A model generated the notes under the pieces. That model ran no database searches. It was not told where the DNA came from and saw only the letters and a program-made list of their open reading frames with translations. Positions 1 through 64,000 of a DNA stretch of 64,000 nucleotides are shown in pieces. This DNA is from Pseudalkalibacillus sp. SCS-8 (GTDB taxonomy: Bacteria; Bacillota; Bacilli; Bacillales; Fictibacillaceae): the NCBI RefSeq assembly GCF_040126055.1, contig NZ_CP143541.1, forward strand, positions 930,001 through 994,000, in the 5' to 3' direction. The first letter of the stretch is position 1. Each line of letters starts with the position of its first letter. The position numbers and the translations under genes are program-made.

Positions 1-72
1 AAGTATACAGAGAATGCTTATGTGAATGTAACCAACCCGTTATATCCGAAAAAAGAGGAGTGTGCCAAATGA
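1..72 (+). CDS. C-terminal end of an upstream gene, probably an IucA/IucC-type siderophore synthetase (partial)
   Basis: The first frame is open from base 1 and ends in a TGA that overlaps the ATG of the next gene (ATGA), so the two are translationally coupled. The visible tail is 23 residues and contains YVNVTNPLYPKK. This resembles the tail of the next gene (YSEVPNPLTD), and an NPL motif near the C-terminus recurs in NIS synthetases. I infer a second, paralogous synthetase, which would match siderophore operons that use two or more such enzymes. Only the tail is visible, so the family call is tentative. Confidence 0.55.
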   Translation, partial: KYTENAYVNVTNPLYPKKEECAK

Positions 73-2093
73 CGATCCAATTGATTCAAAGACCGGCCCA
101 GCTGAAGTCTAATCAAACCTCCATGATTACTGAAGAGATCGCGTGTATGCGATTTGTTATGAAAAAGATGCCTTCTTATGTCAATCACTTTATCGGATCC
201 CTTGAAAAAGGACGTAAGGGGATTCTCCATAAGCTTGCATCGTCCATATTACGCGAGAACATCAACAACATTTATTCAGATGCCATTGATTTGAAGAAAA
301 TCGGGTCTGTATTTGTCATGAACTTGAACGTAGCAGATGAGAGTTGGCGTCCATTCTTCAATCACATCCAAACGTATCCGATTCGTGAGGATATAACGTA
401 TAAGGTTGTCCCAATTGACAATTCGGTCATGGTCTTTCCGATAGCTAACACATATGCTTATCAACGGATTGAGACAACAGATGAGATTTTATATGTCGAT
501 GAGGAGGGCATCACGCCAATCACACTCGCTTCTGATTTGTTGAAAAAGTTATTTTCAGCGACAGCGAATCGTTGGAACATGGATACCTTTATAAAAGAAC
601 TAGATAATGGTACGGCAAACCTCACCCTGGCGTATATGTATGAACAAGCTTGGAAGGAAACGATCCAGGACGAAGCAAAACGTCTCGGTTCTATGGATAC
701 GTTGGACTATCTTCTGAAAAAGAAGGATGAAAATGAAAGCTTCTCGGCAAGCCTGTTCTTTGAACAGCTCGTATTAGAAGGGCATCACTTGCATCCAGGC
801 TCGAAAACGAAAATTGGATTAACGCATGAAGATGTCTTCCGTTACTCTCCTGAATTCCATCAAGTGTTCCAGGTTGGCTTTGTTGCGGTTAAAAAGGATT
901 GCCTGCTTACGACGACTGGGAATAAGGGTGTGCTTGAAGAACACTACCCTGAGGAATTAGAGCTTTGTTTAGAGGAATTGGACGGAAGAGGGTATGACAG
1001 TGCTGAATATGACATCCTCCCTGTTCATCAATGGCAATATGAGCATGTCATTCCAAAGCTCTACGCTGATGAAGTCAAAAATGCGGATGTTGTTTTCATA
1101 AAGGATGTCAAGGTCGGGGTGGAGGCAACGTCCTCATTCCGGACTGTCTATCCACAAAAAGGACAAGCTCCTGCATTGAAGCTGGCTGTGAATAGTCAAA
1201 TGACGTCTACCGTCAGATCGATTTCCACACAAACAGCCTTGAACTCGACATTATTTACTGAAATGATGCAATCCGTCATGGAAAAAGAAGCGCAATTAGA
1301 GAATTTCCAGCCATTGAATGAAATTGTCGGCGCAGCCTTCAAATCCGAAGAAGAAGGAAAGAGTCGTAACCTGACGATGCTTATGCGGGAGAACATCGAT
1401 GAAAAGCTTCAGAACGGGGAACTCGCAATTGCAGGCCCGGCCTTGTATGCCCAATCGCCTGTAAGTGGGGAGACAGTCCTGGCTGAGCTTGTGAACCAAT
1501 ATGCCGAGGCCAACAACCTATCTAAAAGCAGAGCAGCGTTCCCATTTTTCGATGACTATATCGCGGCTGTCATTCCAGGATACCTGACTCTGATGGTCAA
1601 GTACGGAATCGCTCTTGAAGGACATCTTCAAAACAGCATCCCAGTATTCAAGGACGGCAAACTGTCCAGATTCTTTTTCAGGGACTGGGGAGGCGCCCGG
1701 ATCTACAAGGAGAGACTTACACAGCAAGGAATCGCCATCCAATTCACACCTGGCTCTATGTCGGTCACGGACGATCTTGGTGAGATGCATAACAAGCTCT
1801 ATTATACGGTGTTCCAAAACCATCTCGGAGAAATCATCCGGCAGCTTGTCCTATACTCCGGTATAAAGGAAGAAGATTTCTGGAGCAGAGTCAAAATGGT
1901 TTGTGAAGAGACGCTTCAATCCTTATCGCTGCAGAAGGACTTAGTAGGCAATATAGAAGAGGATCGTGCATTCCTTTTCCAACCGGTCGTCAAGCATAAA
2001 TCACTCACGACGATGCGGTTGACAGGCGGGAAGGGCTATTGCTACAGCGAGGTGCCCAATCCGTTAACTGATGCGGGAGAGCTCCATGATTGA
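69..2093 (+). CDS. IucA/IucC family siderophore synthetase (NIS synthetase)
   Basis: A 674-residue NIS synthetase. Family members are cytosolic and activate a carboxylate, usually citrate or a citryl intermediate, with ATP and condense it with an amine or alcohol to build a carboxylate or hydroxamate siderophore. Visible family motifs are HPGSK (in GHHLHPGSKTKIG), the ATP-binding SSFRT (in ATSSFRTVYP) and FRDWGGARI, followed by the C-terminal NPL tail. The ATG at 69 is chosen over the GTG at 60 because AGAGGAG (54-60) then lies 8 nt upstream. It overlaps the preceding stop by ATGA and is followed by an exporter and an SbnH-like decarboxylase, the arrangement of staphyloferrin-B-type operons. 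The substrate cannot be read from sequence. Confidence 0.93.
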   Translation: MTIQLIQRPAQLKSNQTSMITEEIACMRFVMKKMPSYVNHFIGSLEKGRKGILHKLASSILRENINNIYSDAIDLKKIGSVFVMNLNVADESWRPFFNHIQTYPIREDITYKVVPIDNSVMVFPIANTYAYQRIETTDEILYVDEEGITPITLASDLLKKLFSATANRWNMDTFIKELDNGTANLTLAYMYEQAWKETIQDEAKRLGSMDTLDYLLKKKDENESFSASLFFEQLVLEGHHLHPGSKTKIGLTHEDVFRYSPEFHQVFQVGFVAVKKDCLLTTTGNKGVLEEHYPEELELCLEELDGRGYDSAEYDILPVHQWQYEHVIPKLYADEVKNADVVFIKDVKVGVEATSSFRTVYPQKGQAPALKLAVNSQMTSTVRSISTQTALNSTLFTEMMQSVMEKEAQLENFQPLNEIVGAAFKSEEEGKSRNLTMLMRENIDEKLQNGELAIAGPALYAQSPVSGETVLAELVNQYAEANNLSKSRAAFPFFDDYIAAVIPGYLTLMVKYGIALEGHLQNSIPVFKDGKLSRFFFRDWGGARIYKERLTQQGIAIQFTPGSMSVTDDLGEMHNKLYYTVFQNHLGEIIRQLVLYSGIKEEDFWSRVKMVCEETLQSLSLQKDLVGNIEEDRAFLFQPVVKHKSLTTMRLTGGKGYCYSEVPNPLTDAGELHD

Positions 2094-3315
2094 AAAACTC
2101 GCTAAACCATTCACCCTGAATGGGGCGATGAAATCTTCTTCCTTCAGGCATTTTCTTTTTGGGAGCTTTGTGGTCCGAACAACAGACTGGATGGACCTGA
2201 CGCTGTTGAATTGGCTCGTCTATCAATGGACCCAATCTCCTCTCGCCTTAGGAATTTTGAATGCATGCCGTTTACTACCGATATTCATTTTCGGATTACA
2301 AGCAGGTGTATTAGCTGATCGATATGACAGGAAAAAGGTGTTGGTGGCCAGCTATCTCGGAATATTCGTCACGACATTGCTGTTGGCGTATATCGTTTAT
2401 GCCGATTTCTCGATGATATGGCTTTATCTCGTCGTTTTCGGAAGGTCCTTGTTCATGACGGTAGAGGTACCAGTACGTAATGCTTTCCTATCTGATCTTG
2501 TCGATGCAAACCACCTTCCATCGGCCATCTCATTGCAAACAACCATCATCAATATCGCAAGAATGATCGGTCCGGCGCTTGCAGGGTGGTTGCTACTCAA
2601 GTTGAGTACACCGAGCCTTTTCATTCTGATTGCATTAGGAACGCTTGTGATTATCGTTTCTTTGAATGGACTGAAAGGGACAGAAACGAAGCGGAAGCCG
2701 AATGAACGCTCGGTCACCAAACACTCTGAAGATTTAAAGGAAACCTTCCAATACATCAAGGAAAACCATTTGATCGTCTCCATCCTGTTGATTGCCGTAG
2801 CACCAATGGTATTCGGCTTTCCATATACGACGATGCTGCCGTTGTTCGTTGAAGAGCTGATGGGCATGGGCCCTGATGGATTCGGCTTGCTGCTTTCGGT
2901 CTCTTCCGTCGGGGCAATCTTAGCTACGATGGTATTATCCATGAAACCACCTCGCCATCAAGGGAAAATCTTGATCTTTTCCGCTCTCGGTTTCGGGTTG
3001 TTTCTCGGATTATTCATCCTCTTTAATGGCAGCTACCTTGTTTCGCTCTTCCTTATGCTGAGTGTCGGGTTCTCAAGTCAGCTTTATCGTACGACCAGTC
3101 GGATCACGTTACAGATGCAGGTGGCTGATGCGCTGAGAGGAAGGGTGTTGAGCATCGCCTTGATGGACAGGGCCTATATTCCGTTCGGGGCGCTCGTCAT
3201 CGGCGTCATTGCAAGTGAATTTGGTGCCCTCGCGGCCGGACTGTTCATGGGCTTCGGATGTTTCATTACGACACTCATTATCGTCTGGAGACGTCCAGAC
3301 CTTTGGAATACGTAA
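2086..3315 (+). CDS. MFS transporter, probable siderophore exporter
   Basis: About 409 residues with roughly 12 hydrophobic segments. The loop after TM2 reads GVLADRYDRKKVL, the standard MFS motif A. It lies between a NIS synthetase and a PLP decarboxylase of the same operon, the position of SbnD in the staphyloferrin B cluster, so siderophore export is the likely role. The ATG at 2086 is preferred to the one at 2071 because GGGAGA lies about 6 nt before it. The start overlaps the synthetase stop by 8 nt. Direction and substrate are inferred from context only. Confidence 0.85.
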   Translation: MIEKLAKPFTLNGAMKSSSFRHFLFGSFVVRTTDWMDLTLLNWLVYQWTQSPLALGILNACRLLPIFIFGLQAGVLADRYDRKKVLVASYLGIFVTTLLLAYIVYADFSMIWLYLVVFGRSLFMTVEVPVRNAFLSDLVDANHLPSAISLQTTIINIARMIGPALAGWLLLKLSTPSLFILIALGTLVIIVSLNGLKGTETKRKPNERSVTKHSEDLKETFQYIKENHLIVSILLIAVAPMVFGFPYTTMLPLFVEELMGMGPDGFGLLLSVSSVGAILATMVLSMKPPRHQGKILIFSALGFGLFLGLFILFNGSYLVSLFLMLSVGFSSQLYRTTSRITLQMQVADALRGRVLSIALMDRAYIPFGALVIGVIASEFGALAAGLFMGFGCFITTLIIVWRRPDLWNT

Positions 3316-3331
3316 GATGGAGGAATCACAC

Positions 3332-4546
3332 ATGCTAACAATTGAAAAGAAAACCGCTGTCGAAACTTATATCGCGGAAAAAATAGAGAAGCGGGATACA
3401 GGGGAGCCAATCTGTGCCTATGTCTATGATCTGGATTATTTGGAGAACCATGCGGAAAAGATCAAACAGAGCCTTCCACCTTTTTGTCGGTTGTATTACG
3501 CGGTAAAAGCGAATCCGGAAAAACCGATACTAGAGACGTTAGAACCGATTGTAGATGGATTTGAGGTTGCCTCGTATGGGGAAATGCAGAAAGTAAGCGG
3601 GCTAACTGAAAAAGCGATGCTGTTCGGTGGTCCTGGGAAAAAGGACAAGGAGATTGCGTCCGCACTTGAATCAAATGTCGATTATTTGAATGTGGAAAGC
3701 TTTCATGAATTGAACCGGATGATCTATATAGCCGAGCAGAAAGGCGTTAAAATACCTGTCTTGCTTCGGGTCAACCTGAAAGATAATGTTTCCGACAGCC
3801 ATATCCGGATGTCTGGTGTTCCGACACAATTTGGCGTGGATGAACGAGACATCCCGGTGATTCTCCTGGAAGCACTGGCATCTCCTCATATCGAAGTGAA
3901 GGGGTTCCATTTCCATGCCATGTCCAATAATCTTGATGCTCAAGCCCATCTTCAGTTTATCGGAACATGTATTGAGAAATCACTCGCCTGGCAGAATGAA
4001 TTCGGAATGGAAGCGCCGATCGTCAACGTTGGCGGTGGAATCGGCATTAATTATTTGAACCCTGATCAACCGTTTGAGTGGGAAGTGCTTGCAAAGGGAT
4101 TGGAGGACTTTTATCACATTTACCAACACCAATCTCTTACCTTATTCTTGGAAATTGGCCGGTATATGACAGCTGAATGCGGTTCTTACGTAACAGAAGT
4201 ATTGGATGTCAAAACGAATCATGGAGAGCATTTCGCGGTAATACGGGGAGGATCGCATCACCTTCGTCTGCCCGCAGCATGGAAAATGAGCCATCCATTT
4301 CATGTGCACTCGATCGACGAATGGCGTTACCCTTTTGAGCGTCCAGGGATTTTCGACGAAGCTGTAACCGTAGCTGGTGAGCTATGCACGCCGAATGATG
4401 TCCTCGTCCGTAAGGAGAATGTGAAGGAGCTACGGGCAGGAGATGTGATGATTTTCCGTTTTGCAGGAGCATACGGATGGACGATTTCCCACCATGATTT
4501 CTTGAGTCATCCACATCCGGAACACATTTTTGTGAAAAAAGATTGA
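3332..4546 (+). CDS. SbnH-like type III PLP-dependent decarboxylase
   Basis: A 404-residue fold-type III (alanine racemase/ornithine-DAP decarboxylase-like) enzyme. PLP lysine motif YYAVKANPEKPIL, glycine-rich phosphate loop GGGIGINYL, catalytic cysteine region GELCTPNDVL, and C-terminus AGAYGWTISHHDFLSHPHPE. These match what I recall of staphylococcal SbnH, which decarboxylates a citryl-diaminopropionate intermediate in staphyloferrin B synthesis. The ATG at 3332 has GGAGG 8 nt upstream; the longer reading from 3209 lies inside the exporter gene and is rejected. The gap from the exporter stop is 16 bp. The equivalent reaction here is likely but inferred. Confidence 0.9.
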   Translation: MLTIEKKTAVETYIAEKIEKRDTGEPICAYVYDLDYLENHAEKIKQSLPPFCRLYYAVKANPEKPILETLEPIVDGFEVASYGEMQKVSGLTEKAMLFGGPGKKDKEIASALESNVDYLNVESFHELNRMIYIAEQKGVKIPVLLRVNLKDNVSDSHIRMSGVPTQFGVDERDIPVILLEALASPHIEVKGFHFHAMSNNLDAQAHLQFIGTCIEKSLAWQNEFGMEAPIVNVGGGIGINYLNPDQPFEWEVLAKGLEDFYHIYQHQSLTLFLEIGRYMTAECGSYVTEVLDVKTNHGEHFAVIRGGSHHLRLPAAWKMSHPFHVHSIDEWRYPFERPGIFDEAVTVAGELCTPNDVLVRKENVKELRAGDVMIFRFAGAYGWTISHHDFLSHPHPEHIFVKKD

Positions 4547-4602
4547 AAATGGACACGAACTCGATTACGATGGATTTAACTTGAATGGAGAAGGAGGGTG
4601 AC

Positions 4603-4719
4603 ATGATGTTTGAAATGGGAATGGGCTGTATGAAACGTTTTATCGCATTCATGAGTACCATTTTTGGGATTTTGCACTTTAACGGGACCAGTGTGTCCTT
4701 TTTTAGGCAAATTCCATAA
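4603..4719 (+). CDS. Small hydrophobic peptide, 38 aa, unknown
   Basis: Short ORF too small for usual gene calling, starting MMFEMGMGCMKRF and ending FFRQIP. It is preceded by an almost ideal ribosome site, AAGGAGGGTGAC, 6 nt before the ATG. The middle is hydrophobic (FIAFMSTIFGILHF) and could be one short membrane segment; there is one cysteine and an unusual run of methionines near the start. It lies 56 bp after the SbnH-like gene and 47 bp before a terminator, so it would be the last cistron of the siderophore operon. No family recognised. The ribosome site is the main argument for translation. Confidence 0.45.
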   Translation: MMFEMGMGCMKRFIAFMSTIFGILHFNGTSVSFFRQIP

Positions 4720-4766
4720 CCATTTCATCAACATCAAATAAGTTACCTTTCATCGGATTTATTCTA

Positions 4767-4799
4767 AAGAGAGAAGGTGCTGCCTTTTCTCTTTTTTTA
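4767..4799 (+). terminator. Rho-independent terminator of the siderophore operon
   Basis: GAGAAGG and CCTTTTCTC form a stem with a small bulge around TGCTG, followed by a run of seven T. It sits after the small ORF and closes the siderophore operon. Confidence 0.7.
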
Positions 4800-4828
4800 T
4801 TATATTTGGAAAAACAAATCCACCACGA

Positions 4829-4860
4829 ACACAGGTAAAGCTTATTTACCTGTGTTTTTT
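4829..4860 (+). terminator. Second terminator or attenuator-like hairpin before the next MFS gene
   Basis: Perfect 11-bp inverted repeat ACACAGGTAAA / TTTACCTGTGT with a 5-nt loop and a T run. It ends only about 20 nt before the following start codon, so it is either a back-up terminator or an attenuator in the leader of that gene. Confidence 0.75.
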
Positions 4861-4879
4861 ATGTTCAGGAGGAATTATG

Positions 4880-6055
4880 ATGCTTCGTAATCGAAATATC
4901 AACATGATTTACTTATATATCTTCTTCGGTCAGCTTTTCTTTGACCGGGCGCTATGGGTCATTTACTTGAGTGATTCAGGACTATCTCTTGGTGAAATCG
5001 GCATCATTGAAGCGATTTTACACTTAAGCATTGTCTTATTCGAGCTTCCCACAGGTATGATTGCAGACCTTTATGGGAGAAAGATCAGCATACTCCTCGG
5101 AAGTGTGTTGAGTATCGGCTATGGGGCATTCATGCTGATCAGTGATTCGCTCACATTATTCAGCTTGGCGTTTGTTTCGCTAGGTGTAGGTTTGACGTTC
5201 CATTCCGGTGCACAACAAGCACTTGCCTATGACACGTTGAGGGAATTGAACAAGGAGAAGGACTACACGAAAGTGTTCGGCAACATGACAGCACTTGCTC
5301 TGTTGTCTTTGAGTTTTGCTAAATTGGCGGGGGGATTGATGGCAGAAGTAAGCTGGGAATGGGTATATGGCGCAATGGTTGTCATGCAGATGCTCGCCCT
5401 GATTCCAGTTCTTTTGCTTCATGAACCTGAACAGGAAATGAGAGTTGTTGAACGGAAAAGTATCTTGCAAACATGGAGAGATCAGTTTATCAGCGGCCTC
5501 ATCGTTTGGAAGCGCAATCCGCCTGTCCGCATTCCCATCATTCTGTTCATCTCGGTCAGTACTGTGCTCGTCATCTTGACGTTTTATGGACAGGAATACT
5601 TCACGAGATTGGGGTATTCCTCATTCGTAATTGGTCTCATTTTTACAATAGACGGATTGTTAGGTGTAGTCATGGCCAAGCTGGCCTATCGTCTTGAAAA
5701 GAAATGGTCATTCTTTTCAATCGTCAAATACGGTTATGCATTTTATCTGCTCTTTTTCGTAATGTTCATCGTATCACCACGTCTTGGAATCGTGTTGTCT
5801 TTCCTGGCACTCGCGCAGCTCGTAACGCTATTTGAACCTGTTTTCTCGAACTTCATCCAAAACATACTAAGCAGCGATGTACGTTCAACCTTCTTTTCGT
5901 TGATCAGCTTAGTGGAAAGCTTCGTCATTATGGTTGGCTTTCCGGCATTCGGCTACGCAATTGAGCATATCGGGTTTGAAAAAGGCTTTTTCGTGCTGCT
6001 TATCCTTCTTGTTTTGGTTTATGTTGGAACTCTTTTAAAATCGAGGCTCTGTTAG
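4880..6055 (+). CDS. MFS transporter, unknown substrate
   Basis: About 391 residues with 11-12 hydrophobic segments. Motif A-like loop GMIADLYGRKISIL after TM2 and ELPTGMIAD in TM2 are typical of drug/solute MFS antiporters of Firmicutes. Two ATG codons are adjacent (4877 and 4880). AGGAGG at 4867-4872 lies 7 nt before the second, which is preferred. A strong hairpin with a T run sits directly upstream, so expression may be controlled by read-through. It is not the siderophore exporter by position, but a link to the preceding operon cannot be excluded. Confidence 0.82.
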   Translation: MLRNRNINMIYLYIFFGQLFFDRALWVIYLSDSGLSLGEIGIIEAILHLSIVLFELPTGMIADLYGRKISILLGSVLSIGYGAFMLISDSLTLFSLAFVSLGVGLTFHSGAQQALAYDTLRELNKEKDYTKVFGNMTALALLSLSFAKLAGGLMAEVSWEWVYGAMVVMQMLALIPVLLLHEPEQEMRVVERKSILQTWRDQFISGLIVWKRNPPVRIPIILFISVSTVLVILTFYGQEYFTRLGYSSFVIGLIFTIDGLLGVVMAKLAYRLEKKWSFFSIVKYGYAFYLLFFVMFIVSPRLGIVLSFLALAQLVTLFEPVFSNFIQNILSSDVRSTFFSLISLVESFVIMVGFPAFGYAIEHIGFEKGFFVLLILLVLVYVGTLLKSRLC

Positions 6056-6395
6056 CTTTTATTGTTGATATTCTAAAAAACCACCACCGGATTCAAAAAA
6101 CTAGTACATCCATACTGTTTTTATTTTTTCTTCAATAAAAAGTTTAAAGTGGTAAGAATCAGCAATAATGTGGGGGTTTTCTAGGTTTTTCGCAATCAGG
6201 GTCAAATTGTACGGACCACTTTAATACAGGAGATTCGCATCAACATTTTGGAAATGTCAGCCCTTTCAGAAATTCATTTTTAGTTTAAAAGAACTAGCAT
6301 TCAGTTCTATAATCACGCTCATACCAAGTTGTATCCGTACGAACCTATCTGTACAATAATACGAAATATTCAGAAATTGGTTGAGGAGGGGTTCA
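6056..6395. other. Intergenic region with a 10-bp inverted repeat and a promoter
   Basis: No ORF with a ribosome site is visible in this 340-bp gap. It holds a perfect 10-bp inverted repeat (TTAAAGTGGT at 6144-6153, ACCACTTTAA at 6215-6224, 61 bp apart) and, near its right end, a sigma-A-like promoter for the AbgT gene. The segment between the arms resembles nothing I can name. Confidence 0.5.
6329..6357 (+). promoter_or_regulatory. Sigma-A-like promoter for the AbgT-family gene
   Basis: TTGTAT (-35) and TACAAT (-10) separated by 17 bp, about 40 bp before the start codon. The -10 matches consensus at 5 of 6 positions. Confidence 0.5.
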
Positions 6396-7958
6396 ATGAG
6401 CGTTCCACAGCAAAAGCTCGAAGAAAAGAAGCAGCACTACGAAGAACGGGGATTCTTCAATCGTTTTCTCGATTGGATTGAGAAATATGGGAACAGACTT
6501 CCAGATGTTCTCACCTTATTTGTCATTTTTACTGGTATCATACTCTTTGCTTCGTTCATTGCAGCAAAATTGAACTGGAGCGCGGTTAATCCAGCAACGA
6601 ATGAAACGGTCAACGCCGTGAACCTACTGGATGGAAAAGGAATTGTAAGGATCCTCACCGAGATGGTCAATAACTTCATGGCATTCCCTCCGTTGGGATT
6701 AGTTCTTGTCGTCATGTTAGGTGTAGGGTTAGCAGAGTCGACAGGACTCGTTTCGGCCTTTATGCGCAAGGTCGTACTCGCTTCACCGAGAGCATTGATT
6801 TTACCGATCATCGTTTTCATCGGGATTTTCGGTAATGCTGCGGCAGATGCAGCCTTGATCGTCTTACCGCCGATTGCTGCATTTGTTTTCATGACGATGG
6901 GGAGACATCCACTAGCAGGACTAGCCCTCGGCTATGCATCGGTTGCTGGAGGGTTCAGCGCCAATCTGATTTTAAGTATGCTTGATGTGTTACTTGCCGG
7001 GTTTACCGAATCCAGTGCACAAATACTCGATAAATCGTACAAAGCGAACCCAGCAATGAATTATTATTTCTTGATTGCATCGACCTTTGTTCTTGTCCCA
7101 GTCGCGGTATTTATTTGTTCAAAGATCGTTGAACCTCGACTTGGCGCTTACACATTGAATGCAAAGGTCGAAACGGAATCGGAGCTGAACAATAAGGAAC
7201 GAAGAGGGCTTGTGTGGGCTGGTATCGGTACACTGTTGTTTGCGGTTCTTCTCTGTGTGCTCACGATACCCGAAGGCGCTCTATTGAGAAATGCAGAAAC
7301 AGGCTCGCTTGTTGAAGATTCCCCGTTCATGAACGGTATCGTTCCAATCATGCTGTTCTTTTTCTTCATACCTGCGTTGCTTTATGGAATCGGTTCGAAA
7401 GTCATCAAATCGGATAAGGATGTGGCAGAGCACCTGACAAAAGCGATGTCGGGAATGGGCTATTATATCGTTCTTGCCTTTGTTGCAGCACAGATGATCA
7501 CGTACTTCAATTGGAGCAACCTCGGAACAATCATCGCGATTAAGGGAGCGGGTTTCCTTGAAGCATCAGGTATGAAGGGTCTTCCGTTGCTTCTGGCGTT
7601 CATTTTGTTCTGTGCACTGGTCAACTTGTTGATTGCTAGCTCTTCAGCCAAATGGGCGCTGCTTGGACCTGTTTTCGTTCCGATGTTCATGCTAATGGGA
7701 TACAGCCCGGCGTTTACGCAAATGGCCTATCGAATCGGTGATTCCATAACGAATGCTGTGACGCCGATGCTTGCCTATTTTGCGATACTATTGACCTTTG
7801 CCAAGAAATACGATCCGAAGATGGGTGTCGGGACGTTGATATCCATTCTCTTGCCATACTCCATCGGCTTCGCAATTTTTTGGATCATACTCTTTGCAGT
7901 ATGGTATTTGTTAGGATTGCCCCTCGGTCCAGGGGAATATATCCACTTGGAAAAATAA
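6396..7958 (+). CDS. AbgT family transporter (p-aminobenzoyl-glutamate type)
   Basis: 520 residues, close to the roughly 510 of E. coli AbgT. Family features: N-terminal FLDWIEKYGNRLPDVLTLF, the hairpin region FIGIFGNAAADAALIVLPP, SVAGGFSANLIL, and the C-terminal SSSAKWALLGPVFVPMFM and YRIGDSITNAVTPMLAYF. The family takes up p-aminobenzoyl-glutamate or exports sulfonamides and p-aminobenzoate; which applies here is unknown. The ATG at 6396 is chosen because GAGGAGGGG ends about 5 nt upstream; five extra residues from 6381 would bury the ribosome site. It is monocistronic. Confidence 0.93.
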   Translation: MSVPQQKLEEKKQHYEERGFFNRFLDWIEKYGNRLPDVLTLFVIFTGIILFASFIAAKLNWSAVNPATNETVNAVNLLDGKGIVRILTEMVNNFMAFPPLGLVLVVMLGVGLAESTGLVSAFMRKVVLASPRALILPIIVFIGIFGNAAADAALIVLPPIAAFVFMTMGRHPLAGLALGYASVAGGFSANLILSMLDVLLAGFTESSAQILDKSYKANPAMNYYFLIASTFVLVPVAVFICSKIVEPRLGAYTLNAKVETESELNNKERRGLVWAGIGTLLFAVLLCVLTIPEGALLRNAETGSLVEDSPFMNGIVPIMLFFFFIPALLYGIGSKVIKSDKDVAEHLTKAMSGMGYYIVLAFVAAQMITYFNWSNLGTIIAIKGAGFLEASGMKGLPLLLAFILFCALVNLLIASSSAKWALLGPVFVPMFMLMGYSPAFTQMAYRIGDSITNAVTPMLAYFAILLTFAKKYDPKMGVGTLISILLPYSIGFAIFWIILFAVWYLLGLPLGPGEYIHLEK

Positions 7959-8012
7959 TGGGATTGTAACAAGACTCTATTAGCTTTTAGTTTTGAGATT
8001 TAAAGAAAACAG

Positions 8013-8182
8013 AAGCGTAAGGCGGCGACTCCAGCGGGAAAAGCAACATCTGAAGACCCCGCAGAGTGAGGAATTAAGGTTCTTCGACTAAAAACCACCA
8101 CGTCCTATGGTGAACGTCGAAGTCACCACATCCTGTGGAAGTGAGGCTGAAGCGTTGCCCGCGGAAAGCGTCCGCCTGAAGC
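8013..8182. repeat. Composite palindromic repeat of Bacillaceae type
   Basis: Begins GGCGGCGACTCCAGCGGG and ends CCCGCGGAAAGCGTCCGCC; these ends are imperfect inverted repeats, so the element can fold on itself. Internal blocks CTGAAGACCCCGCAG and GGCTGAAGCGTTGCCCGCGG are the kind I recall scattered in many Bacillus-group genomes. An inner segment carries a second palindromic motif twice (CACCACGTCCTATGG, CACCACATCCTGTGG). No ORF. Probably a non-autonomous interspersed repeat. Confidence 0.75.
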
Positions 8183-8686
8183 TGTCCATAATAATCAATA
8201 TACTTTCAAATAAGCTATCGGTTTTTATTAGGGAAGCCCTTTCCCTGTCGCCTACTTATAAATGAGAAGTGTTTTTGAATAATGGAACCGATTTGGAGCA
8301 TTAGGTGGACGTCCAAACTCAAGAGATTCCAAAATGTTCTCGACGGAATAACCGGTGATTTCAGAAATTCGTTGGATTACCGGGCTTTTTTTTGTAAACT
8401 TGAATTCGCGTGTAATGGCGACATGACAGTGATTGTACACCATCTGATATTGACCCTGAAAGCTGAAGAAAGGTTGATCCACGGTTCCTTATCCCCTTTC
8501 TATTCATCTAATCGTGTAGGGAGGGAAATGGGCTTAATGACCCATTACCCGAGGAGTTGAAACATAAAACCGGTTGGGAAGGTTTCTTTCTGGAATTTGC
8601 GGGAAAATAAATAGGTGAAAAGTAAGGGGACAAGAAGCTCCAACATGTCGAACATTCACCCAATGGAATGAAAAGGATGGAAAGAG
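8183..8686. other. Gene-poor region before glpP
   Basis: About 500 bp between the composite repeat and glpP. The only coding-like signal is a minus-strand fragment resembling sigma-factor region 3 (annotated separately). No clear terminator or promoter for glpP was recognised. Confidence 0.4.
8252..8482 (-). pseudogene. Possible remnant of a sigma-B/F-type sigma factor
   Basis: Minus-strand ORF of 76 codons starting at GTG, with AAGG a few nt upstream. Its middle, KKSPVIQRISEITGY followed by SVENILESLEFG, resembles region 3 of SigB/SigF-type factors (typically RSPxIxEIAxxLGxSxExVLEAMExG). The flanks look unlike a sigma factor: the preceding 30 residues do not match region 2, and the protein stops soon after. 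I read it as a relic beside a repeat element. It could be a chance match or a short unknown protein. Confidence 0.28.
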
Positions 8687-9247
8687 ATGCCCATTGATCA
8701 AAAAATATTGCCTGCTGTACGGAATATGAAAGACTTTGAAAAACTATTGGAAAGCCCCTATGAGTATTTGGTTTTATTGGACAGCCACGTCAGCCAATTG
8801 AAAAGCATTGTTCAAATCGCAACGAGACATAATAAGAAAGTGTTAATCCATGTCGATTTGATACAAGGACTGAGCAATGATGAATATGCTGCAGAATTCC
8901 TTTGCCAAGACATCAAAGCAGCTGGGCTGATATCTACAAGGACAAGTGTGATCCAGACAGCGAAGAAGAAAGGGGTACTTGCCATACAACGTCTCTTCTT
9001 GCTCGATTCAAGCGCACTCAACAAGAGTTACGCCTTATTGAAGAAGACGATGCCGGACTACATTGAAGTATTGCCAGGTCTTATGCCTGATATTATCCAA
9101 GAGGTCCACGAGGAGACAAAGATCCAGATATTGGCAGGTGGACTTATCCGGACGGTAGAAGATGTCGATTCAGCCCTGAAGGCAGGGGCTAAGGCTGTCA
9201 CAACATCACGAACTGAGTTGTGGAAACATTATGTCAAAAACCGGTAA
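8687..9247 (+). CDS. glpP: Glycerol uptake operon antiterminator GlpP
   Basis: 186 residues, the size of Bacillus GlpP. This RNA-binding regulator, with glycerol-3-phosphate as effector, prevents termination in the glpFK and glpD leaders. The TIM-barrel-like sequence shows VLLDSHVSQLKSIV, VLIHVDLIQGLSNDEYA, AGLISTRTSVI, YIEVLPGLMPDII and ILAGGLIRTVEDV, all recognisable as GlpP. It is followed by glpF after a 236-bp leader with a hairpin and T run, and a near-identical motif recurs before glpD; both are its likely RNA targets. The start is weakly supported (AAGGATGGAAAGAG before the ATG). Confidence 0.93.
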   Translation: MPIDQKILPAVRNMKDFEKLLESPYEYLVLLDSHVSQLKSIVQIATRHNKKVLIHVDLIQGLSNDEYAAEFLCQDIKAAGLISTRTSVIQTAKKKGVLAIQRLFLLDSSALNKSYALLKKTMPDYIEVLPGLMPDIIQEVHEETKIQILAGGLIRTVEDVDSALKAGAKAVTTSRTELWKHYVKNR

Positions 9248-9259
9248 TGGGATTTTACC

Positions 9260-9288
9260 TTGACAGCGCTTTCCGGAACGTGTAACTT
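9260..9288 (+). promoter_or_regulatory. glpFK promoter with overlapping CcpA cre site
   Basis: TTGACA at 9260-9265 is a perfect -35, followed 17 bp later by a weak -10, TAACTT (9283-9288). TGACAGCGCTTTCC (9261-9274) fits the cre consensus TGWNANCGNTNWCA except the last base and overlaps the -35, as expected for carbon catabolite repression of glycerol uptake. Confidence 0.65.
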
Positions 9289-9369
9289 GGTAGACAAGTT
9301 AATAACACGTGACGGAGAAACGGAGATCCACACTTATCACCATTATTGGGGCGATTTGTGTGGTTTTTT
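9289..9369 (+). promoter_or_regulatory. GlpP-dependent antiterminator/terminator leader of glpFK
   Basis: Contains AAGTTAATAA followed by GACGGAGAAACGGAGA and then a terminator: CCACAC (9328-9333) pairs with GTGTGG (9358-9363), followed by six T. The AAGTTAATAA ... GGAGAAACGGAGA block recurs before the glpD terminator, marking it as the shared GlpP target. Confidence 0.75.
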
Positions 9370-9483
9370 GTATTTTAGGGCGGGTTAATGGTTTCCGCTA
9401 CCAGAAAATTTCCTGTAAAAGGAAGAGTTTTTCTCTGTCAATTATGAAAAGGGTTACAAAAATCATATAGGGAGGAAACAGTC

Positions 9484-10326
9484 ATGTCATTATTCATGGC
9501 CGAAATAATCGGTACGATGATTCTGATCATCCTTGGAGGAGGAGTCGTAGGAGGCGTCGTATTAAATAAAACGAAAGCACAAGATTCAGGTTGGATCGTC
9601 ATCACGATGGGATGGGGTCTTGCTGTTGCGATCGCGGTCTACGCGGTTGGCGGCATCAGTGGTGCCCACATCAATCCGGCAGTTACCCTCGGTTTAGCTT
9701 CAATCGGTGAGTTTCCGTGGGACAAGGTTCCGATGTACATTACTGCACAGATGATTGGAGCATTCATTGGAGCAATCATCGTTTACTTCCATTACTTGCC
9801 TCATTGGAAGGAAACGGAAGATCCGAACTTGAAGCTGGCGGTTTTCTCGACAGACCCAGCGATCCGCCATACATTTTCTAATCTGTTGAGTGAGGTCATT
9901 GGAACATTCGTGTTGCTTCTCGGGCTGCTTGCCATAGGTGCTAACGAGTTCACCGAAGGCTTGAACCCACTTATCGTCGGATTTCTCATTGTCGCAATCG
10001 GTATGTCTCTCGGTGGTACAACAGGTTACGCAATTAATCCTGCCCGTGATTTAGGCCCACGTATCGCGCACTTCATCCTTCCGATACCTGGGAAGAAACC
10101 ATCGGATTGGGGTTATTCCTGGATTCCGGTCGTCGGACCAATTCTCGGAGGTGTGTTCGGGGCACTCTTTTACCAGAAATTCTTTACGGGAGTCGATACA
10201 CTCGCTTTCTGGATTGTCGGGGTCCTCGTCTTAGGGGTATTAGTCATCGCCTATGTAACGAGCGAAAAGGAAGTCCCTGAAAAGGGGAAAAAGAAAGTTT
10301 CCAAGCTAGGCTTATCAAATCAATAA
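9484..10326 (+). CDS. glpF: Glycerol uptake facilitator GlpF (aquaglyceroporin)
   Basis: 280 residues, six membrane segments and two half-helices carrying the NPA motifs GAHINPAVT and YAINPARDLGPR. The aspartate after the second NPA (NPARD) marks a glycerol facilitator rather than a water channel. Glycerol enters passively and is trapped by GlpK, encoded 22 bp downstream. GGGAGGAAACAGTC precedes the ATG. The C-terminus is charged (EKEVPEKGKKK), with a lysine-rich cytoplasmic tail. Expression should depend on the upstream promoter, the cre site and GlpP antitermination. Confidence 0.97.
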   Translation: MSLFMAEIIGTMILIILGGGVVGGVVLNKTKAQDSGWIVITMGWGLAVAIAVYAVGGISGAHINPAVTLGLASIGEFPWDKVPMYITAQMIGAFIGAIIVYFHYLPHWKETEDPNLKLAVFSTDPAIRHTFSNLLSEVIGTFVLLLGLLAIGANEFTEGLNPLIVGFLIVAIGMSLGGTTGYAINPARDLGPRIAHFILPIPGKKPSDWGYSWIPVVGPILGGVFGALFYQKFFTGVDTLAFWIVGVLVLGVLVIAYVTSEKEVPEKGKKKVSKLGLSNQ

Positions 10327-10345
10327 ACCATAAAAGGGAGAGTGA

Positions 10346-11842
<1,497 letters not shown>

Positions 11843-11850
11843 ATCCGAGT

Positions 11851-11952
11851 TATGATACGATGAAACCAAGTTAATAAACGGTAGGAGAAACGGAGAGACC
11901 ACGACTGCGTATAAGCAACGGCTTATACGTCCCAGTTGTGGTCTCTTTTTTT
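11851..11952 (+). promoter_or_regulatory. glpD leader: -10 element, GlpP target and terminator
   Basis: TATGAT at 11851 is a good -10, with no convincing -35. The leader then carries AAGTTAATAA and GGAGAAACGGAGA, shared with the glpFK leader, and a very strong hairpin: GAGACCACGACTG pairs with CAGTTGTGGTCTC, and an inner CGTATAAGC / GCTTATACG extends it, followed by seven T (11895-11952). Without GlpP, transcription should stop here. Confidence 0.8.
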
Positions 11953-12089
11953 ATTGCTTAAGGTCTTAACGACTCTTCAACTTCTACCACGCCTAATTTT
12001 GGAAAAAGACAACACATAAGAAAACTTCCGAATAGAGTATAAGCAGCATAGGTTTTCGGGTAAGTTTTCTATATAGGAGGAGAGAGATC

Positions 12090-13763
12090 ATGAGCGGAAC
12101 ATTTTCAGGAACAGAACGAACGGATCGTTTAGAACAAATGCAAAAAGAAGAGCATGATATATTGGTCATCGGAGGTGGAATCACTGGAGCAGGTATTTCA
12201 CTTGATGCTACGACACGCGGAATGAAAACGGCATTAGTTGAAATGCAAGACTTTGCCGCAGGAACATCCAGTCGTTCCACAAAACTCGTACACGGTGGCC
12301 TTCGCTATCTGAAGCAATTTGAAGTGAAAATGGTTGCCGAGGTCGGTAAAGAACGTGCCATCGTATACGAGAATGGCCCCCATGTTACGACCCCAGAATG
12401 GATGCTTTTACCGATTTTTGAAGACGGATCCTTTGGAAAGTTCAGTACCTCAATCGGATTGCGTGTTTATGATTTTCTCGCAGGCGTGAAAAGAGGCGAA
12501 CGACGTGAGATGCTGAACCGAAAGGAAACGTTAGAAAAAGAACCGATATTGAAAAAGGATGGCTTGAAAGGTGGCGGCTATTACGTCGAATATCGGACAG
12601 ATGATGCGCGTCTTACCATTGAAGTCATGAAGAAAGCTGTGGAAAATGGGGTCAATGCGGTCAACTATGCGAAAGTCGTGGACTTCATCTATGAAGATGG
12701 CAAAGCTGTCGGTGCGGTCATCCGTGATGAGATCAAAGGTGAAACGTATGAGGTCCGCGCTAAGAAGATCGTCAATGCAGCTGGACCTTGGGTCGACGAA
12801 CTACGTGAGCAGGATGGCTCGAAGCATGGTAAAACCTTGCATCTGACAAAAGGTGTCCACCTTGTATTCGATCAATCCCGCTTCCCACTAAAACAGGCCG
12901 TATATTTTGATACACCGGATGGCCGGATGGTCTTTGCGATCCCACGCGAAGGAAAAACGTACGTGGGCACAACGGATACGACCTATAAGGCGGATATCGC
13001 TCATCCACGGATGACGATCGAGGACCGCGATTACCTATTAAAAGCGATCCACTTCATGTTCCCGGACCTTGACGTGACCGTTGACGATGTTGAATCCAGC
13101 TGGGCTGGTCTGCGTCCTCTTATCCATGAAGAAGGGAAGGATCCATCTGAAATTTCACGTAGGGATGAAATCTTCATTTCTGATTCCGGATTGATCACCA
13201 TTGCAGGTGGAAAGCTGACGGGATACCGGAAAATGGCTGAAAGCATCGTCGACCTTGTCAGCAACGAATTGAAGGAGGATGGACACGGGTCTTATCCGAA
13301 CTGTAAAACGAAGCATATGCCGATTTCTGGTGGTGATGTAGGTGGTTCCAAGGGATTGCCTGACTTTGTGGAAAAGAAGGCTCAAGAAGGTATTGAACTA
13401 GGACTTGATGCGGATGTCGCAAAAATCCTTGCAAGACGTTATGGATCCAACATCGACCAAGTGTTTGAGTTGATGAGGAGCAGTGAGGCAGAGCATATGC
13501 CAGCATACGTCCAAGCGATGCTGGATTATGGAATTGATGAAGAAATGGTCAGTAAACCGGTGGATTTCTTTATCCGACGTACAGGTGCTCTTTTCTTCGA
13601 CATAGGCTGGGTCCATCAATGGAAGAATCCTGTGATCGACCGGATGGCAACTCGGTTCGGTTGGACAGAAGAAGAGAAGAGGAAGCATACAGCTGAACTG
13701 GAAACACATCTCCACGATGCTGTTGTGCCACTTGATGATCGACATACCGATAAAGCAATTTAA
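12090..13763 (+). CDS. glpD: Aerobic glycerol-3-phosphate dehydrogenase GlpD
   Basis: 557 residues, matching Bacillus GlpD. This FAD enzyme at the inner face of the membrane oxidises glycerol-3-phosphate to dihydroxyacetone phosphate and feeds electrons to quinone. The N-terminal dinucleotide fold is [15 protein letters not shown]; also visible are [15 protein letters not shown], the substrate-domain [16 protein letters not shown] and GLRPLIHEE, and the C-terminal DAO_C-type helical domain. AGGAGGAGAGAGATC precedes the ATG. It is transcribed separately from glpFK but through a leader with the same GlpP motif. Confidence 0.97.
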
Positions 13764-13780
13764 CTTGATAATAGAACGGA

Positions 13781-13810
13781 AAGCGACGAACATTGAGTTC
13801 GTCGCTTTTT
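13781..13810 (+). terminator. Terminator after glpD
   Basis: Perfect AAGCGACGAAC / GTTCGTCGCTT stem with a 5-nt loop and five T. Confidence 0.9.
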
Positions 13811-13886
13811 CAATTTAAAGGAAATGATGTTATGGAAGTATGTTACACTTAATATGACAAAAATTTCCGTAGAACGGGGGCTAATT

Positions 13887-14759
13887 GTGAAAATTAAATT
13901 GATCGTGTTTTCGGTTGTACTCCTGATCCTTGCTGGATGTAGTTCTGCAAGTGGCAGTGGTGTTTCTTCTGGTGGTGGTCAGGATGACGCTAGCAATGAG
14001 AAATCGTCGGATACGCAAAAATTGAATACCGAGGAACAGGTCGGGGAACAGAACGACAAGCCGAGCATCAATGATCCGTTGCAATGGACAAAAGAAGACA
14101 TCTATGAAAAAACAGGCTACGAGCCTTTTACAGGTAAAGCCTTCAAAGGACTTTTCCTTCATAATACGTACTTCCAGGCAGATCCCGGGGAAGAGATTGG
14201 ATCATACGAAGCATTCCCAAATCAGAAAGTAAGGGTTCAGCTCGTGGAACGAACGATGGACTTAGAGAAGGTCAAGATGATTGAAGAAAAAATTTTGACG
14301 AATGGTGAGAAATTGTGGGTCAAGCTTCCTGAAAAATCAGGGGTCTTTTATACATACAGCCAGGAGTTGCTGGATGAAAACAACAACGTCCTTGATACGG
14401 ATGTCGTCGTTGTTCATGTTCCTGAAAGGGAGCTTAATGCGAAAATGTCAATCGAGCGTGCACAATATGCACCTGACGATACGTTGGAGCTTACTGTTGA
14501 AAACTTCGGGCCAACCTGGATCAGTTTCGGCAGTGGGTATACCATTGAAGAGCTGAAAAACGGAAAGTGGAAAGAAATGAGACTCGATCTCGTTGTCACC
14601 TCAAACCTATATAATGTACGCCCGGATGAGGCCCAAACGTTGGAGATTAATTTGGAATATTTGAAATTGGGGCAAGGAATATATCGGCTTACAAAAGAAA
14701 TACAAGCGAATCATACCGATATTACCTATGATCTATCGGTCGAATTCAAAATCGAATAG
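13887..14759 (+). CDS. Lipoprotein with C-terminal Ig-like domain, unknown function
   Basis: 290 residues from a GTG start (CGGGGGC about 6 nt upstream). The signal sequence KIKLIVFSVVLLILAGCSS has a clear lipobox LAGC, so the mature protein is tethered to the outer face of the membrane. A serine/glycine-rich linker (GSGVSSGGGQDD) and an acidic stretch follow. The C-terminal 110 residues (from about MSIERAQYAPDDTLELTVENFG) look like the bacterial Ig-like beta-sandwich of the Big_14 type. The middle domain is not recognised. It is monocistronic between the glpD terminator and a convergent gene. Confidence 0.75.
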   Translation: MKIKLIVFSVVLLILAGCSSASGSGVSSGGGQDDASNEKSSDTQKLNTEEQVGEQNDKPSINDPLQWTKEDIYEKTGYEPFTGKAFKGLFLHNTYFQADPGEEIGSYEAFPNQKVRVQLVERTMDLEKVKMIEEKILTNGEKLWVKLPEKSGVFYTYSQELLDENNNVLDTDVVVVHVPERELNAKMSIERAQYAPDDTLELTVENFGPTWISFGSGYTIEELKNGKWKEMRLDLVVTSNLYNVRPDEAQTLEINLEYLKLGQGIYRLTKEIQANHTDITYDLSVEFKIE

Positions 14760-14803
14760 CTAAATGCTCCATTTAAGAGCGAACAATACTGCCATTGGGA
14801 TGT

Positions 14804-15748
14804 CTACTCACGTCTCAATGGCAGTGTCATGCAACGGATGCCTCCACCGCCTTTTTCAAGCTCCGATACATCCACTTCAATATACTTCAGTTTTTTCAAT
14901 GCTGGATGGTCTCTGAATATGCTTTTCCTTCGTTGATTGCTGATCAGAATCGTTTCAGGGTTGATATTCAGAAAGTTGATATCGGCAACTGTGTCTGTCA
15001 CTTTATTCGTCCAATGAACGTCAAAGCCATGTCTTCCCAAGAAGTGATGGAACATCTCATAACGGGAGTCTTTTTCGGTAAGTGTGAAGACCGGTAAAAA
15101 TTTAACGTAGCTTTTGGATAAGACCATGTTTTGTCCTGCTACATTCAGATTCATATCTAGATGCAAGGTATCTGCGCGCCTGGGAAGGTCAATGATCCCG
15201 ATCTCCGAAAATCCAGCCTCATGGATGTGATCTTTTATTTTTTCAATGCTTAAGATGCTTGTCCGTAAGCCGACATTCACGACGATCGCATCACGGTTGA
15301 GGATGATCACATCCCCGTATTCGAGGGCTTTCATGCCGTTATTTGCTTCTAACTTGAACGACTCTCTAAACCACTGCTCCATCAGGTTATGCGAGTGAAC
15401 ATACTCCGGCTTTCGCATCGTTATACCCGGTTCCCCAGGAATGATGGTTTCCCCGAAAACACACGCCAAATCTCTTACAAATACACGGTTGATCAACTGT
15501 TTATTCACATGCAAATCATCCTCAGGTAAATGGTCACCGTAATTGATGACCTGCACCCCCTCGGATTCCAATGCCTCGCAAAGCTCTTCATGATTTTCAG
15601 CAGCCTTCTTCTGGTTAACGGGCTTTTCCCAAAGTACATCTTTAGCTGTTTGTTTATCTGGGACGTCCATAGTTGATGGAGAACAGACCATGACTGTTTT
15701 CAATGTGTCGGTTTCCGACCAGCAGCTCGGTATGATGTTCGGTTTCAT
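14804..15748 (-). CDS. Amidinotransferase/arginine deiminase-fold protein (DDAH/YkgA-like)
   Basis: 314 residues of the guanidino-group modifying superfamily, which hydrolyses or transfers guanidino groups through a catalytic cysteine. Visible are VFVRDLACVFGE, the substrate-acid position EYGDVIIL, the catalytic-histidine region TLHLDMNLNV and the C-terminal catalytic cysteine in GGGGIRCMTLPL. This resembles dimethylarginine dimethylaminohydrolase or citrulline-forming deiminases; the substrate is not clear. The start at 15748 is chosen because GGAGAGG lies 9 nt upstream; the ATG six codons earlier overlaps that site. Convergent with the lipoprotein gene. Confidence 0.85.
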   Translation of the reverse strand: MKPNIIPSCWSETDTLKTVMVCSPSTMDVPDKQTAKDVLWEKPVNQKKAAENHEELCEALESEGVQVINYGDHLPEDDLHVNKQLINRVFVRDLACVFGETIIPGEPGITMRKPEYVHSHNLMEQWFRESFKLEANNGMKALEYGDVIILNRDAIVVNVGLRTSILSIEKIKDHIHEAGFSEIGIIDLPRRADTLHLDMNLNVAGQNMVLSKSYVKFLPVFTLTEKDSRYEMFHHFLGRHGFDVHWTNKVTDTVADINFLNINPETILISNQRRKSIFRDHPALKKLKYIEVDVSELEKGGGGIRCMTLPLRRE

Positions 15749-15892
15749 AGAAAAATACCTCTCCATTCTAACTTCATCTTGTTATAGCCTGTCCAGCTCC
15801 GTGTTATTACATCCGATTTTCACCTCATACATAATGCAGAAATCTTCTTCTCAAACTAAAAGCAAAAGAACAGGAAGAGAGGAGGGTTTCAG

Positions 15893-17212
15893 TTGAAGAA
15901 GACGACCCAGCATACCGAATTGACATGGTGGAAGCTGTCTCTGATTGGAATAGGCTGTATCATCGGAACGGGATTTTTCCTCGGCTCATCAATTGCTATT
16001 CAAAAAAGCGGTCCAGCTGTCATTCTTGCTTTTTTGGCAGCAGCTGTCGGCACTTATATCGTGTTTGATGCCATGGCGAGGATGACCGTCGAGTATCCGG
16101 AAAAAGGCTCGTTCCGTACGTTTGCCAAAAAAGCATTCGGCAGCGCTGCGGGATTCGGGACGGGATGGGTTTTCTGGACGTCCGAAATGCTGATCATGGG
16201 AAGTCAATTGACTGCACTGGCGATTTTCACCCAGTTTTGGTTTCCTTCGCTCCCATTATGGCTTTTAGCTTCCATCTATGCCGTAATCGGCTTGGGAATC
16301 ATTCTGATGGGGGTAGATGACTTTGAACGTGTTGAAAATCTCTTTGGCATCATAAAAGTCGCAGCCATCGTTATGTTCATCATCATTGCCTTCCTGGCTC
16401 TTTTCGGACTACTGGATGCAGAAGGCGGAGGAAGGAGTAGCGCTTCGATTGCGGGTGGTTTTTTTGAGAAAGGGATGGTTGGCCTTTGGACGGCTCTCAT
16501 CTATGCGTATTATGCGTTCGGTGGAATTGAAGTGATGGGCTTGATGGCGACTGAACTCAAGGATACGAATGAAGCGCCGAAGTCCGGAAAGCTCATGTTG
16601 ATCGGCCTTTCGATTTTGTATGTTCTTTCCATCGGGCTTGTCCTCTTATTGGTATCATGGCAAACGATATCGAAGGATGAAAGTCCATTCATGACAGCTC
16701 TGAACGATTATAACCTTCCGTTTGTCCCGCATATCTTCAATGCCATGCTCATCATAGCAGGTTTTTCGACCATGGTGGCCGCTCTTTATGCTGTCACAAC
16801 AATCATCGTGACGCTGGCAAAGGATGGGGATGCCCCGAAAGCTTTTGCGAAAAAAGGAAAATTGAGTGTACCGGGTCCAGCATTGATGTTGACTGCAGGA
16901 GGATTGGTTGCATCCATCGTCATTTCATTGATTTTTCCGAATCGCATCTACGAATACATTACAACGGCAGCAGGGATCATGCTTCTTTATACATGGATCA
17001 TCATCTTGGTGTCTTTTTTAAAGCTGATGAAGGTGAGCACCTGGGACGGTATCAAGATTTCGATTGGTGGGATGTTGATTCTGCTGGCCATCAGCGGAAC
17101 GTTATGGAATGGAAATAGCAGACCCGGATTTTATGTGAGTCTGCTGTTCCTTGTCTTAATCGTCATCGCTGCTGGTTATCGTCATTTTAAAAGAAAAGCT
17201 GCGTCAGATTGA
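15893..17212 (+). CDS. Amino acid permease, APC superfamily
   Basis: 439 residues with about 12 hydrophobic segments. The first helix carries GIGCIIGTGFFLGSS, the APC substrate-binding signature (G-x-x-I-G-x-G-x-F), and TM6 shows YAYYAFGGIEVMGLMATEL. It imports or exchanges amino acids; the substrate is unknown. The start is TTG with GAGGAGGGTTTCAG directly upstream. It is divergent from the amidinotransferase-like gene; the pair may share regulation, but nothing in the sequence proves it. Confidence 0.88.
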   Translation: MKKTTQHTELTWWKLSLIGIGCIIGTGFFLGSSIAIQKSGPAVILAFLAAAVGTYIVFDAMARMTVEYPEKGSFRTFAKKAFGSAAGFGTGWVFWTSEMLIMGSQLTALAIFTQFWFPSLPLWLLASIYAVIGLGIILMGVDDFERVENLFGIIKVAAIVMFIIIAFLALFGLLDAEGGGRSSASIAGGFFEKGMVGLWTALIYAYYAFGGIEVMGLMATELKDTNEAPKSGKLMLIGLSILYVLSIGLVLLLVSWQTISKDESPFMTALNDYNLPFVPHIFNAMLIIAGFSTMVAALYAVTTIIVTLAKDGDAPKAFAKKGKLSVPGPALMLTAGGLVASIVISLIFPNRIYEYITTAAGIMLLYTWIIILVSFLKLMKVSTWDGIKISIGGMLILLAISGTLWNGNSRPGFYVSLLFLVLIVIAAGYRHFKRKAASD

Positions 17213-17223
17213 GATGTGTAGGT

Positions 17224-17985
17224 TTATCGACGGAGCTTTTTCAGCTTGTTTTTCATGTAGGTGTAAGGACATTTTGACGGTCTACGCTCATCATCACTCA
17301 GGAAATATTGCTTCCATTCATGATTGTCGGTTTGACCATACCATTTGAGATCAGGGTGGATTGGTACATCGTCATAGGCCGCCAAACGTTTACGGATCGC
17401 CTTTTTCATTTTTCGGCCAAACAATGTGGAATCATTAATTTCATCGAACACCCACCGTGGCTGGAAAGCGAGCATGAAGCAAGGAAAACGCCGGCTTTTT
17501 CTGAACGTATGCGCAGGCGTTGCACAGAATGCAAAATACGGCTCCCCGTGGAAACAATATTCCCATTCATGATGGGCAGGGTCCGTCGGAATATCTGCAG
17601 GCCATTCCATTTCATCGATTTCACTTACACGATTCAGGACGGACCAGAACAACGTTTCATACTGTTCCACAGAATAGGTATCTAACATATCAATCGGTGT
17701 TTCAAAGAAAACGACGAGGGAAGCATATTTTCCAGTATCCTTGGAAATTTCCCCATATGATTTCAATAAGCTGGCGACATCCCTGATGGCATCCTGCCCT
17801 CTCGGATCCTTTACGAAACCGAATCGGAGGTTATCCGAAAGAAATCCCTGGCGTCCCGGGATACAAGGATACGTATTTTCCTTATCCGCAATCATGTCTC
17901 CGAAATGCTTAAAGGCTGATTGTTTCCAATCTTCCATGGATGCTAGATTTGCATCCAGCCAACTTTTTGTTTGAAGATCACCCAT
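17224..17985 (-). CDS. YqcI/YcgG family protein (GntA-like haem-binding family)
   Basis: 253 residues. Family signatures include YPCIPGRQGFLSDNLRFGFV near the N-terminus, VVFFETPIDML, PYFAFCATPAHTFRKSRRFP and FQPRWVFDEIND. YcgG of Bacillus subtilis belongs here, and relatives such as GntA are haem-dependent N-hydroxylases acting on guanidino compounds (family knowledge). GntA relatives and the amidinotransferase-like protein 1.5 kb away both act on guanidino groups, but a functional link is only speculation. AGGAGGGATGTAG precedes the ATG. The gene converges on the permease stop with an 11-bp gap. Confidence 0.85.
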   Translation of the reverse strand: MGDLQTKSWLDANLASMEDWKQSAFKHFGDMIADKENTYPCIPGRQGFLSDNLRFGFVKDPRGQDAIRDVASLLKSYGEISKDTGKYASLVVFFETPIDMLDTYSVEQYETLFWSVLNRVSEIDEMEWPADIPTDPAHHEWEYCFHGEPYFAFCATPAHTFRKSRRFPCFMLAFQPRWVFDEINDSTLFGRKMKKAIRKRLAAYDDVPIHPDLKWYGQTDNHEWKQYFLSDDERRPSKCPYTYMKNKLKKLRR

Positions 17986-18074
17986 CTACATCCCTCCTAG
18001 CTACATGACATAGTATTAGAAGACATGAACATGGGTGAATGTCCACCGATGGAAAGATGAAATGAACTTCGCTG

Positions 18075-18187
18075 GAAGTGTCAGGCACCTTCCGCAACCA
18101 TAAGCAGCTCAAGGGTTCTGTTTAGGTGTCAGACACCGTCACAGAACCCTTGAGCAGTAAGGACTTATCAGAAGTGCCTGACACCTC
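18075..18187. repeat. GTGTCAGGCAC palindromic repeat, copy 1
   Basis: Outer arms GTGTCAGGCAC (18078-18088) and GTGCCTGACAC (18174-18184) are inverted. Inside, GCTCAAGGGTTCTG and CAGAACCCTTGAGC form a second stem around the palindrome GGTGTCAGACACC. It ends 2 bp after the stop of the LysE-type gene, where it could act as its terminator. Confidence 0.8.
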
Positions 18188-18189
18188 GA

Positions 18190-18813
18190 TTAGAAGAGGA
18201 GGGTGAAGGCTTGGTAGCCGAAGTAGCAGCCGAACCCGATGAGAAATAATCCAGCGGTGATGGAGATCCCTTGAAGCATTCGAGGAGTCAGAAATTTTCT
18301 GAAGCCACTGGCCATGCTCGCCATGATGAAATCCCAGATCAAAATACCGATGAAGATTCCGGAGCTGTAGATGATGAGCTGGTGCTGACTAAACGAGTCG
18401 GCGGTCTTAGCGAGCACGGATCCGTAAATGCCAAGCCAGAAAAGGATGTTAAGCGGGTTGGATAAAGCCATGAAAAAACCGGTGCGAAAGGATTTCATCG
18501 GACTTTCTCTTACAACATCCGTATTCGTTGGATCATGATTCGATCGGATGATGCTTTCGACTCCAGTGTATATGAGAACGAAACAACCAAACGACCAGAG
18601 GAAGGTTTTGATGATCGGGACGTCCAGAAACTGGGCAACCCCGAAATAAATCAAAAGCATGAACAGCATATCCGCGACCATAGCACCCAATCCGACCACC
18701 CATGCGTGAAGGAACCCGAATTTGATGCCCTTGTCCACTTGGGCTGCATTAATCGGTCCGATAGGAGCGGATAATGATAATCCCAACAATATGTAACTGA
18801 AGAATGGAACCAA
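18190..18813 (-). CDS. LysE family exporter
   Basis: 207 residues with about six membrane helices. GLSLSAPIGPINAAQ at the N-terminus and FFMALSNPLNILFWLGIYG are the LysE/RhtB family signatures. Members export basic or other amino acids or small solutes; the substrate is unknown. The start is TTG with GGAGGTGATTG directly upstream. A palindromic repeat copy lies immediately after the stop. Confidence 0.88.
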   Translation of the reverse strand: MVPFFSYILLGLSLSAPIGPINAAQVDKGIKFGFLHAWVVGLGAMVADMLFMLLIYFGVAQFLDVPIIKTFLWSFGCFVLIYTGVESIIRSNHDPTNTDVVRESPMKSFRTGFFMALSNPLNILFWLGIYGSVLAKTADSFSQHQLIIYSSGIFIGILIWDFIMASMASGFRKFLTPRMLQGISITAGLFLIGFGCYFGYQAFTLLF

Positions 18814-18902
18814 ACAATCACCTCCATAACCAGTCTATTCATGCTAGTCCTACTGTAATACTTGTCCGGCATTATAAAACCATTAACAAGTGACTTTTGA
18901 TG

Positions 18903-19052
18903 TTATGAAGATCTTTTTAGCGTAGAAATGAAGTGGTAAAGATCTTCATCGGTCTTATGAAGATCTTTTCAGTGTAGAAATGAAGTGGTAAAGATCTTCA
19001 TCACGCTCATGAAGGACATTTCCACATCCATTCACACATGTTTTGTCCTTCA
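18903..19052. repeat. Tandem hairpin repeats (two 48-bp copies and a variant third)
   Basis: Two copies (18903-18950 and 18955-19002) differ at two positions and each begins ATGAAGATCTTT-like and ends AAAGATCTTCAT, making a 12-bp stem with a loop of about 20 nt. A third unit (about 19008-19049) keeps the layout with other arms: ATGAAGGACA pairs with TGTCCTTCAT. It lies between the start of the LysE gene and the end of the peroxiredoxin gene. No T run follows. Confidence 0.8.
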
Positions 19053-19071
19053 TCGCTCCCAAAATCACGAG

Positions 19072-19674
19072 CTAGATCCGTCCAATCATTCTCGTGTTCA
19101 TTTGGATTCCTGGCTGTCCGGGCAGCCAATTTGCGGGCACGCCTTCGCCTGTTTTCCGCCCATACTGGATCGCCTGAAGCAGTCTCAAGATCTCATACGC
19201 ATTACGCCCAACCTCTAACGGGTTTACGAGCTTTGAAACGATTGTCCCTTCCGGATCGATGATAATCGTAGCCCTGAGTGCAGCTCCAGCCTTTTCGTTC
19301 AACACCCGGTAGCTCCTGCAGATCTCCTGTGTCCGGTCACTTACAAGCGGGTACTGGACTTTCGCTGCCATCGGTGATACTTCGGTAAAAACTTTATGTG
19401 CATAAGCGCTGTCGGTGCTTATGGCAAGGACTTCAGCATCCAACGCTTGCAATTTAGGATAAATGGCAGCGACCGCCGCCAGTTCAGTCGGTCAAACAAA
19501 CGTGAAATCAGACCCATAAAAAAAGAGGATCACCCATTTGCCTAAATAATCATCCAATGACACGTCGATGATTTTCTTATCTTGATTAGAGTAAGCTTCA
19601 GCAGAAAATGAAGGCGCAGTATCCTTGGTTTGAGCGCAAAACGGCTGTTCACATTCCTCATGATTCTGATTCAC
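19072..19674 (-). CDS. Probable selenocysteine peroxiredoxin (PrxU type), TGA read as Sec
   Basis: Peroxiredoxin of the AhpC/TSA family that would reduce hydroperoxides in the cytosol. The frame is uninterrupted except for TGA at 19494-19492, exactly where the peroxidatic cysteine belongs: GSDFTFV-U-PTELAAVAA. Read through, the protein is 200 residues, with Sec at position 61. Flanking motifs are intact: DYLGKWVILFFYG, VLAISTDSAYAHKVF, TIIIDPEGTIV and VGRNAYEILRLLQA. The usual resolving cysteine (VCPANW) is valine (GVPANW). A SECIS-like hairpin follows the TGA. The GTG at 19674 with AGAGGTGAT upstream is preferred to the ATG at 19701. Alternatives are a pseudogene or sequencing error, but no other lesion is present. 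Confidence 0.78.
19465..19480 (-). promoter_or_regulatory. Candidate bacterial SECIS element
   Basis: On the minus strand, 11 nt after the TGA, GGCGGC-GGTC-GCTGCC forms a 6-bp stem (one G.U pair; an outer U-A can add a seventh) with a GGUC tetraloop. The loop begins about 18 nt from the TGA. A G within the first two loop bases and a 16-37 nt distance are the accepted bacterial SECIS rules, and GGUC is the core of the E. coli fdhF loop bound by SelB. Confidence 0.65.
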
Positions 19675-19858
19675 ATCATCACCTCTACATATGTCTTCCA
19701 TTCATATGTATTTAGGGTTCTCATAAGTTATACACTGGAAATTATGATGGAGATACGACCTATGTACTATCAGGAATTATATCTTTGGTTGAATTGGTTA
19801 AGGGCAAGATGTTTGCCATAATGTAAGACAACGAATCCTACATAATGGTAGGAGACGT

Positions 19859-19909
19859 CCCGGAATTGGTTAGTGGTTTTCCATTCTACCAGTTCCGGTT
19901 TTATTTTTG
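19859..19909 (+). terminator. Terminator-like hairpin with no obvious gene
   Basis: CCGGAA and TTCCGG close a stem that continues through TGGT/ACCA and TGG/CCA, followed by TTTTATTTTT. No convincing plus-strand gene lies just upstream, so it may end an unrecognised short transcript or insulate the divergent promoters. Confidence 0.5.
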
Positions 19910-19994
19910 TCTAAATTCAGTAGTTCTTTATTAATTACTGGTTTCAAGGTAAAATAAAAGTTAACAGAAAATTAAGATGAACAAGGGGGATGAG

Positions 19995-21848
19995 ATGAAA
20001 CAAGATGGACAACTTCAGAGAAAAGAAAAACTTTCGAACCTTTACCTTATGATGATTTCCATCATAGGATGGGGTTCGGTCGGCGCTGCAGCTTTTTTCC
20101 TCAAGGTACCAGATAACATCGTTGTATGGCTCTTATTTACCCTCTTCCTATTCATAACTGAATTTTTCCCGATGGCTGTCTGGAAGGGACATAGTTCACT
20201 GAGTTTTCCAGTCGTTTTTACGACTTATCTATTATTTGGTTTGCCATGGATCGTGGTAACCTATGCGATCGTCGTCTTTTTCGTCAATTTCATTCAACGA
20301 CGACCATTACGCATTCTGTTCTTCAACCCTGCTTTGCTGGTATTAAGCTTCATTGCAGCTGAAGCATTAACACGGGTGTTGCATGAGACGGTTTTTCAAG
20401 CCTACCCATTCAACCCAGGTTCGTTCATCACCATGCTCTTGATCACCTCCCTGTTCTATATCGTCAATAATCTATTGGTGGATATCGTCCTGTTGATTCG
20501 TCCACAGCCATATACGTTGAAAATATGGAAAAAGAAATTCTACTCGGAATCCATCAGTGCCATCATTTCCTTCATCTATATCGGAATCATGTTCTATCTC
20601 GGAAACCAGAACAGAGGGGTCATTGATGTCTTTGCGTATTTCTTCTTTTTCTCACCACTTGTAGGATTAGCCTTGCTCAGTTCCATTATTGCCAGACTCC
20701 AAACCGAGCGGAACCGATTGAATGCGTTGTTTGACATTTCCACTGAGCTGAACAGGTGGCTGCCTTCCAAGCAATGGATCGAATCAATCCGGTCAAGCTT
20801 ACGTAACTTCGTCGACGCAGATGCAAGTATTTTGTGGGTCAACGAAAATGGACATTGGAAGGTTCGCTTTCAGAATGGACAGGTTTCAAAAAGTGAGGAT
20901 CCCCGTGAGGTACGTGGGTTCGATCAGGTGAAGGAATTGGTCGTCTTCCATGATCGGAAGAAGGATCCTGGCTATGCACCGTCTTACTTTGACAAAGCGT
21001 TGAAATCCTTCATCTATGCCCCGATCATCCTTGAGGATCAATGCCTCGGAATGTTTGCAGTCGGAAAAAGCAGGAGTAACAGCTTCCGTCCGGAAGAGAT
21101 TCAATCTGTTGCGACGCTCGCCAATCAGCTTGCAGTCGTCATCAAGACAAGGACGCTCATTTCCGAACAGGAAAAACGGACAGTGCTTGAGGAGCGGAAC
21201 CGGATTGCAAGGGAAATCCATGATGGCGTCGCCCAGTCGTTGGCAGGAGCAGTCATGAAGCTTGAAACCGCCGACCGGAAGTTTTACCAGAAGCCGCCTG
21301 AAGCTCATCGTCTCGTAACCGACAGTCTAAGTAAACTGCGGATGAGCTTGAAGGAAATCCGCGAATCCATCTATGCGTTGCGACCATATGAAACTGAACG
21401 CGTCGGATTGAAGCAGGCTGTTCTCAAGCGGATCGATGTCATCAAGAAGGAATCTGGACTCGACATCCAATTCGAGGAACGCGGTGAGCCGGTAATCTTA
21501 AGCACCATGGTTGAGAAAGTGATGTTCGACATTTTCCAGGAAAGTGTCCAGAATATCATCAAGCATGCTCAAGCATCTAAGATCGATGTCTTGCTAAGCT
21601 ATCAAAAAGAACATGTCTTATTGAAGGTATCTGATGATGGGATCGGTTTTTCGTTGCTTGATGCGATGATCAAAGCGAAAAACCAGCCGCATTTTGGTAT
21701 CCTGAGCATGAATGAACAGGCGGAAAAAATCGAAGCTGTACTTCAAATCGATAGTAAAGAGAACAAGGGCACAGAGATTAATTTGACTGTACCGAAGCTT
21801 GGTATGGAAGGAGGAATGGGTCATGATCAACGTCATGTTAGTGGATGA
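19995..21848 (+). CDS. Sensor histidine kinase, NarL-partner type, with GAF domain
   Basis: 617 residues. The N-terminal third has about seven or eight membrane segments. A GAF-like domain follows (about 250-395, with [20 protein letters not shown]), then a HisKA_3 dimerisation helix with phospho-acceptor His409 in [16 protein letters not shown] and an HATPase_c domain ([34 protein letters not shown]). It autophosphorylates and passes the phosphate to the regulator encoded next. The ATG at 19995 has AAGGGGGATGAG directly upstream; the ATG 18 nt earlier has no ribosome site. The stimulus is unknown. Confidence 0.92.
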
Positions 21849-22461
21849 TCATGCCGTTTTACGAGACGGATTGTCCAACATATTTGAAATGGAAGAAGAT
21901 ATCAATGTCGTGGGAGAAGCGGTAAGCGGGAATGAGGCCCTGGAATCAATCGGAGAGATCAAGCCGGATGTCGTGTTGCTCGACATCAATCTCCCGGATA
22001 AAAACGGGGTGGAATTGACCGCCATCCTCAAAAGGGATTATCCGGATATCAAAATACTGATTCTTACAATGCACAGCATGGATGAATATTTCATGGCTGC
22101 CATCCGTGAAGGGGCAGACGGATACTTGCTTAAAGACGCGCCCTCGGTCCAAGTCGTCGAGGCGATCCGAACCGTCGCGAAAGGGGAATCCGTCATCGAT
22201 CCGTCTCTTACCAAAAAACTACTCGGCTTCTATAACCAGAAAAATGAATCATCCGATAAGAATGAATTGACCGACCGGGAAAAGGAAGTCTTAATCTGTC
22301 TCGTCGAAGGACTGAGCAACAAAGAGATCGGGGAGAAGCTCTTCATCAGTGATAAGACCGTCAAGATCCACGTAAGCAAGATTTTCAAGAAAATCAATGT
22401 GAAAAGCCGGTCCCAGGCAGTCATCTATGCCGTCCAAAATCAGCTCGTCCCATTGCCATAA
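21823..22461 (+). CDS. NarL/FixJ family response regulator
   Basis: 212 residues. The receiver domain has the acidic pair Asp8-Asp9, phosphorylation site Asp54 in [10 protein letters not shown], the conserved Thr in ILTMHS and Lys in YLLKDAP. The C-terminal LuxR-type helix-turn-helix is [20 protein letters not shown] and [19 protein letters not shown]. It overlaps the kinase gene by 26 bp with AAGGAGG inside the kinase end, so the two are made together. The organisation resembles LiaRS/DesKR-like pairs; targets are not evident. Confidence 0.95.
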
Positions 22462-22484
22462 AGGAATTCAATAAACGAATATGG

Positions 22485-22523
22485 ACTGACCCTTGCAGCA
22501 GCATGCTATAGGGTCAGTTTTTT
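22485..22523 (+). terminator. Terminator after the two-component operon
   Basis: ACTGACCC / GGGTCAGT stem with an 18-nt loop and six T. Confidence 0.85.
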
Positions 22524-22710
22524 CATTCTCACCCATTCTTTTTGTCCAACGTCAAAAGTGCGGTTAATTGGAAATAAACACCACTTACTTGTACCTTTGG
22601 GAATGTTTATTCCTGGAATAGAAACCTCAGTACGTTTTTCATTTCATTATGGTACGATGTTTTCCGTAATGGCCATTACAACCATACTTAACGCAAAAGG
22701 GAGATTCTTG

Positions 22711-23343
22711 ATGAAAACAATAATGAGTGTAATCATGACAGTTACCTTGCTAGTCTCTGGATTTGCTGTACATTCCTATGCCGAATCGACGAGTGAGCTT
22801 CCGAAAGGCGATTTTTATAACCTGAAACTCATCGGTGTACCGAAGGACAAAAAGGCTCCTATGAAAAATAATGACGGAACACGAATCTTCGTGCCGTTGT
22901 ATGGTGAATCGAACATCTGGCTCCGTGAAGGAGATTTCCAGGTTCTTGATGCGAATGGGACAGATGAAGACGACGCTGAATTCCAACTGCCGAACCCTGA
23001 TCCAAACAATGATGGAACGACTGAATACACGGTTTATGTCCGAGCACTCGGAAAGCCGGGCGGTGAAGCGACGATGAACACATGTGGCACAGATGCCGAC
23101 ACAGGGGAAACCTACTGTTCCGACCAGAAGCTGGTTGTTACTCGAACTGCGGGTCAAAGCCCATGGACGAATGCTTCAGGAGAACTCTTCTATATCTACA
23201 CGGATACAGATGGTGATGGTGAACCCGAACGCTACAATCTGTTCAACGACCAATTCGAGGATTACTATTGGGAGTATGACAACAATGGCTTGAAAGTGGC
23301 ACAGCTTCGTTTTTACAGAGGCGTATCCACGCAAGTCCAATAA
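22711..23343 (+). CDS. Secreted protein of unknown function
   Basis: 210 residues from the ATG at 22711, with AAGGGAG upstream. The signal peptide KTIMSVIMTVTLLVSGFAVHS ends AYA, giving a likely signal peptidase I site before ESTSELPKGDF. The mature protein is acidic, with calcium-loop-like stretches (DADTGE, DTDGDGEP) and two cysteines (NTCGTD, TYCSDQ) that could form a disulfide outside the cell. The first half reads as a beta-rich domain (YNLKLIGVPKDKK, RIFVPLYGESNIWL). No family recognised. It stands alone between two terminators. Confidence 0.72.
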   Translation: MKTIMSVIMTVTLLVSGFAVHSYAESTSELPKGDFYNLKLIGVPKDKKAPMKNNDGTRIFVPLYGESNIWLREGDFQVLDANGTDEDDAEFQLPNPDPNNDGTTEYTVYVRALGKPGGEATMNTCGTDADTGETYCSDQKLVVTRTAGQSPWTNASGELFYIYTDTDGDGEPERYNLFNDQFEDYYWEYDNNGLKVAQLRFYRGVSTQVQ

Positions 23344-23351
23344 AGACAAAA

Positions 23352-23383
23352 ACTCGGAATCCAATTCAAGGGTTCCGTTTTTT
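23352..23383 (+). terminator. Terminator after the secreted-protein gene
   Basis: CGGAATCC / GGGTTCCG stem with one mismatch and a 7-nt loop, followed by six T. Confidence 0.8.
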
Positions 23384-23590
23384 GTTACAGCTCGAGGGAA
23401 GCTAGACAGCGGTCGATCGGGCTGAAATAAATTACTTTTTACATAAAAATAGGACCGTCTATAACTTTTGTACGACCGTCCCATAGTGCTTATGCAAAAA
23501 GATTTACGCCATTAGCGTAATAGTCAGAACCCTTCTTAACCAGGATAATAGAGATAGAGAATCTTTATAATATTCTGACGGGGAGGATTT

Positions 23591-26065
23591 ATGATAATGA
23601 AGAAAGTTTTTTCTTTACTGATGGTTGCTGCGCTCATCGTTCCTTTGCTTTTTGCACAAGGTCCGAGTGTCAAAGCGCAATCCAGCGCATCAATCGATCC
23701 ATTGCTTACTGAAAAACTGGCAAATACGACAGAAGCGGTTCAAGTCATCGTCACGTTCAAAGGCGACGGGAAACCGACGACAGCACAGCTGGATCTCTTA
23801 AAGGATGTAGGTGTGAAAACAGGGATCACGATGAATGCGTTGCCGATTGCAGGTGTATTGGCGACAAAGGCACAGGTAGATGAGCTAGCAGCAAACCCTG
23901 AAGTTCGATCACTTTATCTGAATGAAAAAGTAAAGTTTTTCAACGCAGATTCTACAGAAATAACAGGCGTTGATAAAGCACGTACAGATGCACGAATGAC
24001 GAAGGAAAACGGTGGTATGCCTGTCTCTGGTAAAGGAGTCGGCGTTGTCGTCAATGACAGCGGTGTCGATGGGACCCATAAGGACCACCAGTTAGGTAAA
24101 AATCTTGTTCAGAACGTTTTAGGAACGACAAACCTGAACAGCCTCGTATCCGGCATCATCCCGATTACATACACAGAGGATGTTGCGAATACCGATACGA
24201 ACTCCGGTCACGGGACTCACGTAGCGGGTACAGTCGGTGGTACTGGTGCGATGTCAGGTGGCAAGTATGAAGGAGCGGCACCAGGAGCAGATATGATCGG
24301 TTACGGTTCAGGCGGAGCCTTGTTCATTCTTGATGGAATCGGTGGTTTCGACTATGCGATTTCTCATAAGGAAAAATACAACATCGGACTCATTACGAAC
24401 TCTTGGGGATCATCCGGTGGATTCGATCCGGATCACCCGGTGAACGTAGCGAGTAAAAAAGCGTACGATCATGGAATCACGACACTGTTTGCAGCAGGAA
24501 ATGAAGGACCTGGCGAGGATACACATAATCCATATGCGAAAGCACCATGGGTTATCTCGGTTGCTGCTGGTGTGAAAGATGGATCACTCGCTGACTTCTC
24601 CTCTCGTGGAACAAAAGGTGTCGGCGGAACATTCACTGTCGATGGTGAAGAGTGGACGTGGGTCGATCGTCCAACGGTTACAGCACCAGGTGTGGATATC
24701 ATTTCAACCCGTGTCATCGCTCCAGTTTCTTCTCTATCCCTGGATGCGGATGCAGAAGAGATTGAAACAGCGTACCTTCCTTATTACACGTTGATGAGCG
24801 GAACATCCATGGCGACACCACACGTTGCAGGAATCGTCGCATTGATGCTTGAAGCGAATCCGAACCTGACACCAGATGAAATCAAAGCGATTTTAGAAGA
24901 TACTGCAACGAACATGCCTGGCTATGAGCCTTGGGAAGTCGGAGCAGGGTATGTGAATGCTTATAACGCAGTGGATGCTGCAATGTTTGGCACGAATTAT
25001 GGCGCAACGACGAACATGAATCAGGACTTCAATAGTTCAGTAGATTCAAGTGTCGATCGCGAAGAATTTACTGTAGACTACAACCCAGCAACACTTGTGT
25101 CGGATAACCAACATGAGTTTACTGTTGAGGAAGGGTTGACGAGTTTAGTAGCGAAGGTGAACGGTAAAGGAATCCTCGAAGAAACAGGAAACCCGATCAA
25201 CCTTGTATTGATAGCGCCGGACGGAACAGAGTATAGCTCTGGAATCAGCTTGCTGTTCACGCTTTATACCGATCGAACAGTATCGGTGAACGCTCCAATG
25301 GCAGGTACGTGGAAAGCAGAAATCCGCGGCTTGCGTGGCCATGAAGCGAACCCGAACGGAACAGCAGCACCGGAAAATGTAAAAGGAACTCTAACCTACA
25401 AATCTGTCAGTGGTTTTACTGGATTGAATGATATTGAAGGTCACCCGGCAGCAGCAGGTATCAAGACAGCTGTAAGTGAAAGATTGGTAGACGGGTTTGC
25501 GGATGGCACTTTCAAGCCGGATGCGAATCTGTTACGAAAAGATATGGCGAAATACCTTGTCATGGGTGCAGAAGTACGTCAACAGCTACCAGCAGGTGGA
25601 GCAACTTTTTCAGATGTTAAGCTTGAGGACCTACCTTTGGTAGAAGCAGTTGCAGCGAAAGGCGCAGCATTCAAGGGTGAAACATACAAGACTGACGCGG
25701 TAATGAAGGCAGTATCTGAAGGGAAGTTCAACCCTGAGGGGACCGTTTCCAAAGCAGAAGTTGCGTATTCACTCGTTCAAAGCTTAGGCTTGCAGGAAGA
25801 AGCTCAAGCACATGAGGGCGATGTAACGGTTCAATACGGAGATGAGCGTCTGTTGATTGAAGACCAGGCTGACATCCCAGCCGAATTGAAAGGCTACGTA
25901 CAGCTGGCACTGGACTTGAACATCCTGAACGCGAAGTTCAGCGTGACTCAAGGACCATACGATCATGAGCCGACTGTACATGCTACGTTCGCACCGAACG
26001 AAACTGTGAAGCGTGGAGATTTCGCGGTCGCAATCTCACGCTACTACAACGCTTATCATCAATAA
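23591..26065 (+). CDS. Secreted subtilisin-like serine protease with SLH-like C-terminus
   Basis: 824 residues. Signal peptide (FSLLMVAALIVPLLFAQ, cleavage near VKAQ), an I9-like propeptide (about 45-118, VQVIVTFKGDGKPTTAQ), then an S8 catalytic domain with Asp156 (VNDSGVDGTH), His207 (SGHGTHVAGT), oxyanion Asn304 (AAGNEGPG) and Ser406 (GTSMATPHVAG). A pre-peptidase-like beta domain follows, and the last 210 residues contain SLH-like repeats (AVSERLVDGFADGTFKPDAN; ALDLNILNAKF), suggesting attachment to the cell wall polymer. GGGAGG precedes the ATG at 23591; a second ATG at 23597 is possible. Probably a scavenging protease at the cell surface. Confidence 0.93.
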   Translation: MIMKKVFSLLMVAALIVPLLFAQGPSVKAQSSASIDPLLTEKLANTTEAVQVIVTFKGDGKPTTAQLDLLKDVGVKTGITMNALPIAGVLATKAQVDELAANPEVRSLYLNEKVKFFNADSTEITGVDKARTDARMTKENGGMPVSGKGVGVVVNDSGVDGTHKDHQLGKNLVQNVLGTTNLNSLVSGIIPITYTEDVANTDTNSGHGTHVAGTVGGTGAMSGGKYEGAAPGADMIGYGSGGALFILDGIGGFDYAISHKEKYNIGLITNSWGSSGGFDPDHPVNVASKKAYDHGITTLFAAGNEGPGEDTHNPYAKAPWVISVAAGVKDGSLADFSSRGTKGVGGTFTVDGEEWTWVDRPTVTAPGVDIISTRVIAPVSSLSLDADAEEIETAYLPYYTLMSGTSMATPHVAGIVALMLEANPNLTPDEIKAILEDTATNMPGYEPWEVGAGYVNAYNAVDAAMFGTNYGATTNMNQDFNSSVDSSVDREEFTVDYNPATLVSDNQHEFTVEEGLTSLVAKVNGKGILEETGNPINLVLIAPDGTEYSSGISLLFTLYTDRTVSVNAPMAGTWKAEIRGLRGHEANPNGTAAPENVKGTLTYKSVSGFTGLNDIEGHPAAAGIKTAVSERLVDGFADGTFKPDANLLRKDMAKYLVMGAEVRQQLPAGGATFSDVKLEDLPLVEAVAAKGAAFKGETYKTDAVMKAVSEGKFNPEGTVSKAEVAYSLVQSLGLQEEAQAHEGDVTVQYGDERLLIEDQADIPAELKGYVQLALDLNILNAKFSVTQGPYDHEPTVHATFAPNETVKRGDFAVAISRYYNAYHQ

Positions 26066-26078
26066 TGAGCTAGGCTAT

Positions 26079-26107
26079 ACCCAGTCCTTTTCAGGGCTGG
26101 GTTTTTT
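26079..26107 (+). terminator. Terminator after the subtilase gene
   Basis: ACCCAGTCCTT pairs with AGGGCTGGGT (one G.U pair) around a short loop, followed by T6. Confidence 0.85.
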
Positions 26108-26175
26108 CTTATTTCAAAAGGAAATCATGATTCTCATATGGAAGTAGAAGGACGGGTAAACGAAGGGGGTACATA

Positions 26176-26715
26176 ATGAGAATGAAATGGTTCATCATAA
26201 TTACGATCGTGTTGTTGGGCGGCTGTTCCAACGAAGAGAGCTTCAACAAGATTTTACAGGATGACCGTATTGAAACACTCGTCCATCAAGAAGAGGTAGA
26301 TCACGGAGTCGTGCTGTTCTACGTTCCGGCTATTACGAGTGAGGAAGAGCCAGCAGCCAGATTTGAAGCCAGATTCATTAAGAAGACTCTATTTGGGTGG
26401 GAAGCGACGTTCGATCGAGGAGGTACATCTTCCGGGGTAGACGATACGAAACTCTTCAGTCAGTACATTCAAGGCGATGAAGGAGATTCGCCATTTCCGT
26501 TGCTGTTTGGTGAAGTTACCGATTTGACGATAAAAAGGATCGTCATACAATATTCTGATGGCGTTGAAACTGAAGCGAAAACGGTACAAAATAATGGGGA
26601 GCATTTCTGGTTTGCCTTTGTGGATGAACCGACTGAGAAAATGAAGTATACGATAACAGGATTTTCAGAAGACGGGGAGGTCGTAGAAACGATCGAAGAG
26701 GAATCCATTCATTAA
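26176..26715 (+). CDS. Small lipoprotein, unknown function
   Basis: 179 residues. N-terminal MRMKWFIIITIVLLGGCSNE gives a lipobox LGGC, so the protein is anchored outside the membrane. The mature part is acidic, with beta-strand-like stretches (GVVLFYVPAITS, FGEVTDLTIKRIVIQYSDG, HFWFAFVDEPTEKMKY). The pattern is like small Bacillus lipoproteins of undefined function. GAAGGGGGTACATA precedes the ATG. It lies 13 bp upstream of a histidine phosphatase gene and is probably co-transcribed with it. No family assigned. Confidence 0.72.
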   Translation: MRMKWFIIITIVLLGGCSNEESFNKILQDDRIETLVHQEEVDHGVVLFYVPAITSEEEPAARFEARFIKKTLFGWEATFDRGGTSSGVDDTKLFSQYIQGDEGDSPFPLLFGEVTDLTIKRIVIQYSDGVETEAKTVQNNGEHFWFAFVDEPTEKMKYTITGFSEDGEVVETIEEESIH

Positions 26716-26728
26716 GGAGGAATAGAAG

Positions 26729-27265
26729 ATGGCAACGAACATCTACATCGTCAGACATTGCAAGGCGGAGGGGCAACCGCCCGAGGCTCCGCTTACTCAA
26801 GAGGGCTTTGAACAGGCGGACGAATTGGCCCGCTTTTTTACCGATAAAAAGATTCAGCGGATTATCTCAAGTCCGTTCACACGGGCGCAACAATCCATCA
26901 AACCGACCGCACAACAGCTAGGAGTCCAGGTGGAACTCGACGATCGACTTGCTGAACGTATATTGAGCTCACAGCCACTGGATGATTGGATGGACAAGCT
27001 GGCAGCGTCCTATGAAGACATGCATCTCAAATTCGAGGGCGGAGAATCCAGTCAGGAAGCACTAAGGAGGGCGCTTGCTGTCATCGACGAGGTGAAAGGT
27101 GGGGACGAGGACGCAATCATCGTCACACATGGTAACCTCATGTCATTAATCCTGCAGCATTATGATGATGTGAGTGGTTTTGAAAAATGGAAGGAACTGA
27201 GTAATCCAGATGTCTATCATTTGTCTTTTGATGAGGGGAGCAACCTTCAACGGATTTGGCGATGA
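26729..27265 (+). CDS. Histidine phosphatase superfamily protein (phosphoglycerate mutase-like)
   Basis: 178 residues. The phosphohistidine motif is IYIVRHCKAEG (RHC in place of the common RHG), with the second catalytic arginine region IISSPFTRAQQS, the acid position DDRLAER and the C-terminal histidine VTHGNLMSLIL. Such proteins are usually cytosolic phosphatases on small phosphoesters rather than glycolytic mutases. AAGGAGGAATAGAAG precedes the ATG. It follows the lipoprotein gene by 13 bp. Confidence 0.9.
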   Translation: MATNIYIVRHCKAEGQPPEAPLTQEGFEQADELARFFTDKKIQRIISSPFTRAQQSIKPTAQQLGVQVELDDRLAERILSSQPLDDWMDKLAASYEDMHLKFEGGESSQEALRRALAVIDEVKGGDEDAIIVTHGNLMSLILQHYDDVSGFEKWKELSNPDVYHLSFDEGSNLQRIWR

Positions 27266-27308
27266 AAGGGTTTCATGCGTCCCCGAAATTGAGAAATACG
27301 TGAAATGA

Positions 27309-27580
27309 GGGACGCAAAGGAGGCTCATGCGTCCTCGAAAACGAGAAAAAAGGAATATTGGGGTGCGAAAGAGGCGTATTCGTTACCCAAAAACGAGAAA
27401 AACGCAATATTAGGGTGCGAAAGAGGCGTATTCGTTACCCAAAAACGAGAAAAACGCAATATTAGGGTGCGAAAGAGGCGTATTCGTTACCCAAAAACGA
27501 GAAAAACGCAATATTGGGGTGCGAAAGAGGCGTATTCGTTACCCAAAAACGAGAAAAATGCAATATTGGGGTGCGAAAGA
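27309..27580. repeat. 52-bp tandem repeat array
   Basis: Four almost identical 52-bp units (27361-27412, 27413-27464, 27465-27516, 27517-27568), a partial fifth (27569-27580) and a diverged unit upstream (27309-27360); further decayed sequence reaches back to about 27266. Each unit starts GGGTGCGAAAGAGGCG, has TTCGTTACCC and ends ACGAGAAAAACGCAATATT. GGGT-CGAA and TTCG-ACCC can pair within a unit. No unique spacers, so not CRISPR. The 102-codon frame across it is a by-product. Confidence 0.9.
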
Positions 27581-27614
27581 TCAGTCCCACATTATGAATC
27601 ACTCATCAAATGAA

Positions 27615-27642
27615 AAAAGAGGCGCGAAACCGCGCCTCTTTT
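27615..27642. terminator. Bidirectional terminator between the repeat array and the M36 gene
   Basis: AAAAGAGGCGCG pairs with CGCGCCTCTTTT around a 4-nt loop; A and T runs on either side allow use in both directions. It lies 12 bp from the stop of the protease gene. Confidence 0.85.
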
Positions 27643-27653
27643 CCTATTACACC

Positions 27654-30600
27654 TTAATATGGGCTTGTTGCTGTAAGGGTGAATGGTACGCTAGCGCCTG
27701 TATAAAGACCAACGTAGACGTATTTCGTACCACCTGGGATGACGCCGGATTCGTTCGCTCCAGCTGTCGCAACCCCACCGATCAACTCAAAGTTCTTGTT
27801 GTAGAAGTACACATCATAATCGTAATCTCCTGCAGTCTCTGCACCTTCCAACGTGAAGTTGTGGATGCCATCTCCATATTGTTCAGGAAGTGTGACAACA
27901 TAACCATCTGCACCTTGGGAAGCAGGCTCTGGATTCTGAGTCGTAACGAACTCATTCTCCGTTACAGCGAGGGTTGCAGGTACGCCAGCAAGACTACCGA
28001 TACCCGTACCAGGGTTTCCAGCTTGAACCGTGCCTTCAGCTACGAATGGCTGCGCAGGTTCAATGGTGATTGGAGAGATCTTTGATTTGCCAGCTGCAAA
28101 AGCCTGAACCTCAGCAACTTGGACATAGCCTTTCGAATTGTCTTGCGCATCATGTGCGATGAACTTCAAATACTTCGCCTTGACTGGCTCAGCCAGGTCA
28201 TAGCCGCGATAGTGCAAGTCAGCGACTGTCGGGCGTGGTTTTGCCTCCTCAAACTTCTCACGGACAACTGTCGTCCAGTTCTCGCCGTCTTCAGACACTT
28301 GAACACTGAAGTTTTTCAATGTTGCAAAGCGGGACTTCGAAACATCCTTCATTCCACTCACTTGGATATGTGACACATCTACTGCTTTATCACCAGCAAG
28401 ATCGACTACGAATTCAGATCCTTTGAATCCATTTTCTTGCGTGTCAGAAGCATAGACGCTTGCTTCTGTATCATCAATCGTGAACTTGACAGGGTTGCTG
28501 TCGGATTCACCGGATACGCTCTGAATCGAAGCGCCGTTGAAGGAAGAAGCGACGTTCGGCTCTAATTCAAACTTCAGCTTGTTCTTCTTACCAGGCTCAA
28601 TCGTTACGTCACGGATCGTTCTCGAACCGAATCCACGAGCCTGGATGGTAATGTCATACGTACCACCTACCATGTATGTTGCAAAACCGCCGCTGTTCGT
28701 CGTTGTTGAAACAGGCGTCGTTCGAGCTTCGAATTCACCAATCATGATACGAGCGTCTTCAATCGGCTTGTTCGTCGCAGCGTTGATGACCTTACCGACG
28801 AGCTGACCGTTGAACTTACCATCTGGATGGTTGAAGCCAGGAATCGGATCTGTGTCGTCACCGCCATTAGAGTAAGCATTTGCACCTAGACCGCGTTGAG
28901 CGAAAGCTGTCCATAGCGCATCATAGTGGGCACCGTCATAACGCTCGAAGTCAGCCGCGATGATTGCTGTTCTCATATCTTCCATTGATGGATCCGGAAC
29001 AGAAATCGGCATCGCATCCATGACGAGGTGTTCCGCGATCGATTCACCTTCACTTTTCCCAAATTGCTTGATCAATTCATCTCTTACATGCCATAAAATT
29101 GCAGCCCAGATATCTCCGTCTGAGTGGACTTCAGGTCCGCCGACATCATAACCGACATCGCCATAGTTGTATGGCGCCTCGTCTAGAGAATAGCTTCGGA
29201 TTCCGCGCTCATCGTTACCCGTTACGTAAGCACCGACAACCGGTTTCTCTTGCTTACCGTTCTTGATGAGGTGATGCATTGCAAACCAGTCACTCCAACC
29301 TTCTCCCATGGAACCGGATTGGTGGCTACCAAGTGCTTCTCCACCGGCTACATAACGGTTGGTTAGTGCGTGAGAATACTCGTGATAGATGATTCCTGCA
29401 TCATAGTCACCATCTGCATATTCTCCTTCAAATGCTCCCGGAATCGGTTCCCATAAGAACATTCCGCTCCATGCTGGAATTCCGTCTGGTAATGTAAGCA
29501 TGTAGGCATTGTCACGACCTGTGTATGTCGGAGCGCCACCAGAAACAGCACCTGCTTGGACAAGTCCTAGGATCGGGTCGCCTTCTAGACCGCCTTTACC
29601 GAAGTTGGATACCTGCATGTTTCCAGCTGGTTCTGTCCATCCGAGATTGTATAAGTAATCATGGAACAAGTTGTGATGGTAAAAGAGGTTCGTCGTTGCA
29701 CTGTGAACATCCTCTGCATACGATGGAGGCACCGTCGCACCTTGCGTCTCTTGCCATGCATTGTTGAAGTTGTATTTGAACTTACCAGTCGGAGCGACAG
29801 GGCGTACCGCTTCGTCTGCTGGCACTAAGAAGTTACTCCAGTTTGCGTAAGAGTTGGCATTGTTACCGAACGTGGTCACACCTAGATTCGTACCTGGCGT
29901 CAACCATCCGTAAGGGGAGGCATTCGGGTCACCTTTGAAGGATTTCACGACTTGCGTTCCGCCTTGTTTGGCACCAGGATAGTTTTCAAAGATCAATCCT
30001 TCAGGATCGGTCACATAGTCGACGAGAGAACGCTTGTAAAGCTGTTCGCCTGTTTCTGCGTCGATCACCATCTCATAACCTTCGTTCAGCTCTTCAATAA
30101 AGAGGACACGGTATGCTGGACGAACGCCATCTTTCGTAATGAACGTCGCTTTTTTCACGCGTTGTTTCGTCGGTAGGACGTCACCGCCGTCAAATACGTC
30201 CCATCCTTTTTCCGTACCGGTCAATTTCGGTGTATATTGCAAGCTCTTCGCTTCAAGGTCGATCGCTTTATTCAAAGCGTCTGTCGACGAAAGGACGAAA
30301 TCACCAGCGAGCGATTTCGAGCGGCTTGAATTTCCTGTTACCGATAAAATCTTTCCTTCTTTGTTTACCGCGACGATGATTCTACCGCCGTAAACGGACT
30401 CGATGCCGTCAAACGTCTGTTGGAACGTCACTGGATGAAGTCCGGTGTCTTTCATCGCATAGTCACGAATCACTTTCAACGAGTCGATTTCAGAAGCCGA
30501 TAAGCCGAAGAGGGCTGCGTTGTCTTTCAGCCAGTTTCGAGCAACGGTCTCCGCATTCAGGTTGGATGCCTCTGTGAGGTAACCCTTCTCTTTTACAATG

Positions 30601-30872
30601 GTAGAAGGTGTACCAAACAGGCTGTTCCACTTAATCTTTGTGCCTGCTCCGGCTTCTTGGATAAGTGCATCTGCAGCATCCAATTGCAGGTTCGTCGGCA
30701 CGACTTGATTGACGACGTTCCGCACATCGTAAAAGGCGGAAGCATCATGTTCATGTAAAATATTCTCCACGTTCGGGCCAGCGGCAGTTTCAGCGTTACC
30801 ACCTGAACTTACCAAGACTTGACCAGCAAGTAAGCTGACACTCAACGCGGTAAGTATACTTTTCTTTTTCAC
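27654..30872 (-). CDS. Secreted M36 (fungalysin-type) metalloprotease with accessory domains
   Basis: 1072 residues from a GTG start with GGGGAGGACTTTAC upstream (a longer reading from 30932 lacks a site). Signal peptide KKKSILTALSVSLLAG, FTP/PepSY-like propeptide, then an M36 catalytic domain with zinc motif HEYSH (YHEYSHALTNRY) and downstream GEGWSDWFAMHH. It is followed by a carboxypeptidase regulatory-like domain (GKVINAATNKPIEDARI), an F5/8 type C-like domain (FSVQVSEDGENWTTV, KYLKFIAHD) and a C-terminal beta domain ending FTLTATSPY. It digests extracellular protein, probably complementing the subtilase 1.6 kb away. Confidence 0.93.
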   Translation of the reverse strand: MKKKSILTALSVSLLAGQVLVSSGGNAETAAGPNVENILHEHDASAFYDVRNVVNQVVPTNLQLDAADALIQEAGAGTKIKWNSLFGTPSTIVKEKGYLTEASNLNAETVARNWLKDNAALFGLSASEIDSLKVIRDYAMKDTGLHPVTFQQTFDGIESVYGGRIIVAVNKEGKILSVTGNSSRSKSLAGDFVLSSTDALNKAIDLEAKSLQYTPKLTGTEKGWDVFDGGDVLPTKQRVKKATFITKDGVRPAYRVLFIEELNEGYEMVIDAETGEQLYKRSLVDYVTDPEGLIFENYPGAKQGGTQVVKSFKGDPNASPYGWLTPGTNLGVTTFGNNANSYANWSNFLVPADEAVRPVAPTGKFKYNFNNAWQETQGATVPPSYAEDVHSATTNLFYHHNLFHDYLYNLGWTEPAGNMQVSNFGKGGLEGDPILGLVQAGAVSGGAPTYTGRDNAYMLTLPDGIPAWSGMFLWEPIPGAFEGEYADGDYDAGIIYHEYSHALTNRYVAGGEALGSHQSGSMGEGWSDWFAMHHLIKNGKQEKPVVGAYVTGNDERGIRSYSLDEAPYNYGDVGYDVGGPEVHSDGDIWAAILWHVRDELIKQFGKSEGESIAEHLVMDAMPISVPDPSMEDMRTAIIAADFERYDGAHYDALWTAFAQRGLGANAYSNGGDDTDPIPGFNHPDGKFNGQLVGKVINAATNKPIEDARIMIGEFEARTTPVSTTTNSGGFATYMVGGTYDITIQARGFGSRTIRDVTIEPGKKNKLKFELEPNVASSFNGASIQSVSGESDSNPVKFTIDDTEASVYASDTQENGFKGSEFVVDLAGDKAVDVSHIQVSGMKDVSKSRFATLKNFSVQVSEDGENWTTVVREKFEEAKPRPTVADLHYRGYDLAEPVKAKYLKFIAHDAQDNSKGYVQVAEVQAFAAGKSKISPITIEPAQPFVAEGTVQAGNPGTGIGSLAGVPATLAVTENEFVTTQNPEPASQGADGYVVTLPEQYGDGIHNFTLEGAETAGDYDYDVYFYNKNFELIGGVATAGANESGVIPGGTKYVYVGLYTGASVPFTLTATSPY

Positions 30873-31090
30873 GTAAAGTCCTCCCCATATAATTAGCATT
30901 ACTAGCTTCTTTCGCCACTCTATTCCTGTCACCTTTACGAGATGCTACAAATACTGACAACAGGCTATACACTTTATTTGTAAGCACTAGAGCCTGATAA
31001 TACTAAGGATATAGAGCGCTTTGGAGCACCTGGTTGGAAAGTACTAGTTATGGGGATTTGAAATTTTGGGACTGTAGTCAGTAGAAATGT

Positions 31091-32344
31091 TCAACCTACT
31101 TGTTTCAGTTCTGACAAAGCCTTCCTCTCATCCAACCGGGGTGTAATGAAAAAGTAGATGGACGTTCCAATCAGCCCTATGAACGTAATGATTATGGTCA
31201 TAACAAGTGAAGGAAGGACGGCTCCGACTGTAACCGTGACCGATGCTACCAGCATGGCGAGGTTGTATTGCAAACCACTGAATGCCATGTAGGAGCTTCT
31301 CGCATCATCAGGAGGAATAGCGGCCATATAAGACTGCTCGACTGGCACACGTAGTACTTCCCCGACTGTCAAAATCGCCATCATGAAAAACAAGAGGACC
31401 AGGTTATTGGAGTAGGCAATGACGCCATAACCCATTGTAAAGAAGAAGCAGCTCCAAACCAGGATCGACCTATCCTTGAATGCGTTGGTGAACCTCGTTG
31501 CGAATAGCATCAAAATGGCGACAATGACCGTATTCTCACTACGGAGGAATCCCATTGCCTGGACACCGTCGATCTCCCACAACAAAAAGTGCTGAATCGG
31601 CATTTCATGACTCAATCGGATCCCGATATAATTCGTCAATTGGAATTCCATTGATAAAATGAGCACGCCTGCAATGGTAAACAAGACAAACAGGCGGTCT
31701 TGGAGAACAACTTTATACGTAGAGAAAAGCTGTAAGACATGCCCGGAAGCTGTTAGCTCTGAATTGACAGGTGCATAGCTCTCATCGATGAAAAAGATGA
31801 CAAGTGTTACGACAATTGCTGCAGCAATACTCAATGCCACAAAGAGCTCAAAAAGATAGTCCTGAAATAAAAATGCACCAATGATTCCACCAATCGCAAT
31901 CGACAGGTTGTTCGCCCAATACGTGATGGAATACATCAGCTTTCGTTCGGGTGGACGACTTACGTCGATCAACATAGCCTGATTGGCAGGGCCTGCTAAT
32001 CCCCAACAAATACTGTTCACCGTCATCATTGCAAACGTAATGCCAGGTGACTGGAACCATGGGGAGTTGCAGATCATCATTGTGATAAATGCAAGGAACC
32101 GAAGTGCCTCCGCAATCAACATGATCTTTTTTCGTCCAAATTGATCGGCAAAGTAACCTCCTACGAAATTGATCGCTATTCCGACAAACACGTTGACCAA
32201 CAAAAGTAATCCGGCTACCTTCGCACCGAAATGGACAGCTAAATAAATGGACATGAATGGGAAGATCATGCTTCCTATGAACTTGCTGATGAAAGATTCG
32301 ATAATCCGAACCTTGATATTTTTGTGAAAGTCTCTGAATCTCAC
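31091..32344 (-). CDS. MFS transporter, multidrug-resistance type
   Basis: 417 residues with about 12 hydrophobic segments. Motif A GGYFADQFGRKKIMLI after TM2, PFMSIYLAVHFG in TM1 and GPANQAMLIDVSRP are typical of the YttB/MdtG-like drug MFS branch in Bacillus. The start is GTG with GAGAAGGGATACG upstream. The gene lies downstream of tetR on the same strand, separated by a palindromic repeat with an internal terminator-like stem, so it may be regulated separately. Substrate unknown. Confidence 0.85.
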   Translation of the reverse strand: MRFRDFHKNIKVRIIESFISKFIGSMIFPFMSIYLAVHFGAKVAGLLLLVNVFVGIAINFVGGYFADQFGRKKIMLIAEALRFLAFITMMICNSPWFQSPGITFAMMTVNSICWGLAGPANQAMLIDVSRPPERKLMYSITYWANNLSIAIGGIIGAFLFQDYLFELFVALSIAAAIVVTLVIFFIDESYAPVNSELTASGHVLQLFSTYKVVLQDRLFVLFTIAGVLILSMEFQLTNYIGIRLSHEMPIQHFLLWEIDGVQAMGFLRSENTVIVAILMLFATRFTNAFKDRSILVWSCFFFTMGYGVIAYSNNLVLLFFMMAILTVGEVLRVPVEQSYMAAIPPDDARSSYMAFSGLQYNLAMLVASVTVTVGAVLPSLVMTIIITFIGLIGTSIYFFITPRLDERKALSELKQVG

Positions 32345-32453
32345 CGTATCCCTTCTCTCTTAAGTGATACGTTTAGTGTACGTTTTTCAGCGACTTTACG
32401 AATCCTGTCATGGTATCAACATTCATACAACTTTGGACGTACGTCATTTTCCC

Positions 32454-32566
32454 GAAGTGTCAGGCACTTTCCAGGAACCGTTGATACGTAAGGATTGAAT
32501 AGTGGTGTCAGACACTCCGAAAGGACCCTTGCCGCACAAGGGTTCTTTTTAGGTGTCTGACACTTC
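32454..32566. repeat. GTGTCAGGCAC palindromic repeat, copy 2
   Basis: Outer arms GTGTCAGGCAC (32457-32467) and GTGTCTGACAC (32553-32563). The inside contains GGTGTCAGACACTCC and a stem AAGGACCCTTG / CAAGGGTTCTT followed by T, which looks like a terminator. Its right end encodes the last residues and stop codon of the tetR gene. It is nearly identical to copy 3 at 34126-34238, in the same orientation. Confidence 0.85.
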
Positions 32567-33196
32567 TCTCCGTTTTGCCTTTAATCCTTCCAAGAATACA
32601 TCCAGACCAAATTGGAATTGTACTTCAGTATTTTCTTTTCCTACGCTTCTGTTTACGTCCATGAAGAGTGAATATCTCTCTATGTCTATTGAAGAGAAAG
32701 GATTCTCATCCTCTTCAAGGTGATTTGAGACGCGAATCTCATCTTGGACGAACGACAAGATGAAGTTATTGTACAAGGACGCGATGTAAGGCACGCTTTG
32801 TTTTGGAAATCCTGCTGCAAGCAGCTGCTGGTAGACGTGTTCAATCAACCGGATTCTTTGAGGTGTAAGTGGCACGGTATCTTCCATGATTTCAGCAGAA
32901 TCACGAATGGAATGAAGTACCTTCCGATATTGCACTGCAATCTGCTTCAACTGTTCATCCCAAGAACCTGATGAAGGGAGGTCGACCTCGGATGTAATCT
33001 TCTCCGCAATGAGTTGTAAAAGATCGGATTTGTTTTTCACATGCCAATAAAGGGAGGCAGCTTTCACACCTAAAGCATCTGCCAGCTTTCGCATCGACAA
33101 ACCGTGTATACCATCCTTTTGTAATAAGTTAATCGCTGATCGGACAATCTGATCCTTATTTAGTTGGACTTTTTTTTCATTGGTTGATTTTGTCAC
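32549..33196 (-). CDS. TetR family transcriptional regulator
   Basis: 215 residues from a GTG start (AAGGGAGTGAACTTT upstream). The N-terminal helix-turn-helix is NLLQKDGIHGLSMRKLADAL with GVKAASLYWHVKNKSDLL, where SLYWHVKNK is the recognition-helix signature. The C-terminal part resembles the tetracycline-repressor-like (TetR_C) domain. Twin palindromes CTAACAGTGTTAG lie in the divergent promoter region and are its probable operators, so it likely represses itself and the membrane gene pair at 33349. The final residues (EVSDT and stop) come from a repeat element. Ligand unknown. Confidence 0.9.
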   Translation of the reverse strand: MTKSTNEKKVQLNKDQIVRSAINLLQKDGIHGLSMRKLADALGVKAASLYWHVKNKSDLLQLIAEKITSEVDLPSSGSWDEQLKQIAVQYRKVLHSIRDSAEIMEDTVPLTPQRIRLIEHVYQQLLAAGFPKQSVPYIASLYNNFILSFVQDEIRVSNHLEEDENPFSSIDIERYSLFMDVNRSVGKENTEVQFQFGLDVFLEGLKAKRREVSDT

Positions 33197-33213
33197 AAAG
33201 TTCACTCCCTTAC

Positions 33214-33275
33214 TTGACAATTATACCATTTTCACAATAAACTAACAGTGTTAGTTAAAAATCTAACAGTGTTAG
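33214..33275. promoter_or_regulatory. Divergent promoters with two TetR-type operators
   Basis: Two identical 13-bp palindromes CTAACAGTGTTAG at 33242-33254 and 33263-33275, centres 21 bp apart (two helical turns). On the plus strand TTGACA (33214-33219), an 18-bp spacer and TAAACT (33238-33243) overlap the first operator. On the minus strand a perfect -10 TATAAT (about 33220-33225) lies with its -35 region under the same operator. Confidence 0.8.
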
Positions 33276-33348
33276 TTTAGTTGCAGAGGAGGTGAAACCA
33301 GCAAGCTGTTTGTGAGCCTTAGGTAAACTTAAGGAAAGGAACGGTACG

Positions 33349-33981
33349 ATGTTAGTTGTATTGAATTTGCTTGCTTTACCTCTAGGGTTTTTGCTCATTC
33401 TTTACGTTATGATGAAACTGGGCAATCGGAAAAAGAAAAAGTTCAAGCCTAAGCAAAAAAACAATTGGCTCATCGCCCACATTCTTTCCATCATCGTGTA
33501 TTTCAGTGGACTGCTTGGCACATTACTGATGGCGTTGACGACCAATTTTACGGAACAACGTGAAATGATTTATGCAGCCCATCTGTTCATTCAATACTTT
33601 GACTGGTTCTTAATTATTCCAGGAGGAGTTGCTGCATTCATTACAGGTGTTTGGTTATCGGTTCGTACACACTGGGGAGTCACCAGATACTACTGGATCA
33701 TTGCGAAGTGGGTAGGGACAATCGGTGCAATTTTCTTCGGAGCAAACTTTATGAGGGTTTGGCTTCACGACAATTTTTCAGAGATTTTTTCAAGTCCCAC
33801 TCATCCCTTAGAAAATGCTTTTTATCTTTCAAACAGACTCTGGATTTACTTCGGCTTGGGCCTCAGCTTTACCATCTTAATCTTTCTCGTTATCATTTCT
33901 TACTTGAAGCCATGGGGAAAAAGAGTATCAACACAACAGCAGCCCACTGAAAAAATATCGCAAAAGGAGAGGGTTCAATGA
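33349..33981 (+). CDS. Membrane protein, DUF2269-like, unknown function
   Basis: 210 residues with about five membrane segments (LNLLALPLGFLLILYVMM, ILSIIVYFSGLLGTLLMAL, LIIPGGVAAFITGVWLSV, WIIAKWVGTIGAIFFGANF, IYFGLGLSFTILIFLVII) and a basic loop KKKKFKPKQKNN. The arrangement recalls DUF2269-type integral membrane proteins, without certainty. It is divergent from tetR with the shared twin operators, so it is the probable regulated target. The C-terminus overlaps the next small gene by ATGA. Confidence 0.7.
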   Translation: MLVVLNLLALPLGFLLILYVMMKLGNRKKKKFKPKQKNNWLIAHILSIIVYFSGLLGTLLMALTTNFTEQREMIYAAHLFIQYFDWFLIIPGGVAAFITGVWLSVRTHWGVTRYYWIIAKWVGTIGAIFFGANFMRVWLHDNFSEIFSSPTHPLENAFYLSNRLWIYFGLGLSFTILIFLVIISYLKPWGKRVSTQQQPTEKISQKERVQ

Positions 33982-34127
33982 AGGTCTGGTCGTTCATTGC
34001 GTTTGTCCTTTTAGGTTTCAGCTTCGGTCTATACATCGACAACCCATTCCCAGGGATCTTAGGAGGAATAGGAATTGGTCTCCTCTCCGTCATCACCCTG
34101 AAATACATTGACCAACAAAAAACGTGA
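33978..34127 (+). CDS. Small membrane protein, 49 aa
   Basis: A short gene overlapping the end of the preceding membrane gene (ATGA), with AAGGAGAGGG about 5 nt before the ATG. It has two hydrophobic stretches (WSFIAFVLLGFSFGLYI and FPGILGGIGIGLLSVITL) and ends KYIDQQKT. Translational coupling and the ribosome site make it credible. It is probably a partner of the DUF2269-like protein under TetR control. Its stop codon touches the first bases of repeat copy 3. Confidence 0.65.
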   Translation: MKVWSFIAFVLLGFSFGLYIDNPFPGILGGIGIGLLSVITLKYIDQQKT

Positions 34128-34238
34128 AGTGTCAGGCACTTTCCAGGAAACGTTGATACGTAAGGATTGAATAGTGGTGTCAGACACTCCGAAAGGACCC
34201 TTGCGGCACAAGGGTTCTTTTTGAGTGCCTGACACTTC
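34126..34238. repeat. GTGTCAGGCAC palindromic repeat, copy 3
   Basis: Same structure as copy 2 and nearly the same sequence, with outer arms GTGTCAGGCAC and GTGCCTGACAC (34225-34235) and an inner CCCTTG / CAAGGG stem with T run. It begins at the stop codon of the small membrane gene. Confidence 0.85.
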
Positions 34239-34257
34239 CACCACTCCCAACAAAAGA

Positions 34258-34289
34258 AAGGGTGGCCCACACAGTGGTGGGCCACCCTT
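34258..34289. terminator. Terminator of the coat protein gene
   Basis: Perfect AAGGGTGGCCCAC / GTGGGCCACCCTT stem with a 6-nt loop. On the minus strand it is preceded by the stop of the CotF gene and followed by CTTTCTTTTG. Confidence 0.75.
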
Positions 34290-34299
34290 CTCTTAGGCG

Positions 34300-35064
34300 T
34301 TAATGTCTGAAGAGATTCGGTTGTTGGGCAGGTGCGAAGCTTTGCAGCATTTGGGACATGTCCTGTTGCGCTAGCTGTGGAACCTGATAGTAATGACGCT
34401 TGTTTTGATAAAGGAAGATTTCATACGCCATTTCAATGAAGTTCGGAACACTGTCAGCTATAACTCGGCGCAACACTGGGTTTGTCATTTCCAATGCGGT
34501 CATAGCAAGCAATGAGCCTGTTGATTTGATTAGACCGAGCATATAGCCGGAAACTCCTTGGTCGTTCACTTGGTTGGCTGATGTGAACGGCTTCTTCGGT
34601 TGACCAGGTGTTAACCCGTAAACCGTATGGTTGTTCTGCTGCATTTTATACACTCGAGTTGAGTGCGAAGGCTTTTCTCCGGTCGAAAAAGCTTCAACAG
34701 CTGTGTTGTAAAGATCGGTGATGAACGCATGCTGGCGATACAAAATCGTACGCAGCTCCTGATCCTTGATGTACTGGTCGAAGATCAAGTACTGATCCAA
34801 TACGCTGATAAAAGAGGCCAACACCTCATGGCTATCGAACATCTCATGTCCACCATGGTTCATATTCGGTGGTGTTGGGGCTGGATTCGGCTGGAATCCA
34901 GGCATCGCATTTCCTTGTGGTGGCTGAGCTCCAGCTGGAGGTGCTCCGAACTGATTCATCTTCGGTTGCGCGTTCATTCCTTGTGGTTGCTGCATGCCTT
35001 GAGGTTGTTGCATTCCCTGTGGCTGTTGATTACCGTGACCATTTGGATTCATTGGGTTGTTCAT
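34300..35064 (-). CDS. CotF-family spore coat protein with proline/glutamine-rich N-terminus
   Basis: 254 residues. The first 80 are low complexity, with four QPQGM repeats and many N, P, Q and G residues. The C-terminal part (about 85-200, VLASFISVLDQYLIFDQYIK, LRTILYRQHAFITDLYN, GLIKSTGSLLAMTALEMTNP, VLRRVIADSVPNFIEMAYEIFL) is a helical ferritin-like CotF domain found in spore coat proteins. AGGAGGATATGAT precedes the ATG. It marks the host as an endospore former. Expression is probably by a mother-cell sigma factor, but no promoter was recognised. Confidence 0.87.
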   Translation of the reverse strand: MNNPMNPNGHGNQQPQGMQQPQGMQQPQGMNAQPKMNQFGAPPAGAQPPQGNAMPGFQPNPAPTPPNMNHGGHEMFDSHEVLASFISVLDQYLIFDQYIKDQELRTILYRQHAFITDLYNTAVEAFSTGEKPSHSTRVYKMQQNNHTVYGLTPGQPKKPFTSANQVNDQGVSGYMLGLIKSTGSLLAMTALEMTNPVLRRVIADSVPNFIEMAYEIFLYQNKRHYYQVPQLAQQDMSQMLQSFAPAQQPNLFRH

Positions 35065-35200
35065 ATCATATCCTCCTATACAATTCTTGCTACGTAGTTA
35101 GTGTTTCTATTGCGTAGGAAATCATGTATCCTTCTCAAATTCGAAAAACGATCCATAAAAAGCCTTCCGTTGGTACGATTTTCCTAATTACCTATCGTTT

Positions 35201-35226
35201 GTTTTTCTAAATCAAAGTTAGGGAAT
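35201..35226 (+). promoter_or_regulatory. SigB-type promoter for the catalase gene
   Basis: GTTTTT, a 14-bp spacer and GGGAAT match the SigB consensus GTTTAA-N14-GGGTAT at 9 of 12 positions. It lies about 60 bp before the ATG. KatE in B. subtilis is a SigB general-stress gene (established). Confidence 0.55.
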
Positions 35227-35287
35227 CCCTTCAGTATGTAATGGTGATTACATAATCGGAAAAGAAGCATGAAGGAGGATTACCTAA

Positions 35288-37339
35288 ATGAGCAAAGACG
35301 ACCGTAAGGATTTCCAAAACAAGAAAGATGAACAGCTTGAACAGAATCGAGTGGATGACAGTGATAAAAAAATGACGACCAATCAAGGCGTCAAGGTATC
35401 TGAGGACGAGTTCTCCTTAAAGGCTGGCGAACGAGGACCTACCTTAATGGAGGATTTTCATTTTCGTGAAAAAATGACCCACTTCGACCATGAACGTATT
35501 CCTGAGCGGATCGTCCATGCGCGTGGGTTTTCGGCGCACGGAGAATTTGAAGTGTATGAATCAATGAAAGAATATACGAAAGCTCATTTCCTCTCAGATC
35601 CGTCTGTCAAAACCCCGGTCTTCGTCCGTTTCTCGACGGTTGCTGGATCGAAGGGTTCCTTCGATACGGCTCGTGATGTACGTGGATTTGCGACTAAATT
35701 TTATACACAAGAAGGGAACTTCGACCTCGTCGGCAACAACATTCCCGTCTTCTTCATTCAAGACGCAATGAAGTTTCCAGATCTCGTTCATGCGGTAAAA
35801 CCTGAACCCCACAATGGAATGCCACAGGCTGCATCTGCCCATGACACGTTCTGGGATTTTATCGCCAATAACCAGGAATCCGCACATATGATTATGTGGG
35901 CGATGTCAGACCGTGCCATCCCTCGGAGCTTCAGAATGATGGAAGGGTTCGGTGTTCACACATTCCGTTTTGTTAATGAAGAAGGGAAAGCGCATTTCAT
36001 CAAATTCCATTGGAAGCCGGTACTTGGTACTCATGGACTTGTTTGGGATGAAGCGCAAAAGATTTCTGGGAAAAACCCGGACTTTCATCGTGCTGATTTG
36101 TATGAAACCATTGAAAACGGAGACTACCCAGAGTACGAGTTGGGTGTGCAAATCATTGCAGAAGAGGATGAGTTCAACTACGATTTCGATATCCTCGATC
36201 CAACAAAGCTTTGGCCGGAAGAAGAAGTACCAGTGAAAATCATCGGAAAAATGACCCTCAACCGAAACGTCGATAATGTTTTCGCTGAGAATGAACAGGT
36301 CGCGTTCCACCCGGGTCACGTTGTCCCAGGAATCGATTTTTCGAATGATCCGTTATTGCAAGGCCGCTTGTTCTCGTATACCGATACCCAGCTATCCCGA
36401 CTTGGCGGGCCGAACTTCCACGAGCTTCCCGTCAACAAGCCAGTCTGCCCGTTCCATAATAATCAAAGGGATGGGATCAGCCGCCATACAATCAACACCG
36501 GTCAGGTGAGCTATCATAAAAACTCGCTTGCTGACAACACGCCATCTCCAGCTAGTGAGGAAGAGGGCGGATACAAACACTACCAGGAGAAAGTGGAAGG
36601 ACGTAAGATCCGTGCGCGAAGCGAAAGCTTCAAGGATCATTTCTCCCAGGCCACCCTTTTCTGGAACAGCATGAGCGACCATGAAAAGGAGCATATCAAA
36701 AAAGCATTCAGCTTCGAGCTTGGAAAAGTGGAAAGCAAATCTGTCCAGCAACAGGTGGTCGACATGATTGCAAATATCAGCAGTGAGCTGGCTTCAGAAG
36801 TAGCGGAGAACATCGGGGTGAACCGACCGGAAGGCGGAGGATCAAATTACACCAAGTCTTCTCCAGCACTTAGCATGGCGAACAGGACCCATTCGGTAAG
36901 ATCCCGTAAAATCGGCGTCATCGTCGGGGATGAATTCAATGGGCAAGACCTCACACATATCCTCTCTGAATTAAAAGCAGAAGGGGCAATGCCAGAGATT
37001 ATCAGCAGCAAACTGGGTACTCTTCAAGGGACAAACGACCATGAGCTCGAAGTGGACCACACGTTCCTGACCTGTGACTCCGTCCTATTCGATGCGATTT
37101 ATGCAGTAGGTGGAAAAAAGGTCGACTCAGCTTTTGAGCAGCATGCGCAGCAATTCATCCAGGAAGCCTTCATACATTTCAAGCCGATCGGTGCTACACA
37201 TGAAGGGAAGAAATGGATTGAAGGTATGAAAGAGCACGACGGAGTGATTCTAGAGGATGACGCCAACGTCTTCACAGACAAATTCCTTGAATCAGTCGCA
37301 GCACACCGCCACTGGAATCGCCAGCTTGTTCACGCATAA
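35288..37339 (+). CDS. katE: Large-subunit monofunctional catalase KatE (clade 2)
   Basis: 683 residues, the large-subunit size. It splits hydrogen peroxide with haem in the cytosol. Visible: catalytic histidine in [18 protein letters not shown], the Asn region [15 protein letters not shown], heme-ligand Tyr in [17 protein letters not shown], and a C-terminal DJ-1/flavodoxin-like domain ([17 protein letters not shown] to the end) typical of HPII/KatE enzymes. GAAGGAGGATTACCTAA precedes the ATG. The SigB-type promoter fits a stress or stationary-phase enzyme. A strong terminator follows. Confidence 0.97.
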
Positions 37340-37346
37340 AAATAAG

Positions 37347-37380
37347 AAGGTTGGACCAACCGAATGGTCCAACCTTTTTT
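37347..37380. terminator. Terminator between katE and the convergent gene
   Basis: Perfect AAGGTTGGACCA / TGGTCCAACCTT stem, 6-nt loop and seven T. The T run touches the stop codon of the convergent gene. Confidence 0.92.
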
Positions 37381-38114
37381 TATGGCTTAGCCGCTTTAAT
37401 CAGTTTTTCGTGTGTTTTCAAAGCCTCAATCGAGGTCAATCCTTCAAATGCATCTTTTGGGATCGTATAGGTGTAGTAGAAGTACATTTTTTCTGTTTCA
37501 AGTGTGAAGTTCGCTCTCAAATCCTTATGCGGGATATCCTCATCATTAAGAAATTGAATCATCGACTGCATCTTAAGAAGAATTTTCTCACGGTCAACCT
37601 CATCCTCCGTCAGCCTTCCAGATAATTTGAAGCTAGGGCTTACCGGTAGATCTGTAAGCTCCGGAAACCCGTCTTTGAAATCAAATTTCTCATTACGGAG
37701 CGCTTTATGATTGAAGAAGGCATGTACATCGACTTTACCGTTCAATTCAGGATAATCGCTTAATCGTTTTTTTATTTCCGGTTTATATTTGTTTTCATAC
37801 AAAGCATCAAAAAAATAATCGGTATATGTATCTTCGTACTTATTTACTTCAAAAGTATAGGATGACTTATTAAGTGGATATGCTGAAATATCTGTGCCTA
37901 CAAAAGTTCTAACATCAACCTCCACCTTAAAGTGCAGGTTATATTTTTCTTCAAGTAACTCCCTAACTTCCTTCTTCGTGCTTCTCTCTTCCAGTATCTC
38001 ATTACCTGACGCTAAGAAACTCAACGAATAGAATCCAAGAAAGGGTAGTGCTGTTAATAAGACAGCTATCGCTGCAAGAACACCAATTATGGTGAGCCAA
38101 AATTTCTTAGTCAT
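37380..38114 (-). CDS. Membrane-anchored protein of unknown function
   Basis: 244 residues from the ATG at 38114 (AAAGGAG 6 nt upstream; the ATG two codons earlier sits in the ribosome site). One N-terminal membrane anchor (FWLTIIGVLAAIAVLLTALPFLGFY), then a soluble, charged domain with alternating helix- and strand-like parts (KKEVRELLEEKYNLHFKVEVD, TYTDYFFDALYENKYKPEIK). No cysteines or known motifs. It may face outside the cell. It stands alone, convergent with katE. Confidence 0.68.
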   Translation of the reverse strand: MTKKFWLTIIGVLAAIAVLLTALPFLGFYSLSFLASGNEILEERSTKKEVRELLEEKYNLHFKVEVDVRTFVGTDISAYPLNKSSYTFEVNKYEDTYTDYFFDALYENKYKPEIKKRLSDYPELNGKVDVHAFFNHKALRNEKFDFKDGFPELTDLPVSPSFKLSGRLTEDEVDREKILLKMQSMIQFLNDEDIPHKDLRANFTLETEKMYFYYTYTIPKDAFEGLTSIEALKTHEKLIKAAKP

Positions 38115-38265
38115 TTCCATCTCCTTTATTTGACCTCAATTCCAGATTATAGCATAAAAGCGGTGTTTATGGTTTTACAAGTAGTAGAGGTTATTGCAAG
38201 TACAACATTGTAATAAAATGGAAAGTAGAATGTGAGTGCGGCATTAAAAGGGGATGGGTGGTCTT

Positions 38266-39231
38266 ATGAAAAATGTATTGATTCTTGGAGATCCCGGAAT
38301 TGATGATTCACTAGCCTTACTCTATGCCATATTACATCCCGATATCAACTTGGTAGGCGTTGTGGCTTGTTATGGAAACATCAATAAAGAACAAGCCGTC
38401 AAGAATGTAAGGTATCTGCTAGAAATGGGCAATGAAAAACAGGTCCCTGTCATTCGAGGTGCAGAAGGCCCATTGGATGGAAATTTTACAGTCTTTTATC
38501 CCGAAATCCATGGACCTGAAGGATTAGGACCTATCCAACCAGGAATCCACACTTCCACAGATTTCAATTCCTTCAATGAGATTTTTGAAATCGTCAATCA
38601 ACTGGAGGATGACCTCATTGTCGTCAATTTAGGCAGAGGGACTACTTTGTCTGTGGCGTTGATCTGTGAACCGGATATTATGAAAAAAGTCTCTGCTTTT
38701 TATTTGATGGGCGGCGCGTTCTTGGTTCCTGGTAACGTTTCACCGGTAGCTGAAGCGAATATTCATGGAGATCCGATTGCTGCTCAAAATATCCTAACGA
38801 AAGCAGAGAATACATATTTGTATCCACTCAATGTGACGAACGCGGCATACGTGACCGATGAAACGGCTAAACGCATTAAAAGATACGGGAAAAATGCTTA
38901 TAAAGATCTTATCCCGAAAATCATCCACTATTATATCCGTGCCTATAAAAAAATGCACCCGTGGATTCCAGGCGCACCCATGCATGACGTCCTTACGCTT
39001 GCTGCTCTAACGAATCCGGATCTGTGCCAGTATGTAACAAAGACAGTAGATGTTCAAATCCATGGACCTGCGAAAGGACATACGATCGCTGATTTCAGAA
39101 ACCCTCCAGACGAGCAAAATGGAAACCCGATCAATATTGCCCTGCAACTGAATTACAATCTTTTCTACCAGGATTTTTTAACAACCATGACACGTCCTTT
39201 GGTAAAGAAAAATCATTCACCTTTAAACTGA
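38266..39231 (+). CDS. Inosine/uridine-preferring nucleoside hydrolase family protein
   Basis: 321 residues from the ATG at 38266. It hydrolyses the N-glycosidic bond of nucleosides. The N-terminal calcium-binding cluster reads ILGDPGIDDSLALLYA where the family usually has DxDPGxDDAxAL, so the first aspartate is replaced. Other family parts are intact: LVGVVACYGNINKEQAVKN, FYLMGGAF, EANIHGDPIAAQNIL and the late APMHDVLTLAAL aspartate. The ATG at 38254 would sit against AAAGGGG without a gap and is less likely. A purine nucleosidase gene follows, suggesting nucleoside salvage. Confidence 0.85.
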   Translation: MKNVLILGDPGIDDSLALLYAILHPDINLVGVVACYGNINKEQAVKNVRYLLEMGNEKQVPVIRGAEGPLDGNFTVFYPEIHGPEGLGPIQPGIHTSTDFNSFNEIFEIVNQLEDDLIVVNLGRGTTLSVALICEPDIMKKVSAFYLMGGAFLVPGNVSPVAEANIHGDPIAAQNILTKAENTYLYPLNVTNAAYVTDETAKRIKRYGKNAYKDLIPKIIHYYIRAYKKMHPWIPGAPMHDVLTLAALTNPDLCQYVTKTVDVQIHGPAKGHTIADFRNPPDEQNGNPINIALQLNYNLFYQDFLTTMTRPLVKKNHSPLN

Positions 39232-39376
39232 AACATAGATTATGACTTTCACGGCTCATCCTCTTCGTTTATCTGTAAAAAACGACGATAAGTATACAAA
39301 AATGATTGTACATTTAGTACATTTCACCTCCTTTTTCATACACTTTCATATGGACTTGAAAAAGGGGATGGACTGT

Positions 39377-40111
39377 TTGGCGATTGGGATAATGAGTGCT
39401 TTAGTTGAAGAAATTTCATACCTATTGGAAAAAATAGAGATTAGGCGAAAAGAAACCTTTGCTGAGAAGAGCTTTTATATCGGCACGATTGCAAAGGAAG
39501 AGGTGATCCTTTGTCACTCCGGAGTGGGGAAAGTGAATGCGGCGATGACCACCCAGATTCTTATCGATCATTTTCATGTGAGATCTATTATGTTAACCGG
39601 GACATCCGGTCTATTGGACACGAACTTGAAAACAGGGGATATTGTCGTTTCAAAGGACACTGTTGAACATGACGTGAACTTTACCCATCTGGGAGATAAA
39701 CTGGGAGAAATCCCTGGAATGAGCGTATACGTATATGAAGCAAATCCTTTACTGAAGAAAATAGCCCTTCAAGCTGGCAAGGGGATGAAAGGGATCAAGG
39801 TGGTAGAAGGCCGGATCTTATCCGGAGATCAATTCATTGCCAGTGAAGATGCCAAACTTAATTTGCGCGAAAGGTTTCAAGGAACTGCAGTAGAGGCTGA
39901 AGGAGCTGCCGTCGGGCATGTGTGTTACTTAAATAAGGTTCCTTTTGTTATCATCAGAGTGATTTCGGATGAAGCGGATGACACAGCACCTACTGATTTT
40001 CGAGCTCATCTTGAAGTCGTCGCCGTCCATTCGCAATTACTTATTTTAAGGATCCTGAAAGGAATTGCAGCACTTAAATCAAAAAAACGAATCAATAACC
40101 AATCTCATTAA
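39377..40111 (+). CDS. 5'-methylthioadenosine/S-adenosylhomocysteine nucleosidase-like protein
   Basis: 244 residues from a TTG start with AAAGGGG 9 nt upstream; the long reading from 39242 adds an unlikely N-terminus. It cleaves adenine from MTA, SAH or related nucleosides. Family signatures: IGIMSALVEEISYLLEKI, SGVGKVNAAMTTQIL, GTSGLLDTNLKTGDIVVS, EHDVNFTHLG, and near the end AVEAEGAAVGHVCYLNKVPF with VISDEADD, containing the substrate Glu and catalytic Asp. The usual VEMEGAA is VEAEGAA here, so specificity may differ. Confidence 0.87.
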   Translation: MAIGIMSALVEEISYLLEKIEIRRKETFAEKSFYIGTIAKEEVILCHSGVGKVNAAMTTQILIDHFHVRSIMLTGTSGLLDTNLKTGDIVVSKDTVEHDVNFTHLGDKLGEIPGMSVYVYEANPLLKKIALQAGKGMKGIKVVEGRILSGDQFIASEDAKLNLRERFQGTAVEAEGAAVGHVCYLNKVPFVIIRVISDEADDTAPTDFRAHLEVVAVHSQLLILRILKGIAALKSKKRINNQSH

Positions 40112-40127
40112 ATTGAGATTGTTTTTT
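40100..40127 (+). terminator. Terminator after the nucleosidase gene
   Basis: CAATCTCA / TGAGATTG stem with a 6-nt AT loop and T6. It starts within the last codons of the gene. Confidence 0.8.
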
Positions 40128-40274
40128 ATTAAAGAGGTTTTTCTATAACAGCAAGAGAATGAAAATAGGGAGAGAAGTTTTTTATATTAATAGGAACATT
40201 TGTTCTTGTTATTGTTCAGATCTTGTATTATGATAAAAAAGAAATGTTTACTTAAATCGAGGAGAGTGAATGGA

Positions 40275-40688
40275 ATGAAACATCAAGCAACACCTTATTT
40301 AACATTTGATGGTCATGCAAGAGACGCCCTTGAGTATTACAAAAACATTTTTGATGGCGAAGTTCTGAATGTACAAACGTTTGGTGAGGCTGACTTCCCG
40401 ACGCCACCTGAAGCGGATGAACGCATCATGCACGCACAGTTCAAGAAAGGTGAGCTGTTCTTGATGATGTCTGATACGTTTCCAGGACAAGATGTCGAAA
40501 GAGGAAGCAACATTTCTTTAGCACTTGATATGGAAAGTGAAGAACAAACTCAATCGCTTTATGATAAATTGAGCGAAAAGGGAACGGTTCTGATGGAATT
40601 GCAGGATACGTTCTGGGGTGCGAAATATGGAAAAGTAAAAGATGCATTCGGTGTCACATGGGATTTAAACTTTCAAAAGAATAAATAA
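40275..40688 (+). CDS. VOC family protein (PhnB/glyoxalase-like)
   Basis: 137 residues from the ATG at 40275 (GAGGAGAGTG upstream). A PhnB-like VOC fold: ATPYLTFDGHARDALEYYKN and IFDGEVLNVQTFGEAD at the start, HAQFKKGELFLMMSD in the middle, and TFWGAKYGKVKDAFGVTWDL at the end, the usual ending of the 3-demethylubiquinone-methyltransferase-like branch. The biochemical role in Bacillus is unknown; the metal-binding residues of true glyoxalases are not obvious. Monocistronic. Confidence 0.87.
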   Translation: MKHQATPYLTFDGHARDALEYYKNIFDGEVLNVQTFGEADFPTPPEADERIMHAQFKKGELFLMMSDTFPGQDVERGSNISLALDMESEEQTQSLYDKLSEKGTVLMELQDTFWGAKYGKVKDAFGVTWDLNFQKNK

Positions 40689-41027
40689 CTACGATTAAAC
40701 AGCGATTCCTCGAATGGGGGATCGCGCTTTTAATGAACAGAATTTTTCCCATTTAAAAAGGAGGAGTCTCCCGGCTACCACCCCGGGAGACTGGCAAAAT
40801 ACATGAAAGGCTTCGCATGACTGCAACATTCACCACTAACAAAAATGTTGCATATATACAACTTATCTTAATTTCTTGTTATCGTCAACGATCAACTCTT
40901 CTTATCCTGTGAGCTTTTCAGTTCGGCCACGAGTACATGAATTAATCAGCATCCATCTTTTTTATTGAAAGGGATTTCTGTAAATATCCAGAATATGTAT
41001 GGGAGTGACGTATTCAGGAGGGAAACG
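40689..41027. other. Intergenic region with three hairpins and a palindromic operator-like site
   Basis: No ORF. A terminator-like stem GCGAT.CC / GG.ATCGC with CTTTT lies at about 40702-40733. A perfect 10-bp hairpin AGTCTCCCGG / CCGGGAGACT occupies 40765-40792, then TGCAACATT / AATGTTGCA spans about 40822-40852, then the near-palindrome GTTGCATATATACAAC. The run of elements suggests a structured leader or a small RNA, but no known family was recognised. Confidence 0.45.
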
Positions 41028-41687
41028 ATGAATCAAATCCATGTAGGCATTTTACTATTTGATGATGTGGACGCATTGGACTTTGCGGGCCCATATGAGG
41101 TGTTCAATTTATCGACGCATTGCCTTGAAGATGTTCAAAAGCTATTTACGAATCGATTGGAAGAAAAGGACAAGCCGTTCCGGGTCAATACGGTTTCGGA
41201 GAAGGGGAGCATGATAACCGTACACAATGGCCTTAAAGTCCAACCGGATTACAGCTTCGAAAACGCACCGGAATTCGATCTGATCGTAGTGCCAGGAGGG
41301 CCAGCAAGTGCGATAACGAGCGTCATGTCGAACCGATCAATTATTGAATGGATTGCGAGTTACGGGGCAAAGGATAAACATGTCATTTCCGTCTGTACCG
41401 GAGCACTTTTTCTTGCTGAAGCAGGTCTATTGAATGGGCAGAGAGCGACGACAAACAGAGCGGCAATAACAATGATGCAAGCAACATATCCATCAGTAAC
41501 CGTGGTCGAAGACGTGAAATTCGTTGATGAAGGAAGAGTCGTCACAGCTGCAGGAGTCTCCGCCGGTATAAACATGGCTCTACATGTTGTAGGAAAGATG
41601 TTCGACGAAGGGATGGCAAAGCGTACGGCAGAAACGATTGAGTTTTCAACAGAAACGACCAGCGCCCATAATGCTTCGTTGAAATAA
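41028..41687 (+). CDS. DJ-1/PfpI family protein
   Basis: 219 residues from the ATG at 41028 (AGGAGGGAAACG upstream). DJ-1/PfpI fold with the acidic start motif LLFDDVDALDFAGPYEVF, VPGGPASAI, and the nucleophile elbow VISVCTGALFLAEAG, where Cys is in VCTGA. VTAAGVSAGINMALHVV completes the isonitrile-hydratase/AraC-like GATase1 pattern. The reaction is uncertain; relatives are isonitrile hydratases, glyoxalases or chaperones. An operator-like palindrome lies upstream. Confidence 0.88.
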   Translation: MNQIHVGILLFDDVDALDFAGPYEVFNLSTHCLEDVQKLFTNRLEEKDKPFRVNTVSEKGSMITVHNGLKVQPDYSFENAPEFDLIVVPGGPASAITSVMSNRSIIEWIASYGAKDKHVISVCTGALFLAEAGLLNGQRATTNRAAITMMQATYPSVTVVEDVKFVDEGRVVTAAGVSAGINMALHVVGKMFDEGMAKRTAETIEFSTETTSAHNASLK

Positions 41688-41693
41688 GACGGG

Positions 41694-41721
41694 AAAACGT
41701 CCTAGTGATCTAGGGCGTTTT
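41694..41721 (+). terminator. Terminator after the DJ-1/PfpI gene
   Basis: AAAACGTCCTAG / CTAGGGCGTTTT stem with TGAT loop and T run. Confidence 0.85.
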
Positions 41722-41867
41722 TAATTTTACCACTGGCGTTTTAATTATATATTTTAAGAGAAGAGCTATTTAATTGTAATAGAAGGGATCTTTTCTTTTC
41801 TTTCTCTTTAGAAGGATCAATGCTAAAGTAAAAATGGACATTATTTAATAGAATTAGGTGGGTTAAG

Positions 41868-42482
41868 ATGGAAGAACAAATATCGAAAATCATGAAAGTA
41901 ATCGGATTAGCTGAAAGATTGAAATATGAAATGCGCCACAGCTGGCTTTCTAATGGAAGACAAGAAAGTGTAGCGGAACATACTTGGAGGATGTCCTTAA
42001 TGGCCATTCTCGTTCACCCCTATCTCGATGCCAAGGTAGATTTGGAGAAGTTGTTAAAAATGATCGTGATCCATGATTTAATTGAAGCAGAAGCAGGGGA
42101 TGTTCCTGCTTTTGAAGCGATGAATGATCCGGATGTCAAAAAGCTCAAAGAGGAAAAAGAGTATGCAGCCATTGTAAACTTGAAAAAGAACCTCCCTGAA
42201 GAATTGGGAAAAGATATCTTTGATCTTTGGATGGAATTTGAAGAAAAAGCTACATATGTAGCGAAAGTGGCGAATGCTCTAGATAAGCTCGAAGTCCAAA
42301 TCCAGCACAATGAAGCTGATCTTTCAACGTGGTTAGATGTTGAAAAAGAGATGACTTTCAAAATGGGGAAACATGTTGAATTCGATTCGTTTTTGACAAA
42401 ACTAAAGGATCGGATTGAACAAGTAGGAGAAGAGAAAATGGTTGCTGCAGGGGTGGCGTTCGAAAAGGAGTGTACGAAATGA
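41868..42482 (+). CDS. HD domain protein, YfbR/HD_3-like nucleotide phosphohydrolase
   Basis: 204 residues. HD metal-site residues: His in MRHSWLSNGRQ and ESVAEHTWRM, the HD pair in MIVIHDLIEAEAGDVP, and a late Asp in VANALDKLEVQIQH. The pattern matches HD_3 proteins such as the 5'-deoxynucleotidase YfbR. It is probably a cytosolic metal-dependent phosphohydrolase. AGGTGGGTTAAG precedes the ATG. It overlaps the next gene by ATGA, so the two are coupled. Confidence 0.88.
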   Translation: MEEQISKIMKVIGLAERLKYEMRHSWLSNGRQESVAEHTWRMSLMAILVHPYLDAKVDLEKLLKMIVIHDLIEAEAGDVPAFEAMNDPDVKKLKEEKEYAAIVNLKKNLPEELGKDIFDLWMEFEEKATYVAKVANALDKLEVQIQHNEADLSTWLDVEKEMTFKMGKHVEFDSFLTKLKDRIEQVGEEKMVAAGVAFEKECTK

Positions 42483-43126
42483 GCAAATTTGAAGAGCTGA
42501 CAACTAAATGGGAGAATCTAATAGATGAATTGGAGGAGGCGGAACTAGAGGTCGAGGTGATTGAGTCTGAGGGGCCTGCTAGTCCAGAAGAAATTCTTGA
42601 AGCAGAAAAGAAGCTGAATATGAAACTTCCTCCTTCTTATAAAGACTTCATTCTGAATGTATCCAAGCGGCTCCATTTTGCCTGGTATTTACCAGAGGAA
42701 GACATGGAATTGGTCCCGGAAGAACTTGGCGAAATCTATCAGGGGGAAATACATATCGATTTTGATGTGCTGGAAGATCTGACTCATTTTGCCGACGATT
42801 GGTATGAGGATGGCGTAGATCACGGTGTTCATTGGAGAAACAAGATTGCATTCGCCCATGCTTCGAACGGAGATCTCTATACATTTGATGGATCCAATGA
42901 AAGAGAAGAGAAACCTGTTTATTATTTGGAGCATGAAGGGGAAGATGCACAATTCCTGGCTGAATCGTTTATTGACTACCTTGAGAGAATCACTGAGTTA
43001 TTCGTTGTAGGGACTGAGCTCTGGCATTTTGAAGCATTCCTTGACGAAACAGGGATCAACACAAAATCCGCCAATGCGGAAAAGTGGAAAAAATGGTTCA
43101 CGACCTATATCGAAGAGAATTCATAA
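42479..43126 (+). CDS. SMI1/KNR4 (SUKH) family protein
   Basis: 215 residues from the ATG at 42479, overlapping the preceding stop. The SUKH fold signature is GPASPEEILEAEKKLNMKLP with PSYKDFILNVSKR, followed by IAFAHASNGDLYTFDGSN and YYLEHEGEDAQFLAESFIDYL. The family includes immunity proteins against nuclease toxins, but single-copy housekeeping-like members also exist, and no toxin gene is nearby. A 30-residue very acidic N-terminus (ELEEAELEVEVIESEG) precedes the domain. Confidence 0.85.
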   Translation: MSKFEELTTKWENLIDELEEAELEVEVIESEGPASPEEILEAEKKLNMKLPPSYKDFILNVSKRLHFAWYLPEEDMELVPEELGEIYQGEIHIDFDVLEDLTHFADDWYEDGVDHGVHWRNKIAFAHASNGDLYTFDGSNEREEKPVYYLEHEGEDAQFLAESFIDYLERITELFVVGTELWHFEAFLDETGINTKSANAEKWKKWFTTYIEENS

Positions 43127-43148
43127 CGCCTTTTATCAAGGCGTTTTT
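43125..43148 (+). terminator. Terminator after the HD-SMI1 operon
   Basis: AACGCCTT / AAGGCGTT stem, 5-nt loop and T run, directly after the stop. Confidence 0.85.
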
Positions 43149-43240
43149 CTTTTGGATTATAAAAAGCAAAAGGAATTATATATCACGTTTACGAACTATG
43201 TAGAGTGACAAAAATTTCTAAACGATCAGGAGACATCTAG

Positions 43241-44107
43241 ATGAATACCACCAATCAATCAGAACTACAGCACGTACAACTCTTTGAAAGTGATATCCCG
43301 GGCTTGATAGCTTTATCTGAATCTGTCGGATGGGATTATGCAGAAGAGGAAATCAGGACTGTTTTATATTCGGGACAAATTTTCGGACACAAAAATGAAG
43401 AGGGTGCTATCGTTTCAAGTGCTGCTATTCTTCCATATGAAGGACAGCTTGCTTCTATTGGCATGGTGATCGTCCATGAATCCTATCGAGGGTTAGGGCT
43501 TGGTAGAAAAGCGACCGAGGCATGCATGCAATCTCTACCTGAAGGAACAACCTCCATGCTGATTGCGACACATGAAGGCATTCCATTATATCGTAAGATG
43601 GGCTTTAAAGAAGTAGACCATGTTCATAAGTTCATCTGTAACCGGTTCGTGTCCAAACCCTTGGATTTAGAGGGTTTCCAAATAAGAGCATTCAGAGATG
43701 AGGACATTAATCAAATTATCCTCTTGGACGTGCATGCATTTGGTCACTCAAGAGAAACGTTCCTGAAAAGACGAATTCAACAATCAAAAGACTGCCTGGT
43801 TGTCATCGATCGAGAAGAGAGCGTTATAGGATTCGGTCTCTCGATACCCGGTCCAGTCAATCTCATTCTCGGTCCGATTGTTGCCCCAGATTCTCATCTA
43901 GCGGCTTGTCTCATCCACCAGTTAGCTGCGAATCACGATGGAAAACTAAGAATTGATGTCCCTTCTGGGCAGGAGCCATTCATGAACACAATCTGGAAAT
44001 GGGGCTTTGAAGAAGTGAAGCAGCCCCCTGTCATGATTCATAATGGAGACCTAATGCCTCCTAGAAATGGAACATTATTCGGAATCGCTGCCCAAATTTT
44101 CGGGTGA
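43241..44107 (+). CDS. GNAT family N-acetyltransferase, two-domain
   Basis: 288 residues with an N-terminal GNAT domain (SIGMVIVHESYRGLGLGRKA is the acetyl-CoA loop; LIATHEGIPLYRKMGFKEVD the C-terminal half) followed by a second, degenerate GNAT-like domain (IRAFRDEDINQIILLD, SVIGFGLSIPGPVN). This doubled layout is common in Bacillus GNATs of unknown substrate. CAGGAGACATCTAG precedes the ATG. The methyltransferase gene starts 32 bp after its stop. Confidence 0.87.
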   Translation: MNTTNQSELQHVQLFESDIPGLIALSESVGWDYAEEEIRTVLYSGQIFGHKNEEGAIVSSAAILPYEGQLASIGMVIVHESYRGLGLGRKATEACMQSLPEGTTSMLIATHEGIPLYRKMGFKEVDHVHKFICNRFVSKPLDLEGFQIRAFRDEDINQIILLDVHAFGHSRETFLKRRIQQSKDCLVVIDREESVIGFGLSIPGPVNLILGPIVAPDSHLAACLIHQLAANHDGKLRIDVPSGQEPFMNTIWKWGFEEVKQPPVMIHNGDLMPPRNGTLFGIAAQIFG

Positions 44108-44139
44108 TGTCAAGAAGCGATCTTACAAGGAGAGGTCTT

Positions 44140-44919
44140 ATGAAAGAATACACCGTAATAACCAATCTAGAAACCTATGATGACCCAGTATTATATGACA
44201 AAGAAAATGACGGCTACGAAGAAGACATAACGTTCCTAGCCAAACGGGCTGCCAGAGCGAAAGGACCGATTGTTGACTTAGCATGCGGGACAGGCAGAGT
44301 GACGATTCCTTTAGCGAAGCATGGACATCGATTAATTGGAGTCGATCTACATAATGGCATGCTAGCTGAAGCAGAGAGAAAATCCTCCGCATCAAAGCTG
44401 GACATTGAATGGCTTGAACAGGATTGTTGTGAGCTTGACTTGAACATCAAAAGTCCACTTATCTACATGGTGGGGAATTCGTTTCAACATTTTCTGACGA
44501 ATGAAGCGCAGGATGCGTTTTTGCAGTCCGTTCAAAAACACCTGACAGCAGAAGGGATCTTCATTTTCGGTACACGTTATCCGAGCGAAGAAGAATTATC
44601 GGATACAAGTGAAGAATTTTGGCGCAGCTACGAGGACCCTGAAGATGGACTGCGGGTGGACATGTTTAACACGTGTACATATCATCCATTGGAACAAATC
44701 CAATACAACACGACCATTCGTAGAAAAAAAGACGATGCCGGTACGATCATTGATGAACGTCGTGCTGATATCCAGCTTAGATTTGTATACCCGAAAGAAA
44801 TGGAACGTCTTCTTCATTACAATGGTTACGAAATCGTGAATTCTTATGGGGACTGGCAGGAAAATCCACTTACCAATCGAAGCAGTCAAATGATCTATGT
44901 GTGCAGGAAGACGAAATAA
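44140..44919 (+). CDS. SAM-dependent methyltransferase
   Basis: 259 residues from the ATG at 44140 (AAGGAGAGGTCTT upstream). Class I fold: motif I PIVDLACGTGRVTIPLA, acidic motif II LIGVDLHNGML, motif III-like WLEQDCCELDL, and IYMVGNSFQHF. The C-terminal half (RRADIQLRFVYPKEMERLL, GYEIVNSYGDW) matches small-molecule methyltransferases of the Methyltransf_25 type. Substrate unknown. It is probably co-transcribed with the preceding GNAT and perhaps with the kinase-like gene 52 bp downstream. Confidence 0.9.
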   Translation: MKEYTVITNLETYDDPVLYDKENDGYEEDITFLAKRAARAKGPIVDLACGTGRVTIPLAKHGHRLIGVDLHNGMLAEAERKSSASKLDIEWLEQDCCELDLNIKSPLIYMVGNSFQHFLTNEAQDAFLQSVQKHLTAEGIFIFGTRYPSEEELSDTSEEFWRSYEDPEDGLRVDMFNTCTYHPLEQIQYNTTIRRKKDDAGTIIDERRADIQLRFVYPKEMERLLHYNGYEIVNSYGDWQENPLTNRSSQMIYVCRKTK

Positions 44920-44971
44920 TTCTCACCAAAATCGTCTCGTTTTTACATGAAGATTAAAAAGGAGAGATTCG

Positions 44972-45967
44972 ATGACGACGAAAATCCTGTTTTCAACGAA
45001 TAAGCTTGGTGCCATTTCGAATGAACAGTTGCAATGGATGCTCGATCGCTTCAACCTGGGTAAGTTGATTTCCTCTGCCAAAACGAGGGAAGGGGTGATG
45101 AGTCAGACGATGTTCGTCACCTCTACAGAAGGACAGTTTGTATTAAAAGGAAACCCGCTCTATCCGGGGCAGCTGCAAGAGGAGAAATATTTCGTCGACA
45201 ATCTCAATCAAAACCCTTCCATACATGTGCCCCATCCTTATCAGATTGATGAACAAGAGGACATTTTCGGATGGAGCTATGCGTTAATGCCATGTTTGAG
45301 TGGCGAGCATTTGCAACCAGATTGGCCGAAGCAGGACAAGTTGATGGTTGCCGAAGCTCTTGCAGAGACGTTAAAGGAAATGCACAGCTGGAAGGTCGAG
45401 CAATTTGGTGAGCTTGAACCTTCTGATTTTCAAATAAAATCATTTGAAGGGTCCTACAAGAAGTGGCTTTATGATCGTATCCGTTACTGGTTGAACGATG
45501 CGAAGAAATATTCCGTCATCACCCGAGAGGATTTCGACTGGGTTGAGCAAGTGCTTAGAAGTGCAGAAGAATCCTTCCAAGAACTATCGACACCAGCATT
45601 TGTGATGGGCGATTTCAAACCAGCGAATGTCCTCCTCCAAAAAGGAAGTAAGGGCTGGACTGTTAGTGGTGTATTCGACTTTACAAATGCGTACTTCGGA
45701 GATCCAGTGGCAGATTTGGTGAAGATGTTGACGATTTATATTGATCAGAACCAACTTGAAATCGCAGAACGTTTTCTCTCCGTCTATCTAGAAACACCAG
45801 AGGACAAGGAAGCATACGTCAACCGGATCTGCGTCCATATGCTTCAACAACGAATCCTCGATTGGGGATGCTTCAAAGCGATCGGTCAAGTAACGTGGGA
45901 CGATGACCTGCCGTTTTCAAAGTGGGCAGCTCCATATATCCAAGCGGCAACCGAGCTGACAAAGTAA
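44972..45967 (+). CDS. Aminoglycoside phosphotransferase-like (APH) kinase
   Basis: 331 residues. APH/choline-kinase fold: nucleotide-binding lobe (MFVTSTEGQFVLKGNPL), catalytic loop FVMGDFKPANVLL and metal-binding GVFDFTNAYFGDPVADL. The family catalytic loop is normally HGDxxxxN; here His is Met while Asp and Asn are kept. Whether it phosphorylates an antibiotic, a metabolite or nothing cannot be said. AAAAGGAGAGATTCG precedes the ATG. It follows the methyltransferase gene and ends convergent to the DUF1284 gene. Confidence 0.85.
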   Translation: MTTKILFSTNKLGAISNEQLQWMLDRFNLGKLISSAKTREGVMSQTMFVTSTEGQFVLKGNPLYPGQLQEEKYFVDNLNQNPSIHVPHPYQIDEQEDIFGWSYALMPCLSGEHLQPDWPKQDKLMVAEALAETLKEMHSWKVEQFGELEPSDFQIKSFEGSYKKWLYDRIRYWLNDAKKYSVITREDFDWVEQVLRSAEESFQELSTPAFVMGDFKPANVLLQKGSKGWTVSGVFDFTNAYFGDPVADLVKMLTIYIDQNQLEIAERFLSVYLETPEDKEAYVNRICVHMLQQRILDWGCFKAIGQVTWDDDLPFSKWAAPYIQAATELTK

Positions 45968-45980
45968 AATGGATACAAAA

Positions 45981-46397
45981 TCATTTAAGTTCTCTCAAGC
46001 CCTGTCCGTCCAGAATCTCTTGAACGCCTTCTTCACAAACGCCATATAGGCGCCAGGAACAATCTTTACACATTACTTGAATATCGGAGGGCACGACAGA
46101 TTTTCGGATACGAGACTCGATGTCCTCCCAATACAGAATTTGTCCGACCTTAAGCCCCAATTTTTCTAACATAACAGCATCTCTCTCATAAATATGTTGG
46201 TCCTTGCAGTGGTAATCACCTGAGTTTGGATACTTTTCGCACAGCTGGTCAGGCCCTTTGACAAGATGAATGAAAGTCTTTGGGTTGTTTTTCAAATCCT
46301 GATGCAATCGTGTCATATTTTCAATATATTCCTTTGAATAGCCCATTCCGCGATAACCCAATAGGCAAAAAATATGATGACCCCGTAGTCTATACAT
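45981..46397 (-). CDS. DUF1284 family protein
   Basis: 138 residues, starting MYRLRGHHIFCLLGYRGMGY, the DUF1284 signature. Several cysteines (HIFCLL, QLCEKYP, YHCKDQ, VMCKDCSW, YGVCEEG) could bind a metal or iron-sulfur cluster. The function of the family is not known to me. AGGGGGAAATT precedes the ATG. It is convergent with the kinase-like gene, with 13 bp between stops, and no terminator is obvious. Confidence 0.83.
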   Translation of the reverse strand: MYRLRGHHIFCLLGYRGMGYSKEYIENMTRLHQDLKNNPKTFIHLVKGPDQLCEKYPNSGDYHCKDQHIYERDAVMLEKLGLKVGQILYWEDIESRIRKSVVPSDIQVMCKDCSWRLYGVCEEGVQEILDGQGLRELK

Positions 46398-46533
46398 AAT
46401 TTCCCCCTGTTTTAAAAATAAGATGTTAACCGATACATGAGATAAAGTTGACGTATCGGTTCATTATAACATTCTATTAGTAGATGACAATTCGATTGAC
46501 AATAAAGAACTTTAAATACAAAAGGAGCCAACC

Positions 46534-47340
46534 ATGGAGAAAACATTATCAAAAGCTACTCGATTAGCGGAAACGGTTATTCGTGAAGCAGGCAGCATTG
46601 CAAAAGAGAACTTTGATCGTATTCTTGAATTTAATTTTAAAGACGAAAACGGTGATATCGTTACGGAAATCGATATCAAAATCGAAAAGTTCATCACGGA
46701 GAGAATCGCCGAATCTTTTCCGGATCATACCATCCAAGGCGAAGAATCAGGTAGTAACGGAGTGGATAGTGACTGGATCTGGCAAATCGATCCTCTGGAC
46801 GGTACGAATAATTTTGTGATCGGTCTCCCGATTTTCTCAAGTTCAATCACACTCATTTACAAACACGAACCGGTACTTGGGGTGATTTATGAACCGATGG
46901 TGGATCGACTTTATCTCACTATAAAAAACGAGGGTTCATTTTGTAATGGGAAGAAAATGCATCTAAAAGAGAGTAACAACAAGAATTTAAACATTGGTTG
47001 GATCCAAGGTCATCATGTGAAAAATGAACAGGCAGCTGTTAGCTTGAGACAGCATATCGATCTCAATTGTAAGCGGATGATGAGGCTTTGGGCACCAACA
47101 CTTCATTGGACAATGCTAGCCAAAGGCGAAATTGATGGGATCGTTTTATACAATTCTGTAGGAGAAGATCTATATTCAGGATTACTAATGGTGAAAGAAG
47201 CAGGCTATCTGGTAACTGATTTTGAAGGAAATGAATTCACAGGAATGTCGGATGAACCTTATTTAATCGCATGCCATCCAAACAATAAAGAGACGTTTCT
47301 GTCCCTCGTTCATGAAGGACTCAAATCATATGCAAGGTAA
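46534..47340 (+). CDS. Inositol monophosphatase family protein
   Basis: 268 residues. Metal-site motifs: Glu in IVTEIDIKIEKFI and TIQGEESG, then IDPLDGTNNFVIGLPIFS, the DPxDGT signature, and a late Asp region VGEDLYSGLLMVKEAGY in place of the usual WDxAAG. It dephosphorylates inositol phosphate, nucleotide phosphates or similar. The missing canonical WDxAAG may mean altered metal binding. AAAGGAGCCAACC precedes the ATG. Monocistronic. Confidence 0.88.
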   Translation: MEKTLSKATRLAETVIREAGSIAKENFDRILEFNFKDENGDIVTEIDIKIEKFITERIAESFPDHTIQGEESGSNGVDSDWIWQIDPLDGTNNFVIGLPIFSSSITLIYKHEPVLGVIYEPMVDRLYLTIKNEGSFCNGKKMHLKESNNKNLNIGWIQGHHVKNEQAAVSLRQHIDLNCKRMMRLWAPTLHWTMLAKGEIDGIVLYNSVGEDLYSGLLMVKEAGYLVTDFEGNEFTGMSDEPYLIACHPNNKETFLSLVHEGLKSYAR

Positions 47341-47415
47341 GAGCTCCATAAATGATAGAATAAAAGCTTACCTGAAGAAGTAAGGAAAATCGATACATTA
47401 CAGGGATCTTAAATG

Positions 47416-47453
47416 CAAAGGGAACTTCTAAATGAGAAGTTCCTTTGTTTTTG
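47416..47453 (+). terminator. Terminator after the IMPase gene
   Basis: CAAAGGGAACTTCT pairs with AGAAGTTCCTTTG (one bulged G) around a 5-nt loop, followed by T6. Confidence 0.85.
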
Positions 47454-47577
47454 TCCTAAAACTCTCATTATCAGTTAACATAGTCCTTATAAAAAAATTT
47501 TCGAAATCTCTAAAACTATTTTGCTCTTTGTTACGAATATACGTATAGCCGAGGAAATAGACAGCTGGGGAACGGAT

Positions 47578-48144
47578 GTGATCGCGAACGATATGGATCA
47601 AGATTTGAAATGGATAAAAGCGATTAAGAAAAAGTCGGATAAGCGAGCAGCAGATAAGCTCATCCAGAAGTATTACCGCGAGATGTTCGCCTTCGTCTAT
47701 AAACAGACGTTGGATCAAGAGCTCTCAAAGGACCTTACACAAGAAATCTTCATCAGTATGCTGCGCACGATTCACGGTTTTGATGGACGAGCTTCCTTCA
47801 GAACCTGGCTCTACAAGGTGGCGAATTCAAGGATCATCGATTTTTACAGGTCGAAGCACTATAAGCAGAACAAACAGACCGAAACGATTGAGGAGAAAGT
47901 CATCCATGATCCGGTTGAATTTACGGCTGACGTCGAGACGAAGGAAGAAGCAGCACAAATCCTCTCGGTCCTTGCTCAATTCGATTATGACGCCCAGACG
48001 ATTGTCCGATTGAAGATTTACGGAGAGTATACGTTCCCAGAGATTGCAGCAAGTGTAAGCTTGACGGAATCGACAGTCAAGACGAAATATTATGCGACGA
48101 TCCGCAAGCTTAAGAAACGGTTGAAGGAGGATGGACATGGATAA
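47578..48144 (+). CDS. ECF-type RNA polymerase sigma factor
   Basis: 188 residues from a GTG at 47578 with GGGG 7 nt upstream; an ATG at 47593 is possible and a TTG at 47521 less so. Region 2: ADKLIQKYYREMFAFVYKQT, LSKDLTQEIFISML, FRTWLYKVANSRIIDFYR. Region 4: DAQTIVRLKIYGEYTFPEI with AASVSLTESTVKTKYYATI, the DNA-binding helix. It overlaps the next gene by 8 bp and heads a five-gene operon with a membrane protein and an ABC exporter. It probably drives its own operon in response to envelope stress or an antimicrobial. Confidence 0.92.
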   Translation: MIANDMDQDLKWIKAIKKKSDKRAADKLIQKYYREMFAFVYKQTLDQELSKDLTQEIFISMLRTIHGFDGRASFRTWLYKVANSRIIDFYRSKHYKQNKQTETIEEKVIHDPVEFTADVETKEEAAQILSVLAQFDYDAQTIVRLKIYGEYTFPEIAASVSLTESTVKTKYYATIRKLKKRLKEDGHG

Positions 48145-48895
48145 ACAACGTTTTGAAATCCCCTATCCAGATGAGAAAGAAATGCAAATGGAAATCAGCA
48201 TGATCCTAGAGAAAGGCTTGGATCCGAAAACGTCATTCGGTACCTACTTGATGAACATGTACCGAAATATCGGTCTCCGCCACCTGTTTCATGACTGGAC
48301 AGAAATCCTTTATACGTTGGTGATTGCACTGTTCCTATTAGGTGCTATGGGTATTGGAGTGATGGAGTGGGTCCCTGCTGACCAACTGAACATCTATACG
48401 TTCATTTTCATCGGATCTCCTTTGACCTATTTTACATTCGCCTATCTATTCTTCCTTAACCAAAAGCAAAAGGCGACGTATGAGGTTGAGATGACGTGTA
48501 AATACAATCTTCACCAGCTGGCTGCTTTCCGGATGCTCGTGTTCAGTCTGTTCAGTCTGATGGTGAACGGTGTCATCATCCTCCTGATCGCAGCCCAAAA
48601 GGAAATCAATGTCCTATATGCATTCTTGATATCAAGCTCAGCATTGTTCCTTTTTGCCATGGCATTCTTGTATGTCCAGCTCCACATGAAGTCTCGCCAG
48701 GCGAAATGGACGGTCGCTTGCGTTTGGGTAGTCGGGAATGTCACGGCTGCTTTCTACAGCAAGGATGTGTACCAGCTCCTTCTCCAGCACATCCCGTTCT
48801 ATCTATACGGGATCATTACAGTGGGAGCGGCGATCCTGTATATACGTTCCTTGAAAGGTCTATTGTTCTCGACACGAATGAAAGGGTTGATTTAG
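48137..48895 (+). CDS. Membrane protein, possible anti-sigma or sensor partner of the ECF sigma factor
   Basis: 252 residues from the ATG at 48137 (AAGGAGG 6 nt upstream; the ATG at 48131 abuts the site). An N-terminal cytoplasmic segment of about 60 residues (PYPDEKEMQMEISMILEKGL) is followed by about six membrane helices. There is no zinc-binding HxxxCxxC anti-sigma motif. Genes placed directly after and overlapping an ECF sigma gene usually encode its anti-sigma factor, so that is inferred; otherwise it may belong to the ABC transporter. No named family. Confidence 0.72.
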   Translation: MDKQRFEIPYPDEKEMQMEISMILEKGLDPKTSFGTYLMNMYRNIGLRHLFHDWTEILYTLVIALFLLGAMGIGVMEWVPADQLNIYTFIFIGSPLTYFTFAYLFFLNQKQKATYEVEMTCKYNLHQLAAFRMLVFSLFSLMVNGVIILLIAAQKEINVLYAFLISSSALFLFAMAFLYVQLHMKSRQAKWTVACVWVVGNVTAAFYSKDVYQLLLQHIPFYLYGIITVGAAILYIRSLKGLLFSTRMKGLI

Positions 48896-49783
48896 ATGCT
48901 CGTCATGAATCAAGTAAGTAAACAATTCGGCAGCTTCACAGCTTTGAAAGACATTACACTCGAGTTTGAAAATGGCATTTACGGGCTGTTAGCACCGAAC
49001 GGGGCAGGGAAGACGACGATGATCAAAATGCTCGTCACCCTTATTTTCCCGACGAAAGGTGAAATCCTCTACAACGGTACAGAGGTGACAAAGCTCGATG
49101 AAGATTATCGGAACGTGCTCGGATACCTTCCACAGGAGTTCGGCTATTACAAGAATTACTCCCCGGAAAAATATTTGATGTACCTCGCCGCGTTGAAAGG
49201 GATTGAAAAACAGACTGCAAAGGGAAAAATCCAAGAGCTGTTGAAGCTGGTCGGATTAGAGGATGTCACGCGCAAGAAGATGAAGAAGTTTTCAGGCGGG
49301 ATGATCCAACGGGTCGGAATCGCCCAGGCGATGTTGAATGACCCGAAGATCCTCATTCTCGATGAACCGACAGCAGGGCTTGACCCGAAGGAACGGGCCC
49401 GCTTCAGGAAGCTGTTGACGGAACTCGCACAGGACCGGATCATCATCCTTTCCACCCATATCGTGTCAGACGTCGAGTCGATTGCAAATGAAATCATCAT
49501 GATCAAAGACAAGCAACTTTTATATAAAGATACGATTTCAAACATCTGTGGAATTTTAGACGGTAAAATCTTTGAAACAGAGGTACCGATGGCGGAGGCT
49601 GATGCCTTTAGAGAAAGGTATCAATCGATTTCGGAACGACAAGATAGTGGAAAAATGACGATTCGTTTTATAGCCAAGGATGAAACGCCAGAACCTGAGT
49701 GGAGGGAAGTAAGACCGAACCTTGAGGACGTATTTCTACATATCTATGAGGATGATTCGACGTTAGCAGGTAGTATGGCATGA
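48896..49783 (+). CDS. ABC transporter ATP-binding protein (exporter type)
   Basis: 295 residues. Walker A GLLAPNGAGKTTMIK (A replaces the common G before P), Q-loop LGYLPQEFGYYK, signature FSGGMIQRVGIAQAM, Walker B ILILDEPTAGLDP, and switch His in ILSTHIVSD. The C-terminal 80 residues form the regulatory extension common in antibiotic- or bacteriocin-type DrrA/BcrA ATPases. The ATG directly follows the stop of the membrane protein gene. It powers the two permeases encoded next. Confidence 0.94.
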   Translation: MLVMNQVSKQFGSFTALKDITLEFENGIYGLLAPNGAGKTTMIKMLVTLIFPTKGEILYNGTEVTKLDEDYRNVLGYLPQEFGYYKNYSPEKYLMYLAALKGIEKQTAKGKIQELLKLVGLEDVTRKKMKKFSGGMIQRVGIAQAMLNDPKILILDEPTAGLDPKERARFRKLLTELAQDRIIILSTHIVSDVESIANEIIMIKDKQLLYKDTISNICGILDGKIFETEVPMAEADAFRERYQSISERQDSGKMTIRFIAKDETPEPEWREVRPNLEDVFLHIYEDDSTLAGSMA

Positions 49784-51030
49784 TCATCAAGCAGGAACTC
49801 TTAAAGATTATTAGAATGCCGATTATTTGGGGCCTCATCGTATTCTTTCTCGGGCTTAATATCTTGATTACGATGAATAATACCGATTTTAAAGAGGATA
49901 TGGCCGTATTGAGTAATCTAGTAGATGATTATGGTCATGAAATCAATGAAGAGACACTTGTTAAAATAGAAAACGACTATGAAAAAGTGGTCGCCTCTGT
50001 TAATGGACTTGCAGAAGATAAGAATAAAACGTATGACCATCCTTCGGAATTGCTCGAGGACTATAAGGTGCAAAATCCATTAACGGAAGAAGAAATGCGG
50101 AAGCTTTGGAATCATCATTACTTCGAAGTGTACTACCGGACCTCCAAGGATATCGATGGAATCTATGAAAATATCAATCTGGCGGGAATCGCGGATACTG
50201 TCATTCGAATGTATGGAATGGAAGCCGGAGCCGCGGAAACCGTGCGTACGCAATTTCAGAAGCTAGATGAGCGCCTTGATGAATTGATGGACAACGGCGA
50301 GCATAAGCATCTGTTCTTCAACAATATGTTGTACGAAATGCATGAGCTTTTATTTGAGAAGCTCGGTCGTGCTTTTCTATTTGAACTGATGATTTTAGTT
50401 GTGCTCATTACGGCCGCTGTTACGAACTATGAATTCGAAAACCGGACGGCATCGATCAGCTACACGACGATAAGTGGGCGAAACCTTGTCCTTAAGAAGC
50501 TAGGTGCATCTGCAATCGCTACATCAGCCGTTACCCTGGTCGTTGTTGGAGGAACATTCACTGCTTACTTTCTGACTTATGATTATACTGGGCTTTGGAA
50601 TGTGCCGATCAGTGCTTATTTCAACGCAGAGACACCGTTGCCGTATATTTCATGGTGGAACTTGACCTTTTTGGAATACATGGGATTCTTTGTACTCTTC
50701 ATCCTGATCTCACAGTATCTGTTCATGGGTCTGTCGTACATTTTGTCCATCTATTTGAAAAATACCTATCTCGTATTCTTCGCTTTTTTGATCTTAGTCG
50801 GAAGCGGAATCTTACTACCAGGAAAGGTTCCATTGACTACGGATCTTGTATTTTACCTTCATTACAATCCATTCACGCTGATCCTGAATCCGCATGAATG
50901 GCTGATGGGCAATGGACCATTTACAATCTACAAACATTATGAGGCCGTCACGTTCGGTATATGGGCGGTATTGCTTGCACTAATCAGTATCACAAGCATC
51001 CACTACTTCAAACGGCAGCAGTTGCACTAG
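49780..51030 (+). CDS. ABC transporter permease, subunit 1
   Basis: 416 residues, overlapping the ATPase stop by ATGA. One N-terminal helix (PIIWGLIVFFLGLNILITM), an extracytoplasmic domain of about 180 residues rich in charged helices, then about five or six helices. The segment SYTTISGRNLVLKKLGAS before TM3 is mirrored in the second permease (QYTTKEGRNLFKKKMAAS), showing that they are paralogous halves of one heterodimeric exporter. Substrate is unknown, plausibly a peptide antibiotic or lipid. Confidence 0.85.
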   Translation: MIIKQELLKIIRMPIIWGLIVFFLGLNILITMNNTDFKEDMAVLSNLVDDYGHEINEETLVKIENDYEKVVASVNGLAEDKNKTYDHPSELLEDYKVQNPLTEEEMRKLWNHHYFEVYYRTSKDIDGIYENINLAGIADTVIRMYGMEAGAAETVRTQFQKLDERLDELMDNGEHKHLFFNNMLYEMHELLFEKLGRAFLFELMILVVLITAAVTNYEFENRTASISYTTISGRNLVLKKLGASAIATSAVTLVVVGGTFTAYFLTYDYTGLWNVPISAYFNAETPLPYISWWNLTFLEYMGFFVLFILISQYLFMGLSYILSIYLKNTYLVFFAFLILVGSGILLPGKVPLTTDLVFYLHYNPFTLILNPHEWLMGNGPFTIYKHYEAVTFGIWAVLLALISITSIHYFKRQQLH

Positions 51031-51043
51031 AAAGGAGAAACCC

Positions 51044-52177
51044 ATGAGAATCATTCTTTACGAGCTGAGAAAGCTGTTGAACTGGAAATTGATCGGCTTT
51101 CTCGTCCTGTTGAGTTTTCTGTTCTACCATATGTTCTTAAGCACTGGGTTTGAATATTTTCCCAATGGGCGCCCAAGTGGCGATCATTTTAAGGTATCAA
51201 AACAAATGATTGCTGAGTATGGCCCGGAAATGGACAAAAAGGAATTTGAAGATTTCAAAGTAACGTATCAGGAGGAAGTAGAAAAAGCAGGCGAATACTT
51301 GAAATCGCATGAGGGTTTTTCAGAAGCAGGAATCGCCACATATGAGGAATTTAGGAGTTTTGATCGCTCTTCAAACCCAGAAGTTAACGAATTACTTGGT
51401 AAAGTCATGTTTGAAGAAGGGGTTGATATCTTCTGGGAGCTGCAGGCTAGGGAAGGGATCATCGATTTCTATGCACACAACGATGAAAGAATCTTTATCA
51501 GTGATAACATACAAGATGAGGAATGGAAAAAGGAATATGTGAAAAATCCATCCAGACATGCCATCCTACCTAACTTTGTAGTCGAGAATTTCTCGAATCT
51601 GATCACAATGGTCGCGATCCTCATCGTGTTGAGTGTGATGATTATCGTCGGACGGGTCCATATCATCGACCGTAAAAATAATGCCATAACTCTTCAGTAT
51701 ACAACGAAAGAAGGGCGAAACTTATTCAAAAAGAAAATGGCAGCGTCCATGGTGATGGCGACTATCATTACGACAGTTTATTTATTTGTTTTCTTTCTCA
51801 TGTATGCACAAAACGAAACGAGTGAATTCTTCGCATCCAGCTTGTATGCATTTGAAACAAACTATTTCTGGATTGATATGACGTTTCTACAATACATCAT
51901 CATTTCTGTAATCGGGGTATATTTGCTGAGTCTTGTTGCAGCAGCTATCGCGACCTTAATTTCAAGAATCGCAGTCAACTATATTTCGTTGATAGGAGCG
52001 CATATTCCAATTGCTGTTCTTCTGATTTTGTTAATGACGCAATATTTGATCACACGTATATTCAGTCACCAATATCCTGTACTTTTAACAATCTCTACGT
52101 ATGTCGCCTTACTCGTGTTAGCTGGGTCCATCCTTTTCTTCAGATGGAAAAAGGAACAGAAAGTCGATATCGTGTAA
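51044..52177 (+). CDS. ABC transporter permease, subunit 2
   Basis: 377 residues with the same plan as subunit 1: an N-terminal helix (LIGFLVLLSFLFYHMFLS), an extracytoplasmic domain of about 150 residues, then five or six helices. The shared QYTTKEGRNLFKKKMAAS segment supports a heterodimer. AAAGGAGAAACCC precedes the ATG, 13 bp after subunit 1. It is the last gene of the sigma-factor operon, and a bidirectional terminator follows. Confidence 0.85.
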   Translation: MRIILYELRKLLNWKLIGFLVLLSFLFYHMFLSTGFEYFPNGRPSGDHFKVSKQMIAEYGPEMDKKEFEDFKVTYQEEVEKAGEYLKSHEGFSEAGIATYEEFRSFDRSSNPEVNELLGKVMFEEGVDIFWELQAREGIIDFYAHNDERIFISDNIQDEEWKKEYVKNPSRHAILPNFVVENFSNLITMVAILIVLSVMIIVGRVHIIDRKNNAITLQYTTKEGRNLFKKKMAASMVMATIITTVYLFVFFLMYAQNETSEFFASSLYAFETNYFWIDMTFLQYIIISVIGVYLLSLVAAAIATLISRIAVNYISLIGAHIPIAVLLILLMTQYLITRIFSHQYPVLLTISTYVALLVLAGSILFFRWKKEQKVDIV

Positions 52178-52183
52178 AAGCAA

Positions 52184-52207
52184 AAAAGCTCGCTTTGGCG
52201 AGCTTTT
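52184..52207. terminator. Bidirectional terminator between the exporter operon and a GNAT gene
   Basis: AAAAGCTCGC / GCGAGCTTTT with TTTG loop, overlapping the stop codon of the convergent gene. Confidence 0.85.
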
Positions 52208-52691
52208 ATACATTCAGTACCATTCTGGTCGTTTTTAAGATGTGACCATCAAAGTCATCATCGAATTCAGAGACGACCTCAAATCCTTTCGCATCGTAGA
52301 AGTTCTTTCCGACAAGGTTTTCTTTTTCCACATTGATGAAGATGGCTTTTACACCAAGTGATTTTTCAATGCCCTTCTCTAACAGCATTGTCCCGATACC
52401 TTTACCTTGGGCTTCCGGATAGAGATAGATCGCTGCAAGTTCCACTTTCCCTTCTTCACGTACTGGCGAGAAATTAGCGAAACCGACGATTTTGTCGTCT
52501 TCCACGGCAACAATGATCAAGGAATGCTCCAAGCGCTTCTGCATCATCTCATCATTATAAGCGGCTTTCAAAAAGTTTTCCTGAATCTCAAAAGGTATGA
52601 TTCCGTCATACGTGTGATGCCAGCTCGTCTTTGCTACATGCTGGACTTGCGCGATATCTTCCATCTGCATTTCTCTAATTATTAGCGACAT
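52206..52691 (-). CDS. GNAT family N-acetyltransferase
   Basis: 161 residues. GNAT motifs: N-terminal IREMQMEDIAQVQHVAKTSW, VGFANFSPVREEGKVELAAI, acetyl-CoA loop YPEAQGKGIGTMLLEKGI, and C-terminal NFYDAKGFEVVSEF. AAGGAGGATGGAGG precedes the ATG. The layout is that of generic Bacillus amine or peptide acetyltransferases; the substrate is unknown. Convergent with the exporter operon. Confidence 0.9.
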   Translation of the reverse strand: MSLIIREMQMEDIAQVQHVAKTSWHHTYDGIIPFEIQENFLKAAYNDEMMQKRLEHSLIIVAVEDDKIVGFANFSPVREEGKVELAAIYLYPEAQGKGIGTMLLEKGIEKSLGVKAIFINVEKENLVGKNFYDAKGFEVVSEFDDDFDGHILKTTRMVLNV

Positions 52692-52865
52692 CCTCCATCC
52701 TCCTTATTTCCAATGATTTCAAATAGTTTACCATACGAAAAAGAAATGTGAAGCCTATTACGGAAAATTCGTTCTCACAATTGTCACTTTTTTCCGATTT
52801 ATGGTGGCAGGAACTTCTGGAATCAGAAAGGAAGTTGTTACCAGAATCAGAAAGGAGTGTGGCTT

Positions 52866-53306
52866 ATGGATAAGAAGCATCTAATCGAACGGTGGTTTAA
52901 CGAGGTTTTTACGAAAGGTGACAAAGACGCGCTCAAAGAAATAACGGCACCTGATTTTGTCAGCCACGTGCCTGGTCATGATTTCAAAGGACATGAAGAA
53001 TACATAAGGGACTTCATGGATTGGTACCGAAACGTGTTCACTGATGATGTGTGGACGATTAATGATTATTTTGAGAATGGAGAGAAGGCCGCCGTCCGAT
53101 ATACTGGTGAAATGAATTACCAGGGAGGTTGGTTCAACGTTCCATCACAAAATCAAAGAGTAAAAGAAACCGGTATGATGATCGTCCGTTTTCAAGAAGG
53201 ACTCATCCAGGAAATGTGGTGTGAAATGAGCGACCTCCACCTTTTGGATCAGTTACAACCGTTGTCTGAAGTAGATTTTGATGTGAAATCAAAAATAAGG
53301 AGCTAA
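52866..53306 (+). CDS. SnoaL-like/ester cyclase family protein
   Basis: 146 residues from the ATG at 52866 (AAAGGAGTGTGGCTT upstream). A SnoaL-type alpha+beta barrel: LIERWFNEVFTKGDKDALKE, FVSHVPGHDFKGHEEYIRDF, DYFENGEKAAVRYTGEMNYQ, GMMIVRFQEGLIQEMWCEMS. Family members are polyketide cyclases or, more often, proteins of unknown role. The cyclase-family gene follows by 6 bp, so the two form an operon. Confidence 0.83.
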   Translation: MDKKHLIERWFNEVFTKGDKDALKEITAPDFVSHVPGHDFKGHEEYIRDFMDWYRNVFTDDVWTINDYFENGEKAAVRYTGEMNYQGGWFNVPSQNQRVKETGMMIVRFQEGLIQEMWCEMSDLHLLDQLQPLSEVDFDVKSKIRS

Positions 53307-53312
53307 GGTAAA

Positions 53313-53978
53313 ATGCCAAAGAAGCGATATATCGACCTCAGCCATACGATTGAAAATGGACTGATCACCTATAAAGGGCTACCGGCACCTGTGATTTGTG
53401 ACTATTTAAGTCACGAAGCGTCCCGTGAACAGTATGAAGAGGGAACAGAATTCCAGATTGGTAAAATCGAAATGGTATCGAATACCAGCACGTATGTCGA
53501 TGTACCCTTTCATCGGTACAAGGATGGTAAAGATCTGAATGACGTTATGATTGAACGCTTTGCGGGATTAGACGGTGTATTGATTTCAATTGATAAAGGT
53601 ACGAAAGAGATCGATGAACATCATTTTCATGGTGCAGATGTGGAAGGGAAAGCCGTTCTTGTCCATACAGACTGGGACCGGCACTGGAATACAGAGCAGT
53701 ATTTCGAGGGTCATCCGTACTTAACGGAAAAAGCCGCACAGTATTTGCGAGATAAGAATGTCGCTTTGGTCGGAATCGATTCGATGAACATCGATAATAC
53801 CTCAGGAAACAATCGTCCTGTCCATAGTACGTTGTTAGGGTCCGAAATCCTCATTGTCGAGCACTTGTGTCATTTGAATGAACTTGTGGATCAGAAATTT
53901 CGCTTCTACGCCGTGCCGCCAAAGATAAAAGGGATGGGAACGTTCGCTGTCAGGGCTTTTGCAGAAATAATGGAATGA
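53313..53978 (+). CDS. Cyclase family protein (kynurenine formamidase-like)
   Basis: 221 residues. The fold matches the metal-dependent cyclase/formamidase family: RYIDLSHTIENGLITYKGLP at the start, VLVHTDWDRHW in the middle, LVGIDSMNIDN and ILIVEHLCHLNEL at the end. The usual HxGTHxDxPxH metal motif is NTSTYVDVPFHRY here: two His are Asn and Tyr, while Asp, Pro and the last His remain. Metal binding may thus differ. AAGGAGCTAAGGTAAA precedes the ATG. Confidence 0.83.
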   Translation: MPKKRYIDLSHTIENGLITYKGLPAPVICDYLSHEASREQYEEGTEFQIGKIEMVSNTSTYVDVPFHRYKDGKDLNDVMIERFAGLDGVLISIDKGTKEIDEHHFHGADVEGKAVLVHTDWDRHWNTEQYFEGHPYLTEKAAQYLRDKNVALVGIDSMNIDNTSGNNRPVHSTLLGSEILIVEHLCHLNELVDQKFRFYAVPPKIKGMGTFAVRAFAEIME

Positions 53979-54052
53979 AAGCTATCCTCCAACAAAGGGA
54001 CATTGCCACGTTAAAGAGAAAGTAGTTAATCAAAACTACTGGGAGGATTAGT

Positions 54053-54349
54053 ATGAGTGGACTTTCTGAGGATCGAACTGTTAATCAAACTTTTGTAGCC
54101 AAAGAGTTAGAAGACCGATATGAGATTATCGATAACGTTTTTCAGGTTAGAGACTATGCTGTTTATCTTGTCATGCAGAAAGACCATTCCTCTTATTATG
54201 AACTCATCGAGGTGAAAGTCAATCAATCTGGGGAAGTCAGTTTGCAACTATGGCACGAGCGAATCAGTCTTGAAGCCGATCAATTCGAAATCTCCAAAGA
54301 AGTGGAGAAGGCTGTTCAAGCAGGATTTCTAAAGAAGGTAAATCTGTAA
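54053..54349 (+). CDS. Small protein of unknown function
   Basis: 98 residues; GGGAGGATTAGT precedes the ATG. It is acidic, without membrane segments or cysteines, and reads as a small alpha/beta domain (DRYEIIDNVFQVRDYAVYLV, SSYYELIEVKVNQSGEVSLQ, DQFEISKEVEKAVQAGFL). No family recognised. It may be read with the decayed MFS gene that follows. Confidence 0.65.
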   Translation: MSGLSEDRTVNQTFVAKELEDRYEIIDNVFQVRDYAVYLVMQKDHSSYYELIEVKVNQSGEVSLQLWHERISLEADQFEISKEVEKAVQAGFLKKVNL

Positions 54350-54379
54350 CCATCATCAACTAGAAGGGGGACCATTGCC

Positions 54380-55602
54380 ATAAAAAATAAAAATGCAATG
54401 TTGCTGTTAAGTGGCATCGGGATTTCAACGTTAGGTGATTTCATCTATCTCGTCGCCATCAATGTCCTTGTGCTGAAGATGACAGGATCTGCTGCAGCAG
54501 TTGCAGGCTTGTGGATCATGGGTCCGATCGCCTCGATACTGACGAAGTTCTGGTCAGGCAGTCTGATTGACCGGTTGAACAAGCGGAATCTGATGATTAT
54601 GACCGACATTGTCAGAGCAGTGCTCGTCGCAACAATTCCATTTCTCCATTCCGTCTGGCTCATTTACGTATGCTTGTTCTTCCTTTCTTTTACGAAGGCT
54701 TTCTTTGATCCGACTTCCCTTACGTACATCACGAGTCTCGTGCCTCAAAAAGACCGGAAACGATTCAACTCGGTCAGAAGCCTTATCACATCTGGTGCCT
54801 TCCTGGTCGGTCCAGCGATCGCCGGTGCATTACTCCTCATTACCACGGTCAACATCGCGATTTGGATCAATGCAGTTTCATTTCTTGTATCGGCACTCAT
54901 TTTGTCGTTGCTTCCTCATGTGAAAGCGGAAGAGAGCTTTGGCGGACGTAAAATGAATGTGGCCGTTTTACGCAAGGATTGGAGCGAAGTCATCCGTTTC
55001 AGTCGTAAAATACATACATCGTTTCAATCTATTTCCTAGCGCAATTCATCATGATCGTTGCTCTCGGAATGGATGCCCAAGAAGTGGTCTTCACCCAACA
55101 GGTCTTGGGACTATCAGAAACGGATTACGGGCTTTTAATCAGCATCACAGGTATTGGATCGATCGTCGGGGCATTTACAGTATCAATCCTGGCGAACAAA
55201 CTATCCATTAAAATGTTAATGGGTATCGGCTACATGATGGTCGCAGTCGGCTATTTGATCTATGCCTTTTCGTTTTCTTTTTGGTCCGTTGCAATCGGCT
55301 TCATCATCTTGGGCTTCTTTAACGCCTATTCCAACACAGGATTCATGACATTTTACCAAAACAATGTGCCAGTCAAGATGATGGGGAGGATTACAAGTGT
55401 TTATGGCTCGATCCAAAGTGTGTTCCAAATCCTATTCATCCTGATGATCGGTTTTACGGGAGAATTGATTCCACTCCGTTACAGCATTATCGGAGCTGCT
55501 GGTTTGATGCTCATCCTTACCATTTGGCAAATTTATCTGGTGAATAAGCCATCAAGGAAGGAATATTTTACCGAACAACCAGAAGCAATCACAACCCCTT
55601 GA
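54380..55602 (+). pseudogene. MFS transporter, frameshifted and lacking a normal start codon
   Basis: Two frames together encode one MFS protein of about 400 residues. The first (from about 54398, LLSGIGISTLGDFIYLVAIN; motif A-like GSLIDRLNKRNLMIM) ends in TAG at 55037; the second resumes as VSIYFLAQFIMIVALG. Adding one A to the AAAA run at 55007-55010 restores the join (SRK-N-TYIVSIY). The ribosome site AGAAGGGGG lies 9 nt before ATA AAA AAT AAA, where ATG would be expected; the first in-frame ATG (54398) is badly spaced. Two lesions suggest decay, though a sequencing error at the homopolymer is possible. Confidence 0.75.
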
Positions 55603-55683
55603 TACAGTACTGGCCAATATATTGAAACTTATTTGAATGTCAATCGTATCCATTAGTAGGAAGGAAAAAGAGGAGGGGATACG

Positions 55684-55875
55684 ATGATTTGGTTTTACTT
55701 TTTAGCTCCTATTGGACTCCTGTTACTTGCAGCATTCATTTATGACAGGCGACATAAGCTGATGCACGGACCGAATAAAAGCAAACAAGGTCACCCATAT
55801 CGAGAAAACCTACATCATAGCAACCACGTCGATTTTCATGTAGGCAGTGGCGATGATGGAGGAGGCTCCTTCTAA
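55684..55875 (+). CDS. Small membrane protein, 63 aa, His-rich tail
   Basis: 63 residues with GAGGAGGGGATACG before the ATG. One N-terminal helix (IWFYFLAPIGLLLLAAFIYD) then a basic, histidine-rich tail (RRHKLMHGPNKSKQGHPY, LHHSNHVDFHVGSG) ending DDGGGSF. The six or so histidines suggest metal contact, which is only an inference. No family recognised. It stands alone. Confidence 0.7.
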   Translation: MIWFYFLAPIGLLLLAAFIYDRRHKLMHGPNKSKQGHPYRENLHHSNHVDFHVGSGDDGGGSF

Positions 55876-55989
55876 TAAAATCAATTCAGGGAACATCCAC
55901 GAGGGTGTTCTTTGTTTAACTTAAGATGACAGCAAGAAGCATTAATGGAAGATTTAACAACCATATTCTAAATTTCGCAGGTGAATAAC

Positions 55990-56775
55990 ATGATAACAGC
56001 TTTGGCTAGAGAGAAGTACATACGAGTAAAAGAATGGATTGATGATAAGAGCATCCTAGCACCAACACTTGCTTATGCGGTGTTGGATGGATACGTAGAT
56101 GGAGAGGTTTATGCTGATTCCACTGAGCCGAATAATGTCTTGATTGGAACCGAGTCCGGCATTTATTTCGTTGCTGGTGTAGGGGACAATGATTTATTTA
56201 ACACTCATCTCGTGTCCCTTTTTAAAGAAAGGAAGCAAAACGGATCACGCTTCACGTTGTTTTCGGCGTCTCAACAATGGGACGAGGTTCTACAAAAAGA
56301 GCTACGTGATGAAATCAAACTTATGAAACGCTATCATTTCACATTCAACAGCCAACGGGAACCGAATACACGGGACCTGCCCGCTGGATACACATTACAA
56401 CAGATTAATCAAACGACAATCCAACAAAGCTCAGAGTTTGATGAAGCGTACTACAAGGAATATTGGAGCTCCATGTCAAACTTTCTTGAGAATGGCTTTG
56501 GATATTGTATCGTATATGATGGGAAAGTGATTTGCGAATGCACGTCCATTTTTGCATCTGACAAATATGCGGAAATTGACATCGTCACTGATGAAGAACA
56601 TAGGGGGAAAGGACTTGCAGCTATCGCAGCTGAAGCATTCATCCTCCATTGCCAAGAGAGTGGAAGAACACCTAGATGGGACTGTTTTGTCTCTAATACC
56701 GCTTCGATCAGAATGGCGGAAAAAATGGACTTTGAAAATCCACTCGAGTATTCCATCATCGTGAAAAACGTTTAG
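55990..56775 (+). CDS. GNAT family acetyltransferase (GNAT_acetyltran/zinc-ribbon-less type)
   Basis: 261 residues from the ATG at 55990 (AGGTGA about 6 nt upstream). The C-terminal half is a GNAT domain: YCIVYDGKVICECTSIFAS, EIDIVTDEEHRGKGLAAIAA with the acetyl-CoA loop, and RWDCFVSNTASIRMAEKMDF. The N-terminal half (about 1-125) is a family-specific extension of the Bacillus GNAT_acetyltran type. Substrate unknown. Immediately downstream lies an MFS remnant. Confidence 0.85.
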   Translation: MITALAREKYIRVKEWIDDKSILAPTLAYAVLDGYVDGEVYADSTEPNNVLIGTESGIYFVAGVGDNDLFNTHLVSLFKERKQNGSRFTLFSASQQWDEVLQKELRDEIKLMKRYHFTFNSQREPNTRDLPAGYTLQQINQTTIQQSSEFDEAYYKEYWSSMSNFLENGFGYCIVYDGKVICECTSIFASDKYAEIDIVTDEEHRGKGLAAIAAEAFILHCQESGRTPRWDCFVSNTASIRMAEKMDFENPLEYSIIVKNV

Positions 56776-56792
56776 TACGAAAGGAGATCAAT

Positions 56793-57026
56793 GTACTAGC
56801 TGGGTTTGATGATATCGGGATATCGACGTTCGGTGCCCGGCTTGTCCCGAGAGAAGAGTTAAGTTCCACTCTCGCCATGGGGAGCAAGCTATCCCATAGT
56901 GTTGCCGTATTCGTTCCAATAGTTGGAGCGGTAATCTGGTCTTCATACGGAGCTATTTACGTCTTTCTTTTAGGTGCTCTGATTACTACAACAGCTGCAG
57001 TTTACTCGTTAAAAAGTCTTCATTAG
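56793..57026 (+). pseudogene. C-terminal remnant of an MFS transporter
   Basis: An open frame of 77 codons without a start: VLAGFDDIGISTFGARLVP, REELSSTLAMGSKLSHS, VAVFVPIVGAVIWSSYGA, IYVFLLGALITTTAAVYSL, then TAG. It reads as the last two or three helices of an MFS protein. Just upstream, AAAGGAGATCA is followed by ATG TAC TAG, a ribosome site leading into an immediate stop, as if a deletion had fused a gene start to this tail. Confidence 0.65.
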
Positions 57027-57041
57027 TAGGAGGGGACCACC

Positions 57042-57215
57042 ATCATAGATATTATTGTTGCTTTAATAATCTTAATCCTCGTGCTTTCTGCTCGATGGAT
57101 CCGAATCGTAAAATCAAATACCGATCAAATGATCAAACAAAACGAAAAGATGATCCAGCTGTTAGAGGAACTCAATCATAATGTTAAAAACAATAAAGAA
57201 CGAGAAGATGCGTAA
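57042..57215 (+). CDS. Small membrane-anchored coiled-coil protein with apparent non-ATG start
   Basis: Frame of 57 codons reading IIDIIVALIILILVLSARW and then IVKSNTDQMIKQNEKMIQLL and EELNHNVKNNKEREDA. One membrane helix then a polar coiled-coil-like helix, like many small Bacillus proteins. A strong site AGGAGGGG (57028-57035) lies 6 nt before ATC (57042) and 9 nt before ATA (57045); no ATG, GTG or TTG is in frame at the right place. Either a rare start codon is used or the start has mutated. Confidence 0.5.
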   Translation: MIDIIVALIILILVLSARWIRIVKSNTDQMIKQNEKMIQLLEELNHNVKNNKEREDA

Positions 57216-57237
57216 GCAGCATCTTCTCGTTTGTTTT
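57199..57237. terminator. Bidirectional terminator
   Basis: AACGAGAAGATGC pairs with GCATCTTCTCGTT around a short loop, with TTTGTTTT after it. It lies between the small ORF and the convergent permease gene. Confidence 0.85.
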
Positions 57238-60200
57238 AATTCGAAGGAATTTGAACATCTATGATAATTCCTCTTGGGAAACTGTCGGTTTCAATAACAA
57301 ATGCGACTCTTTGAATGTCACGAGGTATTTCATAAGTCAATAGAACGTCGGCAATCCCACCAGCTTTTAAAAATTTCTTTTCTGCCCAGTCTTTATTCTC
57401 AATAACGGTCATATTTAACGGCTTGTATTCATTCCCTTCAGCATCGACGACAATGTTTTGATATTGTGGCATGTAATTTATACCCCCAGATGCTCTTTGA
57501 TCAAAATGTTCCATTTTGACCGGTATTGTTAGTAAACGATTTTTATTGTTTTCTAGATTAACATCATTGGGAGGGTCTGTTAATTCACCGACAGTTAATG
57601 TGGTTCCTGAGCCAAATGTATCACCAGGTCTTCCTGTTTCATGAGCAGTTTTAAGTAATTCGTCTATAACGGTTTCTTTATCTTGGTTTGATTCACCATT
57701 CACAACTGTCGATTTTTCCATAGGAATCTCGATGATCATATCCCCAGGCAAATCACTGACCTTGAAAATCATTACGAGCTGATTAACATTTTTCGGAACT
57801 TCATACGTCAAAAGGACGTGGGCTAGTCCTCCGCCTTCTAAAGAAGATTGAAATTTCCAGTTTCTTTCCTCCACGATTTCCATATGCTTGGCTTTGTAAT
57901 GATTTCCTGCTTCATCCATCAGTTTATGAAAACGAGCTTTGTACAAAAGTTGTATAGTGTCAGTATTTTCAACGAGGACGGGTACGGTGAGCAACATATT
58001 TTCTGGGTCACCCAACTTTACATCGTTTGGTGCATCTGTTAGTTCTCCAAATGTAATTATTTCTTGCTCTTCATCAAAAGTTTGTCCTAATGTTCCGGTC
58101 CTCCAGGCTGTTTCCATCAGCTTATCAATTGGTCCGTCCTCACCTTTTTTCTTTCCTTCACCTTTAGCTTCATCTTCATCATCTGGCACGGCAGATGTAC
58201 TCAACACTTCACCGGATGTTTTATCCTGGTCAGAAGGACTCGTGTACTTTGCAACAGATTCTTTGACTTCTGGAATGGCGTTTGCAAGCAATACGATAAT
58301 TCCTACAAACAAAGCAGCACCTACAGCACCTAGACCGTACTTGAATTGCTTTTCTGTTTTCTTCGAATTTGTCATGCCACCACTGATGCCTTGATATGGC
58401 TGGATTTTAACTGCTTTCTCAGCAGGGAGGATAGCACCTAATAATCCTGTTACAATCGGAATGAGTAGGGTCGTAAGTAGGAAAAGGAGCTCACTGACAG
58501 GAACCCCGCCATACATTCTCCAAATGAGGAGGAACGCTAAACTTAACCCTAAAATACCAGCTAATAAACCACTTAATCCACCTTCTAGTAAAACCAAAGT
58601 ACGGACGTTTTTGTTTTGCCATCCTAAAGCTTTCAAAACGGCGATCTCTCCTTGCCGTTCAGAAACGTTTTGCCAAATGATCTCAGCCGTAGTAAGAATG
58701 GCGATTAGTATGGCAACTCCCATTGCAATATAGTGCATGGTTCCAACTTCCATCGCGACGAATTCACCTAGCCAAGTCGCATACATGACGCCTTTTAAAC
58801 GGAAAGTCACGAATAAGAAGAAAACCAGAAGTCCGGTAGGAAAAGCGATGGAAAGTATCGATAGCACTGTCCTGTTAAGCTTCGTGGATAAGTAATTGAA
58901 GCTCATTCCGATGACAGACTCTGACTTGACGATTCGTTTTGACTTATTCGAGATTTCACCGGACTTCATCGTTTCATACGGTTTGATTTTTCTGACCAAT
59001 AGTGCAGGAACGAGGGACCCGAACCAATAAATCAGGAGTCCGAACAATCCGATTAACAGAATTCTTATTCCAGAGGTTTCCACGCTGCTGGTCAGGAAGT
59101 AGAAGCCGAGAATGACCCAGCTCATCAAGGCGACGAAGCTTCCTAATAAAGTTGATTCTAAGAATAATAGTTTTGATAGTTGGTTCGGTCTCCAGCCTAT
59201 GGATAAGAGAACCGCGAATTCTTTCTTACGTGCAAACATCATGATGAGGTTGGATGAAAATACATACACGATCGCAACCAAGATGACACTCGCAATCAAC
59301 CCGGTAAAACCAACCTTGGCTTCCTGGAAGATCGTGATGGATGAGCCGAGTTTGATCCAAGGCTGTTGCACCCATCCAAGGCTTTCCTTCCCTTTGATAG
59401 CTGGAATATGGGTAAGAGCTGGTTGAGGAGAAGATCCAAGCGTAATGTCTGTAATTAAACCTGTTTCCTGTTCAATCTGTTCCGCAACAGATTGTAAAAC
59501 TTTCTCACTTTCGTCATTCAATTCCTCGACGCCTTTTACGTTGACCCGAATCGCAGAAATTGGTTTATCACCAGCAATCTCTTCTGCTGCTTCAAGGGTC
59601 GTAAGAAGCATTGGTGGTTTTGTAAGAAAACCATATGGGTTGTTCAAAGGTTTCATTTCCTTTGGAGGATTGACTGGATTGTTTTCAGGGTCTATAACCC
59701 ACTGCGCTTTAGATGGGAAATAGGTTTCCATTGGAAGCTCTGTTAAGGGATCCTTTGAGATGTTCAATTTAGTAGGATCAAATATACCCTTAAAATCCAA
59801 CTTAATTCTCGGCCAATCTTTACTATCTTCTCCATAAGTATTAAGGGGACGGTATGTTTCATCCACTGCCAGACGAGAGTCTTCAGGCAGGGTATATGGT
59901 GTCACTTCATATGCAAATGGCCATCTGTCAGAAAATGGACTTGATACTGGACGATAATCAATTGGAGAAGGTTTAAATCGCATAAACTTCATGTGATTTT
60001 GAATATATCTTCCATTTGTAATATCATCGATAATTTTGTCGTGGGCTTCTTGGGTGGAATACGTATAATCCTTTACCACTTCTCCTTTTTGCTTTTCGAG
60101 AAAATCTTTTCCACCTTTATCTTTGATTTCTTCCATCATTTCTTCTTGTTGTGCTAGGCCTTCAAAGGGAATATCCAACTTTTCAACAACATATGAAATA

Positions 60201-60937
60201 CTTCCGTCAACAAAATTATGATTACTAAGTAAAACAGGAATCTTGATGTCTTCGAGGTTTTCGTCGACTTTTATACGCTCAGGTTGATCATCTTCATTTA
60301 AATAGCGATTATTTTTTTTATCCAAAATGGCTTGATCCAGTCCGACAAGTTCAGCTTCAGCTTCAGGATCGATTCCCGCAACCATAATATCGGTGCCGTT
60401 TGATAGTTCTCCATGAAAGTATGCTACACCGTATTCCTGACCGTGATTTCTTGCATCCCATCCTCCTACAGGAAAGTAAATTGAACCGCTATCCGTATCA
60501 ATAGCAGCTCCTGTATTTGTTTTATAAATGATTTTCATACGATAGATACCGGGAGTCAGACTGCTTTTATCCACTTGGCCCAACACCGTGTTGTTATAGA
60601 TCATGCCGATCATTGCGATAGGAGCAGCGATATCAACTTCATCCATAGCTTTGATCTTTTCGTATTGTTCGATTGATATACCGCCATCAATTCCACTAAG
60701 GTAGTTCGGCTCCAGGAGATTCTTTTCTTCTGTCACACTTCTTGAATCAGGAGGACGTACAACAATATGGTAAGATGATTTCCAACGCTTTTGCAGCTCA
60801 TCGACGATTGTCCCGTTCGTTGCCTGTGTTATCCCGACAAGATAGCTCAACCCGATACTTAGTATGAGCACACCGACAATCAGTAAAATAAACCGTTCTT
60901 TGTTCCGCCACCAGGAATTCCATATAAATCTAAGCAT
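57236..60937 (-). CDS. Large FtsX-type ABC transporter permease with duplicated C-terminal domains
   Basis: 1233 residues, long for a MacB/FtsX permease. An N-terminal helix (FILLIVGVLILSIGLSYLVG) is followed by an extracytoplasmic domain of about 500 residues, an FtsX core (FTGLIASVILVAIVYVFSS, MFARKKEFAVLLSIGWRPNQ), a second FtsX core (MGVAILIAILTTAEIIW, GEIAVLKALGWQNKNVRTL), one more helix, and two similar C-terminal domains of about 130 residues with DUF4352-like character (GELTDAPNDVKLGDPEN and GELTDPPNDVNLENNKN). It overlaps the ATPase gene by 8 bp. It probably acts in export or mechanotransmission across the membrane; the substrate is unknown. Confidence 0.88.
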   Translation of the reverse strand: MLRFIWNSWWRNKERFILLIVGVLILSIGLSYLVGITQATNGTIVDELQKRWKSSYHIVVRPPDSRSVTEEKNLLEPNYLSGIDGGISIEQYEKIKAMDEVDIAAPIAMIGMIYNNTVLGQVDKSSLTPGIYRMKIIYKTNTGAAIDTDSGSIYFPVGGWDARNHGQEYGVAYFHGELSNGTDIMVAGIDPEAEAELVGLDQAILDKKNNRYLNEDDQPERIKVDENLEDIKIPVLLSNHNFVDGSISYVVEKLDIPFEGLAQQEEMMEEIKDKGGKDFLEKQKGEVVKDYTYSTQEAHDKIIDDITNGRYIQNHMKFMRFKPSPIDYRPVSSPFSDRWPFAYEVTPYTLPEDSRLAVDETYRPLNTYGEDSKDWPRIKLDFKGIFDPTKLNISKDPLTELPMETYFPSKAQWVIDPENNPVNPPKEMKPLNNPYGFLTKPPMLLTTLEAAEEIAGDKPISAIRVNVKGVEELNDESEKVLQSVAEQIEQETGLITDITLGSSPQPALTHIPAIKGKESLGWVQQPWIKLGSSITIFQEAKVGFTGLIASVILVAIVYVFSSNLIMMFARKKEFAVLLSIGWRPNQLSKLLFLESTLLGSFVALMSWVILGFYFLTSSVETSGIRILLIGLFGLLIYWFGSLVPALLVRKIKPYETMKSGEISNKSKRIVKSESVIGMSFNYLSTKLNRTVLSILSIAFPTGLLVFFLFVTFRLKGVMYATWLGEFVAMEVGTMHYIAMGVAILIAILTTAEIIWQNVSERQGEIAVLKALGWQNKNVRTLVLLEGGLSGLLAGILGLSLAFLLIWRMYGGVPVSELLFLLTTLLIPIVTGLLGAILPAEKAVKIQPYQGISGGMTNSKKTEKQFKYGLGAVGAALFVGIIVLLANAIPEVKESVAKYTSPSDQDKTSGEVLSTSAVPDDEDEAKGEGKKKGEDGPIDKLMETAWRTGTLGQTFDEEQEIITFGELTDAPNDVKLGDPENMLLTVPVLVENTDTIQLLYKARFHKLMDEAGNHYKAKHMEIVEERNWKFQSSLEGGGLAHVLLTYEVPKNVNQLVMIFKVSDLPGDMIIEIPMEKSTVVNGESNQDKETVIDELLKTAHETGRPGDTFGSGTTLTVGELTDPPNDVNLENNKNRLLTIPVKMEHFDQRASGGINYMPQYQNIVVDAEGNEYKPLNMTVIENKDWAEKKFLKAGGIADVLLTYEIPRDIQRVAFVIETDSFPRGIIIDVQIPSN

Positions 60938-61622
60938 GGGCTGTCAGCCTTTTCTGTTCGATGATTTCCGCGTCCTTCATTTTGATTTGGACCGATGCCC
61001 TTTCAGCAAGATCAGGATCATGTGTGACGAATATAACACCACAGCCTTTTTCCTGATTCAGTCTTGTGAGGAGGGTGAAAATGATTTCACCAGTCTCTGT
61101 GTCAAGGTTTCCGGTCGGTTCATCAGCAAGCAACCACTGGGGTTCATGAACGAGTGCACGTGCAATTGCAACCCGCTGTTGTTGACCACCGGATAACTGG
61201 GAAGGTAAGGAGTTCATTTTGTCACTTAAACCAACCTCTTTCAGCATTTCTTCGGCACGTTGTTTTTTATTGTATGGAACTTTCCTACCGAATAAAGGAG
61301 CCATGACATTTTCTAGGGCTGTCAGTGTTGGAATGAGATGAAACTGCTGGAAGATGAACCCGATGTGTTCGAAGCGGAAATCAGCGAGGTCTTTACTTTT
61401 CATTAAATTGATTTTTTCTTTTCCAAAGTGAATTTCACCAGTTGAGGGGAGATCCAACGTTCCAAGTAAGCTTAACAGTGTCGATTTACCAGACCCCGAA
61501 GGCCCAACAATAGATACGAAGTCTCCCTGTTCGATGGAAAGGTTGATATTGTTCAGTGCATACGTGCTGATGCCATCGCCTTCAAAAACTTTGCTAATAT
61601 TTTTGCAAACTAGATTCTCCAA
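60930..61622 (-). CDS. ABC transporter ATP-binding protein (MacB/LolD type)
   Basis: 230 residues from a TTG start (GGGGG about 8 nt upstream; ATG codons at 61637-61652 are alternatives). Walker A SIVGPSGSGKSTLLSLLGTL, Q-loop IGFIFQQFHLIPTLTALENV, signature QLSGGQQQRVAIARALVHEP, Walker B LLADEPTGNLD and switch His VIFVTHDPDLAE. This is the LolD/MacB branch, which pairs with FtsX-type permeases such as the one encoded next with an 8-bp overlap. Confidence 0.94.
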   Translation of the reverse strand: MENLVCKNISKVFEGDGISTYALNNINLSIEQGDFVSIVGPSGSGKSTLLSLLGTLDLPSTGEIHFGKEKINLMKSKDLADFRFEHIGFIFQQFHLIPTLTALENVMAPLFGRKVPYNKKQRAEEMLKEVGLSDKMNSLPSQLSGGQQQRVAIARALVHEPQWLLADEPTGNLDTETGEIIFTLLTRLNQEKGCGVIFVTHDPDLAERASVQIKMKDAEIIEQKRLTAHA

Positions 61623-61857
61623 AAAATTTACCCCCATTTGCATTTTCGGCATTTTTTATATATTTTAAATATAACAAAAATTAACAATAATACATATAAA
61701 TTCTAGTAAAATTTCTAAAAAAGATGGACAAGCTTTGTGCTTGTTCATCTTTTTTTAGGTTCTCTGCGCATATATGTAAAAATGAGGAATATTTCGACAA
61801 AATGTGTTACGATTTTTTATAGATAAATTTTCCAGAAAGAGAAAATGAGGGGTCTTC

Positions 61858-62724
61858 ATGTTTGTAATTTTACGAAACGTTTCAACTGTACTTTTTCTGT
61901 TCATCCTTGCAGCAATGCCGTTAGGGATACATGATCAACAAGGGAAGATTGTCTTTGATTGGAACGTGATGTTTTCAACAATTCGGCAATTTTTTGAGGG
62001 CTTAAGCACCGGGGAAGCATGGACATATCGGCAAGGGGATCGGAATCCATCCATTATGGAAGATCTAGTGTCACCTTATTTTACGTCTTTTTCGTATCTA
62101 CTAGTCTCAGCCATCATCGTCATCCTTCTTTCCATCTGGCTCGGGATTTTTCTTTCAAAAAGAACGAGAAGCTGGGTGGATGGGATTGTAGGATTAGCGG
62201 GGATTATTCCTGATTTCATCGTCGTCCTGCTTTTACAGCTGTTGGTCGTGTTCATCTATCAATCTACTGGTGTAAAAACGTTCAAGGTTGCTTCGTCTTC
62301 TGCTGGGGAGCCGGCCGTATTCCTTCCGATCTTGACGCTTGTTATCATTCCGTTATTCTACTTGGTTCGTAGTCTAGGAAATGCGACATCTGACGTCACG
62401 TCTGAAGATTATATCCTCATGGCGAAGTCGAAAGGGTTCAGCAAACGCTATATCAATTTCTACCACGTAACCTCGAATGTGCTTCCTACATTGAAAGCGG
62501 ATTTACATAAAGTGATGAGCATCATGATCGGCAACCTTTTTATCGTCGAGTATTTGTACAATACACGTGGCATGACGACGCTGCTGTTTTTGACAATGTT
62601 CAGATTCGGCTATCAGTATAATCTCGTCATCTTCTGTTTGCTTGCGTTCATGACGCTATATTTTGTTTGTTTCTTCGTGTTAAGGCTGTTTATTGCCGCA
62701 TTGGAAAGAAAGGTGTCATTCTAA
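61858..62724 (+). CDS. ABC transporter permease, OppB/DppB type
   Basis: 288 residues with about six helices and a periplasmic-type loop after TM1. The EAA loop that docks the ATPase is DYILMAKSKGFSKRYINFYH, and VEYLYNTRGMTTLLFLTM matches the OppB/DppB C-terminal part (usually E-x-x-F-x-x-P-G). GAGGGGTCTTC precedes the ATG. The stop overlaps the next gene by one base (TAATG). No binding protein or ATPase gene is adjacent, so it is a partial oligopeptide- or nickel-type importer, or has other partners. Confidence 0.85.
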   Translation: MFVILRNVSTVLFLFILAAMPLGIHDQQGKIVFDWNVMFSTIRQFFEGLSTGEAWTYRQGDRNPSIMEDLVSPYFTSFSYLLVSAIIVILLSIWLGIFLSKRTRSWVDGIVGLAGIIPDFIVVLLLQLLVVFIYQSTGVKTFKVASSSAGEPAVFLPILTLVIIPLFYLVRSLGNATSDVTSEDYILMAKSKGFSKRYINFYHVTSNVLPTLKADLHKVMSIMIGNLFIVEYLYNTRGMTTLLFLTMFRFGYQYNLVIFCLLAFMTLYFVCFFVLRLFIAALERKVSF

Positions 62725-63647
62725 TGAAGAAAACGCCTAATTTATTTTTGATCACTGGACTTGTTTTGCTGTCCTTTTTCGTCCTTCTATCACTGTTTGG
62801 TCCGATGTTTGCTCCGTATGATCTCGATGATCGAGAGGAAGTGGAGTATACATCGACTGAGGACGGGGACTATGAATTGAATGTCGCACCTCATCCGCCA
62901 TCTGCTAAGCATCCATTCGGCTCTGATAAATGGGGTTATGATATCCTTACGAAAATGCTTCATGGGGCTAAGTATACGGTTTTTACCGTGTTAGTCGTAG
63001 CTTCAATCCGTGTCGTCTTTGGGACGGCTTTCGGGGTGATGAATGCGGTACGCTCGAAACGGAATCAAATGAAAAAGACGAATTTTTCGTTGTTCAACGG
63101 CATTCCGATTTTCATCATCATTTATTTTGCGTTATTCGGAATCACTTTCAATTCGGATCTCTCAACCCTCACGTTGGTCATTCTAGAAGGGAGTTTGCTA
63201 GCTGTTCTAGGGATTCCTGGTGTTTATCATGTGATATACAATAAAACGATTGAATTGAAGAAGAAAACGTATGTAAGTGTAGCAAAGACCCTTGGTGGTA
63301 GCTCGATCCATTTGTCCAGAAAGCATATCTTCCCGGGACTGAAAGGGAATTTGATCATCCTTGTCGTAAGTGAAAGCATTCAAGTGCTGCATGTCATCGG
63401 CCAATTAGGGATTTTCAATCTTTTCCTTGGTGGAACGTATTATCAGACTAATCCGTTGCTCTTTTTTTCAATAACGAATGAATGGTCAGGGTTGATTGGT
63501 CAGTCACGGTCCTTCATATACAGCACACAATGGGTCATTCTTTATCCATTAGCGGCTTATTTATTATTCCTGCTTTCCTTCTATTTACTTTCTAAGGGAT
63601 TGAATACACGAATGGAGGAGCAGCTGCGAAGAACGAGCCATATGTAG
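62724..63647 (+). CDS. ABC transporter permease, OppC/DppC type
   Basis: 307 residues from the ATG at 62724. TM1 FLITGLVLLSFFVLLSLFGP is followed by the family segment PHPPSAKHPFGSDKWGYDIL (usually HPLGTDxxGRD), which places it in the OppC/DppC group. The EAA loop reads KTYVSVAKTLGGSSIHLSRK. It forms a heterodimer with the preceding permease. A spacer from 63648 to 63711 follows without a visible terminator. Confidence 0.86.
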   Translation: MKKTPNLFLITGLVLLSFFVLLSLFGPMFAPYDLDDREEVEYTSTEDGDYELNVAPHPPSAKHPFGSDKWGYDILTKMLHGAKYTVFTVLVVASIRVVFGTAFGVMNAVRSKRNQMKKTNFSLFNGIPIFIIIYFALFGITFNSDLSTLTLVILEGSLLAVLGIPGVYHVIYNKTIELKKKTYVSVAKTLGGSSIHLSRKHIFPGLKGNLIILVVSESIQVLHVIGQLGIFNLFLGGTYYQTNPLLFFSITNEWSGLIGQSRSFIYSTQWVILYPLAAYLLFLLSFYLLSKGLNTRMEEQLRRTSHM

Positions 63648-63711
63648 GAAAGGGAATCAAGCCTTTTATATCGAAGGTAGTTGTATAGTAAATACATTTG
63701 GAGGGCTTGCT

Positions 63712-64000
63712 ATGACAAAATCAAACAGGACGATCAAGTTTTTGGAAACCGAACGGCTCTATTTAAGACCAGTGGAGGAAGAGGATCTTGATTTCATTTA
63801 CACCCATGCTCTCTGGGATAAAGAGGGGCGGCGACTTACTGGAACACAATCGGTCTTCAGCAGGAAAGTCGTCTATGATTGGTTTGAACGGGTATCAACG
63901 GACAGTAGCAGGATCGACCTGTTGATTTGCATGCAGGACACGGACCAGGTCATTGGTGATATTTCGATGTTGGAAATTGATCATCAAAACCGGAATGCTG
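63712..64000 (+). CDS. GNAT family acetyltransferase, RimJ/RimL type (partial, runs off the window)
   Basis: Starts ATG at 63712 with GGAGGGCTTGCT upstream; 96 codons are visible and the frame is open to the end. The start KFLETERLYLRPVEEEDLDF and the tail DQVIGDISMLEIDHQNRNA are typical of RimJ/RimL-like N-acetyltransferases (LETERLxLRPxxxxD). The acetyl-CoA loop lies beyond the window. Confidence 0.85.
   Translation, partial: MTKSNRTIKFLETERLYLRPVEEEDLDFIYTHALWDKEGRRLTGTQSVFSRKVVYDWFERVSTDSSRIDLLICMQDTDQVIGDISMLEIDHQNRNA

Follow-up and report, generated by a model that had tools for sequence, protein, structure and literature searches.

Peroxiredoxins containing selenocysteine (Sec) are well known as a kind, 91 of them having been counted in 78 organisms (PMC5029168). 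Among these, PrxU of Eubacterium acidaminophilum (Sohling 2001, as cited in PMC9312934 and PMC13188914) carries Sec at the peroxidatic position, within a TxxU motif according to the two reviews, while the thiol peroxidase Prx-SUH (NF045827) is given as CxxU in a 2026 review. In regard to the Bacillales, the table of a 2006 survey counts 3 selenoproteins (PMC1794560), so that, going by that table, the use of Sec in this order is not new.

The gene described here lies within a window of 64,000 nucleotides, the whole stretch analysed, which represents positions 930001-994000 of the 3.62-Mb single contig of Pseudalkalibacillus sp. SCS-8 (genome completeness 99.89). A conserved in-frame TGA stands at its catalytic-cysteine codon, and we consider it very probable that this TGA is decoded as Sec with a SECIS-like hairpin; the product would be a peroxiredoxin, with peroxides as its predicted substrates. 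With PrxU the predicted protein shares the AhpC-TSA domain, Sec at the peroxidatic position at the level of the codon, and the TxxU motif. Prx-SUH is likewise a Sec peroxiredoxin-like protein, but the window protein reaches only 23 bits against its cut-off of 298, and the motif here is TxxU. In comparison with bacterial AhpC and typical 2-Cys Prx1 proteins (e.g. 1n8j, 1we0), TGA takes the place of the peroxidatic cysteine codon, the resolving cysteine is absent, and the proline of PxxxTxxC is often replaced. The features are as follows:

19072..19674, minus strand: peroxiredoxin gene, a single 200-codon frame ended by TAG, in which codon 61 is TGA; GTG start at 19674-19672
19680..19685, minus strand: Shine-Dalgarno-like GAGGTG, 5 nt upstream of the GTG start, read from the sequence
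19513..19515, minus strand: G54 codon, seven residues N-terminal of U61; in Cys relatives this position is the PxxxTxxC proline
19492..19494, minus strand: in-frame TGA, predicted to encode selenocysteine (U61) in place of the peroxidatic cysteine, within TFVUPTE; TGA in 85 of 110 homologous loci
19465..19480, minus strand: predicted bSECIS hairpin GGCGGC-GGUC-GCUGCC, with 17 nt between TGA and the apical GGUC and the apical GU at 19473-19472
19138..19140, minus strand: V179 codon, at the resolving-cysteine position of 2-Cys relatives (VCPANW), with no cysteine here

The interrupted gene and its protein

Two open reading frames of the minus strand (19701-19492 and 19452-19072) share one frame, and the TGA at 19494-19492, flanked by DFTFV and PTEL, is the sole stop that separates them. 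The first-pass annotation of this locus, which had placed a lone TGA at the catalytic cysteine of TFVCPTE, was correct in both coordinates and description. Reading through TGA from the GTG at 19674 yields 200 amino acids. The 13 codons following it (19491-19453) are open and resemble the family, as had also been claimed, and the Pfam domain AhpC-TSA extends across the junction (8.3e-36, residues 18-146). A GAGGTG-like stretch precedes the start in many relatives, although not in all. Scanning of 18800-20000 found no sigma-70-like promoter site and four terminator-like sites, two of which are the SECIS hairpin itself, while a search of 19300-19720 against Rfam gave nothing above the gathering score. 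Directly downstream of the gene (18903-19006), the window holds a tandem pair of 52-nt copies that are 90% alike and bear the inverted repeats ATGAAGATCTTT/AAAGATCTTCAT, a possible terminator or small-RNA element.

Matches to the five flanking genes of the window were present in its own locus and in the nearest relatives (L024, L026, L053), with the exception of one 36% response-regulator match in L083. In the flanks of 72 loci no family of open reading frames recurs in more than 12, and no partner reductase gene conserved beside the TGA gene was found there. In Mesobacillus-type loci (L104:3811-6189 and kin), the TGA gene is immediately followed downstream by members of a family that occurs in 9 loci, presumably cytochrome bd oxidase genes by their appearance.

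The AhpC-TSA domain, above its cut-off, and a confidently predicted AhpC-like fold place the protein among peroxiredoxins of the AhpC/Prx1 fold. At the level of the gene it is also a selenoprotein, with UGA at a redox-active cysteine position, homology on both sides of it, and tRNA-Sec, SelA, SelB and SelD encoded in the genome. Membership in a named family is another matter. With the PrxU model NF040737, which we take to cover the E. acidaminophilum protein, the window protein scores 168.1 bits and eight other TGA members 163-195, all below the curated cut-off of 270. The earlier designation as PrxU-type thus describes a resemblance but not membership, as all nine TGA members remain below that threshold. 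Likewise, the AhpC model (TIGR03137, curated cut-off 272) gives 167.6 bits for the window protein and 141-187 for the nine TGA members, whereas a Cys relative used as a positive control (L124) passes with 280.8. Since its score of about 168 bits falls short of both cut-offs (272 and 270), the gene is filed neither as AhpC nor as PrxU. A search of five genomes that carry distant TGA members gave no PrxU above cut-off.

The protein lacks the C-terminal resolving cysteine by which typical 2-Cys peroxiredoxins are recognized, V179 being found in its place. This position (VCPxxW) is occupied by V, I, A or T in 75 of the 76 distinct TGA proteins, the remaining one being unread by the pattern, in contrast to C in 24 of the 25 Cys proteins (1 unread). 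The proline of PxxxTxxC is present in all 25 Cys proteins but only in 20 of the 76 TGA proteins, and absent in the other 56. In the window protein it is replaced by Gly, which might alter activity, while Thr and the active-site Arg are kept. Absence of the resolving cysteine and relaxation of the proline would also suit a selenoprotein acting mainly as a sensor, a chaperone or a selenium store rather than as a peroxidase. We regard such a role as unlikely, however, because the catalytic residues are retained, Thr58 in all but one (Ser) of the 76 distinct TGA proteins and Arg134 in 33 of 33 aligned proteins, and the predicted fold is AhpC-like.

The hairpin and the selenocysteine machinery

According to a figure legend in PMC13188914, the bSECIS model requires a G in the apical loop, a spacing of 16-37 nt and an MFE of at most -7.5. 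The window hairpin, with its GGUC loop, 7-bp stem and MFE of -11.9 kcal/mol, resembles this model in the small apical loop starting with G, in the 17-nt spacing and in its MFE, but differs from it in that the stem of the clade is very strongly conserved in sequence and encodes AAVAA. Taken alone, the window hairpin is unexceptional, as 82 of 2000 synonymous recodings fold equally well or better, and the case for a SECIS element therefore rests on the family. The 85 TGA loci yield 74 distinct sequences, in which standard pairs occupy 441 of the 444 cells formed by the six inner pairs, and 71 stems are complete, the three incomplete ones (two Pelotomaculum sequences and the Clostridium) failing at one pair each. 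By comparison, 500 synonymous-codon shuffles reached at most 365 paired cells and 18 full stems.

Two of the pairs are particularly informative with respect to the RNA, since in each of them both partners fall on silent third positions, in Ala or Val codons, and their changes are not explained by the protein. Pair 17/26 appears as A-T in 47 of the 74 sequences, G-C in 18 and G-T in 9, and pair 20/23 as G-C in 65, A-T in 7 and C-G in 2, with at least 10 and at least 4 changes on the tree, respectively. All 74 TGA sequences have the apical GU, and none of the 25 distinct Cys sequences has either this GU or a full stem. At the place of AAVAA, the Cys relatives have TALSD, GDLAD and similar peptides, which suggests that the RNA hairpin could have shaped this stretch of the protein. 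Covariation at silent sites makes the SECIS hairpin directly testable.

The claim that this genome uses Sec could be followed through its gene content, and all four components proposed for the search were found above cut-off. The tRNA-Sec at 1731276-1731368 scores 59.5 bits (Rfam cut-off 47) and is called SeC with anticodon tca by ARAGORN; SelB is encoded at 1732706-1734580, SelD at 1738180-1739106 and SelA at 1740060-1741148, the whole cluster being located about 0.78 Mb from the peroxiredoxin gene. As 5 of the 14 control genomes also pass the Rfam cut-off, which alone is a weak test, the weight is carried by the ARAGORN anticodon together with the SelA match and the other sel genes; the SelA model, for its part, also matches in 2 of the 14 controls. 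SelD contains its own in-frame TGA, in SKGG-U-GCK, and is likely a Sec-type SelD (L021:12076-13107, TGA followed by GCK). Between selB and selD, the cluster (L021:8595-12040) also holds a GT4 glycosyltransferase (104 bits with the SenB selenosugar-synthase model, cut-off 300) and a PhnD/PhnE/PhnC-like ABC transporter (186 bits with a putative selenate binder model, cut-off 250). Of the 8 sel regions of relatives examined, 5 show the order selB-GT4-PhnDEC-selD-selA, and the GT4-PhnDEC genes represent a candidate selenium uptake system.

Sec use proved not to be rare in the group, contrary to what had been supposed at first, as SelA was found in 32 of the 34 genomes of the family and in 75 of the 150 genomes of the order (SelA threshold E <=1e-60, TGA orthologue threshold E <=1e-45). 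The TGA gene is present in 19 of these 150 genomes, with one TGA each; all 19 are SelA-positive, and none of the 75 SelA-less genomes has it (hypergeometric p 5e-7, uncorrected for kinship). At E <=1e-45 the gene is absent from 56 of the 75 SelA-positive genomes, and it is therefore optional. In one genome, a single contig carries both selA and the TGA peroxiredoxin, about 5 kb apart (G050:C54:12780-19341).

This co-occurrence also bears on the reading in which UGA is decoded mostly as cysteine, by a near-cognate tRNA or a misloaded tRNA-Sec, so that the protein would be a 1-Cys peroxiredoxin in vivo. Cysteine seems to be tolerated, as Alteribacter keqinensis encodes a variant (P0008; 55% identity) in which Cys at the site is combined with other features of the clade: AAMAA follows it, and the resolving cysteine is again absent. 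Nevertheless, the conserved SECIS-like hairpin points to SelB, and the SelA co-occurrence of 19 out of 19 to Sec, which makes predominant cysteine decoding very unlikely. The Alteribacter variant is likely a Sec-to-Cys reversion, judging from its protein sequence, and the apical GU is impossible there because of the Met codon in its place.

The two SelA-less genomes of the family (G022 and G029) yielded neither SelB nor tRNA-Sec above cut-off. G022 retains a degraded, truncated fragment of the Sec peroxiredoxin gene without the active site (L137:1107-1484), and in G029 no close match to this gene was found. G029 does keep a TGA in a different, PrxQ/Bcp-like peroxiredoxin (G029:C19, L146) despite its lack of SelA, SelB and tRNA-Sec above cut-off, so either TGA can outlive the machinery, following a recent loss of the sel genes, or the assembly of G029 is incomplete. 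Related to this, the genome of strain SCS-8 encodes a second, PrxQ/Bcp-like peroxiredoxin (L133:741-1235; G000:C1:489740-490234, plus strand) with an in-frame TGA at the catalytic position, DFTPG-U-IKEITSW. Its score is below every NCBIfam cut-off among the families listed, and one-TGA matches to it recur in many genomes of the family.

Conservation of the codon and its annotation

Across all 110 homologous loci read, with some genomes present in both the family and the genome_contigs sets, the codon at the Sec site is TGA in 85, TGT in 20 and TGC in 5. In the genome_contigs set, TGA was found in 72 of 80 loci (the best 80 of 171 relatives). An orthologue is present in 13 of the 34 family genomes, our own included, at 55-100% identity and with exactly one TGA each. 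The other 21 genomes gave as their best match a less closely related paralogue, of 41-45% identity, that has no TGA. TGA members belong mainly to the Bacillaceae, but also to the Fictibacillaceae and Guptibacillaceae, Ammoniphilus, Pelotomaculum, a Clostridium and one Desulfobacterales bin. On a tree of 87 distinct proteins built with the Sec column masked, one Sec/Cys change suffices, although this tree was obtained by a quick method from part of the loci, with repeats removed, and its deep branches are long and uncertain.

Most of the database entries found for the gene cover no more than its second half. Among the best 120 of 4417 homologues, 98 are 111-136 amino acids long and start past TGA, at residues 65-90; 17 have Trp in the motif TFV-x-PTE and two more (P0010, P0011) in the variant MVWPTEL, 19 in total; and 3 have Cys at the site, including the Alteribacter variant. 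The 98 truncated entries and the 19 with Trp at the catalytic site expose a systematic annotation error. The truncated entries, starting at or after residue 65, would agree with the annotation of many genomes, where the gene appears as two separate proteins, one of 69 aa from the N-terminal part and one of 126-136 aa from the C-terminal part. That two such products are made is, however, extremely unlikely: neither half contains the active site, the Pfam domain and the predicted fold cross the junction, the hairpin is under constraint at the RNA level, and the truncated calls start at several different places between residues 65 and 90.

The frame is indeed interrupted by TGA, as would be expected of a pseudogene with a recent nonsense mutation in a cysteine gene, or of a base-call error, but we rejected this with near certainty, because 85 of 110 homologous loci share this TGA and keep the frame open on either side of it, the 12 other family genomes with orthologues (55-82% identity) also have it, and the hairpin shows compensatory silent changes. 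A chance origin of the stop, judged unlikely from the single sequence, is excluded by this conservation. Equally negligible is a reading of TGA as tryptophan (code 4), as many metagenome gene calls with Trp in the motif seem to assume, since the genome has tRNA-Sec and sel genes, TGA ends 13 of the 51 long non-overlapping open reading frames of the window, Trp at a peroxidatic site would be inert, and the hairpin would be left without a role.

Proposed mechanism and meaning

According to the model favoured here, in which TGA encodes Sec, the organism's own SelB and tRNA-Sec would decode the codon, likely aided by the hairpin 17 nt downstream. The selenol of U61 is predicted to reduce peroxide, and reduction of the resulting selenenic acid would fall to a thiol external to the fold, either a bacillithiol-like low-molecular-weight thiol or a thioredoxin-type protein; alternatively, loose N-terminal cysteines could serve as the reductant in some members. 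Such a source is proposed because the resolving cysteine is absent. Under selenium shortage, ribosomes would terminate at TGA, and the resulting 60-residue product would lack the active site. We infer in this way Sec insertion in vivo, peroxidase activity and regeneration.

A search of the literature for selenoproteins and selenocysteine in Bacillaceae brought up a single paper, which deals with tick flora, and none of the best 10 of 3,440 matches joined Rossellomorea, Neobacillus or Mesobacillus with selenoproteins or selenocysteine. The exact TGA peroxiredoxin clade was not met in this literature, which lay outside subscription journals and supplements, and we do not claim that it is unpublished.

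In a broader view, to which we give even chances, these proteins could form a distinct one-selenol class of peroxiredoxins across Bacillaceae and their kin, in which selenium allowed the loss of the resolving cysteine and the relaxed proline, an outside thiol such as bacillithiol took over reduction, and the hairpin shaped AAVAA, a class nearly invisible in databases. What the locus adds to the Bacillaceae is likely a widespread antioxidant selenoprotein. Sec here accompanies the loss of two hallmark features of peroxiredoxins, the resolving cysteine and the PxxxTxxC proline, and the TGA clade lends itself to a natural experiment on the benefit that an enzyme draws from selenium.
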